From contig NZ_JACIEE010000005.1 in NCBI RefSeq assembly GCF_014196765.1, forward strand, positions 248,001 through 312,000: a stretch of DNA of 64,000 nucleotides. The letters are read 5' to 3'. Below, in pieces: positions 1-64,000 of this stretch. The stretch is from Mycoplana azooxidifex. Lineage in GTDB: Bacteria; Pseudomonadota; Alphaproteobacteria; Rhizobiales; Rhizobiaceae. The number at the start of each line of letters is the position of its first letter. The stretch's first letter is position 1. The notes below the pieces were generated by a model. That model made no database searches and had not been told where the DNA came from. It worked only from the letters and a program-made list of their open reading frames with translations. The position numbers and the translations under genes were made by a program.

Positions 1-534
1 TGATCCAAGGCTCCGGCCAGAAAACCGGAGGACAAAGGGCATACGCGATCATGCGATGGAACCAGCCGGTGGAGACCCCGGAACCAAGCATGCGCGTAGT
101 GCGCGAACGGTGAACCTGAGCCTGCCTAGGCTCGGATTCGGCTTTGTCTGCCATGGATTGGTGGGGGTATCCCAACCGCACTTCCGGCAATGAAGGTGTG
201 CCTCTTCAGTAACCCCGGCTGATGGAAAGCCGGCAGACACCAGAAAGGCCCGCACCGTCGTTGCTTCAAGATGTCCTCGCATTTCCCGGTTGGCCGGAAT
301 AGCGACTGGAGCGGTTAGTTCCAGGTACCTTACCGATGACCTCACCTTAGGGACTGATCCCAGTTCGAGGGTCGGCGGACACCCACAGGCACGTGCGACT
401 TTGGGCAAGGGCGGAGATAAGAAGATTCCCTGTCGCAATCAAGAGTTTTTTGGCCCCGCTATTGAAAAAATTCGTACAGCCCACGACATTTCGGTTCCCG
501 CATCCGATACGGCATCGCAGCAAGGACTCATTGC
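1..534. other. No convincing gene; hairpin-rich stretch
   Basis: I see no protein gene with rhizobial codon character here. A 129-codon open frame on the minus strand (49-438) has unlikely composition, no recognisable domain and no clear ribosome binding site. The sequence contains several short perfect stems: CTCCGG at 11-16 with CCGGAG at 25-30, a GAGCC/GGCTC stem near 119-134, and CCGGCT/AGCCGG near 225-243. These could belong to a structured RNA, the decayed end of a mobile element, or the 3' flank of a gene outside the window. The last part is the upstream region of the LysR gene. Confidence 0.4.
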
Positions 535-1437
535 ATGGATACGCTGACCCGCATTCGCGCCTACATAGACGTCGTGGATGCAGAGGGGTTTTCCGCAGCG
601 TCCCGCAAGGTCGGCAAGTCCAAGGCGCTCCTGTCCAAGTATGTCCGCGAACTGGAAGACGAGCTCGGCGCGCTTCTCCTGAACCGCACCACCCGCCAGT
701 TCTCGATGACGGAAGCGGGCCACACCTACTACCGCACGGCCTCCGAGATCCTCAAGGAGATCGACAACCTCGCCGATCTCGTCCGCGAGAACAACACCGA
801 CCTGAAGGGCAAGCTGAAGATCTCCGCGCCGCGCACCTTCGTGGATGCCGAGATCGGCCAGTCCCTCATCGACTTCGGCCGCGAGCATCCCGAGTTGTCG
901 CTCGAGATCGTTTCCGACGACCGCTTCGTCGACCTGGTCGAGGAAGGCTTCGACGTTGCGATCCGCATCACGCGGCTGGAGGATTCCACCCTGATCGCGC
1001 GCAAGCTCGGCGATTTCTACCTGAAGATCTGCGTGGCACCCGAATTCCTGGAAAAGACCGGCCCGATCACCCACCCCTCCGAGCTCTCCCGCCTTCCCTG
1101 CGTGATCGACACGAACGGCAAGTCGCACAGCAACTGGCGCTTCATCGACGCCAAGGGAACGAACTTCAGCGTGCCCGTCAGCGGGCACATCGAGGTCAAC
1201 AGCCCGACCTCCGCCGTGCGCGCCGCCCAGAGCGGCCTCGGCATTGCGCAGGTACCCGAGTTCATCGCGCGCAGCCGCCTCGAATCGGGCGCCGTCGTCT
1301 CCATCCTCGACGACTACCTGCCCGCCGACCGCGGCATCTACGCGATCTATCCGCACCGCCGCTACCTGCCGGCGAAGGTGCGCACCTTCGTGGATTTCCT
1401 GCATAACTGGTTCAGGAAGAACGGCGACGGCGCCTGA
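535..1437 (+). CDS. LysR-family transcriptional regulator
   Basis: This is a 300-residue LysR-type regulator that should bind DNA as a dimer or tetramer and respond to a small effector. Residues about 1-60 form the winged helix-turn-helix (the stretch around GFSAASRKVGKSKALLSKYV). Residues about 90-295 are the LysR substrate-binding fold, including the typical DVAIRITRLEDSTLIARKLG segment. It resembles the large group of LysR proteins that control neighbouring oxidoreductases or transporters. The gene stands alone on the plus strand with about 100 bases before the DUF1007 gene, so a target cannot be read from context. Length and domain order are normal. Confidence 0.9.
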   Translation: MDTLTRIRAYIDVVDAEGFSAASRKVGKSKALLSKYVRELEDELGALLLNRTTRQFSMTEAGHTYYRTASEILKEIDNLADLVRENNTDLKGKLKISAPRTFVDAEIGQSLIDFGREHPELSLEIVSDDRFVDLVEEGFDVAIRITRLEDSTLIARKLGDFYLKICVAPEFLEKTGPITHPSELSRLPCVIDTNGKSHSNWRFIDAKGTNFSVPVSGHIEVNSPTSAVRAAQSGLGIAQVPEFIARSRLESGAVVSILDDYLPADRGIYAIYPHRRYLPAKVRTFVDFLHNWFRKNGDGA

Positions 1438-1544
1438 ATGCGCGGGGCGCGACAATTCGCGCCCGGCCGAAGTCCCAATTCCGGCCCAATTGCGGTACAT
1501 TCGGTAACGAATCCTCAAGGCCGGACGAGAGGTTACCCTCGCGC

Positions 1545-2186
1545 ATGAAGCACGCTCCCCTCCTCATCGCAGGTGCCGTCTGGCTGTCGCCGGCAGCCGC
1601 CATGGCGCATCCGCACATCTTCGCCGAGGCGCGGCTCGAGGTCGTCGCCGGCGACGACGGCACGGTGTCGGAACTGCGCAATGTCTGGCGGTTCGACGAG
1701 ATGTTCTCCTCGAGCGTCGTTCTCGACTTCGACAAGAACTCCAACCTCAAGCTCGACCCGGACGAACTGGCCGAGGTGGGCCAGACCGTTCTCGAATCGC
1801 TGGAGGAGTTCAGCTACTACACGACGATCACCGAAGACGGGAAGGACGTGAAAGTCGGCAAGCCGGACGCAATCAACGTCGATTTCCAGGACGGCCAGCT
1901 TCTGATGTTCTTTACGCTCAAGCCCGGCCAGGCCATGCCTCTGAAGGGCAAGCTGACATTCGGCGTCTATGATCCGACGATGTATGCCTCGATGGATTTT
2001 CCGGCGGACGACAACATGGTGGTGGTCGGCGACAGGTTTTCCGCCTGCAAGCACCAGGTGGTGCGGCCGGACCCGGACGAGGTGCTCGCGCAGAACGAAG
2101 GCACGCTGACCGACGCCTTCTGGAACGACCCGACCGGCACCGACATGTCGAGGCTGTTTGCGACGAGACTGGAAGTGACATGCTGA
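1545..2186 (+). CDS. DUF1007 family periplasmic protein
   Basis: This 213-residue protein has a short N-terminal signal peptide ending near AMAHPH, so the mature protein starts with a metal-binding-looking HPHIFAEA motif typical of DUF1007. It also carries an acidic, EF-hand-like stretch (DFDKNSNLKLDPDEL). DUF1007 proteins are usually encoded next to NicO/RcnA-type nickel-cobalt transporters and are thought to be periplasmic partners of them. The start is supported by AGAGGTTA just upstream. The stop overlaps the start of the transporter gene by seven bases, so the two are translationally coupled. Exact biochemical role is unknown. Confidence 0.85.
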   Translation: MKHAPLLIAGAVWLSPAAAMAHPHIFAEARLEVVAGDDGTVSELRNVWRFDEMFSSSVVLDFDKNSNLKLDPDELAEVGQTVLESLEEFSYYTTITEDGKDVKVGKPDAINVDFQDGQLLMFFTLKPGQAMPLKGKLTFGVYDPTMYASMDFPADDNMVVVGDRFSACKHQVVRPDPDEVLAQNEGTLTDAFWNDPTGTDMSRLFATRLEVTC

Positions 2187-3259
2187 GACCTCGACATGCC
2201 AAGCCCGCCGCAGCCCTTGCCCTGCTCGCCTTCCTGGCCGGTGCCGGGGCCGCGATCGCGCAGTCGCCGCTCGGCATCGGCAGCGCCGAGCCGGGCTTCA
2301 ATACCACCGGCATGTTCGGCAGCCTGTTCGCCTGGATCAACGCCCACCAGCAGGCCTTCTATCACGCGCTCACGGGTGCGCTGAAGAACATGCGCGAAAA
2401 CCCGTGGGCGGCCTCCACCCTCGTCGGGCTGTCCTTTGCCTACGGTGTCTTTCACGCCGCCGGCCCCGGCCACGGCAAGGCGGTCATCTCCTCCTATATG
2501 CTGGCAAACGAGATCGAGCTGAAGCGGGGCGTGCTGCTGTCGTTCATCTCGTCGATGCTGCAGGGGATCGTCGCCATCCTGCTCGTCGGTGCTGCCTATC
2601 TCGTCCTGCGCGGAACCGCCATCTCGATGACGGACGCCACCCGGGTGCTGGAGACGACGAGCTACGCACTGATCGCGGCCTTCGGCGCCTGGCTGCTCTA
2701 CCGCAAGCTCTGGCGGAGCCGGTCCCGTTCCACGGCCCCGGTCGAAGCCTATGCCATGGGCCTGGCCGACACCGCCGGCCACGGCCGCCACCTGCATGCC
2801 CTTGCCGACCATGGCGCGCATGCACATGGCCACGCCCATTCGCACAACACCCATGCTCAGCATTCGCATGCAGCGGGTGAAGTCTGCGCCACCTGCGGCC
2901 ATACCCATGCGCCGGATCCCGAACTCCTGAAGGGCGACCGCTTCGCGCTCAGCGAGGCCTGGTCGGCGATCGTCGCCGTCGGCCTGCGCCCATGCTCGGG
3001 CGCGCTGATCGTGCTCTCCTTTGCGCTATTGAACGGACTTTATCTCGGCGGCCTGCTCTCGGTCATAGCCATGTCGATCGGCACCGCCATCACGGTCTCG
3101 GCTCTCGCTACGCTGGCGGTCACCGCAAAGGGTGTCGCGATGCGCCTTGCGGGCGGCGACAGCGCCGCCCTCCGCGTCGGCAATGCCATCGAGATCCTCG
3201 GCGCGCTGCTGGTGATGGTGCTGGGGCTGGTGCTGCTCGGAGCCTCGCTGCAGGGCTGA
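2180..3259 (+). CDS. NicO/RcnA-type nickel-cobalt transporter
   Basis: This 359-residue inner-membrane protein belongs to the NicO (NiCoT-like) family. It shows an N-terminal signal-like helix, the hallmark HAAGPGHGKAVISSY segment near residue 90, and the second family motif LRPCSGALIVL near residue 270. A cytoplasmic or periplasmic loop at about residues 198-245 is very rich in histidine and ends with a CATCGHTH segment, which fits Ni or Co binding. Family members either export excess Ni/Co (RcnA) or import it; the adjacent DUF1007 protein is common to this arrangement. Direction of transport cannot be decided from sequence. Confidence 0.88.
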   Translation: MLRPRHAKPAAALALLAFLAGAGAAIAQSPLGIGSAEPGFNTTGMFGSLFAWINAHQQAFYHALTGALKNMRENPWAASTLVGLSFAYGVFHAAGPGHGKAVISSYMLANEIELKRGVLLSFISSMLQGIVAILLVGAAYLVLRGTAISMTDATRVLETTSYALIAAFGAWLLYRKLWRSRSRSTAPVEAYAMGLADTAGHGRHLHALADHGAHAHGHAHSHNTHAQHSHAAGEVCATCGHTHAPDPELLKGDRFALSEAWSAIVAVGLRPCSGALIVLSFALLNGLYLGGLLSVIAMSIGTAITVSALATLAVTAKGVAMRLAGGDSAALRVGNAIEILGALLVMVLGLVLLGASLQG

Positions 3260-3274
3260 GCCGGAGGAGCGTCC

Positions 3275-3490
3275 CTATCTGCCCCTGCGCCTCTGGTGGC
3301 GGGCCCTCAGCCAGAACAGCAGAAAGAAGGCGAGCACGAGCGCGGTGCCCAAAGCCGCCGCAAGCCAGGGCGAGACACTGCCGAGCGAGATCATGACGCC
3401 CGGCAGGAAGAAGAAGGCGAGCCCGGTGACGAGCAGGATGACGGCGGCGGCGATCGCCGAGGATCGATTTCCCTTCTCGTCTCCGTTCAT
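3275..3490 (-). CDS. Small two-helix membrane protein
   Basis: This is a 71-residue protein of unknown function with two hydrophobic helices (about residues 11-32 and 41-62) and a basic C-terminal tail (RARHQRRRGR). The start chosen is the ATG that overlaps the stop codon of the upstream acetyltransferase gene (ATGA overlap), which implies translational coupling. A longer reading of the same frame would run antisense through the acetyltransferase gene and is rejected. I do not recognise a domain. Confidence 0.6.
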   Translation of the reverse strand: MNGDEKGNRSSAIAAAVILLVTGLAFFFLPGVMISLGSVSPWLAAALGTALVLAFFLLFWLRARHQRRRGR

Positions 3491-4179
3491 GGCGCACCCG
3501 CCTGCTTCAGCTCTGCCCGGATGTCTTCCAGCCGCCGCTTCTGGTTTCCCTGCGCGTCGAAATTGGCGGGCGACAGCCACGCCTCGAAGGCCTTCGCCGT
3601 GACCGGCCACTCGCTGTCGATGATGGAGAACCATGCGGTGTCGCGGTTCTGCCCCTTGGAAAGCATATGCTGGCGGAAGACGCCCTCGAAACTGAAGCCG
3701 AGCCGCTGCGCGGTGCGCTTGCTCGCCTCGTTGAGGTTGTGACACTTCCATTCGTAGCGGCGATAGCCGAGATCCTCGAAGGCATGCTTGGCGAGCAGGT
3801 ACTGGCCTTCCGTCGACAGCGGCGAACGCGCCATCGCCGGGCCATGCGCGATGCCGCCGATTTCCACCACGCCGTTGGCAGGATCCGGCCGCATGTAGTT
3901 CGCCATGCCCATGACCTTGCCGTTCGCCTTGTCACGGAAGACCTCCGTCACCCAGCCGCCCTTCTGAACCGAGGCGAGCCAGGCGTCGAAATCCGCGATG
4001 CCGGAAAACTCGTCCTGGGTGAAATATTTCAGCAGCGGATTGATCGACAATCCGCCGAAGCCGTCCCACAGGGCTTCGAGATGCTGCGCGCGATCATAGG
4101 GCTCGACGCGGACGTACTGCCCTTCGAGCGTCACGGGAGCCGGCGCCGGCCGCGCCGTCCAGTGCTTCAGATCGTGCAT
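3487..4179 (-). CDS. GNAT-family N-acetyltransferase
   Basis: This 230-residue protein is a GNAT acetyltransferase of the RimJ/RimL-like type that transfers an acetyl group from acetyl-CoA to an amine, possibly a protein N-terminus or a small molecule. It begins with the typical VTLEGQYVRVEPYDRAQH strand-helix. The middle has the NYMRPDP...VEIGGIAHGP acetyl-CoA binding core, and the NEASKRTAQRLGFSFEGVFRQH motif near residue 155 is the family signature. Orthologues are common in rhizobia next to small unknown proteins. The substrate is not predictable. Confidence 0.88.
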   Translation of the reverse strand: MHDLKHWTARPAPAPVTLEGQYVRVEPYDRAQHLEALWDGFGGLSINPLLKYFTQDEFSGIADFDAWLASVQKGGWVTEVFRDKANGKVMGMANYMRPDPANGVVEIGGIAHGPAMARSPLSTEGQYLLAKHAFEDLGYRRYEWKCHNLNEASKRTAQRLGFSFEGVFRQHMLSKGQNRDTAWFSIIDSEWPVTAKAFEAWLSPANFDAQGNQKRRLEDIRAELKQAGAP

Positions 4180-4278
4180 GCCTTCTCCCCCCGTTCCCCG
4201 GATTGCCGCCGCTTCGCGCGCAGAAGAGGCATAGGGCAGCGACGGCCGGGAAACAAATGCAAAGTGCTGATGGGACGA

Positions 4279-5019
4279 TCAGGCCCAGGGACTGGAACTG
4301 GGGCCAGAGTTGGGGTCAACTGGAACCTTCGCCGAGGACACGGTTGCCTCGATGTGATCGACGAGCGCATCCGGCAGTCCGAGGCGGCCGGCGAGCAGGT
4401 CGAGATAGCCACGCTCGGCCCGGCTGTCGGGCTCGATCGTCAGCCGCGAGGCCGTATAGAGCTCCACCCGCTGCTCCTCGGTCTTGGCGGCCGCGACGAT
4501 GCCGTCGAGATCGGTCGGATCGGCGAGTTCCTTCTCCAGGAAGGCGGCCGCATCGCCACTGAGGCCGGAGACCTTGAGCTTGTCCATGATATGCGCGCGC
4601 TCGCCGGCGTCGATGTGTCCGTCGGCGCGGGAGGCGGCGATCATCGCGCGGATCAGCGTCAGCGCGAAATCGTCGCTGACGGCCTGCGTGGCAAAACCGG
4701 AATCGGATGGCGGCGGCAGAAGCTCCGGCTGCCGCTCGGCATCCGGCGCCGGCGCTGCGGGAGCCTGGCCGGCCTTGTAGTTCTTGTAGGCCTGGTAGCC
4801 GAGGCCGGCGATCGCGGCCAGTCCGCCGAGCTTCAGGGCGGTGCCTGCAACTTGACGGCCGCCGCTCGTGCCGAGGAGCACGCCGGCGATGGCGCCTGCT
4901 GCAAGCGGGTTGTCCTTGGCGGCCTGCGTCACCTGGCCTGCGCGATCACGCACGGTGCCGCCCGCGCCCGGGATCTGCGATCCGAGAAACTGATCCAGCA
5001 ACTTTTTCGCATCGAACAT
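4279..5019 (-). CDS. DUF533 (YebE/TerB-like) protein
   Basis: This is a 246-residue protein of the DUF533 family, related to the tellurite-resistance TerB fold. The N-terminus (MFDAKKLLDQFLGSQ) is typical. Glycine/alanine-rich helices at about residues 38-80 look membrane-associated. A Pro/Ala-rich linker follows, and the C-terminal half is the TerB-like helical domain with the ASRADGHIDAGERAHI motif, which may bind metal. I chose the ATG at 5019 because GGAAGGGAGAG lies just upstream. A longer in-frame start at 5112 has no such site. Role is probably in envelope stress, but this is inferred only from the family. Confidence 0.85.
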   Translation of the reverse strand: MFDAKKLLDQFLGSQIPGAGGTVRDRAGQVTQAAKDNPLAAGAIAGVLLGTSGGRQVAGTALKLGGLAAIAGLGYQAYKNYKAGQAPAAPAPDAERQPELLPPPSDSGFATQAVSDDFALTLIRAMIAASRADGHIDAGERAHIMDKLKVSGLSGDAAAFLEKELADPTDLDGIVAAAKTEEQRVELYTASRLTIEPDSRAERGYLDLLAGRLGLPDALVDHIEATVSSAKVPVDPNSGPSSSPWA

Positions 5020-5163
5020 CGTGTTCTCTCCCTTCCAGTGTGAGCCGGAGTGACAGATAGGCACGCAAGGCCGGATTACAAACCGTGGCTTTCGAAATCG
5101 TGATCGCCGCACGCAAGAGCCGCGCGGCGACCGGTGGCGCAGGAGCCTTTCGGCGTCCCCGGC

Positions 5164-5802
5164 TCAGCCCTTCAGTTGCGCCGCCTCGGCGGCGAGCCTG
5201 GTGATGCCGGCCCAGTCGCCCTTTGCGACCAGATCCTTCGGCGCGACCCAGGAGCCGCCGACGCAGATGACGTTAGGAAGCGACAGGTAGTCCTTCGCGT
5301 TGGCAAGCGAGATCCCCCCGGTCGGGCAGAACAGCGTGCCGGCGAGCGGCGAGGACAGCGCCTTGAGATAGGATGCGCCGCCGGCCTGTTCGGCGGGGAA
5401 GAATTTCAGCACCTCGTAACCCTCCTCGCGCAGCGCCATGACCTCGCTGGCGGTCGCCGCGCCCGGCAGCAACGGCACCGGCGATTGCGAGGCGGCATCC
5501 AGCAGTTCCTGGGTGGTGCCGGGGCTGACGATGAACTGCGAACCGGCCTCGACCGCCTCGTCGAACTGCGCCGCGTTCAGGATCGTGCCGGCGCCGGCGA
5601 CAGCGCCTTCGACCTCGTCGGCGACGCGGCGGATCGCTTCCAGCGCGGCCGGCGTGCGAAGCGTGATCTCGATCGCCTTGAGGCCGCCTGCGACCAATGC
5701 GCGCGCCAGCGGGACCGCTGTCGCCACGTCGTCGATGATCAGGACAGGAACCACCGGCTGCAGCTTCAGCACGGACAGGAGCTTTTCGGTTTTCTCGGCC
5801 AT
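5164..5802 (-). CDS. eda: KDPG aldolase (2-dehydro-3-deoxyphosphogluconate aldolase)
   Basis: This 212-residue class I aldolase cleaves 2-keto-3-deoxy-6-phosphogluconate to pyruvate and glyceraldehyde 3-phosphate in the Entner-Doudoroff pathway. Visible motifs are EITLRTP near residue 45 (catalytic glutamate), GAGTILN near 70, the Schiff-base lysine in LKFFPAE near 132, and the phosphate-binding PTGGIS near 160. Length is normal for Eda (about 210). The same fold also serves 4-hydroxy-2-oxoglutarate or KDPGal aldolases, so the substrate is likely but not certain. The gene is monocistronic; the next plus-strand gene is divergent. Confidence 0.9.
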   Translation of the reverse strand: MAEKTEKLLSVLKLQPVVPVLIIDDVATAVPLARALVAGGLKAIEITLRTPAALEAIRRVADEVEGAVAGAGTILNAAQFDEAVEAGSQFIVSPGTTQELLDAASQSPVPLLPGAATASEVMALREEGYEVLKFFPAEQAGGASYLKALSSPLAGTLFCPTGGISLANAKDYLSLPNVICVGGSWVAPKDLVAKGDWAGITRLAAEAAQLKG

Positions 5803-6004
5803 CGGCGCATTCCCTAAAACGATTGAATCTGGCGCTGGAATACCTTTTCGAGCCGCTCGTGTCGAGAAAAAAGGCCCGATGCGAAGCCTCGCGGAACCGG
5901 ATCACGACAGGGCCGGCAGGCACCGGATCCTTTCGCGCCTTGCCATGACAGGCTCATCGTGTACAGTTTGTTCAACCGACTACCACAATGCGAAAGCGAG
6001 TGGC

Positions 6005-6502
6005 ATGGCCAAAGAAATCGAAAGAAAATTTCTGGTTTCCGGCAAGCGGTGGCGTCTTTCGGCAGACGCCGGCGTCTCCATCAAGCAGGGCTATCTCGCC
6101 ACGATGGACGATCGGTCCCTGCGGGTCCGTGCCTATAGTGACGGGCGCGCCTGCCTCACGCTCAAGATCGGGCAGACGGCACTTTCCCGCGACGAATACG
6201 AATTCGAGATCGACCCGGCCGTCGCCGAGGAAATGCTGGGCCAGGCGATCGGCACGGTGATCGAGAAGGTGCGCCACGAGGTCGAGCACAAGGGCTTCAC
6301 CTGGGAGGTCGACGTCTACGGCGGACGCTACAGCGGTCTCGTCGTGGCGGAGGTGGAACTGCGCGACGAGACCGACAAGCCGGAAATTCCCGATTGGGTT
6401 GGACGGGAGGTGACCGGCGACTACCGTTACTCCAACCAGGCAATGGCCCTGTCCGAAGGAGCGCTCCGGTCCTCTCATGAGCCTCAGTCTCAAAGCGGAT
6501 AA
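6005..6502 (+). CDS. CYTH domain protein (triphosphate tunnel enzyme family)
   Basis: This 165-residue protein starts with MAKEIERKFLV, the ExExK signature of CYTH (triphosphate tunnel metalloenzyme) proteins, which hydrolyse tripolyphosphate or organic triphosphates such as ThTP. Further charged strands (SLRVRAYSD, CLTLKIG, YEFEID, VEVELRDE) line the expected tunnel. The start at 6005 is the only one that keeps the domain intact; the same frame stays open far upstream but that part is antisense to eda. The stop overlaps the following CHAD gene by 26 bases. In many bacteria CYTH and CHAD are one protein, here they are two coupled genes. Confidence 0.88.
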   Translation: MAKEIERKFLVSGKRWRLSADAGVSIKQGYLATMDDRSLRVRAYSDGRACLTLKIGQTALSRDEYEFEIDPAVAEEMLGQAIGTVIEKVRHEVEHKGFTWEVDVYGGRYSGLVVAEVELRDETDKPEIPDWVGREVTGDYRYSNQAMALSEGALRSSHEPQSQSG

Positions 6503-7379
6503 ATCTCTTCAAAGCGAAGTCCGTCGCGTTGCGTCCCGATATCTCTCGCGGGCGCTCGACGCGCTCGAGCAACAGCCCGAGGGACCGCACGAAGCCATCC
6601 ACACCGCCCGCAAGCAGTTCAAGCGCGTCCGCAGCCTCTACCGGCTGGTGGCCGCCGCCGACAAGGCCTTCCAGAAACGGGAGAACAAGCGGATCGGAAC
6701 GCTCGGCCGCAGCCTCGCGGCGAGCCGCGACGCGACGTCGCTGGTGGAAACGGCGCGCAGGCTCGCCGAAGCCGCCTCGACCGTCGAGGAGCGCATGGCG
6801 CTGGAACGCATCCACGCGAAGCTGGTGACGCGCCGCGACGCGATGGCCGACACCGCCGTGACGAAGGAACTGATGGAAGAGGCCGTGTCCACCTGCAAGG
6901 AGGCGCTGGCGGCCGCGGGACGTCTGCGCATGGACGGGGGCCACAAGCGCGCCGCCGAAATCCTCGGCCACGGCTGGCGGTCGACCGGCCGGAAGGCCGC
7001 CGAGGCGCTCCGGCGGGCGAGGGATACCGGCGGGCCTGACTGCTACCACACGCTGCGCAAGCGCACGCAGGACCGATGGGTGCACTGCCGCTTCCTCGCT
7101 GAGGCCTGGCCGGCGGCCCTGAACGGAACCCGCAAGCAGGCGAAGGCGCTCGTCACGCTGCTGGGCGAAAACCAGGACATCGCCTTGCTGACGAGCTTTG
7201 CCGACGCCCATCCGGGCGAGATCGGCACGCCGAAGGATCTGACGCACCTGCTCGCCGTGATGATCGCCGAGGGCAACCGCCTGCGTACCGAAGCGCTGCC
7301 GCTGGCCGAACTGCTCTTTCCCGAAGACACCCGCGAGGATGCCGGCCGCATCGAGCTTCTGTGGCGGCATGCGGCCTGA
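6477..7379 (+). CDS. CHAD domain protein
   Basis: This 300-residue, strongly helical and basic protein is a CHAD (conserved histidine alpha-helical domain) protein. The first copy of the conserved pattern is HEAIHTARKQFKRVRSLYRL near residue 38, the second is CYHTLRKRTQDRWVHCRF near residue 190. CHAD proteins bind inorganic polyphosphate and often accompany CYTH phosphohydrolases. Its start lies inside the CYTH gene, so the two are co-translated and probably form a polyphosphate-handling unit. Whether it directs the CYTH enzyme to polyphosphate granules is inference. Confidence 0.88.
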   Translation: MSLSLKADKSLQSEVRRVASRYLSRALDALEQQPEGPHEAIHTARKQFKRVRSLYRLVAAADKAFQKRENKRIGTLGRSLAASRDATSLVETARRLAEAASTVEERMALERIHAKLVTRRDAMADTAVTKELMEEAVSTCKEALAAAGRLRMDGGHKRAAEILGHGWRSTGRKAAEALRRARDTGGPDCYHTLRKRTQDRWVHCRFLAEAWPAALNGTRKQAKALVTLLGENQDIALLTSFADAHPGEIGTPKDLTHLLAVMIAEGNRLRTEALPLAELLFPEDTREDAGRIELLWRHAA

Positions 7380-7445
7380 AGCCGGCCGACATCGCGGCAA
7401 CGGGGCCGATTGCACCGCAACGCGCAAAGCTGTATTCCAGCGGCC

Positions 7446-8390
7446 ATGACCGAGATTCAGACCGACCCGGCGCCGCAGACGGAAGCATCCTTCCTCGTCG
7501 CAGCCCTCTATCACTTCGTTTCCGTGCCGCGCTTTGCCGCGTTGCGCGCGCCGCTGCAGGCGCTGTGCGAGGAAAACGGCGTGCGCGGCACGCTGCTGCT
7601 CGCCCATGAGGGCATCAACGGCACGATCGCCGGGCCCGCCGACGGCATCCGCGCCGTCCTCGCCTTCCTGCGCGCCCAGCCCGAATTCGCCACGCTGGAG
7701 CACAAGGAGAGTCACGCAGCCGAGATGCCCTTCCTGCGCATGAAGGTGCGGTTGAAGAAGGAGATCGTCACCATGGGCGTCGAGGACATCGACCCCAACC
7801 AGGTGGTCGGCACCTATGTCGAAGCGAGGGACTGGAACGCGCTGATCTCCGATCCGGACACGATCGTCATCGACACCCGCAACGACTACGAGACGGCGAT
7901 CGGCATCTTCAGGGGCGCGGTCGATCCGCAGACCAGGACTTTCCGCGAGTTCCCGGACTGGGTGCGCAACCATACCGGCCTGCACAACAAGCCGAAGATC
8001 GCCATGTACTGCACTGGCGGCATCCGCTGCGAGAAGGCGACCGCCTTCATGAAGGAGCAGGGTTTCGACGAGGTCTACCACCTCAAGGGCGGCATCCTGA
8101 AATATCTGGAGGACGTGCCCGCGGACGAGAGCCTGTGGGAGGGCGCCTGCTTCGTCTTCGACGAGCGCGTCTCGGTTACCCATGGCCTCCAGGAGGGCGA
8201 GCACACGCTCTGCCGCGCCTGCCGCCATCCCCTGACCGCCGAGGAGATCAAGGCCGATACCTTCGAGCCCGGCGTCTCCTGCCCGCACTGCTTCGACAGC
8301 CGCAGCGACGAAGACCGCGCCCGTTTCCGCCAGCGCCAGCTGCAGATGGATCTCGCCCGCAAGCGCGGCGAACGGCACCTCGGCAAGTAG
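7446..8390 (+). CDS. trhO: tRNA uridine(34) hydroxylase TrhO (UPF0176, rhodanese)
   Basis: This 314-residue protein matches the YceA/TrhO family, which hydroxylates U34 of tRNA to ho5U using oxygen. The N-terminal ferredoxin-like domain contains [16 protein letters not shown]. The rhodanese domain (about residues 125-225) has DTRNDYE and the catalytic loop [11 protein letters not shown] with the active cysteine. The C-terminus holds CRACRHPL...CPHCFD, a possible zinc site. I chose the ATG at 7446 because the protein then begins like other family members; an in-frame start 12 codons upstream is possible. It follows the CHAD gene by 66 bases. Confidence 0.9.
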
Positions 8391-8424
8391 CCAGAGGCCG
8401 CACCCTCAGCCCACCGGATAGACC

Positions 8425-8823
8425 CTATTCGGGCATGCCTTCGAATTCGGGAAGGTTGCCCGCCATATGGTCCCACGGCTGGCGGCTGCGGGTCATGATC
8501 GCATCCTGCGGGACGAATTCCGAAGGGTCGTCCAGCGTGCCGCCATAGATCGTCCAGCGATCGTCGCCGTCCGGCCCGGAGCCGAGCACGATGGACCCGC
8601 AGTTGGGGCAGAAGTGCCGATACGAGGGCTGGCCGCTTTCGCCGGTCACCGCGTAGGATCGCACGTCGCCGCTCCAGGAAAAGTCCGATCGGCTGAAGAT
8701 CATGTAGCAGCTGTGCCCCGTGCCGGTCGCCTTCTGGCAGTCGCGACAATGGCAGAACCCGGAATACTGCGGGGCGGCGATGGTCTCGTACCGGACCGAA
8801 CCGCAAAGGCATCCACCCTTCAT
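8425..8823 (-). CDS. GFA-family zinc-binding protein
   Basis: This is a 132-residue protein of the GFA (glutathione-dependent formaldehyde-activating enzyme-like) family. The zinc-binding cysteines are all present: CLCGSVRYE at the N-terminus, CHCRDCQKATG near residue 26, and FCPNCGS near residue 72. The chosen ATG at 8823 is preceded by GGGAGGAGCAGGTG, and starting there begins directly with MKGGCLCG as in the family; a start 22 codons upstream adds an unrelated tail. Most GFA proteins do not process formaldehyde and have no known substrate. It is convergent with trhO. Confidence 0.88.
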   Translation of the reverse strand: MKGGCLCGSVRYETIAAPQYSGFCHCRDCQKATGTGHSCYMIFSRSDFSWSGDVRSYAVTGESGQPSYRHFCPNCGSIVLGSGPDGDDRWTIYGGTLDDPSEFVPQDAIMTRSRQPWDHMAGNLPEFEGMPE

Positions 8824-9187
8824 CACCTGCTCCTCCCTGTTGCAGGAACCATGGACTCTTCGGCAGCATACGCCCGTCTTGCGCTGCAATTACGCGGCCG
8901 CTTCCTCACCGCCTCATTCGGCCGCGTCGCGCGCGTTCCCCAAAACGGAAACTGCGGAATCGTTATATTATGTGGTGCATCACGATAGTTCCATTTGGTC
9001 CGCCGGAAAAGGCGCCGGCAATGTCCGCGTGCGCCGCCACCGGTGGACGATGCGCATCGCCCCGCCCGCTCGCCCCCGAAGACGCCAGGGCTATCGCGCT
9101 TCGCGGCAAGGAGCGATCCGCACGGCGAAGCGCGCCGGTGAGGACAAGCTTCCCCTCACCCTGCACGATCCAGACGCGCAATGGCGA
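8824..9187. other. Intergenic region, nothing recognised
   Basis: These 364 bases separate the start of the GFA gene from the end of the Gfo/Idh/MocA gene. I find no open frame with coding character, RNA gene or repeat. The part next to 8824 must hold the GFA promoter. Confidence 0.5.
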
Positions 9188-10372
9188 TCAGACCTTGACC
9201 CAGGCCCCGTTCTTCTTCGACGACTGCACGCAGGCATCGACGAAGAGCATGCCCTTCAAACCGTCGTCGATGGTCGGGTAGACCACGGCCGGGTCGATCT
9301 GCTCGCCCTTGCGCCTTGCGAAGATCGCCCGCGCGGCTTCGGTGTAGATGTTGGCGAAGCCTTCCAGATAGCCCTCCGGGTGGCCGGAGGGGATGCGGGA
9401 GACGCGCGCGGCAGCGGCATCGGAGCCCGCGCCGCCCCGGGTGAGCAGGCGCTTCGGCTCGCCGAACGGCGTGTACCAGAGATAGTTGGGGTCGGCCTGC
9501 ACCCACTCGATGCCGCCTTTGGTGCCGTAGACGCGCACCTTCAGCCCGTTCTCGTGGCCCGGCGCCACCTGGCTGCACCAGAGCATACCCTTGGCGCGCG
9601 CGCCGTCCTTCTCCTTGAAGCGCATCATCACATGCGCGTTGTCGTCGAGCTTGCGGCCGGGAACGAAGCTGTCGAGATCGGCTGACAGTTCCTCCAGCTC
9701 CAGGCCGGAGACGAAGCAGCCGAGATTGTAGGCATGCGTGCCGATGTCGCCGGTCGAGCCGCCGGCGCCGGAGCGGGCCGGATCAGTGCGCCACTCGGCC
9801 TGCTTCGACCCACTCTGCTCGACCGCCTCGGTCAGCCAGTCCTGCGGATACTCCATCTGCACCAGCCGGATCGTGCCAAGATCGCCGTTCTTCACCATCT
9901 GGCGCGCCTGGCGCACCATCGGATAGCCGGTATAGTTGTGGGTGAGCACGAACAGCGCCTCGCTCTCGCCGGCGAGCTTCTTCAGCTTCTTCGCGTCACC
10001 CAAGGTCGAGGTCAGCGGCTTGTCGCAGATGACGTGGATGCCGCGCTTGAGGAATTCCTTGGCCGCCTCGTAGTGGACGTGGTTCGGCGTGACGATCGCC
10101 ACCGCCTCGATGCCATTCTTCAGCTTCGCCTCGCGGATCGCCATCTCCTTGAACGAGCCGTAGCAGCGCGAGGGATCGAGGCCGAGCTCGCGCCCCGAGG
10201 CTATGGATTTTTCCGGTGTCGAGGACAGCGCGCCGGCGACGAGCTCGAAATGATCGTCGAGGCGGGCGGCGATGCGGTGCACCGCACCGATGAAGGCGCC
10301 GGCGCCCCCGCCCACCATGCCGAGCCTGATCCGCGGCTGCCGCGCTTCCGTCGTGCTTCCTTCGATGGCCAT
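9188..10372 (-). CDS. Gfo/Idh/MocA-family oxidoreductase
   Basis: This is a 394-residue NAD(P)-dependent dehydrogenase of the glucose-fructose oxidoreductase/inositol dehydrogenase/MocA family. The N-terminal Rossmann fold has GMVGGGAGAFIG, and the substrate/cofactor motif appears as CDKPLT near residue 108 (EKP is more usual). The C-terminal half shows the family's GGSTGDIGTHAYNL and the ASP/HIS-containing catalytic helix. I chose the ATG at 10372, preceded by CAGGAGAACACGC. It is the last gene of the sugar operon that begins at 15454, separated from the isomerase gene by a palindromic repeat, so it probably oxidises the imported sugar or polyol, or a derivative. Confidence 0.9.
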   Translation of the reverse strand: MAIEGSTTEARQPRIRLGMVGGGAGAFIGAVHRIAARLDDHFELVAGALSSTPEKSIASGRELGLDPSRCYGSFKEMAIREAKLKNGIEAVAIVTPNHVHYEAAKEFLKRGIHVICDKPLTSTLGDAKKLKKLAGESEALFVLTHNYTGYPMVRQARQMVKNGDLGTIRLVQMEYPQDWLTEAVEQSGSKQAEWRTDPARSGAGGSTGDIGTHAYNLGCFVSGLELEELSADLDSFVPGRKLDDNAHVMMRFKEKDGARAKGMLWCSQVAPGHENGLKVRVYGTKGGIEWVQADPNYLWYTPFGEPKRLLTRGGAGSDAAAARVSRIPSGHPEGYLEGFANIYTEAARAIFARRKGEQIDPAVVYPTIDDGLKGMLFVDACVQSSKKNGAWVKV

Positions 10373-10406
10373 GCGTGTTCTCCTGAAAAATCTATGCCTG
10401 ACTTTG

Positions 10407-10542
10407 CCCCTCATCCGCCTGCCGGCACCTTCTCCCCGCAGGCGGGGAGAAGGACCACGATCGCGACGCTCGCCACGGACGGAACGTCTGAGCAGGCCAC
10501 GTCCCCTCTCCCCGCCTGCGGGGAGAGGGCTAGGGTGAGGGG
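10407..10542. repeat. RIME-like palindromic intergenic repeat A
   Basis: This element begins CCCCTCATCCGCC and ends GGTGAGGGG, so its ends are inverted. It contains two perfect hairpins: CCTTCTCCCCGC/GCGGGGAGAAGG at about 10427-10452 and CCCTCTCCCCGC/GCGGGGAGAGGG at about 10503-10528. It has the structure of rhizobial intergenic mosaic elements and closely resembles the copies at 18549, 30957, 42771 and 48239. It sits between two genes of one operon. Confidence 0.8.
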
Positions 10543-10576
10543 CAAGGGTGACGGGTCCTACATTGCTTGCCGGGCC

Positions 10577-11629
10577 TCAAATCCCCAGCATGCGCCGGTT
10601 GGCCGCCTCGTCGGTGCCGGCGCCGGCGAAGTCGTCGAAGGCCTTCTCGGTCACGCGGATGATGTGGTGCTTGACGAAGTCAGCACCCTCGCGGGCGCCG
10701 TCCTCGGGATGCTTCAGCGCGCATTCCCATTCGACCACGGCCCAGCCGGCGAAGTCGTTGGCCGCCATCTTGGAGAACACCGCACCGAAATCGACCTGGC
10801 CGTCGCCGAGCGAACGGAAGCGCCCGGCCCGGTTCACCCAGCTCTGGTAGCCGCCATAGACGCCCTGCCGCCCGGTCGGGTTGAACTCGGCGTCCTTGAC
10901 GTGGAACATCCGGATGCGGTCCTTGTAGATGTCGATATTGTCGAGATAGTCGAGGCACTGCAGCACGTAGTGCGACGGATCGTAGAGCATGCAGGCGCGG
11001 GCATGGTTGCCGGTGCGCTCCAGGAACATCTCGTAGGTGATACCGTCGTGCAGGTCCTCACCCGGATGAATCTCGTAGCAGACGTCGACGCCACAGCTCT
11101 CGGCATGGTCGAGGATCGGCTTCCAGCGGCGGGCCAGCTCGTCGAAGGCCGTCTCAACCAGGCCCGCCGGGCGCTGCGGCCAGGGATAGACGAAGGGCCA
11201 GGCGAGCGCGCCGGAGAAACTCGCCATCGCATCCAGCCCGAAATTCCTCGAGGCCGTCAGCGCCAGCTTCACCTGATCGACCGCCCATTCCTGCCGCGCC
11301 TTCGGATTGCCGCGCACCTCCGGCGCCGCAAAGCCGTCGAAGGCCTCGTCATAGGCGGGATGCACGGCCACGAGCTGGCCCTGCAGGTGGGTGGAGAGCT
11401 CAGTGATCTCGACGCCGTTGTCGCGGGCCTTACCCGCGAACTCGTCGCAATAGGCCTTCGATTCCGCGGCCTTCTTCAGGTCGATCAGCCGGCTGTCCCA
11501 GCTCGGCACCTGTACGCCCTTGTAGCCGATGTCGGCGGCCCATTTGGTGATTGAATCCCAGGAATTGAAGGGAGCCGCATCGCCGGCAAACTGCGCCAGG
11601 AACAGGCCCGGCCCCTTGATCGTCTTCAT
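10577..11629 (-). CDS. Sugar phosphate isomerase/epimerase (TIM barrel)
   Basis: This 350-residue protein is a xylose isomerase-like TIM-barrel enzyme (IolE/IolI/EboC-like group). Metal-binding and catalytic residues are visible in CYEIHPGEDLHDG, MLYDPSHYVLQ, FHVKDAEFNPTG and VVEWECALKHPEDG along the second half of the barrel. I chose the ATG at 11629 because CGAGGAGCACGGG precedes it and the protein then starts with MKTIKGPGLFLAQF, as in homologues. Together with the Gfo/Idh/MocA enzyme and ribose-type ABC transporter in the same operon it points to catabolism of a polyol or uncommon sugar by oxidation and isomerisation; the substrate is unknown. Confidence 0.88.
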   Translation of the reverse strand: MKTIKGPGLFLAQFAGDAAPFNSWDSITKWAADIGYKGVQVPSWDSRLIDLKKAAESKAYCDEFAGKARDNGVEITELSTHLQGQLVAVHPAYDEAFDGFAAPEVRGNPKARQEWAVDQVKLALTASRNFGLDAMASFSGALAWPFVYPWPQRPAGLVETAFDELARRWKPILDHAESCGVDVCYEIHPGEDLHDGITYEMFLERTGNHARACMLYDPSHYVLQCLDYLDNIDIYKDRIRMFHVKDAEFNPTGRQGVYGGYQSWVNRAGRFRSLGDGQVDFGAVFSKMAANDFAGWAVVEWECALKHPEDGAREGADFVKHHIIRVTEKAFDDFAGAGTDEAANRRMLGI

Positions 11630-11801
11630 CCCGTGCTCCTCGCATCGCGTGCCGCACTTCCGGCCGCGTCTCTCTATGAATGTGCGACACAGGCATCTCT
11701 CAGCGCAAACTGCGCCACCTGCAACGTTGCCGCGGACGAAACTAGCGTCGTTTCCCGCATCCGGCAACGGCCGTCGCCCGGCGAAAAACAGACAAGCGGA
11801 A

Positions 11802-11829
11802 GACGCCCGGGCCACAGGGCCCGGGCGTC
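11802..11829 (-). terminator. Strong hairpin after the binding-protein gene
   Basis: A perfect 12-bp stem (GACGCCCGGGCC with GGCCCGGGCGTC, ACAG loop) lies 10 bases beyond the stop of the substrate-binding protein gene on the minus strand. A T5 run comes about 14 bases later. It may be an intrinsic terminator, or a 3'-end stabiliser that raises binding-protein expression relative to the two enzyme genes that follow. Confidence 0.6.
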
Positions 11830-11839
11830 GTATCAAGGA

Positions 11840-12784
11840 TCAGAACGGCGAGTCGGGGAAGTAGTAGGCTTTCGCGTTCTCGGGCGTGATCAGGGTGGCG
11901 TCCAGCGTGTAGGTGCCGTGAACGGGAACCTGGTCGTAGAGTGCTGCCGCCGTCAGTTCCATGGCGGTGGCGACCATCGACGGCGGATAAAGGACGTTGA
12001 CCGGGAACATCTTGTCGCCGTCGATCACCTTCTTGATCATGTCCTTGGAGCCGGCGCCGCCGATGACATACTTGATGTCGGTGCGGCCGGCCTGCTCGAT
12101 CGCCTGCAGCACGCCGACGGCCATGTCGTCGTCCTGGCACCAGACCACGTCGATCTTCGGGTGCTTGGTCAGGTAGTCCTGCATGACCTTGAAGGCGTCA
12201 TCGCGGTTCCAGTTGCCGAACTGGCGGTCGAGCACCTTGACGTTGGAGCCGGCGATGCCCTTGTCGAAGCCGTCCTGGCGTTCCTGATCGATCGGAATCG
12301 GCAGGCCGCGGATGACCACGACTTCGGCATCCGGCGTGTTCGCGGCGATGTACTTGCCGGCCACTTCGCCGAGCGCGCCGTTGTTGCCGGCGATATAGAG
12401 GTCGCGCACGGAACTGTCGTTGGTCGACGGTGCACGGTCGACGATCGACACGAACGTGCCCTTGCCCTTCACTTCCTTGATCGCGTTGACCAGCGGATCC
12501 GGATCGGTCGGCAGGATGACGAGCGCGTCGATGCCCTGGATCTCGAGATCCTGGAGGGCGTTGGCCTGGGTCGCCGGATCCGGCGAGGTCTTGACGATCA
12601 CGTTCAGGCCCGGATGCTCCTTCATGAGCAGTTCGGCGACGCGGTTGGCGTGGTAGACGACGCCGGCGGTCCAGCCGTGGTCGGCGGCGGGGATCGAGAC
12701 GCCGATCGTCTTCGTGTCCTGGGCGTAGGCTGTGCCGAACGCCATCGTCGTGGCCACCGCAAGGCCCATCAGTCTCTTGTGCAT
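11840..12784 (-). CDS. Sugar ABC transporter substrate-binding protein
   Basis: This is a 314-residue periplasmic binding protein of the ribose/galactose type (peripla_BP_4). A signal peptide covers about residues 1-21 and ends AYA-QD. The mature protein begins TKTIGVSIPAADHGWTAGVV, typical of RbsB-like proteins, and has the second-lobe WCQDDDMAVGVLQA motif near residue 215. The ATG at 12784 is preceded by CTCGGGAGGAAAAAGC. It is the third gene of the ATPase-permease-binding protein operon, an order seen in some rhizobial sugar systems. A 12-bp hairpin follows its stop. The ligand is unknown. Confidence 0.9.
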   Translation of the reverse strand: MHKRLMGLAVATTMAFGTAYAQDTKTIGVSIPAADHGWTAGVVYHANRVAELLMKEHPGLNVIVKTSPDPATQANALQDLEIQGIDALVILPTDPDPLVNAIKEVKGKGTFVSIVDRAPSTNDSSVRDLYIAGNNGALGEVAGKYIAANTPDAEVVVIRGLPIPIDQERQDGFDKGIAGSNVKVLDRQFGNWNRDDAFKVMQDYLTKHPKIDVVWCQDDDMAVGVLQAIEQAGRTDIKYVIGGAGSKDMIKKVIDGDKMFPVNVLYPPSMVATAMELTAAALYDQVPVHGTYTLDATLITPENAKAYYFPDSPF

Positions 12785-12852
12785 GCTTTTTCCTCCCGAG
12801 GTAACAAAGGGGTCCATGAAGCGGCGACCGGGCGACCCCAAGCCCGGCCGGT

Positions 12853-13863
12853 TCACGATTTGCGCGTCAGCGAGCGCTGGACGAGCATCGCAATGATGAT
12901 GATCGAGCCCTGGATGGCACCGATCAGATATTCGCTGATGAAGTTGGAAAGCAGCATGATGTTGCCGACCAACTCCAGGATGAAGGCGCCGCAGATGGTG
13001 CCCCAGACGCGGCCTGCGCCACCCTTCAATGCAGTGCCGCCGACGACGACGGCCGTGATTGCCTGCAACTCCCACAGGATGCCGGTCGTGGCCGAAGTGG
13101 AGCCGAGGCGCGGCACGTAGAGCAGCACGGCGACGGCGACGCACAGGCCCTGGATGACGAAGGCGATGGTGCGCACGCGATCCACCGCAATGCCCGAATA
13201 GCGCGCCACCTCGCGGCTGGAGCCGACGGCGACCACATGGCGGCCATAGCGCGTGCGGTAGAGCACGAAGGCGGCAATCGCCGTCACCAGCAGGATGATC
13301 AGGATCGGCACCGGCACGCCCAGCACGTTGCCGAAATAGGCCGGCCGGTAGAGCGCCTGCAGCTCGGACGACTGCAGCGTGATCGCCCCGCCCTGGGAGA
13401 GCCAGGTGGTCAGCCCGCGATAGATGCCCATGGTGCCGAGCGTGGCGATGAACGGCTCGATGCGGCCGAGCGTGGTGATCAGGCCGTTCAGCAGACCGCA
13501 CGCGCCGCCGATGACGACGGCCAGCACCATGGCGGCGACCAGCATCAAGGACGGGTCGGCGATCGCACCGGAATTCATGAACAGGATCATCAGGCTCGCC
13601 ACGAAGGCGACCATAGAGCCGACCGAAAGATCGAGGTCGCCCGACGAGATCACGAAGGTCGCGCCGACGGCGATGATGGCGATGAAGGCGCTGCGGGTGG
13701 CGACGTTGGCGAGGTTGGTCAGCCCGATGAAGTTCGGGTTGACCAGGGCGCCGATGATGAGCAGCAGGATGAGCGCGGCGAAGGGCGCGACCGCCCTGAG
13801 ATCGACGTCCCGCCAGGTGCGCCGCCGCGGCGCGCGCTCCTCGATTTCGCTGTTCGTGCTCAT
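12853..13863 (-). CDS. Sugar ABC transporter permease (RbsC-like)
   Basis: This 336-residue inner-membrane protein is a branched/ribose-type ABC permease (BPD_transp_2) with eight to ten hydrophobic helices. The N-terminus is cytoplasmic and charged, the first helix is AVAPFAALILLLIIGALV. Family motifs are FVISSGDLDLSVGSMVA near residue 80 and LGTMGIYRGLTTWL near 130. I chose the ATG at 13863, about 12 bases after GGGAGG; a TTG four codons upstream would leave no space for the ribosome binding site. It pairs with the ATPase gene 64 bases upstream. Confidence 0.9.
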   Translation of the reverse strand: MSTNSEIEERAPRRRTWRDVDLRAVAPFAALILLLIIGALVNPNFIGLTNLANVATRSAFIAIIAVGATFVISSGDLDLSVGSMVAFVASLMILFMNSGAIADPSLMLVAAMVLAVVIGGACGLLNGLITTLGRIEPFIATLGTMGIYRGLTTWLSQGGAITLQSSELQALYRPAYFGNVLGVPVPILIILLVTAIAAFVLYRTRYGRHVVAVGSSREVARYSGIAVDRVRTIAFVIQGLCVAVAVLLYVPRLGSTSATTGILWELQAITAVVVGGTALKGGAGRVWGTICGAFILELVGNIMLLSNFISEYLIGAIQGSIIIIAMLVQRSLTRKS

Positions 13864-13927
13864 GTCCAGTGTCAACCTCCCGATGGCGCTAGGCGCCGAA
13901 AATCCCTGTCGTCTGCCTTGCGCGCGC

Positions 13928-15454
13928 TCAGCCTGCAGCCTTCCGCCTCAGGCCGGCCGCATAGCGCATGATCATCTGCTCGGAGATTTCCTCTCCCTCG
14001 AGCATGCCAACCAGATGCCCTTCCCGCATCACCGCCACCCGCGTGCAGAGCCCGATCACCTCGGGCATCTCCGAGGAGACGACGATGATCGAGCGTCCCT
14101 CGCGGGCAAGGGCTGCGATGAAATGATAGATTTGCTGCTTGGTGCCAACGTCGATGCCACGCGTCGGCTCGTCGATGATGATGACCTGCGGCTCGGTCTC
14201 CATGACCTTGGCAAGCAGGAGCTTCTGCTGGTTGCCGCCCGACATGCGCCCGACGCGCACCCGGTCATCGCGCACGCGGATATCGAAGCGCCGCCTGGCG
14301 CGTGCCATCGCCTTCGCCTCGCTTGCCGGGTCGAGATAACCGTGCGTCAGGTGCTGGCCGAGCGACTGCAGGGTCAGGTTGGTCGTCATCCCCTCGTCGA
14401 GCAAAAGGCCCACGCCCTTGCGGTCCTTGGTCATGTAGGCAAGGCCGCGGCGGTTCGCCTCGCGGAAATCGCCGGCGACGAGCGGCTCGCCATGCAGAAA
14501 CACCTCGCCGGAAAGGCGCGGACGCAGGCCGGCGATCGCCTCCATCAGTTCCGAGCGGCCCGAGCCGATCAGCCCGGAGAAGCCGAGCACCTCGCCCTTG
14601 CGCAATTCGAAGCTCGCATCCTGCACATAGCCGGTGGTCAGGCCGCGGACAGAAAGGACGACCTCCTCGTCGACATCCGGCTCGTGCTTGGTGGGATAGA
14701 GGCTGGAGAGTTCGCGGCCCACCATCAGCTGGGCGATCGCCTCGCCGTCGAGCATCGATGTCGGCGCCGTCTTGATCCACTGGCCGTCGCGCAGCACGGT
14801 GACACGGTCGCTGATCTCCATCACCTCGTCGAGCTTGTGGGAGACGAAGACGAAGCTCGTGCCCTTGGCCTTCAGCTTGCGGACCTGGTCAAACAGGACG
14901 CCCGCCTCCTCGCGCGACAGCACGGCCGTCGGCTCGTCCATGAAGATCACCCGCGCATCGCGGCTGATCGCCTTGGCGATCTCGACCATCTGCTTGTCGG
15001 CCACAGCGAGCGAGCTGATCAGCGCGTTCTCGTCGATCCGCGATCCGAGCACGTCGAGCACCCGGCGCGTCTCTGCCCGCATGACTTTTCGGTCGAGCAC
15101 ACCGAAGCGGGCGATCTCGCGGCCGAGGAACAGGCTCTCGGTCACCGTCAGATGCTCGGCGAGATTGAATTCCTGGTGGATGAGGATGATGCCGAGCGCC
15201 TCGGCGGTGCTGTTGGCCGGCAGCGTCACCGGCTCGCCGTCGAGCAGCATGCGGCCCGACGAAGGCGGCTGGAAACCCGACAGGATCTTGATGAAGGTGG
15301 ACTTGCCCGCGCCGTTCTCGCCGACCAGCGCATGGACCTCGCCCGGAAGGATGTCCATATCGACACTGAAGAGAACCTGAACCTCGCCGAACGTCTTCGA
15401 TATCCGCTCGGCTGCAAGCACCGGCACGGATGCGATCGCCCCATCGTTCGCCAT
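13928..15454 (-). CDS. Sugar ABC transporter ATPase (RbsA/MglA-like, duplicated)
   Basis: This 508-residue protein has two fused ATPase domains, as in RbsA and MglA. The first half has Walker A GENGAGKST near residue 42 and Walker B VIFMDEPTA near 165. The second half has the degenerate P-loop SGLIGSGRSE, a full signature MSGGNQQK and Walker B VIIIDEPTRG. The ATG at 15454 follows CAGGGAGGGAAC. It is the first gene of the minus-strand operon, and its start lies 37 bases from the double LacI operator at 15491-15527, so it is the likely regulated target. Confidence 0.92.
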   Translation of the reverse strand: MANDGAIASVPVLAAERISKTFGEVQVLFSVDMDILPGEVHALVGENGAGKSTFIKILSGFQPPSSGRMLLDGEPVTLPANSTAEALGIILIHQEFNLAEHLTVTESLFLGREIARFGVLDRKVMRAETRRVLDVLGSRIDENALISSLAVADKQMVEIAKAISRDARVIFMDEPTAVLSREEAGVLFDQVRKLKAKGTSFVFVSHKLDEVMEISDRVTVLRDGQWIKTAPTSMLDGEAIAQLMVGRELSSLYPTKHEPDVDEEVVLSVRGLTTGYVQDASFELRKGEVLGFSGLIGSGRSELMEAIAGLRPRLSGEVFLHGEPLVAGDFREANRRGLAYMTKDRKGVGLLLDEGMTTNLTLQSLGQHLTHGYLDPASEAKAMARARRRFDIRVRDDRVRVGRMSGGNQQKLLLAKVMETEPQVIIIDEPTRGIDVGTKQQIYHFIAALAREGRSIIVVSSEMPEVIGLCTRVAVMREGHLVGMLEGEEISEQMIMRYAAGLRRKAAG

Positions 15455-15490
15455 GTTCCCTCCCTGTGGCTCCCCACCACTGGGATCGGT

Positions 15491-15527
15491 ATGTAAACCT
15501 TTACATCGCATATGTAAAGGTTTACAT
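15491..15527. promoter_or_regulatory. Double LacI-type operator
   Basis: Two 16-bp sites, ATGTAAACCTTTACAT at 15491-15506 and ATGTAAAGGTTTACAT at 15512-15527, are exact reverse complements separated by five bases. Each has perfect 7-bp ATGTAAA/TTTACAT arms. Their centres are 21 bp apart, two helical turns, so two repressor dimers would sit on the same face. They lie between the divergent ATPase and LacI genes and should control both. Confidence 0.85.
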
Positions 15528-15627
15528 CATGTGCATCAGCGGGAATTCCACACCCATGCCGCTTTCAAAGAGTGGCGCTTTGGTTCTAGGGTGCAGGCGA
15601 TTCCACCCGCAAGGACATCAGGCCAAC

Positions 15628-16647
15628 GTGTCGATCCAGACCCCTGCCACGATCGAGGACGTCGCCCGCCTGGCGGAAGTGTCGATCGCCACCGTCAGCA
15701 GGGCAATTCACAATCCCGAGAAGGTCGCCAAGTCGACCCGCCAGCGCGTCAACCAGGCGATCGCGATCACCGGATATACGACCAATGCCATGGCGCGATC
15801 CTTGCGCATGGGCCGGTCGAACATGATCCTCGTGCTGGCGCCGGACATCGGCGACCCGAATTTCTCCTCCATCCTGATCGGACTTGAGAACGAGGCGCGC
15901 GCGCACGGCTACGGCGTCCTCATCGGCCATACCCAGAACGATCCGGAGCGCGGGCTCGAATACCTGAAGTTCCTGAACTCGAACCAGGCGGCGGGCCTGC
16001 TGCTGTTCACCGGCCACGCGCCCTTCGGCCACCAGGAGATGACGCAGCGCCTGCCGCCGTCCGTCGCCGTCTTCGAACCGGTGTTCGGCAGCACCATCCC
16101 CTATGTCGGCGTCGACGACACCGCCGGCGCCCGTAAGGCGGCCGAATACCTGTTGTCCGCCGGCCACCGCCGGATCGCCTTCATCGGCGACAGCAAGACG
16201 CGGCTCGGCCATCTCAGGCGCCGCAGGGGCTATGATCTCGCCCTCGACGCCGCACGCATCCCGCCGGAGCAGCGCATGGTCATCGACGGCGAAGGCACGA
16301 TCGAAAGCGGCCGGCTCGCCGTCGAGCAACTCTTCATGCGCGACACGCTGCCGACCGCCTTCATGTGCGTCAACGACGCGACCGCCGTTGGCGTCATGAA
16401 CGGCCTGTCCGCCCGCGGCTACGATCTGCCGAAGGACTTTTCCGTCATCGGCTTCGACGACGTCCCCCAGGCGACCTACCTGAACCCGGCGCTGACGACC
16501 ATCCGCCAGCCACGCTCGGCGATCGGGCGTCAGGCGATGGCGCTGTTGCTGCAAAGCCTGTCGCAACCGCTGGCGGAAAGCCGCGAGGTGCTGATCATGC
16601 CCGACCTGGTCGTGCGCGGATCGGTGACGTCACCGGCCAAGCGCTGA
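15628..16647 (+). CDS. LacI-family transcriptional repressor
   Basis: This is a 339-residue LacI/GalR-type repressor. The helix-turn-helix is TIEDVARLAEVSIATVSRAIHNP at the N-terminus, followed by the hinge helix TTNAMARSLRMGRSN. The effector domain contains GRRRIAFIGDS-like and VIGFDDVPQATYLNPALTT segments near its end. The start is uncertain: I prefer the GTG at 15628, which places the helix-turn-helix normally, over in-frame ATGs at 15532 and 15556 that would add an unusual tail. It is divergent from the sugar operon and is the natural partner of the operator pair at 15491-15527. Confidence 0.88.
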   Translation: MSIQTPATIEDVARLAEVSIATVSRAIHNPEKVAKSTRQRVNQAIAITGYTTNAMARSLRMGRSNMILVLAPDIGDPNFSSILIGLENEARAHGYGVLIGHTQNDPERGLEYLKFLNSNQAAGLLLFTGHAPFGHQEMTQRLPPSVAVFEPVFGSTIPYVGVDDTAGARKAAEYLLSAGHRRIAFIGDSKTRLGHLRRRRGYDLALDAARIPPEQRMVIDGEGTIESGRLAVEQLFMRDTLPTAFMCVNDATAVGVMNGLSARGYDLPKDFSVIGFDDVPQATYLNPALTTIRQPRSAIGRQAMALLLQSLSQPLAESREVLIMPDLVVRGSVTSPAKR

Positions 16648-16801
16648 CCCCAACGGGCCACGGTCGGTCAGTGTAACGACGTTTCCGGCATAGATCCGGC
16701 CGCCGAGGCGGTCGGATTGCATTGTTCCGCAGACGATCGTTGAAGCGACGTACCGGCACGCAACGACCGGGCACTGTCGACGCCCGGCAGAGCCGCATGC
16801 C

Positions 16802-17053
16802 CTATCGCTTGATCGCCCTTCCCACGGCGATGAGGATGCAGGCGCCGATGAAGCCGGCGATCAGGTATCCGAGCCAGCCGCCCAGCGATACGCCGACGAG
16901 GCTGAGAATGAGATTGGCGACGAAAGCGCCGACGATCCCCAGTATGATGTTCATGAACACGCCCATATTGGACTTCATGAACATTTCGGCGAGCCAGCCG
17001 GCGAGCCCGCCGATGATGATGGCTGCGATCCAGCCGATACCTGCGTCTTCCAT
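16802..17053 (-). CDS. GlsB/YeaQ/YmgE-family membrane protein
   Basis: This 83-residue protein has three hydrophobic, glycine-rich helices and matches the transglycosylase-associated/GlsB family of small stress-induced inner-membrane proteins. The IIIGGLAGWLAEMFMKS start and GIVGAFVANLILSL centre are characteristic. CCAGGAGGATGGA precedes the ATG. Function in the family is poorly defined; a role in general stress or envelope homeostasis is inferred. Confidence 0.88.
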   Translation of the reverse strand: MEDAGIGWIAAIIIGGLAGWLAEMFMKSNMGVFMNIILGIVGAFVANLILSLVGVSLGGWLGYLIAGFIGACILIAVGRAIKR

Positions 17054-17144
17054 TCCATCCTCCTGGGTTGCACGCTGAGGATGAGACTAGGGCGCGCCGT
17101 CCGCGATTCAACCGGTAACCTACGGAAAGGTCTCGATCAGGAAA

Positions 17145-17174
17145 GACGGGGCCCCGTCCGATCGGGGCCCCGTC
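17145..17174 (-). terminator. Terminator hairpin of the xyl operon
   Basis: A perfect 12-bp stem (CGGGGCCCCGTC paired with GACGGGGCCCCG, six-base loop) starts four bases beyond the xylA stop on the minus strand and is followed by TTTCCTGA. It has the form of an intrinsic terminator with a short T tract. Confidence 0.7.
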
Positions 17175-17178
17175 CGCG

Positions 17179-18489
17179 TCAGACGTAGCGGTTGACGACG
17201 TTCTCCAGGTATTCCTGTCGACCGGACTTCGGCTCGGGATTGACATCGTCCCGCTCCACCCTTGCTGCGATGTCTTCCAGCTTGAAGCCGCCGGCGAGCA
17301 TCTTCTTCGCCTCCGCCCCGTTCCAGCCCGCATAGCGGTCGTCCAGCGGCTTCGACAATGCCTTGTCCTCGATCATCTTCGCCGCTGCCTTCAGGCCACG
17401 GGCGCAGCAGTCCATGCCGCCGATATGGCCGATCAGGAGGTCTTCCGGGTCGATCGACTGGCGGCGCAGCTTGGAGTCGAAATTGGTGCCGCCCGTGGTG
17501 AAGCCGCCGCCGGCGAGAACCTGATAGTAGGCCAGCGCCATTTCCGGCACGTTGTTGGGGAACTGGTCGGTGTCCCAGCCGGACTGGTAGTCGTTGCGGT
17601 TCATGTCGATCGAGCCGAGGATGCCGAGCGCGTTCGCCAGCGCCAGCTCGTGCTCGAAGGAATGGCCGGCGAGAATGGCGTGGCCCTGCTCGATATTGAG
17701 CTTCACCTCGTTTTCCAGGCCGTACCGCTTGAGGAAGCCGTAGACGGTGGCGACGTCGTAGTCGTACTGGTGCTTGGTCGGCTCCTGCGGCTTCGGCTCG
17801 ATCAGGATCGCGCCCTTGAAGCCGATCTTGTGCTTGTACTCGACGACGAGGTTGACGAAGCGGCCGAGTTGGTCGAGCTCGCGGCCGATATCGGTGTTCA
17901 GCAGCGTCTCATAGCCCTCGCGGCCGCCCCAGAGCACATAGTTCTGCCCGCCGAGCCGCTGCGTCGCGTCGATGCAGGTCTTCACGGTCGCCGCGGCGAA
18001 GGCGAAGACGTCCGGATCCGGGTTGGTCGCGGCCCCGCCCATGTAGCGGCGATTGGAGAAGAGGTTCGCCGTGCCCCAGAGAAGCTTCACGCCGGTCTCG
18101 GCCTGCCTCTTCTCGAAGTGGTCGACGATCTCGTTGAGGTTCTTCGTGTTCTCCGCGAAATTCCTGCCTTCCGGACGCACGTCAGCGTCGTGGAAGCAGT
18201 AGAACGGCGAGCCGAGCAGCTGGAAGAATTCGAAGGCCACGTCCGCTTTCAGTTTGGCCGCCTTCATCGAGTCCTCGAACCACGGCCGCTGGAAAGTCTG
18301 CCCGCCGAACGGGTCGCCGCCCGGCCAGACGAAGGTGTGCCAGTAGGCAACGGCAAAGCGCAGGTGGTCCTCCATCCGCTTGCCGAGCACGACCTCGTCC
18401 TTGTCGTAGTGGCGGAAGGCCAGCGGATTGGTGCTCTCCGGTCCCTCGTATTTGATCTTGGGCGTATCGCCGAAAAAGCCTGTGCTCAT
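17179..18489 (-). CDS. xylA: Xylose isomerase
   Basis: This 436-residue enzyme converts D-xylose to D-xylulose and is of normal length for class II xylose isomerases. Visible active-site segments include [11 protein letters not shown] near residue 100, [10 protein letters not shown] near 185, the metal-binding [15 protein letters not shown] near 230, [17 protein letters not shown] near 265, and [11 protein letters not shown] near 292. It lies downstream of xylB and the xyl repressor on the same strand, with a palindromic repeat in the 168-base gap before it. GGAGGAACCC precedes the ATG. Confidence 0.97.
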
Positions 18490-18548
18490 GGGTTCCTCCT
18501 TGGATGGATGTTGGAATTCGTTGTCTCATGGTCGGTGTACGATGGAGC

Positions 18549-18650
18549 CCCCTCATCCGCCTGCCGGCACCTTCTCCCCGGTGGGGAGAAGAGGGATGTG
18601 GCAGCGCCGCGGCATGCCCACCTCTCCCCTCGGGGAGGGGGGGTGAGGGG
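18549..18650. repeat. RIME-like palindromic intergenic repeat B
   Basis: This copy starts CCCCTCATCCGCCTGCCGGC and ends GGGTGAGGGG, with a CTTCTCCCC/GGGGAGAAG hairpin and a CCTCTCCCC/GGGGAGGGG-like hairpin inside. It lies in the xylB-xylA gap, where its hairpins could alter the relative expression of the two genes. Confidence 0.78.
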
Positions 18651-18657
18651 GTTGGAC

Positions 18658-20115
18658 TCAGCCTGTCACCGCATCGCGGATCGCCGGATAAAGCCTCCGA
18701 TATCGCCCATAGGCCTCCTCGTAGGCCGAGGCCAGCGATGCGTCCGGTTCGATCGTCTCGGCCGTCGCAGGCGTCTGGCAGACGGCCACCGGATCGCTTC
18801 CCGTTGCCGCGATCAGCCCGAGCCGGGCCGCCCCGAAGGCAGCGCCGAAGTCGCCGTCGCCCGGCACGTCCACCGGCAGCGACAGCGCAGTCGCGATCGA
18901 CTTCAGCCAGTAGCGCGAGCGCGAGCCGCCGCCGATCGCCGTGACCCGCGAAAGGTTGGTGCCGGCAAGGCGCAGCGCCTCGAGGCTGTCGCGGATGGCA
19001 AACGAAACCCCCTCCAGTACCGCCTGCGTCAGCACCACCCGGTCACTCTCGTGGCCAAGGCCAGCAAAGGCGCCGCGGATCGCGGCGTCGTTGTGCGGCG
19101 TGCGCTCGCCGGAGAGATAGGGCAGGAAGGTGACGCCGGAGGGCGCCTTCAGCCCCTCCCCGAGTTCCGCGGTGAGGTCGGCAGCCGACGCGCCGGTGAT
19201 GCGCGAATGCCAGTTGAGCGCATCCGTCGCCGACAGGATCACGCCCATCTGGTGCCAGGTGTCCGGCAGCGCATGGCAGAAGGCGTGAACGGCGCTTGCC
19301 GGGTTCGGCAGGTAGCTGCCATTGGCCGCAAAGAGCACGCCCGAGGTGCCGAGCGAGACGAAGGCCGCCCCGTCGCTGACCGTCCCCATGCCGCAGGCGG
19401 AAGCCGCATTGTCGCCCGCACCGCCGGCGATCACGACGCCGGAGCCGAGCCCCCAGCGGGCGGCGAGTTCGGGACGCAGCGTGCCGGCACTGTCGGTACC
19501 TTCCACGAGGTTGGGCATCTGCCGTTCCTCCAGCTCGGTGGCCGCCAGAAGGTCCGCCGACCATCGGCGCGCGCCCGTGTCCAGCCAGGAGGTGCCGGCC
19601 GAATCCGACATTTCCGACATATGCTCGCCGGTCAGCCACAGGCGCAGATAGTCCTTGGGCAGAAGCACCCAGCGCACCTGCGCAAAGATGTCCGGCTCGT
19701 TGTTCTTCACCCAGGCGAGCTTGGGCGCGGTGAAGCCGGGGAAGACGATGTTGCCTGTGATCGCCCGGAAGCGCGGATCGGCATCCAGCGCGGCCGCCTC
19801 CACATGGCTGCGGGTGTCGTTCCACAGGATGCAGGGGCGCAGCACCTGGTCCTGCCGGTCGAGCAGCGTCGCCCCGTGCATCTGGCCGGAAAGCCCGATG
19901 CCGCGCACGGCGGCGAGCGCTGCGGGATGGGCCGCCTTGAGCGCGTCGAGCGCTTCCTCGGTGGCGCGGACCCAGTCGGCCGGTGCCTGCTCCGACCAGC
20001 CCGGATGCGGCCGCGACACGGTAAGCGCGCCGTTCGCCGAGCCGATGATCTGCTGGCCGTCGTCGATCAGCATCGCCTTCACGCCCGACGTGCCGAGGTC
20101 GATTCCGAGATACAT
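18658..20115 (-). CDS. xylB: Xylulokinase
   Basis: This 485-residue FGGY-family kinase phosphorylates D-xylulose to xylulose 5-phosphate. It opens with MYLGIDLGTSGVKAML (phosphate-1 motif) and has SGQMHGATLLD near residue 77, SLGTSGVLFAANG near 255 and the ATP-binding GGGSRSRYWLKS near 395. The stop lies eight bases before a repeat element and the start is 12 bases after the LacI gene, so lacI and xylB are co-transcribed. Its place next to xylA fixes the substrate. Confidence 0.95.
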   Translation of the reverse strand: MYLGIDLGTSGVKAMLIDDGQQIIGSANGALTVSRPHPGWSEQAPADWVRATEEALDALKAAHPAALAAVRGIGLSGQMHGATLLDRQDQVLRPCILWNDTRSHVEAAALDADPRFRAITGNIVFPGFTAPKLAWVKNNEPDIFAQVRWVLLPKDYLRLWLTGEHMSEMSDSAGTSWLDTGARRWSADLLAATELEERQMPNLVEGTDSAGTLRPELAARWGLGSGVVIAGGAGDNAASACGMGTVSDGAAFVSLGTSGVLFAANGSYLPNPASAVHAFCHALPDTWHQMGVILSATDALNWHSRITGASAADLTAELGEGLKAPSGVTFLPYLSGERTPHNDAAIRGAFAGLGHESDRVVLTQAVLEGVSFAIRDSLEALRLAGTNLSRVTAIGGGSRSRYWLKSIATALSLPVDVPGDGDFGAAFGAARLGLIAATGSDPVAVCQTPATAETIEPDASLASAYEEAYGRYRRLYPAIRDAVTG

Positions 20116-20127
20116 GGGCTGGTCCTC

Positions 20128-21192
20128 CTATGCTTCTGCCGCCCGCGCCGTCCCGGTCTCGTCGAGGGGCTGCGGCAGGTTTTCCTTGATGAAGATGTCG
20201 ATGCGGATGCGCTCCTGGGCTGCGATCACTGGCAACCCGTCAGCCTTTGCCCGCAACACGCGGATGGCACTGCGAACCTCGTGGCCGGCATCCTGGTTCA
20301 GCACGGCGTCGATGACGCCACGTTCGAGACCGAGGCGCGTCGGCTCGGTGATCTCGTGGGCGATGACGCAGACGTCACCCCGACCGGCAGCCTCGAGCGC
20401 CGCGACCAGGCCCGCATTGCCCGCCCCGAGGCTGTAGATCCCGGCAAGCTCCGGATGGGCCACCAGGCACGCGCCGACAAGCGCACGAGCCCGCTCCGGC
20501 TCGTCCTGGCCTTCCAGAACGTCCAGCACCTGCCGCCCTCCTCCGGCCTCGGCCATCAACGCGCGAAAGCCCTCCAGGCGCTCCCGGTGGTCGCGCACCA
20601 GCATCGAGCCGGCAAGAACCGCGACCGCTCCCGGGCGGGCGCCGAGGAAGCGCGCCATCAGGCTGCCCGCGGTGCGGCCCGCGGCCAAGTTGTCGACGCC
20701 GCAGAAATGGTCACGCGCGGACGCGGCGAGATCGGAAACGAGCGTCACGAAGGCGATACCGGCCGCCCGCGCGCGCCCGATCGCCGCGGCGACCTCGGGC
20801 GCATCGACGGCGACGGCGGCGATGCCGGCCACGCCCTCGGCGATCGCCGCATCGATCGCCTTCGCCAGCGCGGGCGCATCGAACGGGGGAACGTGGACGA
20901 CGGCGATGCGGGTCCGCTCGAAGGACGAACGGGTGGCGGCCAGGCGCACCTCCGCCTCCAGCCCGCGCATGAACGGGTTCTCGCCTTCCGGAATGATGAA
21001 GACCAGCGGATAGACCCGCCCCTTGGCGAGGTTGGCGGCGGCGACGTCGCGCACGTAGCCGAGCCGCTCGATTGCCTCTTCGACCCTCGCCCGCGTCACC
21101 GCGCGCACGCCGGGACGGCCGTTCAGGACCCGGTCCACGGTCGCGAGGCTGACGCCCGCCTTGGCAGCGATGTCGTGGACGGTCGGTCGCAT
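20128..21192 (-). CDS. LacI-family repressor of xylose genes
   Basis: This is a 354-residue LacI-type regulator. The helix-turn-helix reads TVHDIAAKAGVSLATVDRVLNG at residues 3-24, with the variant VDRVLNGRPGV common in xylose/ribose-type rhizobial repressors. The remaining part is a ribose-binding-protein-like effector domain. I chose the ATG at 21192, which follows GGAGGACATC; an earlier GTG/ATG would add seven residues. It is the first gene of a minus-strand lacI-xylB-xylA unit, and a 26-bp dyad 29 bases upstream suggests autorepression relieved by xylose. Confidence 0.88.
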   Translation of the reverse strand: MRPTVHDIAAKAGVSLATVDRVLNGRPGVRAVTRARVEEAIERLGYVRDVAAANLAKGRVYPLVFIIPEGENPFMRGLEAEVRLAATRSSFERTRIAVVHVPPFDAPALAKAIDAAIAEGVAGIAAVAVDAPEVAAAIGRARAAGIAFVTLVSDLAASARDHFCGVDNLAAGRTAGSLMARFLGARPGAVAVLAGSMLVRDHRERLEGFRALMAEAGGGRQVLDVLEGQDEPERARALVGACLVAHPELAGIYSLGAGNAGLVAALEAAGRGDVCVIAHEITEPTRLGLERGVIDAVLNQDAGHEVRSAIRVLRAKADGLPVIAAQERIRIDIFIKENLPQPLDETGTARAAEA

Positions 21193-21220
21193 GATGTCCT
21201 CCGCGGCGACCATTAGCGAT

Positions 21221-21246
21221 ATTTCTGATGTACGTAAATCAGAAAT
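21221..21246 (-). promoter_or_regulatory. Candidate operator of the xyl operon
   Basis: ATTTCTGAT at 21221-21229 and ATCAGAAAT at 21238-21246 form a perfect 9-bp inverted repeat with an 8-base spacer (GTACGTAA). It lies just upstream of the LacI gene that heads the xyl operon, a typical position for an autoregulatory repressor site. Confidence 0.65.
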
Positions 21247-21291
21247 TTCGCCAAACCATCCGGAACGACCACGCGACCCGCTCGAACGACC

Positions 21292-22428
21292 CTACGGCGC
21301 AGGCCCAAGAGGCTTGCTGAAGGCGTTGGTGAAGACCACGTCGCCGCGGTCGCCATAGGCCCGCGCCAGCACGACGTCGAGGGCGTCGTCGGTGACCCGC
21401 GCGACCACGAAGCCGCCCATGTAGGAGGCAATCGGCTTGAACAGGTCATGCCCCTCGGCACGATAGATCATCGGCGTCGGATGCTCGTGACCGTGGAAGA
21501 TGCCGATGACGTTGGTGTCCCTGATCGCGTCCAGGAGCGCCTGCCGGTCCTCCTCCGTCCACCAGTGCGCAGCCCCCGCGCCATGGTCGTCGAACGTCCG
21601 GGCAGCGGGGTCCCACCGTTCCAGCGAGAACGGATCCCAGCCGTAGTGCTGGAACAGCACCACCGGGCGGCCGTCGCCGGCATAACTGGCGAGATCCTGC
21701 TTCAGCCAGTCGATCCCGCTGACGGCGCCCTTGGAACGGTCGCCGCCGAAGCGCTGCAACTGGACGAGATGCAGCCCGCCCCAGTCCCAGGAATAGTTGT
21801 CGGAAGGCACGTCGTAATTGGTCACTGGCACCGGCGGCTTATAGAACACCGACGTGCGGTGATTGAGCTCGACATAGTCGCGCAGCTCGCGGCGATAGAA
21901 GTCGATATGCGGCGGCGCGCCGTCCTGGTCGAGATCGTGGTTGCCGAGCCCGGCATAGACGGGAAAATGCAGCTGGTCGAGCCCCGTGCCCTGACGGTAG
22001 CGGTTGGCGAACTGCTGCAGCTGCCAGCCCTCTCCGGGTATCTTGCGCTGCCCGCCGCCGTCGTCGGTCATGTCGCCGCCGATGATCACCCCGTTCGGCG
22101 GGCGGATCGGGGTGCCGGCGCCGCGCAGCCCGCTCGCCACCCCGTCGATCATGCGCGGCCAGTCCTTCTTCGCGATCTCGTTGATCGCCCGCACATGGCG
22201 CACGAGGTTGGCGTCGGTCTTGCCCTCGGCCTCGCAGTTCGGGCTGAGCCCGTCGGCGGTTACGAGGCAGGCATGGATGTCGGCGGCGAAGACGAACGTC
22301 GCGTCGACCTTCGGCCACGGATTCTGCGCGTGCGCCGGAAGGCCGGGTAGCATGCCCACCGCGGCGGCACCGGCCGCGCCTGCGATAAACGTACGCCGCG
22401 AGAGCGGCGAAAACGGGGGAAATGCCAT
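21292..22428 (-). CDS. Tat-exported metallophosphoesterase
   Basis: This 378-residue protein has a twin-arginine signal (LSRRTFIAGAAGAAAVGM, residues 9-26) and should fold in the cytoplasm and be exported to the periplasm. The calcineurin-like metal-binding motifs are visible: FAADIHAC, GGDMTDDGG, GLGNHDLDQ and GHEHPTP. It is related to the periplasmic phosphoesterases annotated for various phosphomonoesters or diesters. I chose the ATG at 22428, which places the Tat motif correctly. It is separated from the xyl repressor by 100 bases and from emrB by 95, so it is probably its own unit. Confidence 0.88.
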   Translation of the reverse strand: MAFPPFSPLSRRTFIAGAAGAAAVGMLPGLPAHAQNPWPKVDATFVFAADIHACLVTADGLSPNCEAEGKTDANLVRHVRAINEIAKKDWPRMIDGVASGLRGAGTPIRPPNGVIIGGDMTDDGGGQRKIPGEGWQLQQFANRYRQGTGLDQLHFPVYAGLGNHDLDQDGAPPHIDFYRRELRDYVELNHRTSVFYKPPVPVTNYDVPSDNYSWDWGGLHLVQLQRFGGDRSKGAVSGIDWLKQDLASYAGDGRPVVLFQHYGWDPFSLERWDPAARTFDDHGAGAAHWWTEEDRQALLDAIRDTNVIGIFHGHEHPTPMIYRAEGHDLFKPIASYMGGFVVARVTDDALDVVLARAYGDRGDVVFTNAFSKPLGPAP

Positions 22429-22523
22429 GCTGCCACCGGGTTGTTGCCGAAGATCAGCGCATCCTAGAACCGAGGCGGGGGCGTCGTACAGCCCCCAGAC
22501 GAGTCTGGCCGGCGAGCTCGGCG

Positions 22524-24119
22524 TCAGTGCCCGCCACCACCCCCGCCGGTGCGTGGCTGTGGCCTGCGGATCATCGTCACGCACAGGAGCATTCCGGCGA
22601 ACAACACCGTCAGCAGCATGAACACGTCGCTGAAGGCCATGACCATCGCCTGCCGCTCCACGAGGTTGACCATCTGCCTGATGGCCGCGGTCGCCCCGTC
22701 CAGCCCGTGCGCGGTATAGTTGGCCGCCATGTTGTTCATCTGCTCGACCGCCTGGGGGCTGCCCCAGTCGACGTGCTCGCGCAACTGCATGTAGTGCACG
22801 TCCTGCCGCGTCGTCAGCACCGTGTTGATGACGGCCAAGCCCACCGCCCCGCCGAGGTTGCGGGTCAGGTTGTAGAGGCCGGATGCATTGCGGATGCGGG
22901 CCGGCGGCAGTGTGCCGAGGGCGACGTTGTTGATCGGCACCATGCACATCATCAGCCCGAAGCCGCGCAGGATCTGCGGAATGAACAGCTCGTAGAAGTC
23001 CCAGTCAGCGGTAATGCCCGTCATGATGTAGGTGCCGGCGCCGAAGGAGATGAAGCCGATCGACATCATCACCCGCGGATCGAGCTTGTTCGACAGGATG
23101 CCCGCCACCGGCGCGGTGAAGAACATCGCCAGGCCCGAGACGAACATGGTCTGGCCGATCATCAGGGAATCGTAGCCGCGGATGTGCCCGAGATAGACCG
23201 GATAGAGATAGGTCAGGCCATAGAGACCGATGCCCATGATGAACGAGAACATCGAGCCGAAGGCGAAGTTCCGGTCGGAGAAGGCCTTGAGATCCACCAC
23301 CGGAAACTCGACGTTGAAGGCGCGCCAGAAGAACACGAGCGCGCCCGTGGCTGATGCGATCGCCCCGATGACGATGTATTCGTCGTTGAACCAGTCGTTG
23401 CCGTTGCCCTCTTCCAGCACGTATTCCAGCGCGCCGAGGAAGATCGCCATCGAGGCGAGCCCCCACCAGTCGAACTTCTTCATCAGCGACCACTCCGGCT
23501 TGTCGAAGTCGATGAAGTTCCAGGCGACGATGGTGACGATGACGCCGGGCACCAGGTTGATCAGGAACAGCCAGTGCCAGGAAAACGCATGGCTCAGATA
23601 GCCGCCGATCGTGGGACCGATGGTCGGGGCCAGCGTCGCGATCAGGCCGATCAGCGGATTGACGATGCTGCGCTTCGACGGCGGAAAGATCGTGAAGGCG
23701 GCCGCAAAGACCGACGGGATCATGCCGCCGCCGATGAAGCCCTGGAGCGCGCGGTAGACGATCATCTGCTCGATATTGGTCGCCGTGGCGCAGAGCACGC
23801 TGGCGAGCGTGAAGCCGGCGGCGGAAATGGTGAAGAGGTAGCGCGTCGAGACAATCCGGGCGAGCGTGCCCGACAGCGGGATCATGATCACTTCGGCGAT
23901 CAGGTAGGCGGTCTGCACCCAGGCGATCTCGTCGGTGCCGGCGCTCAGGCCCGCCTGGATCTCGGAGAGCGAGGCGGAGACGACCTGGATGTCGAGGATG
24001 GCCATGAACATGCCGAGCACCATGGCCAGGAAGGCGATCAGCCGCTTCGGATCCATGGTCTCGGTCGCAGGCGCTGCGGGTGCTATGCCCTTGCCCGGTA
24101 TGGCGGTGGTGGCAGACAT
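22524..24119 (-). CDS. emrB: EmrB-type MFS efflux transporter (DHA2 family)
   Basis: This 531-residue protein has 14 predicted membrane helices and is the proton-driven pump of an EmrAB tripartite efflux system. The DHA2 signature LDIQVVSASLSEIQ appears in the first helix, WVQTAYLIAEVIMIPLSGTLAR in the second, and GFIGGGMIPSVF in the fourth. The preceding gene encodes its EmrA partner, 237 bases away with a strong hairpin between. In S. meliloti the equivalent pump is induced by luteolin and repressed by the TetR protein next to it (established); the same is inferred here. GCGGAGCCGAGC precedes the ATG. Confidence 0.93.
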   Translation of the reverse strand: MSATTAIPGKGIAPAAPATETMDPKRLIAFLAMVLGMFMAILDIQVVSASLSEIQAGLSAGTDEIAWVQTAYLIAEVIMIPLSGTLARIVSTRYLFTISAAGFTLASVLCATATNIEQMIVYRALQGFIGGGMIPSVFAAAFTIFPPSKRSIVNPLIGLIATLAPTIGPTIGGYLSHAFSWHWLFLINLVPGVIVTIVAWNFIDFDKPEWSLMKKFDWWGLASMAIFLGALEYVLEEGNGNDWFNDEYIVIGAIASATGALVFFWRAFNVEFPVVDLKAFSDRNFAFGSMFSFIMGIGLYGLTYLYPVYLGHIRGYDSLMIGQTMFVSGLAMFFTAPVAGILSNKLDPRVMMSIGFISFGAGTYIMTGITADWDFYELFIPQILRGFGLMMCMVPINNVALGTLPPARIRNASGLYNLTRNLGGAVGLAVINTVLTTRQDVHYMQLREHVDWGSPQAVEQMNNMAANYTAHGLDGATAAIRQMVNLVERQAMVMAFSDVFMLLTVLFAGMLLCVTMIRRPQPRTGGGGGGH

Positions 24120-24326
24120 GCTCGGCTCCGCTGGCGCATACCCATGGGATCAGAACCGGAGGGGCATTGCGCCGTCATAGGGGTCCAGCTGCCACCCCGC
24201 GCTATCGACGGGGCAGGCAGCTTCGGTTCATGCCGGCGCGGCAAGGCGCCCGGCATCGGAAGGAGGCTTACCGGCCTGACCGGTCAGGCACCCGGATGCG
24301 GATGCCTTACGGCTCGGGCCTTGAAA

Positions 24327-24355
24327 TGCTGCGCGCCCGTCATGGGCGCGCAGCA
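24327..24355 (-). terminator. Hairpin between emrA and emrB
   Basis: A perfect 12-bp stem (TGCTGCGCGCCC with GGGCGCGCAGCA, loop GTCAT) begins one base past the emrA stop codon on the minus strand, followed by ATTTCAAGG. It lies within the emrAB gap and may be an attenuator or 3'-end stabiliser that lowers emrB relative to emrA. Confidence 0.55.
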
Positions 24356-24356
24356 C

Positions 24357-25586
24357 TCACTTTCCCGCAACGGTGCCTGCCTCTGGAGCCGTGCGAGTAT
24401 CGACATCGACGACCACGCTGAGGCCGGCCCGCAGGCGACCGCTGTCGAGCGCCGCCGGCGGCAGCGCGATGCGAACGGGCACGCGCTGGATGATCTTGGT
24501 GAAGTTGCCGGTCGCGTTCTCGGGCGGCAGCAGCGAGAAGACCGAGCCGGAGGCGGGCGCGATCGACTGCACCGTCCCCGTGATCGGATCGTCGTCATAG
24601 GCGTCGACGTAGACGGTGACCTTCGAGCCGGGTACGAGATGCTGGATCTGCGTTTCCTTGAAGTTCGCGTCGATATAGAGTTCGCGGGACGGAACCAGCG
24701 CCATCAGCCTCTGGCCGGGCGAGACGAGGTCACCAACCTGGACGGATCGGTTGCCGACGACGCCGTCGTAGGGCGCCTTCAGCACCGTGAAGCTCAGGTC
24801 GCGCGCGGCCTTGTCGCGCTGCAGTTCGAGCGTGCGGATCGAGCCTTCGGTTTCCTTGCGCTGCGCTTCCAGCAGCGTGACATTGGCCGTTGCCGACACG
24901 ATGGTCGCCTCGCCGCCGGCCAGGTTCGCACGGGCCTGGTCGAGCGCGACATTGGCGGTATCGAGGTCGGCCGTGGTACCGACGGCCTTCGACTGCAGGT
25001 CGCTCGCACGCGTCTGGTTGATCTGCGCGCCGCGCACGGCCGCCTCCAGCGCCGACTTCTGCGCCTGCGCCTGGGCGAGCGAAGCCCGTGCCCCGTCGAT
25101 CTGCGCGTCGATGCGGTGCAGTGAGAGCTGAACGGTCTCGATCTGCGCATTGGCCTGGTCGAGCGCATTGCGGTAGTCGCCGTCGTCCAGCGTCACGAGC
25201 ACGTCGCCGGCCTTGACCAGCTGATTGGCGACAACATCGACCTTGGCGACATAGCCGGTGACCTTCGGCGAGATCGTCGCGATATCGCCCTCGACATAGG
25301 CGTCGTCGGTGGAGACCATGAAGCGGCCCGTCGTCCACCAGTCGTAGCCGTACCAGGCGCCGCCGGCGAGCGCAGCCAGAAGCAGGATGGGCAGCAGGCG
25401 ACGCTTGCCGCCTGACTTTGCGGCAGGAGCTGCCGGCGCGGGGGGAGCCTGCTCGACGGTCGCCGGGGCGGCGGGCTGCGGTGCCGACGGGGCTTCGGCC
25501 ACCGGCTGCGCCTCCGCGGTCTCGGCGATGAAATCGTCGTCGACGGGGCGGACCTTGGCTTTGCTCGTGCTTTTTGGGACGGACAT
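24357..25586 (-). CDS. emrA: EmrA-type membrane fusion protein (HlyD family)
   Basis: This 409-residue periplasmic adaptor links the EmrB pump to an outer-membrane channel. An Ala/Pro-rich cytoplasmic tail precedes one membrane helix (LLPILLLAALAGGAWYGY, about residues 66-83). It then has the biotinyl-lipoyl half motif GYVAKVDVVANQLVKAGD, a long coiled-coil hairpin (about residues 145-250), and the C-terminal beta barrel with PASGSVFSLLPPENATGNF. It is the first gene after the emrR-emrA divergent promoter. Family and neighbour support are strong. Confidence 0.93.
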   Translation of the reverse strand: MSVPKSTSKAKVRPVDDDFIAETAEAQPVAEAPSAPQPAAPATVEQAPPAPAAPAAKSGGKRRLLPILLLAALAGGAWYGYDWWTTGRFMVSTDDAYVEGDIATISPKVTGYVAKVDVVANQLVKAGDVLVTLDDGDYRNALDQANAQIETVQLSLHRIDAQIDGARASLAQAQAQKSALEAAVRGAQINQTRASDLQSKAVGTTADLDTANVALDQARANLAGGEATIVSATANVTLLEAQRKETEGSIRTLELQRDKAARDLSFTVLKAPYDGVVGNRSVQVGDLVSPGQRLMALVPSRELYIDANFKETQIQHLVPGSKVTVYVDAYDDDPITGTVQSIAPASGSVFSLLPPENATGNFTKIIQRVPVRIALPPAALDSGRLRAGLSVVVDVDTRTAPEAGTVAGK

Positions 25587-25626
25587 CTGCTCACCCGGAA
25601 AATGTCAGGAAAAGGTGAATTTCACT

Positions 25627-25645
25627 GAACTGAACCGTTCAGTTC
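25627..25645. promoter_or_regulatory. TetR (EmrR) operator 1
   Basis: GAACTGAAC and GTTCAGTTC form a perfect 9-bp dyad around one central C. It lies 41 bases upstream of emrA and just upstream of the -35 box of the divergent regulator gene. It shares the GAAC...GTTC core with the second site at 25687. Confidence 0.8.
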
Positions 25646-25648
25646 GAT

Positions 25649-25677
25649 TTGACATAGTCCCAAAACTGATCCATATC
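25649..25677 (+). promoter_or_regulatory. Promoter of the TetR gene
   Basis: TTGACA (25649-25654), a 17-base spacer, and CATATC (25672-25677) match the rhizobial sigma-70 consensus. Transcription would start near 25684, inside or next to the second operator, so bound repressor should block its own synthesis. Confidence 0.6.
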
Positions 25678-25686
25678 AAGAGCAAA

Positions 25687-25704
25687 TCGAACCGCGCGGT
25701 TCGA
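25687..25704. promoter_or_regulatory. TetR (EmrR) operator 2
   Basis: TCGAACCGCGCGGTTCGA is a perfect 18-bp palindrome located at the predicted start of transcription of the regulator. Two palindromes in the emrA-emrR gap agree with what is known for the S. meliloti system. Confidence 0.78.
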
Positions 25705-25738
25705 AAATATGATCTGGCAGGAGGTTATGCAAAACGCG

Positions 25739-26416
25739 ATGGCGACGGAGTTAACAAAAGACTCCCGCGAAGACTGCGCAACGCCGCAGGGCGGGCGCCG
25801 AGCCGCAGGGGAGGATCCAGTCAAGCGCGAGCAGATTCTCGACGGCGCCAAGCGCGTTTTCATGGAGCAGGGCTTCGACGCCGCCAGCATGAACGACATC
25901 ACCCGGGCTGCCGGGGTCTCGAAGGGGACGATCTACGTCTACTTCCAGAACAAGGAAGACCTGTTCGCCGAGCTCATCCAGCGCGAACGCTTCCGCATCA
26001 CCGAATCCGCCCGCCACGCGCTGAACCCCGACCTCACCGTCGCCGAAGCGCTGCACGATTTCGGCGTCCTGTTTGCCCGCCACATTTCGTCCGAATACAC
26101 CATCAAGGCCATGCGCATGGTGCTCGCCGTCAACCAGCGCATGCCCACGCTCGCCTGCGGCTTCCTCTCCGCCACGCCGATGAACCCCGTATCCGTCCTG
26201 AGGGACTATCTCGACCGGCAGGTTGCCGGCGGGCGGCTTGCGATCGACGATACCGAGCTCGGCGCCCGTCAGTTCCTCGAACTTGCGACCGTGGGCATTT
26301 TTAAGCACCGCCTGTTCGGCACGATGCCGTCCCCCCCACCCGACGCCGAGATCGAACGCATCGTCACCGGCGGCATCCGGGTCTTCCTCGCCGCCTACGC
26401 CACGCCGCAGTCCTGA
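25739..26416 (+). CDS. emrR: TetR-family repressor (EmrR-like)
   Basis: This is a 225-residue TetR-type repressor. The helix-turn-helix is REQILDGAKRVFMEQGFDAASMNDITRAAG, residues about 30-60, followed by VSKGTIYVYFQNKEDLFAELI, typical of the family. The C-terminal helical domain binds the inducer. The start is uncertain among ATGs at 25709, 25727 and 25739; AGGAGG at 25719-25724 is too close to 25727, so I prefer 25739 (14-base spacing). It is divergent from emrA across two palindromic operators and should repress emrAB until a flavonoid or toxic hydrophobic compound binds it (inferred from S. meliloti EmrR). Confidence 0.88.
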   Translation: MATELTKDSREDCATPQGGRRAAGEDPVKREQILDGAKRVFMEQGFDAASMNDITRAAGVSKGTIYVYFQNKEDLFAELIQRERFRITESARHALNPDLTVAEALHDFGVLFARHISSEYTIKAMRMVLAVNQRMPTLACGFLSATPMNPVSVLRDYLDRQVAGGRLAIDDTELGARQFLELATVGIFKHRLFGTMPSPPPDAEIERIVTGGIRVFLAAYATPQS

Positions 26417-26597
26417 CGACGGCTGCGCGATCGGCCGGCATCACGCATTTTTGATCCGGATGGCGTCCAGACGGCGTAGTTTGTGCACGTAGGCGAGCGC
26501 GATTGCACCAGCATCGGCTGTCGCCGTCTTGCAACCTCTCTGATTCTCCATACATACCTGCCTCACCAAACCCTGAAACCGGAGAGGAAGATATCGG

Positions 26598-27356
26598 ATG
26601 GAAAGCATCCTGGTCCTGATGCAGAGCCCAGAAGCGTGGATCGCTCTTATAACGCTGATCGTTATGGAGGTGGTTCTCGGCATCGACAACCTGATCTTCA
26701 TTTCCATCCTCACCAACAAGCTTCCACCCGAACACCGGGTCTCGGCCCGACGTATCGGCATCGGCCTGGCGCTCGTCATGCGCCTCGCTTTGCTCGGCAC
26801 GATCGCCTGGATCGTCAAGCTGACGGCGCCGGTGTTCGAACTCTTCGGTCACGGATTTTCCTGGAAGGACATGATCCTGATCGCCGGCGGCCTCTTCCTC
26901 GTCTGGAAGGCGACCAAGGAGATCCATCACAACGTCGATCCCGACGACCACAACGAGGACTTCATCGCCTCTTCGGTCAATGCTTCGTTCGGCGCCGCCA
27001 TCGGCCAGATCCTGCTGCTCGACCTCGTCTTCTCGGTCGACAGCATCATCACCGCCGTCGGCATGACCCCGCACCTGCCGATCATGGTCGTGGCCGTGGT
27101 CGTCGCCGTCACCGTCATGCTGGTGGCCGCCACCCCGCTTGCGAACTTCATCGAGAAGAACCCGACCATCGTCATGCTGGCGCTGGCCTTCCTGCTGATG
27201 ATCGGCACCACGCTGATCGCCGAAGGCATGGGCTTCCACGTGCCCAAGGGCTACGTCTACGCCGCCATGGCATTCTCGGCGCTCGTCGAAGTTCTGAACA
27301 TGGTGTCGCGCAACGCGCGCCTGAAGAACAAGCCGGGCAACCAGAGCCTGCATTGA
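26598..27356 (+). CDS. TerC-family integral membrane protein
   Basis: This 252-residue membrane protein belongs to the TerC/YoaE family with seven to nine helices. The conserved acidic segments [19 protein letters not shown] near residue 30 and [14 protein letters not shown] near residue 145 are both present. Family members have been linked to tellurite resistance and, more recently, to manganese export or metal loading of exported proteins. GGAGAGGAAGATATCGG precedes the ATG. It stands alone and ends at a clear hairpin at 27386. Confidence 0.9.
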
Positions 27357-27385
27357 AGGCACCCCCTGAATGCGACCATGAAAAG

Positions 27386-27411
27386 GGCCGGCGAGTGAAC
27401 ACTCGCCGGCC
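27386..27411 (+). terminator. Terminator hairpin after terC-like gene
   Basis: GGCCGGCGAGTG and CACTCGCCGGCC form a perfect 12-bp stem with an AA loop, 29 bases past the stop. AAAA precedes and TTGAGTTGT follows, so it could end transcription from either strand, though the T tract is weak on the plus strand. Confidence 0.65.
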
Positions 27412-27779
27412 TTGAGTTGTCTGGGAAGCGGTGGCGCAGGCCGGACGGGTAAAGGAGCTCGACTGCCGTTTCGTTGGCCGCAGGAAGAAACCGGAAAAAT
27501 CCCTGCGTTCTCCATCTCCGCCGTGTCCGGTTGGCACGGCCGCGCCACCCGTGCGGATAATGATGCCGGAACGATATGGTTCCGGCCGCCTTGGCCCTCA
27601 ATCGGCGGCCCTTGACGCGCCGGATCGAATGTGGTCTCACCCGACCCCAAACGGAAAGCTCCGGATCCGCCGCTTTTTCGGCGGAAATTCGGGCGTTCCC
27701 TCCCTTAAAAGCATGAGCCGATCACGCGGAAATCCCTCCTGCGGACGGCTTCACCGCATTTCGACCGGGCCAAACGAAC
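27412..27779 (+). other. Upstream region of gltX, no gene seen
   Basis: These 368 bases hold no convincing open frame or tRNA. Two hairpins are visible: GCCGGAAC/GTTCCGGC at 27565-27586 and CCGCCG/CGGCGG with a CTTTTT loop at 27667-27684. CTTGAC at 27611-27616 is a possible -35 box but I see no good matching -10. The gltX leader may therefore be structured; I do not recognise a known element. Confidence 0.4.
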
Positions 27780-29249
27780 ATGAGCACCTCCGCACCGAAC
27801 GCCCCCGTACGCGTCCGCATCGCCCCCTCGCCCACCGGCGAGCCCCATGTGGGCACGGCCTATATCGCGCTGTTCAACTATCTCTTCGCAAAGAAGAACA
27901 ACGGCACCTTCATCCTGCGTATCGAGGATACGGACGCGACGCGTTCGACCCCGGAGTTCGAGACGAAGGTGCTGGATGCGCTGAAGTGGTGCGGGCTGGA
28001 ATGGTCGGAAGGTCCGGATATCGGCGGCCCCTACGGCCCCTACCGCCAGTCAGACCGCAAGGAGATGTACCAGCCCTACGCGCAGGAACTGCTCGACAAG
28101 GGCCACGCCTTCCGTTGCTTCTGCACGCCCGAGCGGCTCGAGCAGATGCGCGAGGCCCAGCGCGCGGCCGGCAAGCCGCCGAAGTATGACGGCCTGTGCC
28201 TGCATCTGAGCGCCGAGGAAGTCACCTCGAAGATGGCCGACGGCGAAACGTCGGTCATCCGCATGAAGATCCCGGCCGAAGGCTCCTGCGATTTCATCGA
28301 CGGCGTCTATGGCGACGTCTCGATCCCGTGGGATTCGGTCGACATGCAGGTGCTCATCAAGGGCGACGGCATGCCGACCTACCACATGGCCAACGTCATC
28401 GACGACCATCTGATGAAGATCACCCACGTCGCCCGCGGCGAGGAGTGGCTGGCATCGGTGCCGAAGCACATCCTGCTCTACCGCTATTTTGGCTGGGACC
28501 AGCCGGTGTTCATGCATCTCTCCCTGATGCGGAATGCCGACAAGTCGAAACTGTCGAAGCGCAAGAACCCGACGTCGATCTCCTATTACTCGGCGCTCGG
28601 CTACGTGCCCGAAGCGCTGATGAACTTCCTCGGCCTGTTCTTCATGCAGATTGCCGAAGGCGAGGAACTGATGACGATGGCGGAGCTTACAGAGAAGTTC
28701 GACCCGGAGAACCTGTCGAAATCCGGCGCCATCTTCGACATCCAGAAGCTCGACTGGCTGAACGGCCGCTGGCTGCGCGAGAAGTTTTCCGAAGAGGAAT
28801 TCGCCGCCCGTGTACTCAACTGGGCGATGGAGAACGATCGCCTCAAGGAAGGCCTGAAGCTTTCCCAGTCGCGCATCACCAAGCTCGGCGAACTCCCCGA
28901 GCTTGCGGGCTTCCTGCTGAAGTCAGATCTCGGGCTGGAGCCGGCCGCCTTTGCCAAGGTGAAGTCGACCCCGGAAGAGATCCTGGAGATCCTCAACACC
29001 GTCCAGCCGGATCTGGAAAAGATCTTCGAATGGAACGTCGAAAGCATCGAAGCGGAACTGCGCGCCATCGCCGAGCGCATGGACAAGAAACTGAAGGTGG
29101 TGTTGGCACCCCTCTTCGTTGCCGTCTCCGGCTCCTCGCGCTCGCTGCCGCTGTTCGACAGCATGGCCATCCTAGGCCGCTCTGTCGTACGCCAGCGCCT
29201 GAAGGTGGCCGCCAAGGTGGTCGCTTCGATGGCGGGGGGCGGGAAGTAA
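27780..29249 (+). CDS. gltX: Glutamate--tRNA ligase
   Basis: This 489-residue class I synthetase charges tRNA-Glu with glutamate. The HIGH-like motif is APSPTGEPHVGTAY at the N-terminus, the KMSKS-like loop is SKLSKRKNP near residue 260, and the C-terminal all-helical anticodon-binding region follows. Rhizobia usually carry two gltX copies, one of which may also form Glu-tRNA-Gln for the amidotransferase GatCAB; the sequence alone does not show which this is. Length is normal. lysS follows after a 177-base gap with an inverted repeat. Confidence 0.96.
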   Translation: MSTSAPNAPVRVRIAPSPTGEPHVGTAYIALFNYLFAKKNNGTFILRIEDTDATRSTPEFETKVLDALKWCGLEWSEGPDIGGPYGPYRQSDRKEMYQPYAQELLDKGHAFRCFCTPERLEQMREAQRAAGKPPKYDGLCLHLSAEEVTSKMADGETSVIRMKIPAEGSCDFIDGVYGDVSIPWDSVDMQVLIKGDGMPTYHMANVIDDHLMKITHVARGEEWLASVPKHILLYRYFGWDQPVFMHLSLMRNADKSKLSKRKNPTSISYYSALGYVPEALMNFLGLFFMQIAEGEELMTMAELTEKFDPENLSKSGAIFDIQKLDWLNGRWLREKFSEEEFAARVLNWAMENDRLKEGLKLSQSRITKLGELPELAGFLLKSDLGLEPAAFAKVKSTPEEILEILNTVQPDLEKIFEWNVESIEAELRAIAERMDKKLKVVLAPLFVAVSGSSRSLPLFDSMAILGRSVVRQRLKVAAKVVASMAGGGK

Positions 29250-29266
29250 GGGAATTCGCGACGCGC

Positions 29267-29368
29267 TCCCTCCCCCTTGTGGGGAGGGTTGGGGAGGGGC
29301 CTTTCTGGGCTGAACAAGAAGACCCCTCCCTGTCGCTTCGCTCCGACCCTCCCCACAAGGGGGAGGGA
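29267..29368. repeat. Intergenic inverted repeat C, 23-bp arms
   Basis: The arms at 29267-29289 and 29346-29368 are perfect reverse complements (start TCCCTCCCCCTTGTGGGGAG) separated by 56 bases. Each arm has an internal CCCTCCCC/GGGGAGGG symmetry. It is a different family from the CCCCTCATCCGCC elements but has the same mosaic character and lies between gltX and lysS. Confidence 0.8.
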
Positions 29369-29426
29369 CAGGCCGAGCCAGCCGCACCGGCAAACAGAAC
29401 AAAAGCCCTACCGAAGGCGAAACACC

Positions 29427-30923
29427 ATGACCGACAACAAGACCGAAACCGCCCTCTCCTCCGACGCCACCGAAGTGCGCCGCCAGAAGCTCGACCTTCT
29501 GCGCGAACAGATCGGCGACGTCTATCCGGCGCATTTCCATCGCACGCTGACCAATGCGGAACTGGCTCAGAAATACGAGAGCCTGGAGCCCGACACCGAG
29601 AGCGGCGACGTCGTAACGGTTGCCGGTCGCGTCTATTCCTCGCGCAATTCCGGCATGTTCATGGACATCCATGACGCCTCGGGCAAGATCCAGATCTTCT
29701 CCCACAAGGACACGACGCCGGAAGTAGCGCGCGGCCTGCTGCCGATGATCGACATCGGCGACATCATCGGCGTCACCGGCGTCGTTCGCCGCACCAAGCG
29801 CGGCGAGCTGACGATCAATGCGCAACAGATCACCATGCTGACCAAGTCGCTGCTGCCGATGCCCGAGAAGTGGCACGGCGTCGCCGACGTCGAGATCCGC
29901 TACCGCAAGCGCCACCTCGACATCATGACCAACGAGGAATCCAAGCTGCGCTTCCAGCAGCGTTCGAAGATCGTCTCCGGCATCCGTCGCTTCATGGAAG
30001 AAGACGGCTTCATGGAAGTCGAGACACCGATGCTGCATTCGGTCTATGGCGGCGCGACTGCCGAGCCCTTCAAGACGCATCACAACACGCTGAAGCTCGA
30101 CATGTTCCTGCGCATCGCGCCGGAACTGTTTTTGAAGCGCACGCTGGTTTCCGGCCTCACCGACAAGGTGTTCGAAATCAACCGCAACTTCCGCAACGAA
30201 GGCGTCTCCACCCGGCACAATCCCGAATTCACGATGATGGAGTGCTACTGGGCCTATGCCGACTACGAGGACATCATGGACCTCGTCGAGCGTATGTTCG
30301 CCGAACTTGCCATGAAGATCCACGGCTCGACCGAGTTTGCCTACGGCGACAAGGAACTGTCTTTCAAGGGCCCGTTCAGGCGCGTGCCGATGCCCGACGC
30401 CGTCAAGGAAGCCACCGGCATCGATTTCCTTTCGATCAAGACGGACGAGGAGGCCCGCGCCGCCGCAAAGGCTGCCGGTTTCGAGGTCGAGAAGGACTGG
30501 ACCTGGGGCGAATGCCTCGCCTTCATCTTCGAGGAGAAGGTCGAGCCGACGCTGATTCAGCCCAGCCACATCACCCATTTCCCCAAGGACATCTCGCCCT
30601 TCGCCAAGGAAGTGCCGGGCGAGCCGCGCCTGGTCGAGCGCTTCGAGACCTATTGCAACACCTGGGAACTCGGCAACGCCTTTTCCGAGCTGAACGACCC
30701 GATCGAGCAACGTGCCCGCATGGTCGAGCAACTGGAACAGGCGCACGCCCGCGGCGAGAAGGCCAAGCAGCTTGACGACGAATTCCTCGACGCGATCGAC
30801 CAGGGCATGCCCCCTGCTGGCGGGCTCGGCATCGGCGTCGATCGCCTGATCATGCTCCTGACCAACGCCCCGTCGATCCGCGACGTGATCCTGTTTCCGG
30901 CCCGGCGGGCGAAAGCGGACTGA
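29427..30923 (+). CDS. lysS: Lysine--tRNA ligase, class II
   Basis: This 498-residue synthetase is of the class II type. An N-terminal OB-fold anticodon-binding domain (about residues 55-150, with VAGRVYSSRNSGMFMDIHD) precedes the catalytic domain. Motif 2 is FRNEGVSTRHNPEFTMMECY near residue 250 and motif 3 is GLGIGVDRLIMLL near the C-terminus. I chose the ATG at 29427; the frame is open further upstream only through the repeat. Many alphaproteobacteria use a class I lysyl-tRNA synthetase instead, so the class II enzyme is a useful lineage marker. Confidence 0.95.
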   Translation: MTDNKTETALSSDATEVRRQKLDLLREQIGDVYPAHFHRTLTNAELAQKYESLEPDTESGDVVTVAGRVYSSRNSGMFMDIHDASGKIQIFSHKDTTPEVARGLLPMIDIGDIIGVTGVVRRTKRGELTINAQQITMLTKSLLPMPEKWHGVADVEIRYRKRHLDIMTNEESKLRFQQRSKIVSGIRRFMEEDGFMEVETPMLHSVYGGATAEPFKTHHNTLKLDMFLRIAPELFLKRTLVSGLTDKVFEINRNFRNEGVSTRHNPEFTMMECYWAYADYEDIMDLVERMFAELAMKIHGSTEFAYGDKELSFKGPFRRVPMPDAVKEATGIDFLSIKTDEEARAAAKAAGFEVEKDWTWGECLAFIFEEKVEPTLIQPSHITHFPKDISPFAKEVPGEPRLVERFETYCNTWELGNAFSELNDPIEQRARMVEQLEQAHARGEKAKQLDDEFLDAIDQGMPPAGGLGIGVDRLIMLLTNAPSIRDVILFPARRAKAD

Positions 30924-30956
30924 GACAGCCGTCACCGCTCATCGCTTGCCCGGATG

Positions 30957-31089
30957 CCCCTAACCCTAACCCTCTCCCCGCACGCGGGGCGAGGGGACGT
31001 GACCCACGCAATGTCGAAAATTGAGGAAACGGTGCGGCATATCTTCCTTCTCCCCGCCTGCGGGGAGAAGGTGCCGGTAGGCGGATGAG
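30957..31089. repeat. RIME-like palindromic intergenic repeat D
   Basis: This copy runs in the opposite orientation to A: it begins CCCCTAACCCTAACCCTCTC and ends GGTAGGCGGATGAG. Hairpins CCCTCTCCCCGC/GCGGGGCGAGGGG and CCTTCTCCCCGC/GCGGGGAGAAGG are intact. It lies just beyond lysS and may end its transcript. Confidence 0.75.
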
Positions 31090-31183
31090 CATCCCTGGCT
31101 TGCCAAATCCGACGCCGACTGATCGCTGCTATTTGATGAAGTAGTGCGGGGGTTTCACCCGCCGCGGCGTTGGTCGCTGGCTC

Positions 31184-31912
31184 TCAGTGGACCGACGCGG
31201 CCGCGTGCTCCTGCGGTGGGGCGGCTGCCTCGCCGTCACCGGATGCTGCCGCATGGTCTTCGCCGGCCGGCTCGCCCCCGGCGGATGCGATCGCGTTCTC
31301 GCCGGTGGCATCCGGGTCCAGACAGTCCGTCCGGTCGGCCATGGCGGTGACGATCCCCTTGATCTCGTCCAGCTTCAGCGCCTTGCGCTCGCCGTAGAAC
31401 TCGCCGTTCTCCGCAGCCGTACCTTCCACATAGCTGGCCTGGAACGCTGCCGTCAGGCCGGCGATCTTGCCGGGCTCGCGCGAGAACAGGACCTCCGCGC
31501 CTATCGCCCGGCCGCGCATGCCCGCCCGCACGGCCGGCCCGGCCTCGTCGAGCAGGACGACCTGGTAGAGATCGGCGTGTTCCTGGTTGGAAAGCGCGCC
31601 GGCCACCCGCAGGGCCGTCTTGATGCGCATGTCGCCGTCCGCGGCATTCGCGCGGATGTAGCGGCGCAGCCATTCCTGGCCGTCGCGGCTCTGCCGTACG
31701 GTCATGATGGTGGTGCAGGCGACCCCTGAAATCCGCTCCGCGGGCGGGCCGAGGATGGCATCGCGGCCGACGAAGACAGCCACCGCTCCCGAGGCGCCGG
31801 TCAGCACGATCACGCCGGAAAGCAGGATCAGCACCTTCTTCGGCAGCCACAGATTTGACGGGAGAAGCCTCAACGGGACGCACCACTTTTTGAAGTGAAA
31901 AGGCCGCCCCAA
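31184..31912 (-). CDS. Hypothetical membrane-anchored protein
   Basis: I do not recognise this 242-residue protein. It has one N-terminal membrane helix (KKVLILLSGVIVLTGASGAVAVFVG, about residues 25-50), so the rest probably lies in the periplasm. The middle contains CTTIMTVRQSRDGQEWLRRYI and a helical stretch, and the C-terminal 50 residues are Ala/Gly/Glu-rich and probably disordered, with two conserved-looking cysteines overall. The start is doubtful: the longest frame begins with TTG at 31912, and another TTG at 31873 or a GTG near residue 27 are possible. It is convergent with lysS and divergent from sitA. Confidence 0.6.
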   Translation of the reverse strand: MGRPFHFKKWCVPLRLLPSNLWLPKKVLILLSGVIVLTGASGAVAVFVGRDAILGPPAERISGVACTTIMTVRQSRDGQEWLRRYIRANAADGDMRIKTALRVAGALSNQEHADLYQVVLLDEAGPAVRAGMRGRAIGAEVLFSREPGKIAGLTAAFQASYVEGTAAENGEFYGERKALKLDEIKGIVTAMADRTDCLDPDATGENAIASAGGEPAGEDHAAASGDGEAAAPPQEHAAASVH

Positions 31913-32061
31913 GGAGGCGCGGGATCAATTTCACCGTATTTCCCGGCACGTTTCGGAAACCTTAAAAGTCGACGCGACAGGCGTCCGCGGTCCATTTCCC
32001 GCTTGCGATGGTTAACAGGCGGTCGCCAGCTCGGTCGCCTAAAAGGGCGATCTTGCGAATG

Positions 32062-32080
32062 ATTTGCAATTGCATTGACA
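32062..32080. promoter_or_regulatory. Mur/Fur-like box 1 of the sit operon
   Basis: ATTTGCAATTGCATTGACA contains the perfect palindrome TGCAATTGCA (32065-32074) and overlaps the -35 box of the sitA promoter. It resembles the manganese-responsive (Mur) sites described upstream of rhizobial sit genes. Confidence 0.55.
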
Positions 32081-32102
32081 TGCTGCGCTCGCCACCTATA
32101 TT
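32075..32102 (+). promoter_or_regulatory. Promoter of the sit operon
   Basis: TTGACA (32075-32080), a 16-base spacer and TATATT (32097-32102) form a good sigma-70 promoter. Transcription should begin near 32109, about 30 bases before the sitA start codon. Confidence 0.65.
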
Positions 32103-32105
32103 TGA

Positions 32106-32122
32106 TTGCAACTCATTTGCAA
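32106..32122. promoter_or_regulatory. Mur/Fur-like box 2 of the sit operon
   Basis: TTGCAA-CTCAT-TTGCAA is a perfect 6-bp inverted repeat with a 5-base spacer. It overlaps the predicted start of transcription, so a metal-loaded Fur-family repressor (Mur in rhizobia) bound here would block the promoter. Confidence 0.65.
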
Positions 32123-32140
32123 AAGCGCTTAGGAAATTTG

Positions 32141-33037
32141 ATGATCTTAGATCTGGCCCGGTCCGCCCTCCTCGCAGCAGCTTTGATCCTGGGCGGGGCC
32201 CCGATCGCTGCGGCACAGGAAAAGCCCAAGGTCGTCACGACCTTCACCGTCATCGCCGACATGGCCCGCAACGTGGCGGGCGACGCGGCAATCGTGGAAT
32301 CGATCACCAAGCCGGGTGCCGAGATCCACAACTACCAGCCGACCCCGCGCGACATCCTCAAGGCGCAGGACGCATCGCTGGTTCTGTGGAACGGCCTCAA
32401 CCTGGAGGTCTGGTTCGAGAAGTTCCTCGCCAATCTCAACGACGTGCCGAGCGCGATCGTCAGCGACGGCATCCAGCCGATGGGGATCAACGAAGGCCCC
32501 TATACCGGCAAGCCCAATCCGCACGCCTGGATGTCGCCGGAAAACGCGCTGATCTACGTCGAGAACATCAGGAAGGCGCTCGCCTCGGTCGATCCGGACA
32601 ACGCCGCCATCTACGAGGCCAACGCGAAGGCCTACGGCGAAAAGATCAAGGCGCTTTCAGCCGAGATCAAGGCCGAGCTCGACAGGCTTCCCGAGGACAA
32701 GCGCTGGCTCGTCACCAGCGAGGGCGCGTTCAGCTACCTCACCCGCGATTTCGGGCTGAAGGAGCTCTTTCTCTGGCCGATCAACGCCGACCAGCAGGGC
32801 ACGCCCAGGCAGGTCAAGGCGGTGATCGACGCGGTGCGCGAGCACGATATCCACGTCGTGTTCTCCGAGAGCACCGTCTCCGACAAGCCCGCCCGCCAGG
32901 TCGCCGCCGAAACCGGCGCCGCCTATGGCGGCGTCCTCTACGTCGACAGCCTCAGCGAGGTCGACGGCCCCGTGCCGACCTATCTCGATCTCCTGCGCGT
33001 GACGTCCGAGACCGTCGTGAAGGGCCTGTCGCAATGA
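32141..33037 (+). CDS. sitA: Manganese/iron ABC transporter binding protein SitA
   Basis: This 298-residue protein is a cluster 9 (A-I) metal-binding protein. A signal peptide ends at about residue 25 (IAAAQE). Metal ligands are visible as His in [11 protein letters not shown], His in [11 protein letters not shown], Glu in [14 protein letters not shown] and Asp in YVDSLSE. It captures Mn(II), and possibly Fe or Zn, in the periplasm. AGGAAA lies at 32131 before the ATG at 32141. It heads sitABCD with ATGA overlaps throughout. Mur-like boxes upstream favour manganese over zinc. Confidence 0.93.
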
Positions 33038-33921
33038 TCATGGGCGGACGCAGCAAGCCCGTGGACGGCATCGTCGCCGAGGACGTCACGGTCACGTACC
33101 GGACGGGCGTCACCGCTCTGAAGCATGCCAGCTTCTCCGTGCCCCGCGGCACGATCACGGCGCTGGTCGGCGTCAACGGCAGCGGCAAGTCCACCCTCTT
33201 CAAGGCGATCATGGGCTTTGTCCCGCTGGCCGGCGGCACGGTGACGATCCTCGGCATGCCGATCCGCCAGGCGCTGAAGAAGAACCTCGTCGCCTATGTG
33301 CCGCAGGCGGAAGAAGTCGACTGGACCTTTCCCGTGCTCGTCGAGGACGTGGTGATGATGGGCCGCTACGGCCACATGAACTGGCTGCGCATTCCCACCA
33401 GGCGCGACCACGAGATGGTGTCGGAGGCGCTCGCCCGGGTGAACATGAGCGACTACCGCAAGCGCCAGATCGGCGAGCTTTCCGGCGGCCAGCGCAAGCG
33501 CGTCTTTCTGGCGCGCGCGCTCGCCCAGGAGGGCCAGGTCATCCTGCTGGACGAGCCCTTCACCGGCGTCGACGTCACCACCGAGGAGCAGATCGTCGCG
33601 CTCTTGCGCACGCTGCGCGACGAGGGCCGGGTGATGCTGGTCTCGACCCACAATCTCGGCAGCGTGCCCGACTTCTGCGACCGCACCGTCTTCGTCAAGG
33701 GCACCGTGATCGCCTCCGGGCCGACCGCCGAGACGTTCAACGAGGCAAATCTCGAGCGTGCCTTCGGCGGCGTGCTGCGCCATTTCATCCTCTCCGGACA
33801 GGACCTGCACGACGACGAGGATCCCCGCCAGGTCAAGGTCATTTCCGACGACGAGCGGCCCTTTGTCATCTACGGCGAGAGGAAAAAGGACGCTGCCGAA
33901 GCGGAGAAGGCTGCAAAGTGA
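33034..33921 (+). CDS. sitB: Manganese/iron ABC transporter ATPase SitB
   Basis: This 295-residue ATPase powers the Sit importer. Walker A is GVNGSGKST near residue 48, the signature is LSGGQRKR near 148, and Walker B is [10 protein letters not shown] near 170. The protein continues for about 50 residues after the ATPase core with an acidic then basic tail. The start ATG overlaps the sitA stop (ATGA). A second in-frame ATG two codons later is also possible. Confidence 0.94.
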
Positions 33922-34784
33922 GCACGCTCCTCGAACCCTTCGGTTACGGCTACATGGTCAACGCCATGTGGGTCAGCGCGCTTGTCGGCTGCGTCTGCGG
34001 CTTCCTCTCCGCCTATCTGATGCTGAAGGGCTGGTCGCTGATCAGCGACGCGCTCTCGCACTCGATCGTGCCGGGCGTCGCCGGCGCGTATATGCTGGGC
34101 CTGCCGTTTTCCGCCGGCGCCTTCCTTTCCGGCGGGCTCGCCGCGGGCGCCATGCTCTTCCTCAATCACCGCACGAAGCTGAAGGAGGACGCGATCATCG
34201 GCATGATCTTCACCTCCTTCTTCGGCGTCGGCCTGTTCATGGTCTCGCTCTCGCCGACCTCGGTGAACATCCAGACCATCGTACTCGGCAACATCCTGGC
34301 GATCACGCCCTCCGACACGCTGCAACTCGCCATCATCGGCGGCCTGACCCTGCTGATCCTGCTGCTAAAGTGGAAGGACCTGATGGTCACCTTCTTCGAC
34401 GAGAACCATGCCCGCTCGATCGGCCTGAAGCCGCTGGCGCTCAAGCTGCTGTTCTTCACGCTGCTGTCGGCCTCGACGGTCGCCGCCATGCAAACGGTCG
34501 GCGCCTTCCTCGTCATCGCCATGGTCGTGACCCCCGGCGCCACCGCCTATCTGCTGACCGACCGCTTCCAGCGGCTGATCGTCATCGCCGCCCTGCTCGG
34601 CGCCGGCACCAGCCTCGTCGGCGCCTATGCCTCCTACTTCCTCGACGGCGCCACCGGCGGCATCATTGTCGTGCTGCAGACGCTGATCTTCCTCACAGCC
34701 TTCGTCTTCGCCCCGAAGCACGGAATGATCGCGATCCGCCGCAAGGGCCGGCTGGCGCTCGAGCAGAAGGGAGGTGCGGCATGA
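33918..34784 (+). CDS. sitC: Manganese/iron ABC transporter permease SitC
   Basis: This 288-residue ABC-3 family permease has eight to nine hydrophobic helices. The family motif [20 protein letters not shown] is near residue 35 and the [18 protein letters not shown] segment follows. It begins with GTG overlapping the sitB stop codon. It forms the membrane channel with SitD. Confidence 0.93.
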
Positions 34785-35644
34785 GCGAGACACTCGAACT
34801 GCTGCTGCTGCCCTTCCGCCTCGGCTTCATGCAATATGCCTTTGCGGTGACCCTGATGATCGCCGTGCCGATGGCGCTGCTGTCGTGCTATCTCGTGCTC
34901 AAGGGCTGGTCGCTGATGGGAGACGCCGTCTCGCATGCGGTGCTGCCCGGTGTCGTCATCGCCTATGTCCTGGGCCTGCCCTTCGCCGTGGGCGCCTTCG
35001 CAGCCGGCCTCTTCTGCGCGCTCGCCGCAGGCTACATCCGCAACAACAGCCGGGTGAAGGAGGACACGGTGCTCGGCATCGTCTTCTCCGGCATGTTCGG
35101 GCTCGGCATCGTGCTCTATGTGGCGGTCGAATCCGACGTCCATCTCGACCACATCCTGTTCGGCGACATGCTGGGCATCGCCACGTCCGATCTGGTCGAG
35201 ACCGGACTGATCGCGCTCGCCTGCACCGCCTTCATCCTCCTCTTCCGCAAGGACCTGCTCGTGCAGGCCTTCGACCGACAGCACGCCGCCGCGATCGGAC
35301 TGCCCGTCCGCCTCCTGCACTATGGTCTCCTGGCCGTTCTCTCGCTCGTCGTGGTCGGCGCGCTCAAGGCGGTCGGCATCATCCTGTCGGTGGCGATGCT
35401 GGTAGCGCCGGGGGCAATCGCCGCCCTTCTCACGCGGCGGTTCGGCTCGATGCTTGCAGTGGCCGTGCTGGTCGCCGTCGGCGCCTCGATTGCGGGCATC
35501 TACCTGAGCTTCTTCCTCGACAGCGCCCCCGCCCCCACCATCGTCGTTTTGATGACGATCCTCTTCGTCTGCGCCCTCCTGTGGCAGGCCATCCGTGCCC
35601 GCGCTATCGCGCAGCGAGCAGACGGTCCCGCCATGCCCCGATAG
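34781..35644 (+). CDS. sitD: Manganese/iron ABC transporter permease SitD
   Basis: This 287-residue permease is a paralogue of SitC, with the same VLKGWSLMGDAVSHAVLPGV motif near residue 40 and VKEDTVLGIVFSGMFGLGI after it. The start overlaps the sitC stop (ATGA) and GAAGGGAGGTGCGGC precedes it. Two different permeases are normal for SitABCD systems. Confidence 0.93.
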   Translation: MSETLELLLLPFRLGFMQYAFAVTLMIAVPMALLSCYLVLKGWSLMGDAVSHAVLPGVVIAYVLGLPFAVGAFAAGLFCALAAGYIRNNSRVKEDTVLGIVFSGMFGLGIVLYVAVESDVHLDHILFGDMLGIATSDLVETGLIALACTAFILLFRKDLLVQAFDRQHAAAIGLPVRLLHYGLLAVLSLVVVGALKAVGIILSVAMLVAPGAIAALLTRRFGSMLAVAVLVAVGASIAGIYLSFFLDSAPAPTIVVLMTILFVCALLWQAIRARAIAQRADGPAMPR

Positions 35645-35793
35645 CCGCACGCCGGGCCGTCGGGACCACACCAACCGGGAATTGAAACTGCCGCCACGCG
35701 CGGTCGACAGACTTTTCTTTTCCGTCTATCGTCCGGCCCGATCAGGAAAGGGCCCCCGGCACGCCCTTTCGGCGGACCAAAAGCAGGACAGGC

Positions 35794-37032
35794 ATGACAC
35801 ATATCGGCATCGTCGGCGGCGGCATCATCGGCTGCGCCACGGCACTTCACCTTCTCGACCGCGGCCACCAGGTGACCATCATCGAGCGTGATGCCGGCGG
35901 CCTGCCGGCCTCGGTGGGCAATGCCGGCATCCTCGCCATTCCCGAGATCGACCCGATCGCCCGGCCCGGCATGCTGCTGTCCGCGCCCCGCTGGCTGCTC
36001 GATCCGCTGGGCCCGCTGGCGCTACGCTGGGGCGACGTACCCTCGCTGCTGCCCTGGCTCTTGCGCCTTCTCGTCGCCTCCCGGCCCGCGCAGGTCGAGC
36101 GCTCCCGCCGGGCTTTGACCTTCCTGATGAAGACGGCCACGGCCGACCACGCCGCCATGGCGCAGATGATCGCCATCACCGGCCATCTCCGACAGACGGG
36201 CGCCCTTTCGATCTTCGACACCGAGGCCGCGCGCGACAAGGCCTTTGCCCACGAGGTGGACAACGCCCGCATCCTCGGCGGCTACGACGTCGAGAAGCTC
36301 GATGCCGCCGAGACGCGCCGCCGCGTGCCGGCGTTGGCCGGCGAGTTCGCGGGTGCCGTCTACAATGCCGGCTACCAGACCTTCGAATATCCCCTGACCT
36401 TCCTGCGTCGCCTGCAGGCGACGATCCGCGAGCGCGCGTCGTTCATCGATGCCGCCGTCACCTCGCTCGCCTGGAGCGACGAAGGCATTTCGGTCCGGAC
36501 CGAGGCGCAGAACACCCACGTCTTCGACAAGGTCGTCGTCGCCGCCGGCATCTGGTCCAAGCCGCTTGTCGAGCGGGTCGGCCTCCACGTCCAGCTTGAG
36601 ACGGAGCGTGGCTACAACACCACCTTCGTCAACCCGTCGGTGACGCTGGAAATGCCGGTGTTCTTTTCCGAGCACGGCTTCGTGGCCACCCCCTTCGAGA
36701 ACATGCTGCGCGTCGGTGGCGCCGTCGAGCTGGCGCGGCCGGAGACGGCGGCCAACTACGCCCGTGCGAGTGCGATGCGCAAGAAGATGCGCCGCTATGT
36801 GCCGGACCTGCCCGACGAAGGCGGCACCGAATGGATGGGGCGCCGCCCCTCGACGCCGGACTCCGTCCCAGTCATTGGCCTTCATCCGGGCGATCCGCGC
36901 ATCGCATTTGCCTTCGGTCACGGCCACCTCGGCCTGACGCTCGCAGCCACCACCGGCCGCCACATTGCCGATCTGTTTGCCGGCGAGACCAACCCGGAGC
37001 TCGACGCCTTCTCGATCCGCCGCTTCCAGTAG
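35794..37032 (+). CDS. FAD-dependent oxidoreductase (DadA-like)
   Basis: This 412-residue protein is a DAO-family flavoenzyme. The FAD-binding GIVGGGIIGCATALHLLDRG is at the N-terminus, and the C-terminus has GRRPSTPDSVPVIG and FAFGHGHLGLTLA, which match the D-amino acid dehydrogenase DadA. It probably oxidises a D-amino acid or related amine at the membrane. AGGACAGGC precedes the ATG. It follows sitD after 149 bases and is followed by the nucleoside hydrolase gene; no functional link is obvious. Confidence 0.88.
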   Translation: MTHIGIVGGGIIGCATALHLLDRGHQVTIIERDAGGLPASVGNAGILAIPEIDPIARPGMLLSAPRWLLDPLGPLALRWGDVPSLLPWLLRLLVASRPAQVERSRRALTFLMKTATADHAAMAQMIAITGHLRQTGALSIFDTEAARDKAFAHEVDNARILGGYDVEKLDAAETRRRVPALAGEFAGAVYNAGYQTFEYPLTFLRRLQATIRERASFIDAAVTSLAWSDEGISVRTEAQNTHVFDKVVVAAGIWSKPLVERVGLHVQLETERGYNTTFVNPSVTLEMPVFFSEHGFVATPFENMLRVGGAVELARPETAANYARASAMRKKMRRYVPDLPDEGGTEWMGRRPSTPDSVPVIGLHPGDPRIAFAFGHGHLGLTLAATTGRHIADLFAGETNPELDAFSIRRFQ

Positions 37033-37062
37033 CCGGCCCATAGAACCGAAAGATCCGCCTTC

Positions 37063-38015
37063 ATGCAAAGGTCATATTCGACACCGATCCCGGCATCGAC
37101 GACGCCATGGCGCTGCTGTTTTTGCACCAGCACCCCGAGATCGACCTGATCGGCATCACCACCGTCTTCGGCAACGCATCCGTCGAGACGACGACGCGCA
37201 ACGCGCTGTTCCTGAAGCGCGAATGGGAAATCGCAGCACCCGTCGCCAAGGGCAACGGCAAGTCGTTCGACCCGATGCGCAACCCGGTCGACTGGCCGGT
37301 GATGATCCACGGCCATGACGGTCTCGGCAATATCGACGTGCCGGAGACGATCGACCTCCCCGTCGATCCCCGCCCCGCCCATCGCTTCATCATCGATACG
37401 GTGCGGCAAAACCCCGGCGAGGTGACGCTGATCGCCGTCGGCCGCATGTCGAACCTCGCCTTTGCGCTGAAGGAGGCCCCGGAGATCGCCACGCTCGTAA
37501 AGCAGGTGATCATCATGGGCGGCGCCTTCGACGTCCCCGGCAACATCACGCCCGCAGCGGAAGCCAACATCCACGGCGATCCGGAAGCCGCCGACGTCGT
37601 GATGACCGCGCCGTGGAAGGTGGTCGTCGTCGGTCTCGACGTGACGATGAAGACGGTGATGACGCGCACGCTCCTGAACGAGATCGTCGCGAAAGGCGGC
37701 GCACGGGCAAAGCTGCTCTCCGACATCTCCCAGCTCTACATCGACTTCTACGGTCGGCACGTGAAAGACGGCATGGTCGTGCACGACAGCTGCGCCGGCG
37801 TCTATCTCGTCGCACCGCATCTCTTCACCGCCCGCAGCGGCGCGATCCGCGTCGTCGCCGGCGGCATAGCCGACGGCCAGACGATCCAGAAACCGGACGG
37901 CCGCGCCTTCCCGCCCGGCAACTGGGACGAACTGCCAAGCCAACAGGCCTGCATCGGCATCGACGCCGAGGCGGTGCTGCGTTTGCTTGCCGAGACGCTG
38001 TCGCGCGCTGCCTGA
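37063..38015 (+). CDS. Inosine-uridine-type nucleoside hydrolase, apparent frameshift at start
   Basis: The protein is a nucleoside hydrolase that splits ribonucleosides into base and ribose. The open frame runs cleanly from 37107, but the essential N-terminal Ca-binding motif (KVIFDTDPGIDDAM) is encoded in the same frame just upstream, where there is no ATG, GTG or TTG before a stop codon at 37041-37043. An ATG at 37063 is one base out of frame. Adding one A to the CAAAGG run after it would give MQKVIFDTDPGIDD. Other motifs are intact (IIMGGAFDVPGN, EANIHGDPEAAD, VHDSCAGVYLV). It is either a real start-site mutation or a base-calling error. Confidence 0.85.
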
Positions 38016-38030
38016 CGCCAACCGCTGGCT

Positions 38031-38158
38031 CCCTCTTCTCCCGATCGGGGAGAAGTGCCGAGCGAAGCGAGGCGATGAGGGGGGCTTCGCCGCAAACGCC
38101 ACGCCCGCCACGCCCTCATCCGCGCTACGCGCCACCTTCTCCCCGCTGGGGAGAAGAG
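38031..38158. repeat. RIME-like palindromic intergenic repeat E
   Basis: The element has a CTTCTCCC/GGGGAGAAG hairpin at 38035-38055, then AGTGCCGAGCGAAGCGAGGCG, and a second half with GCCCTCATCCGC and CTTCTCCCC/GGGGAGAAG. It lies between the convergent nucleoside hydrolase and ung genes. It is a variant with diverged ends. Confidence 0.7.
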
Positions 38159-38180
38159 GTCCGGAGGCTCCGCTGCTGCC

Positions 38181-38876
38181 CTACTCCACCCGCTCGGGCA
38201 GCGCCCAGTCGATCGGCGGCCGGCCGTGGCTTTGCAGGAAGGTGTTTGCCTTGGAGAAATGGCGGCAGCCGAGGAAGCCGTTGTGCGCCGACAGCGGCGA
38301 GGGATGCGGCGCGCGCAGCACCAAGTGTTTCGCCTGGTCGACGAAGGCCGCCTTTTTCTGTGCGTACGAGCCCCAGAGCATGAAGACGACCGGTTGGTCA
38401 CTCTCGTTGACGGCACGGATCACCGCATCGGTGAAGCGCTCCCAACCCTGCCCCTGATGCGAGGCGGCGCGGCCCATCTCCACCGTCAGGACGCTGTTGA
38501 GCAGAAGCACGCCCTGCCGCGCCCAATGCTCCAGAAAGCCGTGCCGTACCGGCGCGATCCCGAGGTCGGACGCGATTTCCTTGTAGATGTTGACGAGCGA
38601 CGGCGGGATGCGCACCCCTGGGCGCACGCTGAAGCAGAGGCCGTGCGCCTGGCCCTCGCCGTGATAGGGATCCTGCCCGAGGATCACCACCTTCACGTCC
38701 TGGAGCGGCGTCAGGTCGAGGGCGCGGAAGTACTCGGCGCCCTTTGGAAAGATCCGCTTGCCCTGTTCCTTCTCGCTGACCAGGAAGCTCTTCAGCGCCG
38801 CCATGTAGGGGCTGGCGAATTCCTCCGAAAGCATCCCGCGCCAGCTTTCACCGATCCGCACCTCCGCACCCGTCAT
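38181..38876 (-). CDS. ung: Uracil-DNA glycosylase
   Basis: This 231-residue family 1 enzyme removes uracil from DNA. The catalytic water-activating motif is GQDPYHGEGQAHGLCFSV near residue 65, followed by LLLNSVLTVE near 125 and the DNA-intercalating HPSPLSAHNGFLGCRHF near 190. Length is normal. It is a single gene, convergent with the nucleoside hydrolase. Confidence 0.96.
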   Translation of the reverse strand: MTGAEVRIGESWRGMLSEEFASPYMAALKSFLVSEKEQGKRIFPKGAEYFRALDLTPLQDVKVVILGQDPYHGEGQAHGLCFSVRPGVRIPPSLVNIYKEIASDLGIAPVRHGFLEHWARQGVLLLNSVLTVEMGRAASHQGQGWERFTDAVIRAVNESDQPVVFMLWGSYAQKKAAFVDQAKHLVLRAPHPSPLSAHNGFLGCRHFSKANTFLQSHGRPPIDWALPERVE

Positions 38877-39091
38877 GCCGCTTCTCCACGCTCGTGCCTT
38901 CCCATTGGATAGCGCAGCCGCCGCAAAACCGAAACCGGCTTCCTACGATTTGCACCGTAGCCTGCGAACCGCCGCGGGTTGCCGAGAACCGCTCAACCAG
39001 CTTCCGGCGCCGGAACAGGACCGGTGCCCAGGCGTTGGGGAAAATTGAGCGATGCCGACGTGGCATCGCCAGTGCCTGGAAGGAGACGGCC

Positions 39092-39406
39092 ATGCCGCGC
39101 GGAGACAAGTCGAGCTACACGGACAAGCAGAAACGGAAGGCCGAACACATCGCCGATGGCTATGAAGAGCGGGGCGTGTCGGAGAAGGAAGCCGAAAGTC
39201 GCGCCTGGGCGACGGTGAACAAGGAGGACGGCGGCGGCAACAAGTCCGGCTCCGGGCGCGGCAAGCCCGATACGCATGTTTCTGCCCGGAAGGGCGGCCG
39301 CAAGGGTGGCGCTGCGGCCGCCGGCAGGACCGCCGCCGAACGCTCCGCCTCCGCCAAAAAGGCCGCCGCCACCCGCAAGCGCAACGCGCAGAAAACCACC
39401 CATTGA
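39092..39406 (+). CDS. Small basic protein (rhizobial 'plasmid stabilization'-annotated family)
   Basis: This 104-residue protein has two parts. Residues 1-50 (MPRGDKSSYTDKQKRKAEHI...ESRAWATVNKEDGG) are conserved in many rhizobia under the label plasmid stabilization protein, which is not based on function. Residues 50-104 are Lys/Ala/Gly-rich (RKGGRKGGAAAAGRT, SAKKAAATRKR) and resemble histone H1-type tails, so nucleic-acid binding is likely. GAAGGAGACGGCC precedes the ATG. It stands alone and may be stress induced. Confidence 0.75.
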   Translation: MPRGDKSSYTDKQKRKAEHIADGYEERGVSEKEAESRAWATVNKEDGGGNKSGSGRGKPDTHVSARKGGRKGGAAAAGRTAAERSASAKKAAATRKRNAQKTTH

Positions 39407-39428
39407 ACTTGAGGGCGGATGTCTGACC

Positions 39429-40697
39429 TCAGCGGATCAGGATCGCCCGGAAATCGTTGACGTTGGTGCCCGTCGGCCCGGTCGTGAAGATGTCGCCGGC
39501 AGCGTCGAAGGCGGTATAGGCGTCGTGGCCGATAAGCCGCGCGCGCGGGTCCTCGCCGGTGGCGCGCATGCGCCCGATCGAGCCGCCATCGGCAAAGGCG
39601 CCGGCATTGTGCTCCGATCCGTCGCGGCCATCGGTATCGGCAGCGAGCGCGTGGACGTTCTCCAAACCGTCGATGGCCATGGCGAAGGCCAGCAGGAACT
39701 CGCTGTTGCGCCCGCCCCTGCCAAAACCCTCCCCGCCGATCGTCACGGTCGTCTCCCCGCCGGAGAGGATCAGCACCGGGGGAGCAAATGGGCGGCCGCG
39801 CGTGCGCACCTCGCGGGCGATCGCCGCATGCATCAGGCCGATGTCGCGCGCCTCGCCCTCGATGGAATCCGACAGGATCACGGTCTCGATCCCGGCAGCG
39901 CGCGCCCTGGCGGCGGCGGCCTCCAGCGAGACGCGGGCGGATGCGATGACATGATGCGCGTGGCTGGCGAAGGCGGCATCTTCCGGGCCGGGAGCCGCGG
40001 CGGCCTCCGAATTAAGGTGCGCCATCACCCGCTCGGGCAGGTTCATGCGGTACTGGCGGACGATTTCCAGCGCATCCTGCGGCGTCGAGCCGTCCGGCAC
40101 GGTCGGGCCGGAGGCAACATGAGCGGGATTGTCGCCGGGAATATCGGAAACGATCAGGCTGATCACGCGCGCCGGTGCTGCGGCATGGGCTAGCCGCCCG
40201 CCCTTGATCTGCGAGACGTGCTTGCGCACCACGTTCATCGCCGATATCGGCGCCCCGGAGGAAAGCAGCGCGCGATTGACGGCGATCTCGTCTTGAAGCG
40301 TCAGCCCTCCCGCAGGTGCCGGCAGCAGAGAGGAGCCGCCACCGGAGATCAGCGCGATCACGAGATCGTCCGCAGTCAACCCCCGGACCGTTTCCAGCAG
40401 CCGCGTCGCGGCCTGAAGTCCCGCCTCGTCCGGCACGGGATGGGCGGCCTGCAGCACGACGATCCTCTCCAAGCTCTCGACCGGACCGTGCTGGGCGACG
40501 ACCACCCCCTCGATCGGTCCGTCCCACAGGCTCTCGAAGGCCTTCGCCATCTGGCTTGCCGCCTTGCCAGCGCCGACGACGATGGTGCGCCCCCTCGGGC
40601 GCTCCGGTAGGTGGGCACGAATGGCCGCCAGCGGATCGGCGGCCTTGACCGCTTCATCGAACAGGGAGGCGAGAAAGGCGCGGGGATCGTCTGTCAT
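39429..40697 (-). CDS. Glycerate 2-kinase (MOFRL/DUF4147 family)
   Basis: This 422-residue protein is a class II glycerate kinase (GckA/TtuD type) that phosphorylates D-glycerate to 2-phosphoglycerate. GRTIVVGAGKAASQMA near residue 38 and ISGGGSSLLPAPAGG near 120 lie in the DUF4147 part; the MOFRL domain at the C-terminus has LAADTDGRDGSEHNAGAFAD. Some members are annotated hydroxypyruvate reductase, but the kinase activity is the established one. It is the last gene of the GMC-Dabb-kinase unit, six bases after the Dabb gene. Confidence 0.9.
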   Translation of the reverse strand: MTDDPRAFLASLFDEAVKAADPLAAIRAHLPERPRGRTIVVGAGKAASQMAKAFESLWDGPIEGVVVAQHGPVESLERIVVLQAAHPVPDEAGLQAATRLLETVRGLTADDLVIALISGGGSSLLPAPAGGLTLQDEIAVNRALLSSGAPISAMNVVRKHVSQIKGGRLAHAAAPARVISLIVSDIPGDNPAHVASGPTVPDGSTPQDALEIVRQYRMNLPERVMAHLNSEAAAAPGPEDAAFASHAHHVIASARVSLEAAAARARAAGIETVILSDSIEGEARDIGLMHAAIAREVRTRGRPFAPPVLILSGGETTVTIGGEGFGRGGRNSEFLLAFAMAIDGLENVHALAADTDGRDGSEHNAGAFADGGSIGRMRATGEDPRARLIGHDAYTAFDAAGDIFTTGPTGTNVNDFRAILIR

Positions 40698-40703
40698 GAC
40701 CGA

Positions 40704-41021
40704 TCAATCGTCCGTTTCGAGATCGAAGACAAGGATCCCTTTCACGCCGTCGAGCGCGGCGGCCACGAGCTTGGCGCCGATCTTCTTGTGCTCTTCGTCC
40801 TCGAGATAGGCATCGCGGGCGAAGCTGTCGTCGAAGTCGACGATGAAGCCGTCGGAAAATCCCTTGTCCATGCCGGTCTCCGGACTGACGTTGGTGCCCG
40901 AATGGACCGCCAGCAGGCCGGGGATGCGGTCCTTGAGCGCTGCGATCTCGTCGAAGATCTCGGTCTTCGCCGCAGCGCCGATCGTCGGCTTGAAACGGAT
41001 GAACACACAGTGGCGGATCAT
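40704..41021 (-). CDS. Dabb (stress-responsive A/B barrel) protein
   Basis: This 105-residue protein has the dimeric alpha-beta barrel fold: MIRHCVFIRFKP, ALKDRIPGLLAVHSG, GFIVDFDDSFARDAYLEDEEH. Members include small isomerase-like or monooxygenase-like enzymes and plant stress proteins. It lies nine bases after the GMC oxidoreductase and six before the glycerate kinase, so it is co-transcribed with them. A role on an oxidised intermediate is inferred only from context. GGAGCACCGC precedes the ATG. Confidence 0.88.
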   Translation of the reverse strand: MIRHCVFIRFKPTIGAAAKTEIFDEIAALKDRIPGLLAVHSGTNVSPETGMDKGFSDGFIVDFDDSFARDAYLEDEEHKKIGAKLVAAALDGVKGILVFDLETDD

Positions 41022-41030
41022 GCGGTGCTC

Positions 41031-42686
41031 CTATCGAATGTCGGCCCGGGCGCGCGCACGGGTGTCGTTGCGCTCGTGGGCGAAGATCTGCCGCGGCAGC
41101 GGCGGCAGGTCGCGAATGATGTCGGCGCCCTTCTCGCCCACCATGATCGTCGGCGCATTGGTGTTGCAGGAGGGCACGCGCGGCATGACGGAACTGTCGC
41201 AGACGCGCAGGCCCTCGAGCCCGTGCACCTTTAGGTCGAGCCCGACGACGGCATCCGCGCCCGAGCCCATCTTGCAGGTCCCCACGGGATGATGGTCGGT
41301 CTTGGCATTGGTGCAACCGTAGTCGAACAGGTCGTCATCGGTGACGTATTTGGGACCGGGCAGCCGTTCAGCAAGGATAAACGGTTTCAGCGCAGCCTGT
41401 TGCATGATCTCGCGGGCGACCTTCAGACCCTCGATCGACATCTTGCGGTCGTGCGGATCGGCCCAGTAGTTGGGGTCGATCAAGGGGGCTGCGGCAGGAT
41501 CGGCCGAGGAAAGACGGACCGTGCCCCGCGAGCGCGGGTGCAAATAGGCCGAGTTCAGCGTGACGCCGGCGTTCTTCAGCCGCTCCACGCCAGCCTCGAT
41601 GCCCGAACCGAGACCGAGGTGGAACTGGATGTCGGGCGAGCGCGCATCGGGATCGGCATACCAGAATCCGCCGGTCTCGAAGAGCGAAGACGCGACCGGG
41701 CCGGAGCGGAACAGCACGTATTGCAGGCCGGCCCAGAGCGTGCGGTGGAGCTTTGCCACGTTGTCATAGGTGTGGTCGCCGGTGCATTCGCAGATGACGA
41801 ACAGGTCGAGATGGTCCTGCAGGTTCGAGCCGACGCCGGGCAGGTCGTGCTTTACGGTGACACCGGCGGATCTCAGATGTTCGGCCGGGCCGATCCCCGA
41901 TTGCAGCAGGAGCTTCGGCGAACCGATCGCCCCCGATGTGACCAGCACCTCGCGCTCAGCCCGGATCGTCTCGATCCCCCGCACGGTGACCACTTCGACG
42001 CCGACGGCGCGGCTGCCTTCCAGCAAGATGCGGGCGACGCGCGCGCCGGTGCGGACCGTCAGGTTCCTGCGATCCTTGATGGGCAAGAGATAGGCAAGCG
42101 AAGCCGACGAGCGCCGGCGGTCGCGCTGGGTCAGTTGGTAGAAGCCGAGGCCGGCCTGCTGGCGGCCGTTGAAGTCGTGGTTGTAGGGAATGCCGAGTTC
42201 CTGGCCGGCCCGGATATAGGCATCGCAGATCGGCAGGCCCGAGACGGGCATCGAGACGCCCAGCGGACCTCCGTAGGAGTGATAGTCGTCGGCGAAGCGC
42301 TGGTTGTCCTCGGCGCGCTTGAAATAGGGCAGGACCGACCGGTAGTCCCAACCCTCGCAACCGTCTTCGCTGGCCCACAGGTCGTAGTCGACGGCGTTGC
42401 CGCGGGTATAGAGCTGGGCATTGATGGACGAGCCGCCGCCGATGACCTTGGCCTGCGTATAGCGCAGCACGCGGCCCTTCATGTGCTTCTGCGGCACGGT
42501 CTCCCAACCCCAGCTGGCAACGCCCTTCGTCATCTTGGCAAAGCCGGCCGGCATGTGGAACAACGGGTTCCAGTCGCCGCCCCCGGCTTCGAGCAGCAGG
42601 ACGCGCACGCTCGGGTCTTCGGAAAGGCGATTGGCGAGCACGCATCCCGCAGGTCCGGCGCCGGTGATGATGTAGTCGTAAGCCAT
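41031..42686 (-). CDS. GMC-family FAD oxidoreductase
   Basis: This 551-residue flavoenzyme belongs to the choline dehydrogenase-like branch of the glucose-methanol-choline family. The FAD motif is YIITGAGPAGCVLANRLSED, the second family signature is KVIGGGSSINAQLYTRGN near residue 80, and TSGAIGSPKLLLQSGIGP near 255. The catalytic histidine region is TDHHPVGTCKMG, and the C-terminus ends with NTNAPTIMVGEKGADII. It oxidises an alcohol of unknown nature. The ATG at 42686 follows TTTGAGGAAACGTGC. It heads an operon with the Dabb and glycerate kinase genes. Confidence 0.9.
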   Translation of the reverse strand: MAYDYIITGAGPAGCVLANRLSEDPSVRVLLLEAGGGDWNPLFHMPAGFAKMTKGVASWGWETVPQKHMKGRVLRYTQAKVIGGGSSINAQLYTRGNAVDYDLWASEDGCEGWDYRSVLPYFKRAEDNQRFADDYHSYGGPLGVSMPVSGLPICDAYIRAGQELGIPYNHDFNGRQQAGLGFYQLTQRDRRRSSASLAYLLPIKDRRNLTVRTGARVARILLEGSRAVGVEVVTVRGIETIRAEREVLVTSGAIGSPKLLLQSGIGPAEHLRSAGVTVKHDLPGVGSNLQDHLDLFVICECTGDHTYDNVAKLHRTLWAGLQYVLFRSGPVASSLFETGGFWYADPDARSPDIQFHLGLGSGIEAGVERLKNAGVTLNSAYLHPRSRGTVRLSSADPAAAPLIDPNYWADPHDRKMSIEGLKVAREIMQQAALKPFILAERLPGPKYVTDDDLFDYGCTNAKTDHHPVGTCKMGSGADAVVGLDLKVHGLEGLRVCDSSVMPRVPSCNTNAPTIMVGEKGADIIRDLPPLPRQIFAHERNDTRARARADIR

Positions 42687-42770
42687 GCACGTTTCCTCAA
42701 AAGCCGATAACGGCGCGTCTTCCATTCCGTCGCAGCGCGTCTCATGGACACGCGCCCCTGCGGCGACTTC

Positions 42771-42910
42771 CCCCTCATCCGCCTGCCGGCACCTTCTCCC
42801 CGCCGGGGAGAAGAGACTTGCCGCACCGTTCCAGCGTCCCTTGGCCAAGCCGCTGGCCGGGCTCCCTCCCCTCGGGGAGAAGTGCCGAGCGCATGCGAGG
42901 CGATGAGGGG
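42771..42910. repeat. RIME-like palindromic intergenic repeat F
   Basis: It begins CCCCTCATCCGCCTGCCGGC and ends GGCGATGAGGGG. It has a CTTCTCCCCG/CGGGGAGAAG hairpin and a second half with CCGAGCGCATGCGAGG. It lies between the SDR gene and the GMC operon on the same strand and may separate the two transcription units. The gap of 283 bases holds no gene. Confidence 0.78.
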
Positions 42911-42969
42911 AACTTCGCCTCAAGCGCCGACACTCGCCATCCCCTCCCCCCAACGGAGCGGCGGAAAAC

Positions 42970-43767
42970 TCACAGCCGCCCGATCGAAAGCCCTCCATCG
43001 AGGTCGAGCACCGATCCGGTGGCGAAGGCGAAGCGGCCGGAGGCAAGGGCTGCGACGGCGGCGCCGATGTCGTCCGGCTCGCCCCAGCGCTTCATCGGCA
43101 CCAGTCCGCCTGCGATCAGGACGTCGTATTTCGAAGAGACGCCGGCGGTCATCTCGGAGCGGATGATGCCGGGACGGACCTCGAACACGGAAATGCCGGT
43201 ATCGGCCAGCCGCAGCGCCAGCCCCTGGCTGAACGCGGCGAGCCCCGCCTTCGTCATGCAGTAGTCCAGCCGCTCGGGCGACGACAGCGAGGCCGAAACG
43301 GACGTGATGTTGACGATCGACCGCGGATGGGTGGCCGGTACCGCAAGCATCGCGTGCAGTACGGCCTGCGTGAAGAACACCGTGCCGCGCAGGTTGGTGG
43401 CGACGATCGCGTCGAAATTCTCAGGCTCCAGATCGAGAAAGTCGCCCCGCACCACCGAGGCGATACCGGCGTTGTTGACCAGGCAATCGATGCGGCCGAA
43501 AGCATCGACAATCGCCTCCACCGTATCCCTGTGGACCTCCACCGCCGCGAGATCGGCCTGGAAATAGACCGCTTTCGCTCCGGCCTTGCCGAGTTCGGCG
43601 AGCACCGTGTCGGTGCCCTCGTCCGAGGCGCCGATGCCGGTGATGGCAATGTCGAAGCCATCAGCCGCGAGCGCCCGGGCAATGCCGAACCCGATGCCGC
43701 GGCGCCCCCCGGTGACGATGGCCAGAGGGCGAGGCTTCCGATGGCGGGGCGAGCGAAAGGATGTCAT
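42970..43767 (-). CDS. Short-chain dehydrogenase/reductase
   Basis: This 265-residue SDR has the cofactor motif TGGRRGIGFGIA at the N-terminus, NNAGIA near residue 100, and the Ser...YCMTKAG catalytic residues near 165-172. It is annotated in relatives as 3-ketoacyl-ACP reductase, but the operon makes a sugar or polyol dehydrogenase more likely. Its start overlaps the stop of the upstream GMC gene by one base (TAATG), so it is translationally coupled to it. It is the last gene of the sugar ABC operon. Confidence 0.88.
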   Translation of the reverse strand: MTSFRSPRHRKPRPLAIVTGGRRGIGFGIARALAADGFDIAITGIGASDEGTDTVLAELGKAGAKAVYFQADLAAVEVHRDTVEAIVDAFGRIDCLVNNAGIASVVRGDFLDLEPENFDAIVATNLRGTVFFTQAVLHAMLAVPATHPRSIVNITSVSASLSSPERLDYCMTKAGLAAFSQGLALRLADTGISVFEVRPGIIRSEMTAGVSSKYDVLIAGGLVPMKRWGEPDDIGAAVAALASGRFAFATGSVLDLDGGLSIGRL

Positions 43768-45275
43768 TACGCCACGAGCTCCCTTGATCGGATGTGGTCG
43801 GCCACCCGCAGCGCTTGGGCTGCGACTGTCAGCGCCGGGTTGACCGCAGCCGAAGTCGGCAGGAACGAGGCATCGACGACGAACAGGTTCGGATGGTCGA
43901 ACGAGCGGCAGTAGACGTCAAGCGGCGAGGTTGCCGGGTCGTTGCCGATCCGCACCGTTCCGCACTGGTGCGAGGGCGTGCGCTTGTCGAAGGCGCGCGA
44001 CAGGACGATCGGAAATCCGGCCTTCTTCAGTACCGCCTTCAGCCTCGCCACCAGTTCCAGATGGGCGTCCCAGTTGGTGCGGGTCCATTTCAGCACGATC
44101 CTGTCGCCGTCCACCGTGATCCGACTTTCGGGGTGCGGCAGGTCCTCACTCATGGCGTAGAAATCGATCGCATGTCGCGAGACCCGCTCCAGCAGCCATT
44201 CCGGCACCGAGGGCATGTTGGCCTTGAGGATCTTCCCCGAAACGCGGCCAAGCAGCTGGACATTGCCGAGCGGCGCTCCGCCGGCGCCGTCGGAGAGATA
44301 GAAATCGTTGAAGCCGAAGGACTTCTGGTAGACCGAGGTGTTGCGATAGGACGGCGAGAGCGCGATCACCGCGCTCGAATTGTGGTTCATGAAGTTGCGG
44401 CCGACCTGATCGGACGAATTGGCAAGCCCGCGCGGGTTGGCCTCGCTGGCCGAACGCAGCAGCAGCGCCGCGGACTGCACCGCGCCGGCTGCCAAGATCA
44501 CCAGCTTTGGCGAGACGCTGTGCTCATCGCCATCCCTGATGTAGCGGATGGTCGTGATCGAGCGGCCATGCGGCGCGGTGTAGAGGCGCGTCACGCGGCT
44601 GCCGGTCTGCAGCCGGACGTTCGGATATTTCAGGGCCTCGGCAAGTGCGGTCGTCTCGGCGTCCATCTTGCCGTCGTCGGCGTTCGGATGGGCGTCCCAC
44701 GGTGTCTTCGCCTTCTTCAGCCAACGCTCGATATCGACGCCGAGCGGAAGCGCGTATGGGTGCATGCCCCCGGCCTTCAGCCGCTTCTTGACCTGCGCGA
44801 TGGGCGGCTCGTCCGGTACGGGCGGAAAGGGATACGGCGCCGAGTGGAACGGCTCCGTCGGGTCCTCCCCCAGGCTTCCATGGACCTGGTAGAGCCTTTC
44901 GGCCGCCGAGTACCAGGGCTCCAGCTCCTCGTAAGGATAGGGCCATGCCGGCGAGACGCCCTCGCGGTGGCGCATCTCCAGGAAATCTTCGCGGCGGTAG
45001 CGCACGAGAACTGCGCCATAGAACTTCGAATTGCCGCCGACATTGTAGTAGTTGCCGGGATTGAAGCCCTCGCCGCCGGCCTCGTACCAGGTCTCCTTCG
45101 GGCGGAAGTGGCCGCGCTGGAAGATCGCGCGCTGGTCGCGGTTCTCCGGCCGGTCCTCGATGTGGCCGCCGGCCTCGAGGATGAGAATGCTGGCGCCGCT
45201 CGGCGCAAGGCCGGCCGCAACCGTTGCCCCGCCGATGCCGGAGCCGATGATGACGATGTCGGGCTGCGAGGTCAT
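43767..45275 (-). CDS. GMC-family oxidoreductase, sugar-operon type
   Basis: This 502-residue flavoprotein has VIIGSGIGGATVAAGLAPSG at the N-terminus and the C-terminal GMC signature SHQCGTVRIGNDP with NPALTVAAQALRVADHI. It is distant from the choline dehydrogenase-like protein at 41031 and closer to pyranose/sugar dehydrogenases. The gene lies nine bases after the ATPase of a sugar ABC transporter and is coupled to an SDR. The likely role is oxidation of the imported sugar or glycoside; the product and electron acceptor are unknown. Confidence 0.88.
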   Translation of the reverse strand: MTSQPDIVIIGSGIGGATVAAGLAPSGASILILEAGGHIEDRPENRDQRAIFQRGHFRPKETWYEAGGEGFNPGNYYNVGGNSKFYGAVLVRYRREDFLEMRHREGVSPAWPYPYEELEPWYSAAERLYQVHGSLGEDPTEPFHSAPYPFPPVPDEPPIAQVKKRLKAGGMHPYALPLGVDIERWLKKAKTPWDAHPNADDGKMDAETTALAEALKYPNVRLQTGSRVTRLYTAPHGRSITTIRYIRDGDEHSVSPKLVILAAGAVQSAALLLRSASEANPRGLANSSDQVGRNFMNHNSSAVIALSPSYRNTSVYQKSFGFNDFYLSDGAGGAPLGNVQLLGRVSGKILKANMPSVPEWLLERVSRHAIDFYAMSEDLPHPESRITVDGDRIVLKWTRTNWDAHLELVARLKAVLKKAGFPIVLSRAFDKRTPSHQCGTVRIGNDPATSPLDVYCRSFDHPNLFVVDASFLPTSAAVNPALTVAAQALRVADHIRSRELVA

Positions 45276-45284
45276 GGCTTCTTC

Positions 45285-46409
45285 TCAGGCGATGCGGCGC
45301 TGGCTGTCGGGGTCGAAGAACACCGCTTTGTCGAGATTGAAGGCGAGCCGTGCCTTCTGCCCAGCGGAGATGCGCGCGTCGGCGCGCAGGCGGGCGACGA
45401 TCTCCTTGCCGCCGAGATGGGTGACCGCGAAGGTGTCGGCACCGGCGGGCTCGACCACCTCGATCAAGCAATCGCCTTGCGCAATCGTGCGGGCGTTGTG
45501 GTCGGCGCCCTCGGGATCGGTCAGCGCCTCCGGGCGGATGCCGAAGATCACCTCTTTGCCGCGATAGGCGCCGAGCCCGGACGGTGCGTGGTCAACGACA
45601 AGCCTGAGCGGCTCGGCCTCGGGGCGGGCGAGCGACACGGCAAGCGCGCTGCCGTCGCCTTCGACCTTCGCCTTCAAAAGGTTCATCGCCGGCGACCCCA
45701 TGAAGTCGGCGACGAAGATGTTCGCCGGATTGTTATAGATCTCGGCGGGAGTCCCGAACTGCTGCAGCATGCCGTCCTTCAGCACGGCGATCTTGGTCGC
45801 CAGCGTCATCGCCTCGATCTGGTCGTGGGTGACGTAGACGATCGTCGTCTTCATGCGCTGGTGCAGGCGCTTGATCTCGGTGCGCATGTCGACGCGCAGC
45901 TTGGCGTCGAGGTTCGACAGCGGCTCGTCGAACAGGAAGAGCTTCGGATCGCGCACCAGCGCCCGGCCCATGGCGACACGCTGGCGCTGGCCGCCGGAAA
46001 GCTGGCCGGGCTTGCGATCGAGCAGGTGGCCGATCTGCAGCATGTCTGCGACCTGCTTGATCGCCTTGTCGCGCTGGTCCTTGGGCACGCCGCGGATCTC
46101 CATGCCGAAGGCGATGTTCCCGGCGACCGTCATGTTCGGGTAGAGCGCGTAGGACTGGAACACCATGGCGATGTCGCGCTTGGAGGGGTGCAGGCCGGCG
46201 ACCGAGCGGCCGTCGATGGCGATGTCGCCGGAAGTGATCGGCTCGAGCCCCGCGATCGTGTTCAGAAGCGTGGACTTGCCGCAGCCCGACGGGCCGACGA
46301 GCACGAGGAAGCCGCCCTGCTCGATCTCCAGGTTGATGTCCTTGAGGATTTCCAGCGCGCCGTAGGACTTGCGAAGATTGCTGATCTTGAGAAACGACAT
46401 GCTGGTCAT
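45285..46409 (-). CDS. Sugar ABC transporter ATPase (UgpC/MalK-like)
   Basis: This 374-residue ATPase is of the MalK/UgpC type. Walker A is GPSGCGKST near residue 40, the signature is LSGGQRQR near 138, and Walker B is LFLFDEPLSNLDAKLR near 160. The C-terminal 130 residues form the TOBE/regulatory domain. The start may be the ATG at 46409, which overlaps the permease stop (ATGA), or the ATG three codons later at 46400 that begins MSFLKISNLRKSY. It energises the importer encoded by the next three genes. Confidence 0.93.
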   Translation of the reverse strand: MTSMSFLKISNLRKSYGALEILKDINLEIEQGGFLVLVGPSGCGKSTLLNTIAGLEPITSGDIAIDGRSVAGLHPSKRDIAMVFQSYALYPNMTVAGNIAFGMEIRGVPKDQRDKAIKQVADMLQIGHLLDRKPGQLSGGQRQRVAMGRALVRDPKLFLFDEPLSNLDAKLRVDMRTEIKRLHQRMKTTIVYVTHDQIEAMTLATKIAVLKDGMLQQFGTPAEIYNNPANIFVADFMGSPAMNLLKAKVEGDGSALAVSLARPEAEPLRLVVDHAPSGLGAYRGKEVIFGIRPEALTDPEGADHNARTIAQGDCLIEVVEPAGADTFAVTHLGGKEIVARLRADARISAGQKARLAFNLDKAVFFDPDSQRRIA

Positions 46410-47287
46410 CCTTTCACGGCGCCGGACATCAGGCCGCGGACGAAGTAGCGGCCGGAGACGATGTAGACGATGAGGGTGGGAAGGGCTGCGAGGATCGCGC
46501 CCGCGAAGTGGACGTTGTATTCCTTCACGCCGGTTGACGAGGAGACGAGGTTGTTCAGCGCCACCGTCATCGGCGTGGAATAGGGGCCGGAGAAGGAGGC
46601 GCCGAACAGGAAGTCGTTCCAGATGTTGGTGAACTGCCAGATGACGGAGACGACGATGATCGGCCCGGAGGACGGCAAGAGGATGCGGCGGAAGATCTGG
46701 AAGAAGCTCGCGCCGTCGATCTGTGCGGCGCGCACCAGTTCGGTCGGGAAGTTTTCGTAGTAGTTGCGGAAATAGAGCGTGGTGAAGCCGATGCCGTAGA
46801 TCACGTGCACCATGATCAGCCCCCAGATCGAACCGGCGATCCCGAAGATGCCGAGCATGCGCGCCATCGGGATCAGCACGATCTGGAACGGGATGAAGCA
46901 GGAGAGCAGCAGCAATCCGAAGAAGATGTTCGAACCACGGAACGGCCATTTCGTCAGCACATAACCGTTCAGCGCGCCGATGATGGTGGAGATGGCGACG
47001 GCCGGCACGACCATCAGGATCGAGTTGATGAAGAACGGACGAAGGCCGGTCGGCTGCACGCCGATCTGTGCCGTCGACCAGGCCGACAGCCAGGGCTCGA
47101 TCGTCCAGACCTGCGGCAGGTTCAGCATGCCGCCCTGGCGGATCTCCTCCAGCGGCTTGAACGAGTTGACCAGCATCACATAGAGCGGCAGCAGGTAGTA
47201 GAACGCGAAGATGATCAGCGCCGTATAGATGAGGGCGCGCGTGAGCCGGTCGTGGCTGATGACGTTGTCGGAGCTTGCAGCGCTCAT
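46406..47287 (-). CDS. Sugar ABC transporter permease (MalG-like)
   Basis: This 293-residue permease has six hydrophobic helices and the EAA motif near residue 190 (AAQIDGASFFQIFRRILLP). The first helix is ALIYTALIIFAFYYLLPLYV. The start ATG at 47287 overlaps the stop codon of the upstream permease gene (ATGA) and its own stop overlaps the ATPase start. It forms the channel with the MalF-like partner. Confidence 0.92.
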   Translation of the reverse strand: MSAASSDNVISHDRLTRALIYTALIIFAFYYLLPLYVMLVNSFKPLEEIRQGGMLNLPQVWTIEPWLSAWSTAQIGVQPTGLRPFFINSILMVVPAVAISTIIGALNGYVLTKWPFRGSNIFFGLLLLSCFIPFQIVLIPMARMLGIFGIAGSIWGLIMVHVIYGIGFTTLYFRNYYENFPTELVRAAQIDGASFFQIFRRILLPSSGPIIVVSVIWQFTNIWNDFLFGASFSGPYSTPMTVALNNLVSSSTGVKEYNVHFAGAILAALPTLIVYIVSGRYFVRGLMSGAVKG

Positions 47288-48165
47288 CGGCCCTTGCCTC
47301 CACGGATTTCGGAATAGAGATAAGGGACGATGATCGAGAAGATCATGATCAGCATGATGATCGCAGACGACGCGCCGATGCCCATCTGGTTGCGGGTAAA
47401 CGTGTAGGAATACATGAAGGTCGCCGGCAGTTCGGTCGCCTGTCCGGGGCCGCCGCCGGTGAGCGCGATGACCAGGTCGTAGGCCTTGATCGCAAGATGC
47501 GCGAGGACGACGAAGGCCGAAAGGAAGATCGGGCGCATCAGCGGGATGATGATGCGGCGGTAGACGGTCATGGTCGAGGCGCCGTCGATCTGTGCTGCCT
47601 TGATGATCTCGTTGTCGACGCCGCGCAGGCCGGCGAGGAACATCGCCATGACGAAGCCGGACGACTGCCAGACGGCGGCGATAACGACGCAGTAGATGGC
47701 GTAGTTGCGGTCCTTGATCCAGTTGAACGAGAAGCTCTCCCAGCCCCACAGGTGCATGGTGTTCTCAAGCCCGATACCCGGATCGAGGAACCATTTCCAG
47801 GCGGTCCCCGTGACGATGAAGGACAGCGCCATCGGATAGAGATAGATCGGCCGCAACAGGCCCTCGATGCGGATTCGCTGGTCGAGCAGGATCGCCAGCC
47901 CGAGGCCGAGCACGCTGCAGATGACGATGTAGAGCGAGGCAAAGATCGCGAGATTCGAGATCGCCCGCCACCAATGCGGCAGCGCCCAGAGCTTCACGTA
48001 GTTCGACAGCCCGACGAAGTTGAAGGAAGGCAGCATCCTGCTGTCCGTCAGCGACAGAAGCGCCGTATAGGCGATGAAGCCGTATACGAAGACGAGCACG
48101 ATAAGAAAGCTGGGGGCGAGCACGAGCTTGGGAAGAAGCTCCTGCAGGCGCGAGCGGCTGTCCAT
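47284..48165 (-). CDS. Sugar ABC transporter permease (MalF-like)
   Basis: This 293-residue permease has six helices and the EAA loop AAQIDGASTMTVYRRIIIPLM near residue 205. I chose the ATG at 48165, preceded by GGTGGTAACG; the frame is open 27 codons further upstream but that part would run into the repeat element. It is the second gene of the operon, after the binding protein. Confidence 0.92.
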   Translation of the reverse strand: MDSRSRLQELLPKLVLAPSFLIVLVFVYGFIAYTALLSLTDSRMLPSFNFVGLSNYVKLWALPHWWRAISNLAIFASLYIVICSVLGLGLAILLDQRIRIEGLLRPIYLYPMALSFIVTGTAWKWFLDPGIGLENTMHLWGWESFSFNWIKDRNYAIYCVVIAAVWQSSGFVMAMFLAGLRGVDNEIIKAAQIDGASTMTVYRRIIIPLMRPIFLSAFVVLAHLAIKAYDLVIALTGGGPGQATELPATFMYSYTFTRNQMGIGASSAIIMLIMIFSIIVPYLYSEIRGGKGR

Positions 48166-48238
48166 GGGCGTTACCACCGTTAGCGTGAAATACAGATGCG
48201 AGCAGACTGCCAGAAGCGGATGTTGCAGGGCGCCTCTG

Positions 48239-48347
48239 CCCCTCATCCGCCTGCCGGCACCTTCTCCCCGCAGGCAGGGAGAAGGACACTGGTTGCGGCG
48301 TCTGCGTCCCCTCTCCCCGCTTGCAGGGAGAGGGTCAGGGTGAGGGG
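48239..48347. repeat. RIME-like palindromic intergenic repeat G
   Basis: It begins CCCCTCATCCGCCTGCCGGC and ends AGGGTGAGGGG. Hairpins CCTTCTCCC.../GGGAGAAGG and CCCTCTCCC.../GGGAGAGGG are present with small mismatches. It lies between the binding-protein gene and the first permease gene, where a hairpin would favour higher binding-protein mRNA. Confidence 0.78.
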
Positions 48348-48366
48348 CAATCCGGCACTAGGCCGC

Positions 48367-49608
48367 CTACTTCGCACCCTCGACGGCGGCGACCAGTTCG
48401 GTGACGGCTTCCTCGGAGGAAAGCTCGCCGTTGAACTGGCGCGTGACGACGTCGTAGATCGCGTTCTTCACCGAGGCCGGATTGGCGTGGCCGTGGGCCA
48501 TGGAGCCGTAGAGCGTGCCGCTGGTGTTGGCATCGGCCAGATCCTTGATGGCCTTCTTGCCGCAATCGTCGAAGTCGGTGTCAGGAACGTCGGTGCGGGC
48601 GGGGGCCGAGCCCTTGACCACGTTGAAGGCCGACTGGAAGGTCGGGCTTTCAATCGCCGAGGCCATGGCGAGCTGTGCCGGGACCTTGTCGTCGGCCACC
48701 TTGAACATGGCGAACTGGTCGGAGTTGAAGGTTACCGACCCCTGCGTGCCGGGGAAGCGCATGCAGACGAAATCCGCGCCCGGCTTCTTGCCGGCCTTCA
48801 GGAACTCGCCCTTGGCCCAGTCACCCATGAACTGCAGGCCTGCCTTGTCCTCGATGACCATGGCAGACGCCAGGTTCCAGTCGCGGCCGGAGAAGTTGTC
48901 GTCCACGTAGGAGCGCAGCTTCGTCATGCGGTCAAAGGCTTCCTTCATCTGCGGGCTGCCGAGCGTTTCGGGATCGAGGTCGATGAAGGCTTTCTTATAG
49001 AAATCATTGCCGAGCGAGAGCACGACCGCGTCGAAGATGGTCGCGTCCTGCCAGGGCTGGCCGCCATGGGCGACGGGCGTGATGCCCTGCTCCTTGAAGT
49101 TATCGAGCAGCACGATGAGTTCGTCCCAGTTGGCCGGCTCCTTGCCGCCCGCCTTGTCGAGGGCTGCCTTGTTGATCCACATCCAGTTGGTGGAGTGAAC
49201 GTTGACCGGGGCGGCGATCCAGTGGCCGTCATACTTGGAGAACTGCTGCAGGGCACCGGGGACCACCTTGTCCCAACCTTCCTTGGCAGCGATCTCGTCA
49301 AGATTGCCGAGCGCGCCTTCCTTGGCCCAGTCGAGAATGTCGAAGCCGAGCATCTGCACGGCCGTCGGCGCGTTGCCGGCGGTGACGCGGGCGCGCAGCA
49401 CGGTCATGGCCTCGGTGCCGCCGCCGCCTGCGACCGGCATGTCGGTCCAGCTGATCCCCTTGGATTCGAGGTCCTTCTTCAGGACGTCGAGCGCGGCAGC
49501 CTCGCCGCCGGAAGTCCACCAGTGAAGCACTTCCACGTTTTCCGCGGCCTGCGCCGCACCCGCCATCAGTGTCAGTGACATTGCAGTCGTCGTCAGAAAC
49601 TTGCGCAT
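48367..49608 (-). CDS. Sugar ABC transporter binding protein
   Basis: This 413-residue cluster D binding protein has a signal peptide ending at AAQA-AENV (residue 21). The mature start [21 protein letters not shown] is typical of rhizobial glucose/mannose or glucoside binding proteins of the GtsA group. [20 protein letters not shown] and [18 protein letters not shown] lie in the ligand cleft. GGGAGGAAAACG precedes the ATG. It is the first gene of the operon. The attached GMC and SDR genes suggest a sugar that is oxidised before entering central metabolism; the ligand is unknown. Confidence 0.92.
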
Positions 49609-49721
49609 CGTTTTCCTCCCAGCTAGCAAGTTGTATGGCGGAAGCCCTTCCGCCTCAGGGTGTATCCCAATCCGTGTCTGCAGTTTGTCTGTTGTGCGGC
49701 CTCCTCGCCGCTCTCCCAATT

Positions 49722-49779
49722 AAGATGTGACTGTCGCGCGCGCGTCAAGCGCCACTTCGGCATTGCTTAAATCGATTAA
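49722..49779 (-). promoter_or_regulatory. Possible promoter and regulator site of the sugar ABC/GMC operon
   Basis: On the minus strand CTTGAC (49749-49744) is followed after 16 bases by CATCTT (49727-49722), a plausible promoter about 110 bases before the binding-protein gene. Upstream of it the near-palindrome TTAAATCGATTAA (49767-49779) could bind a regulator. No regulator gene is adjacent. Confidence 0.35.
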
Positions 49780-49794
49780 CACTCCGCCTTTCGC

Positions 49795-51303
49795 TCATCG
49801 CGGCATCCACCAGTTGGTGCGCGCGCCGATGTGCATGTTGAGCGTCTTCGTCTCGGTATAGTCTTCCACCGCATGGCGACCCAGTTCGCGTCCCAGACCC
49901 GACTGGCGATATCCGCCGAAGGGCAGTTCGGAAGCGCCATCCATGAAGGTGTTCATCCAGACCGTACCGGCGCGGACGCGGCGGCCGATCGTAAGGCAGC
50001 TGTCGAAATCGCGGCTCCAGACGCCGGCGGAGAGGCCGTAGTCGGTGGCGTTGGCGATCCGGATCGCCTCCTCGGTCGTCTCGAAGGTGAGAACGGAAAG
50101 CACGGGGCCGAACACCTCCTCGCGCGCGACCGCCATGTCGGGCTTAACGCCAGAGAGGATGGTCGGCGCCATGAACTGGCCGAGGCCGAGATCGAGCGGC
50201 TCGCCGCCGAGTGCTACGCCAGCGCCCGCCTGCTGCGCTCCCGAAACGTAGCCGGCGATCTTCTCCAGATGCTGCGGCGTGATGATCGCGCCGACCTGCG
50301 TGGTCGGATCGAGCGGATCGCCGACCCGGACCTTCCCCGAGAGTTCGGCGATGCGGCCGGTGACCTCGTCGGCGATGTCGCGATGCAGGATGAGGCGGGA
50401 GCCTGCATTGCAGCATTCGCCGGCGTTGAAATAGGCGCCGAACACCGCCGCATCGATGAAGTCGTCCAGATTGGCGTCCGGGAAGACGATCTGCGGGTTC
50501 TTGCCGCCAAGCTCGAGCGAGACCTTTTTCAGCGTCTGCGCCGCGTTCGCCATGGTCAGCCGCCCGACGCCGGTGGAGCCGGTGAACGAAACCATGTCGA
50601 CGTCGGGATGCGTCGTCATCGGCGCGCCGACCTCGGGCCCGGTGCCGGTGATGATGTTGACGACGCCTGCCGGAACACCGGCCTCCTGGAGGATTTCGCC
50701 GAGCACCAGCGTCGAGCCGGACGTCAGTTCCGACGGCTTGACCACCGTCGTGCAGCCGGCGGCCAGCGCGAAGGGAAGCTTCTGGCTGACGATCAGGAAG
50801 GGGAAGTTCCACGGCGTGATGATCGAGACGACGCCGATCGCCTCGCGCAGCACGACGCCGAGCGTGCCGTCGCCGAGCGTGTTGTAGCTCTCGCCGTGCA
50901 GGTCGCGGGCGAGCGCCGCCGCATAGCGCCAGATATCGACGGCGCCGCCGAGTTCGCCCTTCGCCTGGCTGATCGGCTTGCCGCTCTCGATCGCATCGAG
51001 GAAGGCGAGTTCCTCGGCGCGGGCGGCGATCAGGTCGGCCGCCTTGAGGAGGATGTTGGAGCGCTCGGCCCCGGTCATGCGCGGCCAGAAGCCGTCGTCG
51101 AAGCTGCGGCGGGCGGCGGCGATGGCGCGCTCGGCATCCTGCCGCGTACCGGCCTGATAGCGACTGACGGTGACGCCATGGCCGGGCGCGACGCGCTCCA
51201 GCGTCCCGCCGCCGTCGGTCTCCACCCATGCCCCGTCGATCAGCATGCGGAAGTCGCGCACCTTGTGGTTTTCGAGCGCCTTCGGCTTCACGATAGCAGT
51301 CAT
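49795..51303 (-). CDS. NAD(P)-dependent aldehyde dehydrogenase
   Basis: This 502-residue enzyme is a typical class I/II aldehyde dehydrogenase. Cofactor binding is TPWNFPFLIVSQKLPFALAAG near residue 160, SFTGSTGVG near 240, the catalytic glutamate is in LELGGKNP near 270, and the nucleophilic cysteine is in NAGECCNAGSR near 302. I chose the ATG at 51303, which overlaps the enoyl-CoA hydratase stop by one base and has AGGGAGA six bases upstream; an ATG two codons earlier would leave no spacing. It is the third gene of the acyl-CoA operon. Confidence 0.93.
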   Translation of the reverse strand: MTAIVKPKALENHKVRDFRMLIDGAWVETDGGGTLERVAPGHGVTVSRYQAGTRQDAERAIAAARRSFDDGFWPRMTGAERSNILLKAADLIAARAEELAFLDAIESGKPISQAKGELGGAVDIWRYAAALARDLHGESYNTLGDGTLGVVLREAIGVVSIITPWNFPFLIVSQKLPFALAAGCTTVVKPSELTSGSTLVLGEILQEAGVPAGVVNIITGTGPEVGAPMTTHPDVDMVSFTGSTGVGRLTMANAAQTLKKVSLELGGKNPQIVFPDANLDDFIDAAVFGAYFNAGECCNAGSRLILHRDIADEVTGRIAELSGKVRVGDPLDPTTQVGAIITPQHLEKIAGYVSGAQQAGAGVALGGEPLDLGLGQFMAPTILSGVKPDMAVAREEVFGPVLSVLTFETTEEAIRIANATDYGLSAGVWSRDFDSCLTIGRRVRAGTVWMNTFMDGASELPFGGYRQSGLGRELGRHAVEDYTETKTLNMHIGARTNWWMPR

Positions 51304-52082
51304 CACCATTCTCCCTTGAATTCCGCCGGGCGCTTGCCGGTAAAGGCGGCAACGCCTTCCTTCAGGTCCCCGGTCTTGGCGACGAGGATCGAGCCGAGGG
51401 CTTCCACTGCGCTGCCGTTGTCCTCGCCGTTGGCAACGGCGATCATCAGTTTCGAGACTTCGGTCGCCGCCGGTCCACGTGTCGCGATACGCGCCGCGTA
51501 TTCCTTCGCCGCCTCGACGGATCGCCCGGTCTCCACGACCTTGTCGACGATGCCCAGTCCCGCAGCTTCCGCGGCTGTCAGAACCTCGCCGCCGAGCAGC
51601 ATCCGGCGCACGGCCTGCGCACCGAAGCGTTTCACCAGCCGCTGCGTGCCCGACCAGCCGGGCACCATGCCGAGGCCGGCTTCCGGCAGGCCGATCTTCA
51701 CCTGGGTTTCGGCGATGCGGATATCGGCGGCCGCGGCAAGCTCCAGCCCTCCGCCCAGCGCGTGGCCGTTGACGGCGGCGATCAACGGCATCCGCAGCGT
51801 CGCCAGCCGCTCGAACACGCGGTGGCCGAAGCGCACCCAAGCATGGCCGAATTCGTTCGGCTCCATGCCGCCCCAGGCCTTGATGTCGCCGCCGGCGGAA
51901 AAGGCCTTGCCTTCGCCGGTCAGGATCGCAACGCGAACGGCGGCGTTCGCCTCGACGGTGTCACAAGCGTCCGACAGTTCCTTCAGCATGCCGATATCGA
52001 AGGCGTTCAGCTTCTCCGGCCTTGCCACGGTGATGGTGGCCACGGCGCCCTCGACGGCGATCCTGATGCGCGGCTCAGACAT
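51303..52082 (-). CDS. Enoyl-CoA hydratase/isomerase family protein
   Basis: This 259-residue crotonase-fold protein has the first oxyanion-hole segment FSAGGDIKAWGG near residue 62 and the second, NGHALGGGLELAAAADIRI, near residue 105 with the catalytic Glu region LPEAGLGMVPGWSGTQRL after it. It may hydrate or isomerise an enoyl-CoA in a short catabolic route. Its start lies inside the end of the CoA-transferase gene (8-base overlap) and it is coupled to the aldehyde dehydrogenase gene. Confidence 0.9.
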   Translation of the reverse strand: MSEPRIRIAVEGAVATITVARPEKLNAFDIGMLKELSDACDTVEANAAVRVAILTGEGKAFSAGGDIKAWGGMEPNEFGHAWVRFGHRVFERLATLRMPLIAAVNGHALGGGLELAAAADIRIAETQVKIGLPEAGLGMVPGWSGTQRLVKRFGAQAVRRMLLGGEVLTAAEAAGLGIVDKVVETGRSVEAAKEYAARIATRGPAATEVSKLMIAVANGEDNGSAVEALGSILVAKTGDLKEGVAAFTGKRPAEFKGEW

Positions 52083-53685
52083 GGCCCGCTCCCAGCGTGC
52101 GCTGTGCCTTGCGCGGCAGCGTCAGGCCGAGCGGCGCATCGGCAAAGAGCGCGCCATCCATCACCTTCAGGTTTTCGGAGACGATCAGCGGAAACTCCGA
52201 CTGATCGAGGACATGCGCCTGCAGGTCGACGCCCGGAGCGATCTCCGTGAGCACGATGCCATCAGGCGTCAGCGTCATCACGCAGCGCTCAGTGACATAG
52301 GTGATGTCCTGCCCCTGCTCGATGGCGCGGCGGCCGGAGAAGGTCACGTGCTCGACTTCGTTGACCAGCTTCTTCAGCTTGCCTTCCTTCTCGATCACGA
52401 GCTTCCCGCCCTCGACCCCGAGTTTAGCGCCGGCGTTGAACATGCCGGAAAAGACGATCTTTTTCGCCCGCGCGGTGATGTCGACGAAGCCGCCGGCACC
52501 CGCCGTGACATGCGGGCGGAAGGAGAGCTTGGAGACGTTGACCGAGCCGTCGCGGCCGATCTCGAGGAAGGACAGCAGCGAGGCGTCGAAGCCGCCGCCC
52601 TGGAAATAGGTGAACTGGTAGGGCGAGGGCATGTAGGCATCGGCGTTCGAGGCACAGCCGAAGGCAAAATCGAGCAGCGGCACGCCGCCGACCGCCCCCT
52701 GTTCGATCACCCAGGTGACGTCGCCGTGCAGGCCCTCCTCCAGCAGGATGCGCGGCACGTTGGCGGAGATGCCGAAGCCGAGGTTGACGCAGCTTCCGGC
52801 TTCCAGTTCCTGCGCGACGCGGCGGGCGATCACCTTCTGGATGTTGAATTCCGGCACGCGGAAACTCTCCAGCGGACGCATGATCTCGCCGGAAATGGCA
52901 GGATCGTAGGGCGTCTGCGTCGTCTGCTTCTGGTCGGGATCGACGACGATATAGTCCACCAGCATGCCCGGCACGCGCACGTCGTGTGGCCGCAGCGCGC
53001 CTTCCTTGGTGATGCGTTTGACCTGGGCGATGACGATGCCGCCATTGTTGCGGGCGGCGAGCGCCTGGTCGAGGCCGCCGAGCGTGGCGCCCTCGTGCTC
53101 ATAGGTGAGGTTGCCGCGCTCGTCGGCCGTCGTGGCGCGGATGATCGCCACCTGCGGCACGATCGCCGGAAAATAGAGCCATTCCTCGCCCTCGAACTCG
53201 ACCTTCTTCACCACAGGCTGGTCGGCTGCCTTGTCGTTCATCGCGCAGCCCTGGCGGGACGGATCGACGAAGGTATCGAGGCCGACCTTGGTGAGCACGC
53301 CCGGCCGCTTGGCTGCCGCCTCGCGGTGCATGTCGAACAGGATGCCGGAGGGGATGTTGTAGGCGGGGATCTCGTTGCCGGTGACCATCTGCCAGATCAG
53401 CGGCGGCTCCGCCGTCGAAGGTCCGGACGGATAGGAACCGCCGATGATCCGTGCCAGCAGCCCCTTCCGGGCAATATGGTCCACGCCCCTGATGCCGCTC
53501 ATATCGCCGGCGGCGATCGGGTGCAGCGTGGTGATGTCCTTCGGGTGGCCGGTCGCCTCGAACCGCTCGCCGATCGCCTTCAGCATCAGGTCCGGGCAGC
53601 CGAGGCCGGACGAAGAGGAAACCGAGACGACCGCGCCGTCCGGGATGAGGCTTGCCGCTTGCGCTGGCGAAATGTGCTTGCTCAT
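52075..53685 (-). CDS. Family I CoA transferase, fused alpha/beta (YdiF/propionate type)
   Basis: This 536-residue protein contains both halves of a family I CoA transferase in one chain. The alpha half begins MSKHISPAQAASLIPDGAVV, with GGSYPSGPSTAEPPLIWQ. The beta half starts near residue 300 and carries the catalytic glutamate in VTWVIEQGAVGGVPL and GAGGFVDI. It moves CoA between a short-chain acid and acetyl-CoA or succinyl-CoA. It is the first gene of the CoA transferase-hydratase-aldehyde dehydrogenase operon, so it probably activates the substrate acid. Confidence 0.9.
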   Translation of the reverse strand: MSKHISPAQAASLIPDGAVVSVSSSSGLGCPDLMLKAIGERFEATGHPKDITTLHPIAAGDMSGIRGVDHIARKGLLARIIGGSYPSGPSTAEPPLIWQMVTGNEIPAYNIPSGILFDMHREAAAKRPGVLTKVGLDTFVDPSRQGCAMNDKAADQPVVKKVEFEGEEWLYFPAIVPQVAIIRATTADERGNLTYEHEGATLGGLDQALAARNNGGIVIAQVKRITKEGALRPHDVRVPGMLVDYIVVDPDQKQTTQTPYDPAISGEIMRPLESFRVPEFNIQKVIARRVAQELEAGSCVNLGFGISANVPRILLEEGLHGDVTWVIEQGAVGGVPLLDFAFGCASNADAYMPSPYQFTYFQGGGFDASLLSFLEIGRDGSVNVSKLSFRPHVTAGAGGFVDITARAKKIVFSGMFNAGAKLGVEGGKLVIEKEGKLKKLVNEVEHVTFSGRRAIEQGQDITYVTERCVMTLTPDGIVLTEIAPGVDLQAHVLDQSEFPLIVSENLKVMDGALFADAPLGLTLPRKAQRTLGAGHV

Positions 53686-53730
53686 GATGCTACTCGAGGT
53701 CTTACTTGATTGGTCGACAGTGTTTCCGTC

Positions 53731-53775
53731 TTCTCCCCGCCGGGGAGAAGGTGCCCGAAGGGCGGATGAGGGGGT
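53731..53775. repeat. Half RIME-like repeat H
   Basis: Only one half is present: the CTTCTCCCCG/CGGGGAGAAG hairpin followed by GGTGCCCGAAGGGCGGATGAGG. It lies between the CoA transferase start and the Gfo/Idh/MocA gene end, in the region that must hold the acyl-CoA operon promoter. Confidence 0.7.
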
Positions 53776-53833
53776 CTGCAGGCACCGATTTTGCGGGAAC
53801 GCGACAACGTCGTCTGGATCATGGGCCGCATCC

Positions 53834-55928
<2,095 letters not shown>

Positions 55929-55967
55929 CCTCCCAGGCGGCCCTCTTGCGTCCGCTTTCGGATTGGA

Positions 55968-55996
55968 GATCTATTGGAACGTTCCAAAATAGTCAA
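55968..55996 (-). promoter_or_regulatory. Promoter with LacI operator in its spacer
   Basis: On the minus strand TTGACT (55996-55991) and TAGATC (55973-55968) are 17 bases apart. The spacer holds TTGGAACGTTCCAA (55974-55987), a perfect 14-bp palindrome. A repressor bound here would block RNA polymerase, a standard autorepression design for the LacI gene that follows. Confidence 0.75.
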
Positions 55997-56103
55997 GCAT
56001 CATTTGCGGTGACTCGACGAAAGGGGAAAGCATCCGCCGCACGCCGCCTCGCTCCACGTCGTGGCACTGCGCAACACGTCCAGCCGATGCCCCACCCCCA
56101 CGT

Positions 56104-56222
56104 CGTCATCCTCGGGCTTGTCCCGAGGATCTGATTCTGGATCATCACGCGCTCCATAAATTAATGAAATAAAACGCTTTTATCGAGATCATCAGATCCT
56201 CGGGACAAGCCCGAGGATGACG
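56104..56222. repeat. Inverted repeat I with 32-bp perfect arms
   Basis: The arms at 56104-56135 and 56191-56222 are exact reverse complements over 32 bases (left arm starts CGTCATCCTCGGGCTTGTCC). Each arm contains its own CCTCGGG/CCCGAGG hairpin. The 55-base centre is AT-rich. The CCTCGGGACAAGCCCGAGG motif is a common rhizobial intergenic repeat. It lies in the 466-base gap between lacI and the DUF993 gene, and no gene is visible in that gap. Confidence 0.85.
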
Positions 56223-56345
56223 TCCAGAAAGGGGGAGGTGCGGCGAATAGAAGGACCCCCGACCTCGCATCCGGCCATCCAGCGCCGGCCGCCTCGCTCC
56301 GTCCGACGGGCCAGCTACGGCTCGCCTTCATTCCGGCCCTTGCAA

Positions 56346-56361
56346 TTTGGATCGATCTAAA
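56346..56361. promoter_or_regulatory. Candidate operator upstream of the DUF993 gene
   Basis: TTTGGATCGATCTAAA is a 16-bp palindrome with one mismatch, 34 bases before the DUF993 start codon. It differs from the site at 55974, but both have LacI-type symmetry. The same repressor may or may not bind both. Confidence 0.45.
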
Positions 56362-56394
56362 TTATCACCCCTCCAAACCGTGGAGGAGGTTCCC

Positions 56395-57561
56395 ATGTCG
56401 ACAGTCCAGCTGCCGAAGGCGGACGGCACGATCGAGCGCTATGTGCTTTCGGGCACGCCGACCGAAAGGCCGGCGGCTCCGCCCGTCTTCAACCGCATCG
56501 CCTATGCCGCAGCCCACGTCGTGTCCGATCCCCTCAAGGACACGCGTCCCTGGGACGCGCCGGCGGTCGACTGGGAAGAGACACTCGCCTTCAGGCATCA
56601 TCTCTGGTCGCTGGGCTTTCGCATCGCCGAGGCGATGGATACCGCACAGCGCGGGATGGGGCTCGACTGGGCCGGCGCGCAGGAACTGATCCGTCGCTCG
56701 CTGGCGGAGGCGCGCACCGTGCCGGGTGCCGACCTCGCCTGCGGGGCGGGAACCGACCAGCTCTCGCCTGGCGACGCAAAGACGCTCGACGACGTCATCG
56801 CTGCCTACGAGGAACAGATCGGCCTCGTCGAGAAGCATGGCGGCCGCGCCATCTTGATGGCGAGCCGGGCGCTGGCGCGGGTCGCCCGTTCGCCCGACGA
56901 CTACCGCAAGGTCTATGGCCACCTCCTGGGCCAGGCGAAGGACAAGGTCGTGCTGCACTGGCTCGGCGACATGTTCGATCCGCAGTTGAAGGGCTACTGG
57001 GGCAGCGACGACTTCGAACGCGCGCTCTCGACCGTGTTGTCAATCATCGCGGAGAATCGCGACAAGGTCGAAGGCATCAAGATCTCGCTGCTCGACAATG
57101 CCTGCGAAGTGGCGTTGCGCGACCGGCTGCCGGAGGGCGTGCTCTGCTTCACCGGCGACGACTTCAACTATGCCGAACTGATCGAGGGCGATGGGCAGAG
57201 ATACAGCCACGCCCTGCTCGGCATCTTCGATGCCGTCGCGCCGCAGGCTTCGAAGGCGCTTTCCTCGCTCGCGTCCGGCGATGTCGCCACCTTTCGCGCG
57301 GTGATCGAGCCGACCGTGCCGCTGTCGCGCAAGATCTTCGAGGCGCCGACGCCGTATTACAAGGCCGGCGTCGTCTTCCTCGCCTGGCTCAATGGCCACC
57401 AGTCCCATTTCACCATGCCGGCCGGCCTGCAGTCGGCCCGCGGCGTCGTCCACTATGCCGACATTTTCCGCCTTGCCGACCGCGCCCGTGTGCTGGACCG
57501 GCCAGACCTGGCGACGCTGCGGATGAAGAGCCTGCTGGCCGTGCACGGCATCGAGGGCTGA
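56395..57561 (+). CDS. DUF993 protein (dihydrodipicolinate synthase-like TIM barrel)
   Basis: This 388-residue protein belongs, I believe, to DUF993, an uncharacterised relative of the dihydrodipicolinate synthase/N-acetylneuraminate lyase aldolases. The probable Schiff-base lysine is in KVEGIKISLLDN near residue 225, and GIFDAVAPQASKAL near 275 matches the usual loop of the superfamily. If so it would cleave or condense a 2-keto acid. GGAGGAGGTTCCC precedes the ATG. Its neighbours are a Gfo/Idh/MocA dehydrogenase and LacI repressor, which suggests a sugar-acid breakdown route. Confidence 0.8.
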   Translation: MSTVQLPKADGTIERYVLSGTPTERPAAPPVFNRIAYAAAHVVSDPLKDTRPWDAPAVDWEETLAFRHHLWSLGFRIAEAMDTAQRGMGLDWAGAQELIRRSLAEARTVPGADLACGAGTDQLSPGDAKTLDDVIAAYEEQIGLVEKHGGRAILMASRALARVARSPDDYRKVYGHLLGQAKDKVVLHWLGDMFDPQLKGYWGSDDFERALSTVLSIIAENRDKVEGIKISLLDNACEVALRDRLPEGVLCFTGDDFNYAELIEGDGQRYSHALLGIFDAVAPQASKALSSLASGDVATFRAVIEPTVPLSRKIFEAPTPYYKAGVVFLAWLNGHQSHFTMPAGLQSARGVVHYADIFRLADRARVLDRPDLATLRMKSLLAVHGIEG

Positions 57562-57573
57562 CGGGACCAGCCG

Positions 57574-58551
57574 TCAGCCCGCCTTGCGCCCCTTGACCGG
57601 ACGCTTTTCGCCCGCCCTGGCATCCGGCCGAAGCCCGGTGCTCTCCCGCAGCGACCGGACCTCGTCGTCGCTTAAGAGACGTGTCGCACCCTTGGCAAGA
57701 TCGCCGAGAGGAATGTCACCGATGGAAACCCGGACAAGCCGCAGGCACTCCATCCCGAGCGCTTCGAGCATGCGCCGGATCTGCCGGTTCTTGCCCTCGG
57801 TGAGCTGCACCTCGAGCCAGGCGTTCTTCTCGCCCGATCGCAGCAGGCGCACGGCCGCCGCCGTCAGCAGTTGATCGTCCGCGACGATCCCGGCCCTCAT
57901 CCGTGCAAGCTCCGCCTCGCCCGGTACACCGGACACCTGGACATGATAGATCTTCCGGACGTCCTTGTCGGGATCGAGCAGGCGCTGCGCCATCTGTGTG
58001 TCGTTGGTGAACAGCAGCAACCCCTCACTGGCCTTGTCCAGCCGGCCGATAGGGGCGACGAAGGGCAGGTCGAGCCCTTCCAGGCAATCGAAGACGGTAT
58101 CGCGACCTTCCGGGTCGTCCCGCGTGGTGACGAGGCCGCGCGGCTTGTTCAACGCGAGATAAACCTTTTCACGCGCCGTCAGCGGCTTGCCGTCGAGCTC
58201 GATCCGGTCGGATTTCATGTCGACCCAGGTATCGACGGCGGTGGTCACCTTCTCGTTGACCCGCACCCGCCCGTCCAGAATGAAGGCCTCCGCCTGCTTT
58301 CGCGAGCAGATGCCGAGCTTGGAGAATGCCCGCTGCAGCGTCACCCGGTCGGCCTTGCCCGGTCCGGGCCTTCCGGACGGTGGCTTTCCGGCAGCCCCCT
58401 TTCCGGACACGGGTTTTCCGGCCAGGGATTTTCCAGAAAGGGGTTTTCTCGGCAGGGCTTTTCTGGGCAAGGGCGACGCTCCGGGGGCGTACCTGTCGAT
58501 CTTGGCAGACCGCACACAAGCGGGATCTGCATCTCGATCGTCAGATAACAT
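57574..58551 (-). CDS. RsuA/RluB-family pseudouridine synthase
   Basis: This 325-residue RNA-modifying enzyme has an S4 RNA-binding domain (LQRAFSKLGICSRKQAEAFI, near residue 75), followed by the catalytic GRLDKASEGLLLFTND with the nucleophilic aspartate near residue 165, and KNRQIRRMLEALG near 255. It is most like RluB/RsuA, which modify 23S or 16S rRNA. The first 65 residues are a disordered, basic tail of repeated (S/A)GKP and PRKAL units, common in rhizobial homologues. ATG at 58551 is chosen; a TTG six codons upstream is possible. It is divergent from the polyamine leader. Confidence 0.9.
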   Translation of the reverse strand: MLSDDRDADPACVRSAKIDRYAPGASPLPRKALPRKPLSGKSLAGKPVSGKGAAGKPPSGRPGPGKADRVTLQRAFSKLGICSRKQAEAFILDGRVRVNEKVTTAVDTWVDMKSDRIELDGKPLTAREKVYLALNKPRGLVTTRDDPEGRDTVFDCLEGLDLPFVAPIGRLDKASEGLLLFTNDTQMAQRLLDPDKDVRKIYHVQVSGVPGEAELARMRAGIVADDQLLTAAAVRLLRSGEKNAWLEVQLTEGKNRQIRRMLEALGMECLRLVRVSIGDIPLGDLAKGATRLLSDDEVRSLRESTGLRPDARAGEKRPVKGRKAG

Positions 58552-58613
58552 TCCGCTGCGATTTCGCAAGGCCGGATCGCGTCCGCCCGGCAGCCCATAA
58601 GCAGCCCGCCTGC

Positions 58614-58641
58614 CTTGACTTCCCTGACCATGAAGCTAGAT
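58614..58641 (+). promoter_or_regulatory. Promoter of the polyamine operon
   Basis: CTTGAC (58614-58619), 16 bases, and CTAGAT (58636-58641) match the rhizobial consensus CTTGAC-N17-CTATAT closely. Transcription would start about 58648, at or next to the ATG of a short open frame. Confidence 0.65.
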
Positions 58642-58648
58642 AGGCGCC

Positions 58649-58708
58649 ATGCTGTCTTTGCTCTCTCAAACCGGTCAGGAGTTGTCGCGCCTTGGCGCGC
58701 GATTGTAG
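58649..58708 (+). CDS. Putative 19-codon leader peptide
   Basis: The frame reads MLSLLSQTGQELSRLGARL and stops with TAG at 58706-58708. If transcription begins at about 58648 the frame would be leaderless or nearly so, since no ribosome binding site fits. Its stop codon is immediately followed by the first base of a perfect 10-bp hairpin, so ribosome position could control folding. The peptide is not recognised. An overlapping frame starting at 58630 is less likely because it lies inside the promoter. Confidence 0.4.
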   Translation: MLSLLSQTGQELSRLGARL

Positions 58709-58954
58709 CCCGACCGTCACATTTGCCCTGTAGACGGTCGGGACAGACCGTTCGCCAACCTGGCAGATGCCGAGAGACGACAATGCCGCCCCTTTGGGGA
58801 GGCAGCCTTCCGGAATGATGATGACAGTTCCCTGACACGACGACCGCAACGGCCGTTCGCACCACGGAAATGACGATGGGCCCGAAGTCTGACACCGCCT
58901 GCGCCTGCCGGCGGGCAGGACGCGCCTTTTCACGCCACGAAAGACCCGACCCGC
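58649..58954 (+). ncRNA. Structured 5' leader of the polyamine operon (attenuator-like)
   Basis: About 300 bases separate the predicted transcription start from the decarboxylase gene. Hairpin 1 pairs 58709-58718 with 58733-58742 (CCCGACCGTC/GACGGTCGGG, 10 bp, 14-base loop). Hairpin 2 pairs 58734-58739 with 58746-58751 (ACGGTC/GACCGT) and excludes hairpin 1. Further stems are TGCCgCCCC/GGGGaGGCA at 58784-58804 and CCTGCC/GGCAGG at about 58904-58919, the last followed by CGCGCCTTTTC. It recalls the alphaproteobacterial speF leader found before ornithine decarboxylase genes, but I cannot test the match. Confidence 0.55.
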
Positions 58955-60052
58955 ATGATTGAGACGCCCTACTATCTGATCGACAAGTCCAGCCTGCTCC
59001 GCAACATGGAGAAGATCGCCACGTTGCGCGAACTCTCCGGCGCCAAGGCGCTGCTGGCGCTGAAGTGCTTCGCAACGTGGTCCGTCTTCGATTTCATGCG
59101 CGACTACATGGACGGCACGACGTCGTCGTCGCTGAATGAGGTCCGCCTCGGCCATGAGCGTTTCGGCAAGGAAACGCATGCCTATTCGGTCGCCTATGCC
59201 GACTATGAAATCGACGAGGTCGTCTCCCACGCCGACAAGATCATCTTCAATTCCATCGGCCAGCTCGAGCGGTTCTCCCGCAAGGCTTCCGGCATCGTCC
59301 GCGGCCTGCGCCTCAATCCGCAGGTAAGCTCCTCCACCTTCGACCTTGCCGATCCGGCCCGGCCCTTCTCCCGGCTCGGCGAATGGGACGTGGCCAAGGT
59401 GGAGCGCGTCATGGACCGCGTCTCCGGCTTCATGATCCACAACAACTGCGAGAACGGCGACTTCGCCCTGTTCGATCGCATGCTGGGCACGATCGAGGAG
59501 AGGTTCGCGCCGCTCCTGAAGAAGGCCGAATGGGTCAGCCTCGGCGGCGGTATCCATTTCACCGGCGACAACTACCCGCTGGAGAAGTTCGCCGAGCGGC
59601 TGAAGCGCTTTGCCGGCGAGTATGGCGTCCAGGTCTATCTGGAGCCCGGCGAGGCTTCGATCACCCGATCGACCACGCTGGAAGTCACCGTGCTCGACAA
59701 GCTTTACAACGGCAAGGACCTTGTCGTGGTGGATTCGTCCATAGAAGCGCACATGCTGGATCTCCTGATCTACCGTGAAAACGCGAAGGTTCATCCCAAC
59801 CAGGGACCGCATCGTTACATGGTCTGCGGCAAGTCCTGCCTGGCCGGCGATATCTTCGGCGAGTTCGATTTTCCGAACGAGCTGAACGTCGGCGACCGGA
59901 TCTCGATCCAGGACGCAGCCGGCTACACGATGGTCAAGAAAAACTGGTTTAACGGCGTGAAAATGCCGGCAATCGCCATCCGTGAACTGGATGGCAGCCT
60001 CAGGACGGTCCGCGAGTTCGATTACGCGGACTACGAACAGAGCCTTTCCTGA
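58955..60052 (+). CDS. nspC: Carboxynorspermidine/carboxyspermidine decarboxylase
   Basis: This 365-residue PLP enzyme of the alanine racemase fold (fold III) decarboxylates carboxynorspermidine or carboxyspermidine to give norspermidine or spermidine. The PLP lysine lies in KALLALKCFATW near residue 32-38. GGGIHFTGDNYPLEKF near 190 and YLEPGEASITRSTTLE near 230 bind phosphate and substrate, and VCGKSCLAGDIFGEF near 290 contains the catalytic cysteine. The typical start METPYYLIDKSSLLRN-like sequence supports the ATG at 58955, though the upstream site is weak. The dehydrogenase partner follows after 50 bases. Confidence 0.92.
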   Translation: MIETPYYLIDKSSLLRNMEKIATLRELSGAKALLALKCFATWSVFDFMRDYMDGTTSSSLNEVRLGHERFGKETHAYSVAYADYEIDEVVSHADKIIFNSIGQLERFSRKASGIVRGLRLNPQVSSSTFDLADPARPFSRLGEWDVAKVERVMDRVSGFMIHNNCENGDFALFDRMLGTIEERFAPLLKKAEWVSLGGGIHFTGDNYPLEKFAERLKRFAGEYGVQVYLEPGEASITRSTTLEVTVLDKLYNGKDLVVVDSSIEAHMLDLLIYRENAKVHPNQGPHRYMVCGKSCLAGDIFGEFDFPNELNVGDRISIQDAAGYTMVKKNWFNGVKMPAIAIRELDGSLRTVREFDYADYEQSLS

Positions 60053-60102
60053 AACCCTCAGGAAGACTTTCTGACGATTGGACGCAAGGAGTTGGTCCCC
60101 AA

Positions 60103-61341
60103 ATGAAGAAGAACGTACTCATCGTCGGCGCCGGCGGCGTCGCGCAGGTTGTCGCGCATAAATGCGCCCAGAACAACGACGTGCTCGGCGACATCCATAT
60201 CGCCTCGCGCACCAAGGCGAAGTGCGATGCCATCATCGCCTCGGTTCACGAGAAGAAGGCGATGAAACAGGAAGGCGTGCTCGAAGCCCATGCGCTCGAC
60301 GCCCTCGACATTGAGGCCACCAAGGCGCTGATCGAAAAGACCGGCAGCCAGATCGTCATCAACGTCGGCACCGCCTTCCTCAACATGTCGGTGCTGCGCG
60401 CCTGCATGGATACCGGCGTCGCCTATATCGACACCGCCATCCACGAGGACCCGAACAAGATCTGCGAGACGCCGCCGTGGTACGGGAACTACGAGTGGAA
60501 GCGTGCCGACGAATGCAAGGAGAAGGGCATCACCGCAATCCTCGGCGCCGGCTTCGACCCGGGAGTCGTCAACGCATATGCGCGTCTCGCCAGGGACGAA
60601 TATCTCGACAAGGTCACCGACGTCGACATCGTCGACATCAATGCCGGCAGCCACGGCAAGTACTTCGCCACCAACTTCGATCCGGAAATCAATTTCCGCG
60701 AGTTCACCGGCGTCGTCTACTCGTGGCAGGGCGGCGAGTGGAACGTCAACAAGATGTTCGAGATCGGCAAGGACTACGACCTGCCGGTCGTCGGCACACG
60801 CCGCGCCTATCTCTGCGGCCATGACGAGGTGCATTCGCTGGCCAAGAACATGGACGGAGCCGACGTGCGCTTCTGGATGGGCTTCGGCGATCACTACATC
60901 AACGTCTTCACCGTCCTGAAGAATATCGGCCTGCTCTCCGAGCAGCCGGTCAAGCTGGCGGACGGTACCGAAGTCGTGCCGCTCAAGGTGGTCAAGGCCT
61001 GCCTGCCCGACCCGTCTTCGCTCGCCCCCGAATACCAGGGCAAGACCTGCATCGGCGACTTCGTCAAGGGCATCAAGGACGGCAAGGAACGCGAGGTCTT
61101 CATCTACAACGTCGCCGACCACAAGGAAGCCTATAACGAAGTCGGCAGCCAGGGCATCTCCTATACAGCCGGCGTCCCCCCGGTCGCCGCCGCCATGCTG
61201 GTTGCGAGCGGCGAATGGGACGTGAAGCAGATGGCCAACGTCGAGGAACTGCCGCCCAAGCCGTTCCTCTCGGTCCTCGCCAAAATCGGCCTGTCCACCT
61301 GGATCCGCGAAAACGGCCAGGAGCGCCCGCTGTTCGAGTAA
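60103..61341 (+). CDS. Carboxynorspermidine/carboxyspermidine dehydrogenase (saccharopine dehydrogenase-like)
   Basis: This 412-residue NADPH enzyme condenses aspartate semialdehyde with a diamine (putrescine or diaminopropane) to make carboxy(nor)spermidine. The Rossmann motif is VLIVGAGGVAQVVAHKCAQ at the N-terminus and GAGFDPGVVNAYAR lies near residue 147. Relatives are often called LYS1 or saccharopine dehydrogenase, but pairing with the decarboxylase fixes the polyamine role. In many bacteria the dehydrogenase gene comes first; here it is second. A 9-bp hairpin follows at 61355. Confidence 0.92.
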   Translation: MKKNVLIVGAGGVAQVVAHKCAQNNDVLGDIHIASRTKAKCDAIIASVHEKKAMKQEGVLEAHALDALDIEATKALIEKTGSQIVINVGTAFLNMSVLRACMDTGVAYIDTAIHEDPNKICETPPWYGNYEWKRADECKEKGITAILGAGFDPGVVNAYARLARDEYLDKVTDVDIVDINAGSHGKYFATNFDPEINFREFTGVVYSWQGGEWNVNKMFEIGKDYDLPVVGTRRAYLCGHDEVHSLAKNMDGADVRFWMGFGDHYINVFTVLKNIGLLSEQPVKLADGTEVVPLKVVKACLPDPSSLAPEYQGKTCIGDFVKGIKDGKEREVFIYNVADHKEAYNEVGSQGISYTAGVPPVAAAMLVASGEWDVKQMANVEELPPKPFLSVLAKIGLSTWIRENGQERPLFE

Positions 61342-61354
61342 CGAAACGCGCCGG

Positions 61355-61377
61355 GACCCGCGATACGCTCGCGGGTC
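61355..61377 (+). terminator. Hairpin between convergent genes
   Basis: GACCCGCGA (61355-61363) and TCGCGGGTC (61369-61377) form a perfect 9-bp stem with a five-base loop, 14 bases beyond the dehydrogenase stop. There is no T tract, so termination is possible but weakly supported. Confidence 0.45.
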
Positions 61378-61424
61378 TCGGCCTCAAGGGGCCGGCGCGG
61401 CTGGTCACCGCGTCCTTCCGCCGC

Positions 61425-62147
61425 CTAGATCGCCAGCGCGTCCTTCAGCGTCAGGCCTGCCTTGACCCTCAGGTCGAGGTCGGCCTCGATGTGGCCGATG
61501 TGGCGCAGCATCAGCGCCTGCGCGCGCGGCACGTCGTGCGCTTCCACGGCGTCCAGCAGGTCGGCATGGTCGTTGTGGCCGCAGCTCGATGCGCCGGAGC
61601 GGCCGTAGAGCGCGATCACCAGGGACGAGCGGGCGACGAGTTCGTCCATGAACTTCTGCAGGATCGCATTGCCGGCGACGGCGGCGAGCATCAGGTGAAA
61701 ATCGCCGGACGCCTTGATCTCGGCCCGGCGGGCGGCCGCCCCCCGCTCCTGCTTGTGGCGCGTTTCCGCTGCGAGGTGCGAGCGGAAGGCGCTGACGTCG
61801 GCGGGCGTCACCCGTTCGATCACGGCCGCGATGATGCCCGGTTCGATCAGGCGGCGCGAGGCGAACACTTGCAGCGCCTCCTCCGGCGTCGGGTCGGAGA
61901 CGAAGGCGCCGCGGTTGCGCTCGACCTTCACCAACCCCTCGAAGGCCAGCATCTGCAGCGCGGCGCGGACCACCGTCCGGCTGACGTCGAACAGCGTGCC
62001 GACCTCCGCTTCGGAAAGCTTCGTCCCCGGCGCGAGCCGCCGGTCGACGATGGCATCCCTCAGCGAATCGCGAATGGATTGCGCCCGGTCCTCCTGGTTC
62101 GGATCGAGCGGCAAGCGCGCCTCGGCAATCTGCAGTGACTTGTCCAT
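61425..62147 (-). CDS. GntR-family regulator (FadR subfamily, FCD domain)
   Basis: This 240-residue regulator has an N-terminal winged helix-turn-helix (SIRDSLRDAIVDRRLAPGTKLSEAEV...VSRTVVRAALQML) at residues 23-70 and a C-terminal FCD helical domain whose His ligands (FHLMLAAVAGN, HNDHADLLDAVEAHD, LMLRHIGHIEADL) bind a metal and a small acid or amine. It is divergent from a polyamine-type ABC transporter, so it probably controls that uptake system. The 243-base gap holds a nested inverted repeat. Confidence 0.9.
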   Translation of the reverse strand: MDKSLQIAEARLPLDPNQEDRAQSIRDSLRDAIVDRRLAPGTKLSEAEVGTLFDVSRTVVRAALQMLAFEGLVKVERNRGAFVSDPTPEEALQVFASRRLIEPGIIAAVIERVTPADVSAFRSHLAAETRHKQERGAAARRAEIKASGDFHLMLAAVAGNAILQKFMDELVARSSLVIALYGRSGASSCGHNDHADLLDAVEAHDVPRAQALMLRHIGHIEADLDLRVKAGLTLKDALAI

Positions 62148-62251
62148 GCCTCTTTCTAGCGCCGACGGTGCTGCGAGTGAATAGGCGCGTACCGGATTTC
62201 AGAAATGTTTTGCATCCAATATAGCCACAAGATTGAACGCAATATCTGTTT

Positions 62252-62283
62252 TTTGTGCACACATCGCTGCGATGCAGCACAAA
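62252..62283. promoter_or_regulatory. Nested dyad between gntR and the ABC operon
   Basis: TTTGTGC (62252-62258) and GCACAAA (62277-62283) flank an inner dyad ATCGC-T-GCGAT (62263-62273), with both symmetries centred at nearly the same base. It lies between the divergent GntR and ATPase genes and may be the regulator's operator. Confidence 0.5.
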
Positions 62284-62390
62284 CATTCGGCAGCCGAAAT
62301 TAAAACCGCGCGAATCCAACGCCTTGGCCGGGAGCGCAAAAAATTGGCACGTCTCCTGCATCGGCAAGACCGACCCAGGAGAGCTGCCGC

Positions 62391-63479
62391 GTGACCAAAG
62401 CCGCCGAAATCGACATCGCCTCCGTCTCCAAGATCTACGGCCAGTCGACCGCCGTCCATGCCATCAGCCTGAAGATTCCGGCCGGGACCTATTGCTGCCT
62501 GCTCGGGCCTTCCGGCTGCGGCAAGACCTCGACGCTGCGCATGATCGCCGGCCACGAAAGCATTTCCAGCGGCGACATCCGGCTCGGCAACACGGTCGTC
62601 ACGGACCTGCCCCCGGCAAGGCGCGGCACGGCGATGATGTTCCAGTCCTACGCGCTCTTTCCCCATCTCGACCTCGTCGACAACGTCGCCTTCAGCCTGA
62701 AGATGAAGGGCGTGGACAAGGACGAGCGGCGGCAGAAGGCGATGGATATGCTGCGGCTGATGCAGCTCGAGGCCTATGCGACGCGCCGCCCCGCCCAGCT
62801 TTCCGGCGGCCAGCAGCAGCGCGTGGCGCTTGCCCGTGCGCTGATCACCGATCCGGAGGCGCTGCTCCTGGACGAACCGCTGTCGGCCCTCGACCCCTTC
62901 CTGAAGATCCGCATGCGCGCGGAACTGAAGCGCCTGCAGACCTCGCTCGGCATCACCTTCGTGCATGTCACCCACAGCCAGGAGGAGGCAATGGCGCTCG
63001 CCGACCTGATCGTCGTGATGAACGACGGGCGGATCGAGCAGGCGGCAGCACCCCGCGTGGTGTTCGAGCGGCCGGCCACCGCCTTCGTGGCGCGCTTCAT
63101 GGGCGACCATAACGTGATTTCCGGACGGGCAGCTTCAAGCACGAACGGTGCCGTGACGCTCGATGTGGTCAACGGCGGACAGTTCACGGCGCAGGGCGCT
63201 CCGATCGAGGCTGGCCAGCCGGTCGACATCGCCGTGCGGACGGACCGCGTTCGCATCGCGCCGACCGGCGTCCCCGGCCTTGGCTTCACAGGCATCGTCT
63301 CGAACATCGAGTACCGCGGCTCGACGGTGAAGCTCAGCATCGACGGCGCCGGCATCGAGGACTTCACCGCCATTCTCGACGACGCAGCCTTCTTCGAACA
63401 GACGATCAAGGTCGGCGATGCCGTGCCGCTTTCGTGGGGAGAGGCAGACGCGATCGTGCTCGGACGCATCCCGATATAG
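62391..63479 (+). CDS. Polyamine-type ABC transporter ATPase (PotA-like)
   Basis: This 362-residue ATPase resembles PotA/PotG. Walker A is GPSGCGKTST near residue 42, the signature is LSGGQQQR near 140, and Walker B is LLLDEPLSALDPFLK near 162; a TOBE domain fills the C-terminus. It starts with GTG at 62391, preceded by AGGAGAGCTGCC. It is the first gene of an operon with the binding-protein gene that follows. The PotD/F-like binding protein points to polyamines, but related importers carry other amines or amino-acid derivatives. Confidence 0.9.
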   Translation: MTKAAEIDIASVSKIYGQSTAVHAISLKIPAGTYCCLLGPSGCGKTSTLRMIAGHESISSGDIRLGNTVVTDLPPARRGTAMMFQSYALFPHLDLVDNVAFSLKMKGVDKDERRQKAMDMLRLMQLEAYATRRPAQLSGGQQQRVALARALITDPEALLLDEPLSALDPFLKIRMRAELKRLQTSLGITFVHVTHSQEEAMALADLIVVMNDGRIEQAAAPRVVFERPATAFVARFMGDHNVISGRAASSTNGAVTLDVVNGGQFTAQGAPIEAGQPVDIAVRTDRVRIAPTGVPGLGFTGIVSNIEYRGSTVKLSIDGAGIEDFTAILDDAAFFEQTIKVGDAVPLSWGEADAIVLGRIPI

Positions 63480-63534
63480 CCGCCGGCCATCCGGCGGAAC
63501 CGACAATCACAAAGCAAAAAATAGGAGAACAGCC

Positions 63535-64000
63535 ATGACCAAGACGACTTCCGCAAAGGCGGGCATCAGCCGCCGTTCGCTCCTGAAGACGGGTGCGGCC
63601 GCCGCCGGCCTCGCCGCCGGCTCCGGCGCCATCACCGGCTTCCCGACCATCTGGGCGCAGAACCCGATCACGCTGCGTCAGTTCGGCACCGGCGTGTCGA
63701 ACATCAACGCGGTCGCGCAGAAGTGCAAGGAGGACCTGGGCATCACGCTGGAGATGACGGCCATGGACTCCGACGCCGCCGCCCAGCGCGCGGTCACCCA
63801 GCCGAATTCCTACGACATCGCCGACATCGAATACTGGATCCTGAAGAAGGTCTATCCGAGCGGCGTGATCCAGCCGATGGAGACGTCGAAGCTGAAATTC
63901 TACGACAAGGTCGTTCCGCTGTTCAAGACCGGCAAGCTTCTGCCCGACAGCGTGATCGCGCAAGGCACCGCGCCGCACACCGTCGGCTATGTCGAGAGCA
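63535..64000 (+). CDS. Polyamine-type ABC transporter binding protein (partial)
   Basis: The gene runs off the right edge; 155 residues are visible. It has a twin-arginine signal (SRRSLLKTGAAAAGLAAGSG), unusual for this class where Sec signals are common, with likely cleavage near WAQ-NP. The mature start ITLRQFGTGVSNINAVAQKC and NSYDIADIEYWILKKVYPSG resemble the extracellular solute-binding proteins linked with PotABC. ATAGGAGAACAGCC precedes the ATG. The permeases presumably lie beyond 64000. Confidence 0.88.
   Translation, partial: MTKTTSAKAGISRRSLLKTGAAAAGLAAGSGAITGFPTIWAQNPITLRQFGTGVSNINAVAQKCKEDLGITLEMTAMDSDAAAQRAVTQPNSYDIADIEYWILKKVYPSGVIQPMETSKLKFYDKVVPLFKTGKLLPDSVIAQGTAPHTVGYVES

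Follow-up and report, generated by a model that had tools for sequence, protein, structure and literature searches.

How is the spermidine operon of Mycoplana azooxidifex controlled, and could the leader in front of it be a switch that is operated by a ribosome? We analyzed a stretch of 64,000 nucleotides, here referred to as the window, in which a leader region is flanked by a divergent pseudouridine synthase gene of the RluB/RsuA type (57574-58569, minus strand; TIGR00093, above cut-off) and a pair of plus-strand genes, i.e. nspC for carboxynorspermidine (carboxyspermidine) decarboxylase (58955-60052; best match TIGR01047, at 394 bits just below the cut-off of 409) and a gene for carboxynorspermidine synthase/dehydrogenase (60103-61341; best match NF043000, at 452 bits below the cut-off of 800). 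A conserved block, ACGAAAGAC (58937-58945, plus strand), probably contains the ribosome-binding site of nspC; it is the same in all seven congeners, the window's genome included, except for the last base, and its invariant part is ACGAAAGA. To our knowledge, few bacterial leader peptides are tied to polyamines. In the mainly open-access literature that was searched, and within the portions of it that were available, we found neither a description of this leader nor an account of how the genes of the carboxyspermidine route are controlled in this bacterial family, and in the available part of a paper on spermidine synthesis in Sinorhizobium meliloti, the words leader, riboswitch and untranslated do not occur (PMC13293326).

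On the plus strand, the leader region carries a -35 element, CTTGAC (58614-58619), kept in 7/7 congeners, and, after a spacer of 16 nt, a -10 element, CTAGAT (58636-58641). The promoter consensus for this alphaproteobacterial group is CTTGAC-N16-CTATAT, and the site matches it at 11 of 12 positions (0/200 shuffles), while a scan of the leader region for E. coli-type promoters returned no promoter. The -10 element ends 7 nt 5' of the ATG at 58649 that opens a short ORF (58649-58708, plus strand) of 19 sense codons, MLSLLSQTGQELSRLGARL, followed by the stop codon TAG (58706-58708); across these 60 nt, there is no indel in any of the seven congeners. Because the ATG lies only 7 nt after the -10 element, the transcript probably starts at or beside it, and the leader mRNA is probably leaderless. 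In S. meliloti, the leaderless leader ORF peTrpL is translated, according to the accessible text of PMC10117765.

The first base after the stop codon begins hairpin P2 (58709-58742, plus strand), with arms at 58709-58718 and 58733-58742 that form a perfect 10-bp helix with a 14-nt loop in the window. The original prediction had called attention to a near-consensus promoter and to a 19-codon frame with its stop abutting a perfect 10-bp hairpin, and both are confirmed in the sequence. A hairpin within the end of the ORF, P1 (58685-58702, plus strand; 58685-58690 pairs with 58697-58702), is seen in the genus and, by eye, is not kept outside it. The prediction had also included a second hairpin reusing one arm of P2, and further stems and a CCTTTT tract before nspC. 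In the window copy, ACGGTC (58734-58739) can indeed pair with GACCGT (58746-58751) over 6 bp in an alternative hairpin (58734-58751, plus strand) that shares the 3' arm of P2, and CCTTTT is present at 58925-58930 (plus strand). However, the part of the leader that contains this hairpin, the further stems and the T-tract is not conserved among the seven congeners, so that the role of switch partner assigned to the second hairpin is not supported, and no other conserved sequence with which the P2 arms could pair is seen in the window genus.

The segment with P1 and P2 (58680-58745) folds with a z-score of -4.5 (1/200 shuffles as good), and the whole 306-nt leader is not more structured than its shuffles (z = -0.37). 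Perfect 10-bp inverted repeats are not rare in the window (31 overlapping matches at 14 sites, against a mean of 4.6 in 20 Markov-1 sequences), and the tenth pair of P2 is found in only one of the seven congeners, the window. Given the seven leaders of the genus, RNAalifold recovers P1 and P2 unaided. A repeat or mobile palindrome was rejected as an explanation, as the genome has one full-length copy at the DNA level; the next match (L002) has 38 nt in common with it and is without the 3' arm of P2. Among Rfam families, none matches the leader element; an ar15 match was returned elsewhere in L192. Kinship with the speF RNA (RF00518), which the prediction had raised, was likewise rejected: in 58500-58990, there is no speF match even at E 10, and whalefall-1 is the only match (E 8.7). 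A true copy of the RF00518 speF leader lies at 81-235 (minus strand, 113 bits), and the gene behind it would fall outside the window; an ar45 sRNA match lies beside it at 244-406 (minus strand), and an Atu_At1 sRNA match is found at 27438-27546 (minus strand).

A protein search with nspC gave a match in 273 of 394 family genomes, many of them weak, and the weak matches appear to fit related decarboxylases. In the window genus, nspC and the leader are both present in all seven genomes. Each of them retains the promoter, the ORF and P2, and most other leader sequence is not conserved; the five closest congeners are 95-100% identical over the stretches of the -10/start and of the stop/P2 5' arm, with a drop to ~20% just 3' of P2. 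A pattern combining promoter and start was found in 7/388 genomes, all of the window genus, and in 0/381 other family genomes; one further match, in G054, is probably due to chance. The coding test inside the genus is weak, with 173/2000 shuffles as good for four representatives and 708/2000 for all seven.

A genus-only element is ruled out by matches before nspC in other genera. Covariance model R1, built from the seven genus leaders only, matched 14 of the 394 family genomes at E 0.01, i.e. the seven congeners, two genomes outside the genus in which the match lies before nspC (G319, E 2.9e-6; G270, E 8.8e-5) and five with weak matches (E 0.001-0.007) that are without leader anatomy; it also matched L119, L124, L128, L064 and L062, each upstream of nspC. 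These new copies have in common the promoter spacing, an ORF of 19-20 codons, CCCG immediately 3' of the stop and a C-terminal motif not found in most members of the R1 model itself. The iterated model R2, with 13 sequences (L128, with a misaligned 3' arm, was left out of it and included in R3; L107 is in no model), matched 50 of the 394 genomes at E 0.05, in 55 places. We examined 54 of these (G016 was left out), accepted 35 and held 19 as chance, giving 35 copies of the leader in 33/394 genomes and 18 genera. A strict anatomy, for which the frame has to be open, its stop has to abut CCCG and P2 has to keep 8 or more of its 9 pairs, is seen in 31 of the 35 copies (29 genomes, 16 genera), and in G209, G350, G245 and G214, P2 and the motif region are present with a sense codon replacing the stop. 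CTTGA or TTGAC lies 28-42 nt 5' of the ATG in 27/37 copies. G155 has, in addition, a second piece that resembles P2 and is not accompanied by the peptide.

Most of the 80 named loci with the best nspC matches are without this leader: it is clear in four (L088, L119, L124, L128) and weak in L107, where the stop falls at the Lys position. By eye, L012, L020 and L035, from other genera, have a different conserved leader before nspC, which includes short inverted repeats and a promoter-like sequence of its own. Across the order, 209 genomes were searched with R3; 26 had a match at E 0.01, G000 and G155 (both already known) among them, and inspection of 27 of the 28 places (L248 and L258 of these are empty) gave no accepted copy outside the family. 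In L257 (E 0.0055) and L263 (E 0.0079), an ORF ending KAG-x-stop precedes a hairpin; these two, being without a recognized target gene, were not counted. On 211 family genomes, R3 mostly returned known copies; among its other places, G178 appears degenerate, and G069, G032, G010 and G097 appear to be chance matches.

What is conserved in the ORF is the end of the peptide, with the C-terminal consensus RREPxRLKAG-x-stop across the family. In a coding test on 20 representatives of 37 rows with column shuffles, the last 11 codons score a BLOSUM value of 1.59 per codon pair versus 0.50 ± 0.24 in the shuffles (0/1000 as good), and the +1 and +2 frames of the same codons remain at chance level (0.61 and 0.40); the N-terminal part of the peptide has a weak coding score (47/1000 shuffles). 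Pairwise differences number 878, 832 and 1235 at the first, second and third codon positions, respectively. Judged by these patterns of substitution, the family-level ORF encodes a peptide that is under selection. Lys at -4 is found in 19 of the 20 representatives, encoded by AAA each time, and Gly at -2 in 18, the exceptions at both positions being from the window genus. In all 37 rows, AAA codes for every Lys at -4 despite the GC-rich genomes. The stop position holds TAG in 12 representatives, TGA in four, TAA in two and a sense codon in two; L188 and L199, from two genera, have both lost the stop and are extended by the same residues, PERR. In the window genus, Lys is replaced by Gly in 5/7 congeners and Gly by Arg or Pro in 7/7, and the window peptide, with Gly at -4 and Arg at -2, lacks the two residues typical of the KAG-stop family. 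The window copy shares with that family the promoter spacing, the length of 19-20 codons, the stop abutting P2 and nspC downstream, and in terms of its sequence it is a divergent family member; because of this divergence, the copies of the window genus may respond to a different signal or be under partly relaxed constraint. The central claim of the original prediction, a leader-peptide or attenuator-type element before the spermidine operon, had been made to depend on conservation of the peptide or the stems among orthologous leaders, and it is upheld, since both the peptide and the hairpin are conserved across genera.

The promoter-like site, the ORF, the hairpin and its covariation (see below), the coding constraint at the family level and the gene context are observed features. 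With moderate confidence, we propose that the leader is a cis-acting leader-peptide switch in which the position of a ribosome decides the folding of P2; it is probably a ribosome-operated control switch that has so far not been described. A ribosome would load on the leaderless 5' end at the AUG of the 19-codon ORF. The footprint of a terminating ribosome covers the bases just after the stop codon, and the 5' arm of P2, 9-10 nt long, begins immediately 3' of the stop. A ribosome terminating or pausing at the stop would cover this arm and P2 would stay open; once the ribosome departs, P2 would fold. The conserved RREPxRLKAG-x-stop end suggests that, in certain conditions, the nascent chain may slow termination or the decoding of the last codons. 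In the four copies without a stop, the switch cannot depend on a pause that occurs strictly at termination. Leaders with P2 open and leaders with P2 folded would differ in operon read-through, stability or translation, and because no intrinsic terminator is found in 58300-59200 of the window, the likely output would be Rho, an RNase or RNA-RNA pairing. Translation, the pause, the effect on P2, the direction of control and a polyamine-related signal are inferred.

We consider it unlikely that the leader is instead a translation-efficiency sensor, in which the ribosome density on the uORF would expose RNA to Rho or hide it and the peptide sequence would be irrelevant. The missing terminator and the diversity of the target genes described below would suit such a sensor, and in the uORF attenuator of S. 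meliloti DUF1127, it is the RNA and not the peptide sequence that matters, according to the available portion of PMC12218461. By contrast, the last 11 codons show conservation of their amino acids across genera, which argues against an irrelevant peptide, and the window leader is without a C-over-G excess, no Rho-like bias standing out in it (maximum 0.12 versus the window's 95th percentile of 0.14).

In the aligned copies, P2 covaries across the family. In 27 sequences, P2 is paired in 97.9% of 243 cells (0/500 shuffles), and slid controls are 22-47% paired. Double-changed cells number 10 (0/500 shuffles) and pairs with a double change three, the latter being equalled in 111/500 shuffles. In the set of 13 sequences, four pairs have a double change (7/500 shuffles) with 14 such cells (0/500); in the genus alone, two pairs do, which is equalled in 98/500 shuffles. 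A possible pseudoknot helix, in which a loop of the CCTGGC type can pair with GCCAGG just 3' of P2, is seen in 18/27 representatives (L187 by eye) and is lengthened to 9 bp with different flanks in two lineages; only five of these helices singly beat tail shuffles at 0.05, and most of the pairs are invariant. The covariation of P2 and the possible pseudoknot, together with the conserved nucleotides and weak coding test of the genus, could be taken to mean that P2, joined in many relatives by the pseudoknot, stabilizes the mRNA or acts as an RNA that binds a ligand or protein, and that the ORF is incidental. We find this improbable, as the coding signal and the placement of the stop speak for a translated ORF, the CCTGGC/GCCAGG pseudoknot is missing from 7/7 congeners, window included, and the element has no match in Rfam.

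To define the targets, we counted the first of four gene families located downstream of P2 in the same orientation and within 411 nt. In 34 of the 35 copies, nspC, a gene for a PTS EIIA-type protein, a gene for a protein of ~275 amino acids or a pseudouridine synthase gene starts within this distance; in G314, none of the four does. First in line is nspC in 13 copies, EIIA in 14 (PF00359 in 3/3 tested), the 275-aa gene in three, two of which continue with nspC, and pseudouridine synthase in four (TIGR00093 above cut-off in 2/2 tested). EIIA is followed by the 275-aa gene and nspC in eight copies, by the 275-aa gene only in one, and stands alone within the available stretch in five. Directly or in line, nspC is thus behind the leader in 23/35 places. 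Another copy of the leader in the window's own genome (G000:C17:2275-2364; R2 E 4.5e-7) precedes an EIIA gene and is without an ATG in place.

The EIIA-type genes (PF00359) start ~80-130 nt 3' of P2 in L203, L205-L208, L211, L214-L216, L218, L219, L222, L224 and L232, often at the head of the row of spermidine genes. Pseudouridine synthase genes follow the leader in L210, L212, L213 and L217, an arrangement that is degenerate in L285; those of L210 and L217 belong to TIGR00093, the subfamily of the divergent gene at 57574-58569 in the window. Members of the ~275-aa family (L124:2113-2931, L128:2068-2910) are also found behind leaders in L175, L204, L206, L207, L208, L215, L216, L218, L220, L222, L224 and L232, and in most of these loci they stand in one row with nspC; their C-terminus, where read, is of the type SVNxSLxARxMKRRxLGL. 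At E 0.001, neither Pfam nor NCBIfam contains a family that matches the protein (a single Pfam match, at E 0.08, is below cut-off), its AlphaFold model is too poor for a structure search (mean pLDDT 46.5), and a search that was without a positive control found none in the window's own genome.

That the element stays before a few gene families fits cis action. A short transcript or peptide acting in trans, as reported for rnTrpL/peTrpL of S. meliloti, is very unlikely by comparison, even though trpL has the same layout, with a short ORF that is leaderless and 5'-terminal (PMC10117765, in its available part), and a trans role is stated for peTrpL (PMC7298713, likewise), because in the window no terminator was found that would define a short RNA. 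A DNA operator, in which a perfect 10-bp inverted repeat close to the promoter would bind a dimeric regulator, we dismiss almost entirely, as the half-sites change on both sides together, their spacing varies and a stop codon abuts the repeat in 31/35 copies.

For the leader-peptide switch, a polyamine-related signal is plausible given the 23/35 places with nspC behind the leader, and the copies before EIIA alone or pseudouridine synthase weaken a purely polyamine reading. Going further, we tentatively suggest, as a possibility we would not bet on, that a rhizobial family of arrest peptides ending in RREPxRLKAG-x-stop, combined with a stop-abutting hairpin and perhaps a pseudoknot, responds to the state of the ribosome or to a polyamine-related signal, and controls a regulon of spermidine synthesis, PTS-EIIA, the 275-aa protein and pseudouridine synthase. 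The conserved peptide and stop-abutting hairpin in 18 genera provide a defined target for mutation, and, through one common leader, a PTS-EIIA protein and a family without known function are connected with the spermidine genes in a regulon that can be tested.

How does this leader compare with known systems? In agreement with leader-peptide attenuators in general, a short ORF at the 5' end is conserved as protein at the family level, and a covarying helix is placed such that the position of a ribosome could decide its folding; of the classical form, an intrinsic terminator was not found in 58300-59200 of the window, and the alternative hairpin is not conserved. Leaders of trp operons sense through codon runs, whereas no codon run is seen here, no terminator was found and the target genes are other ones. 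Like S. meliloti trpL (rnTrpL/peTrpL), the leader is rhizobial and has a short leader ORF that is leaderless, as far as the available text of PMC10117765 describes trpL. Similarly, in the Bordetella CruR (DUF2946) uORF and the RAPP arrest peptides, a uORF product with a conserved C-terminal motif controls downstream genes (PMC9426467, available part); however, CruR is a small protein compared with the 19-20 codons here and its signal is copper, and the RAPP motif occurs in 0/37 peptides. The S. meliloti DUF1127 attenuator is another rhizobial uORF with control over a gene 3' of it in which no functional intrinsic terminator takes part, and it differs in having a Shine-Dalgarno sequence and in being indifferent to the peptide sequence (PMC12218461, in the part available).

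The leader is a member of neither the RF00518 nor the SpeFL family. RF00518 is also a cis element before a polyamine decarboxylase gene, with conservation that starts near the putative transcription start (PMC1273637, accessible part), and differs in that its model has no match at the leader and that the next gene here is nspC and not an ornithine decarboxylase gene. SpeFL, by contrast with the peptides described here, is a gamma-proteobacterial peptide of 34 amino acids with a Shine-Dalgarno start before an ornithine decarboxylase gene, and its core (DUF2618), HIRRT...HIMM, is by eye in none of the 37 peptides when compared with the core given in the available part of PMC6386406. In the published model of the Salmonella speF leader, ribosome pausing at the uORF stop blocks a downstream hairpin, with Rho and RNase G as outputs. 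Judged from the same part of PMC6386406, the Salmonella and E. coli speF leaders with orf34 (SpeFL) and the leader described here thus have an overall similar layout, with a 5'-proximal uORF before a polyamine gene, no intrinsic terminator and a hairpin 3' of the uORF stop, and by analogy we propose that the folding of this hairpin would depend on the ribosome in the rhizobial leader as well.
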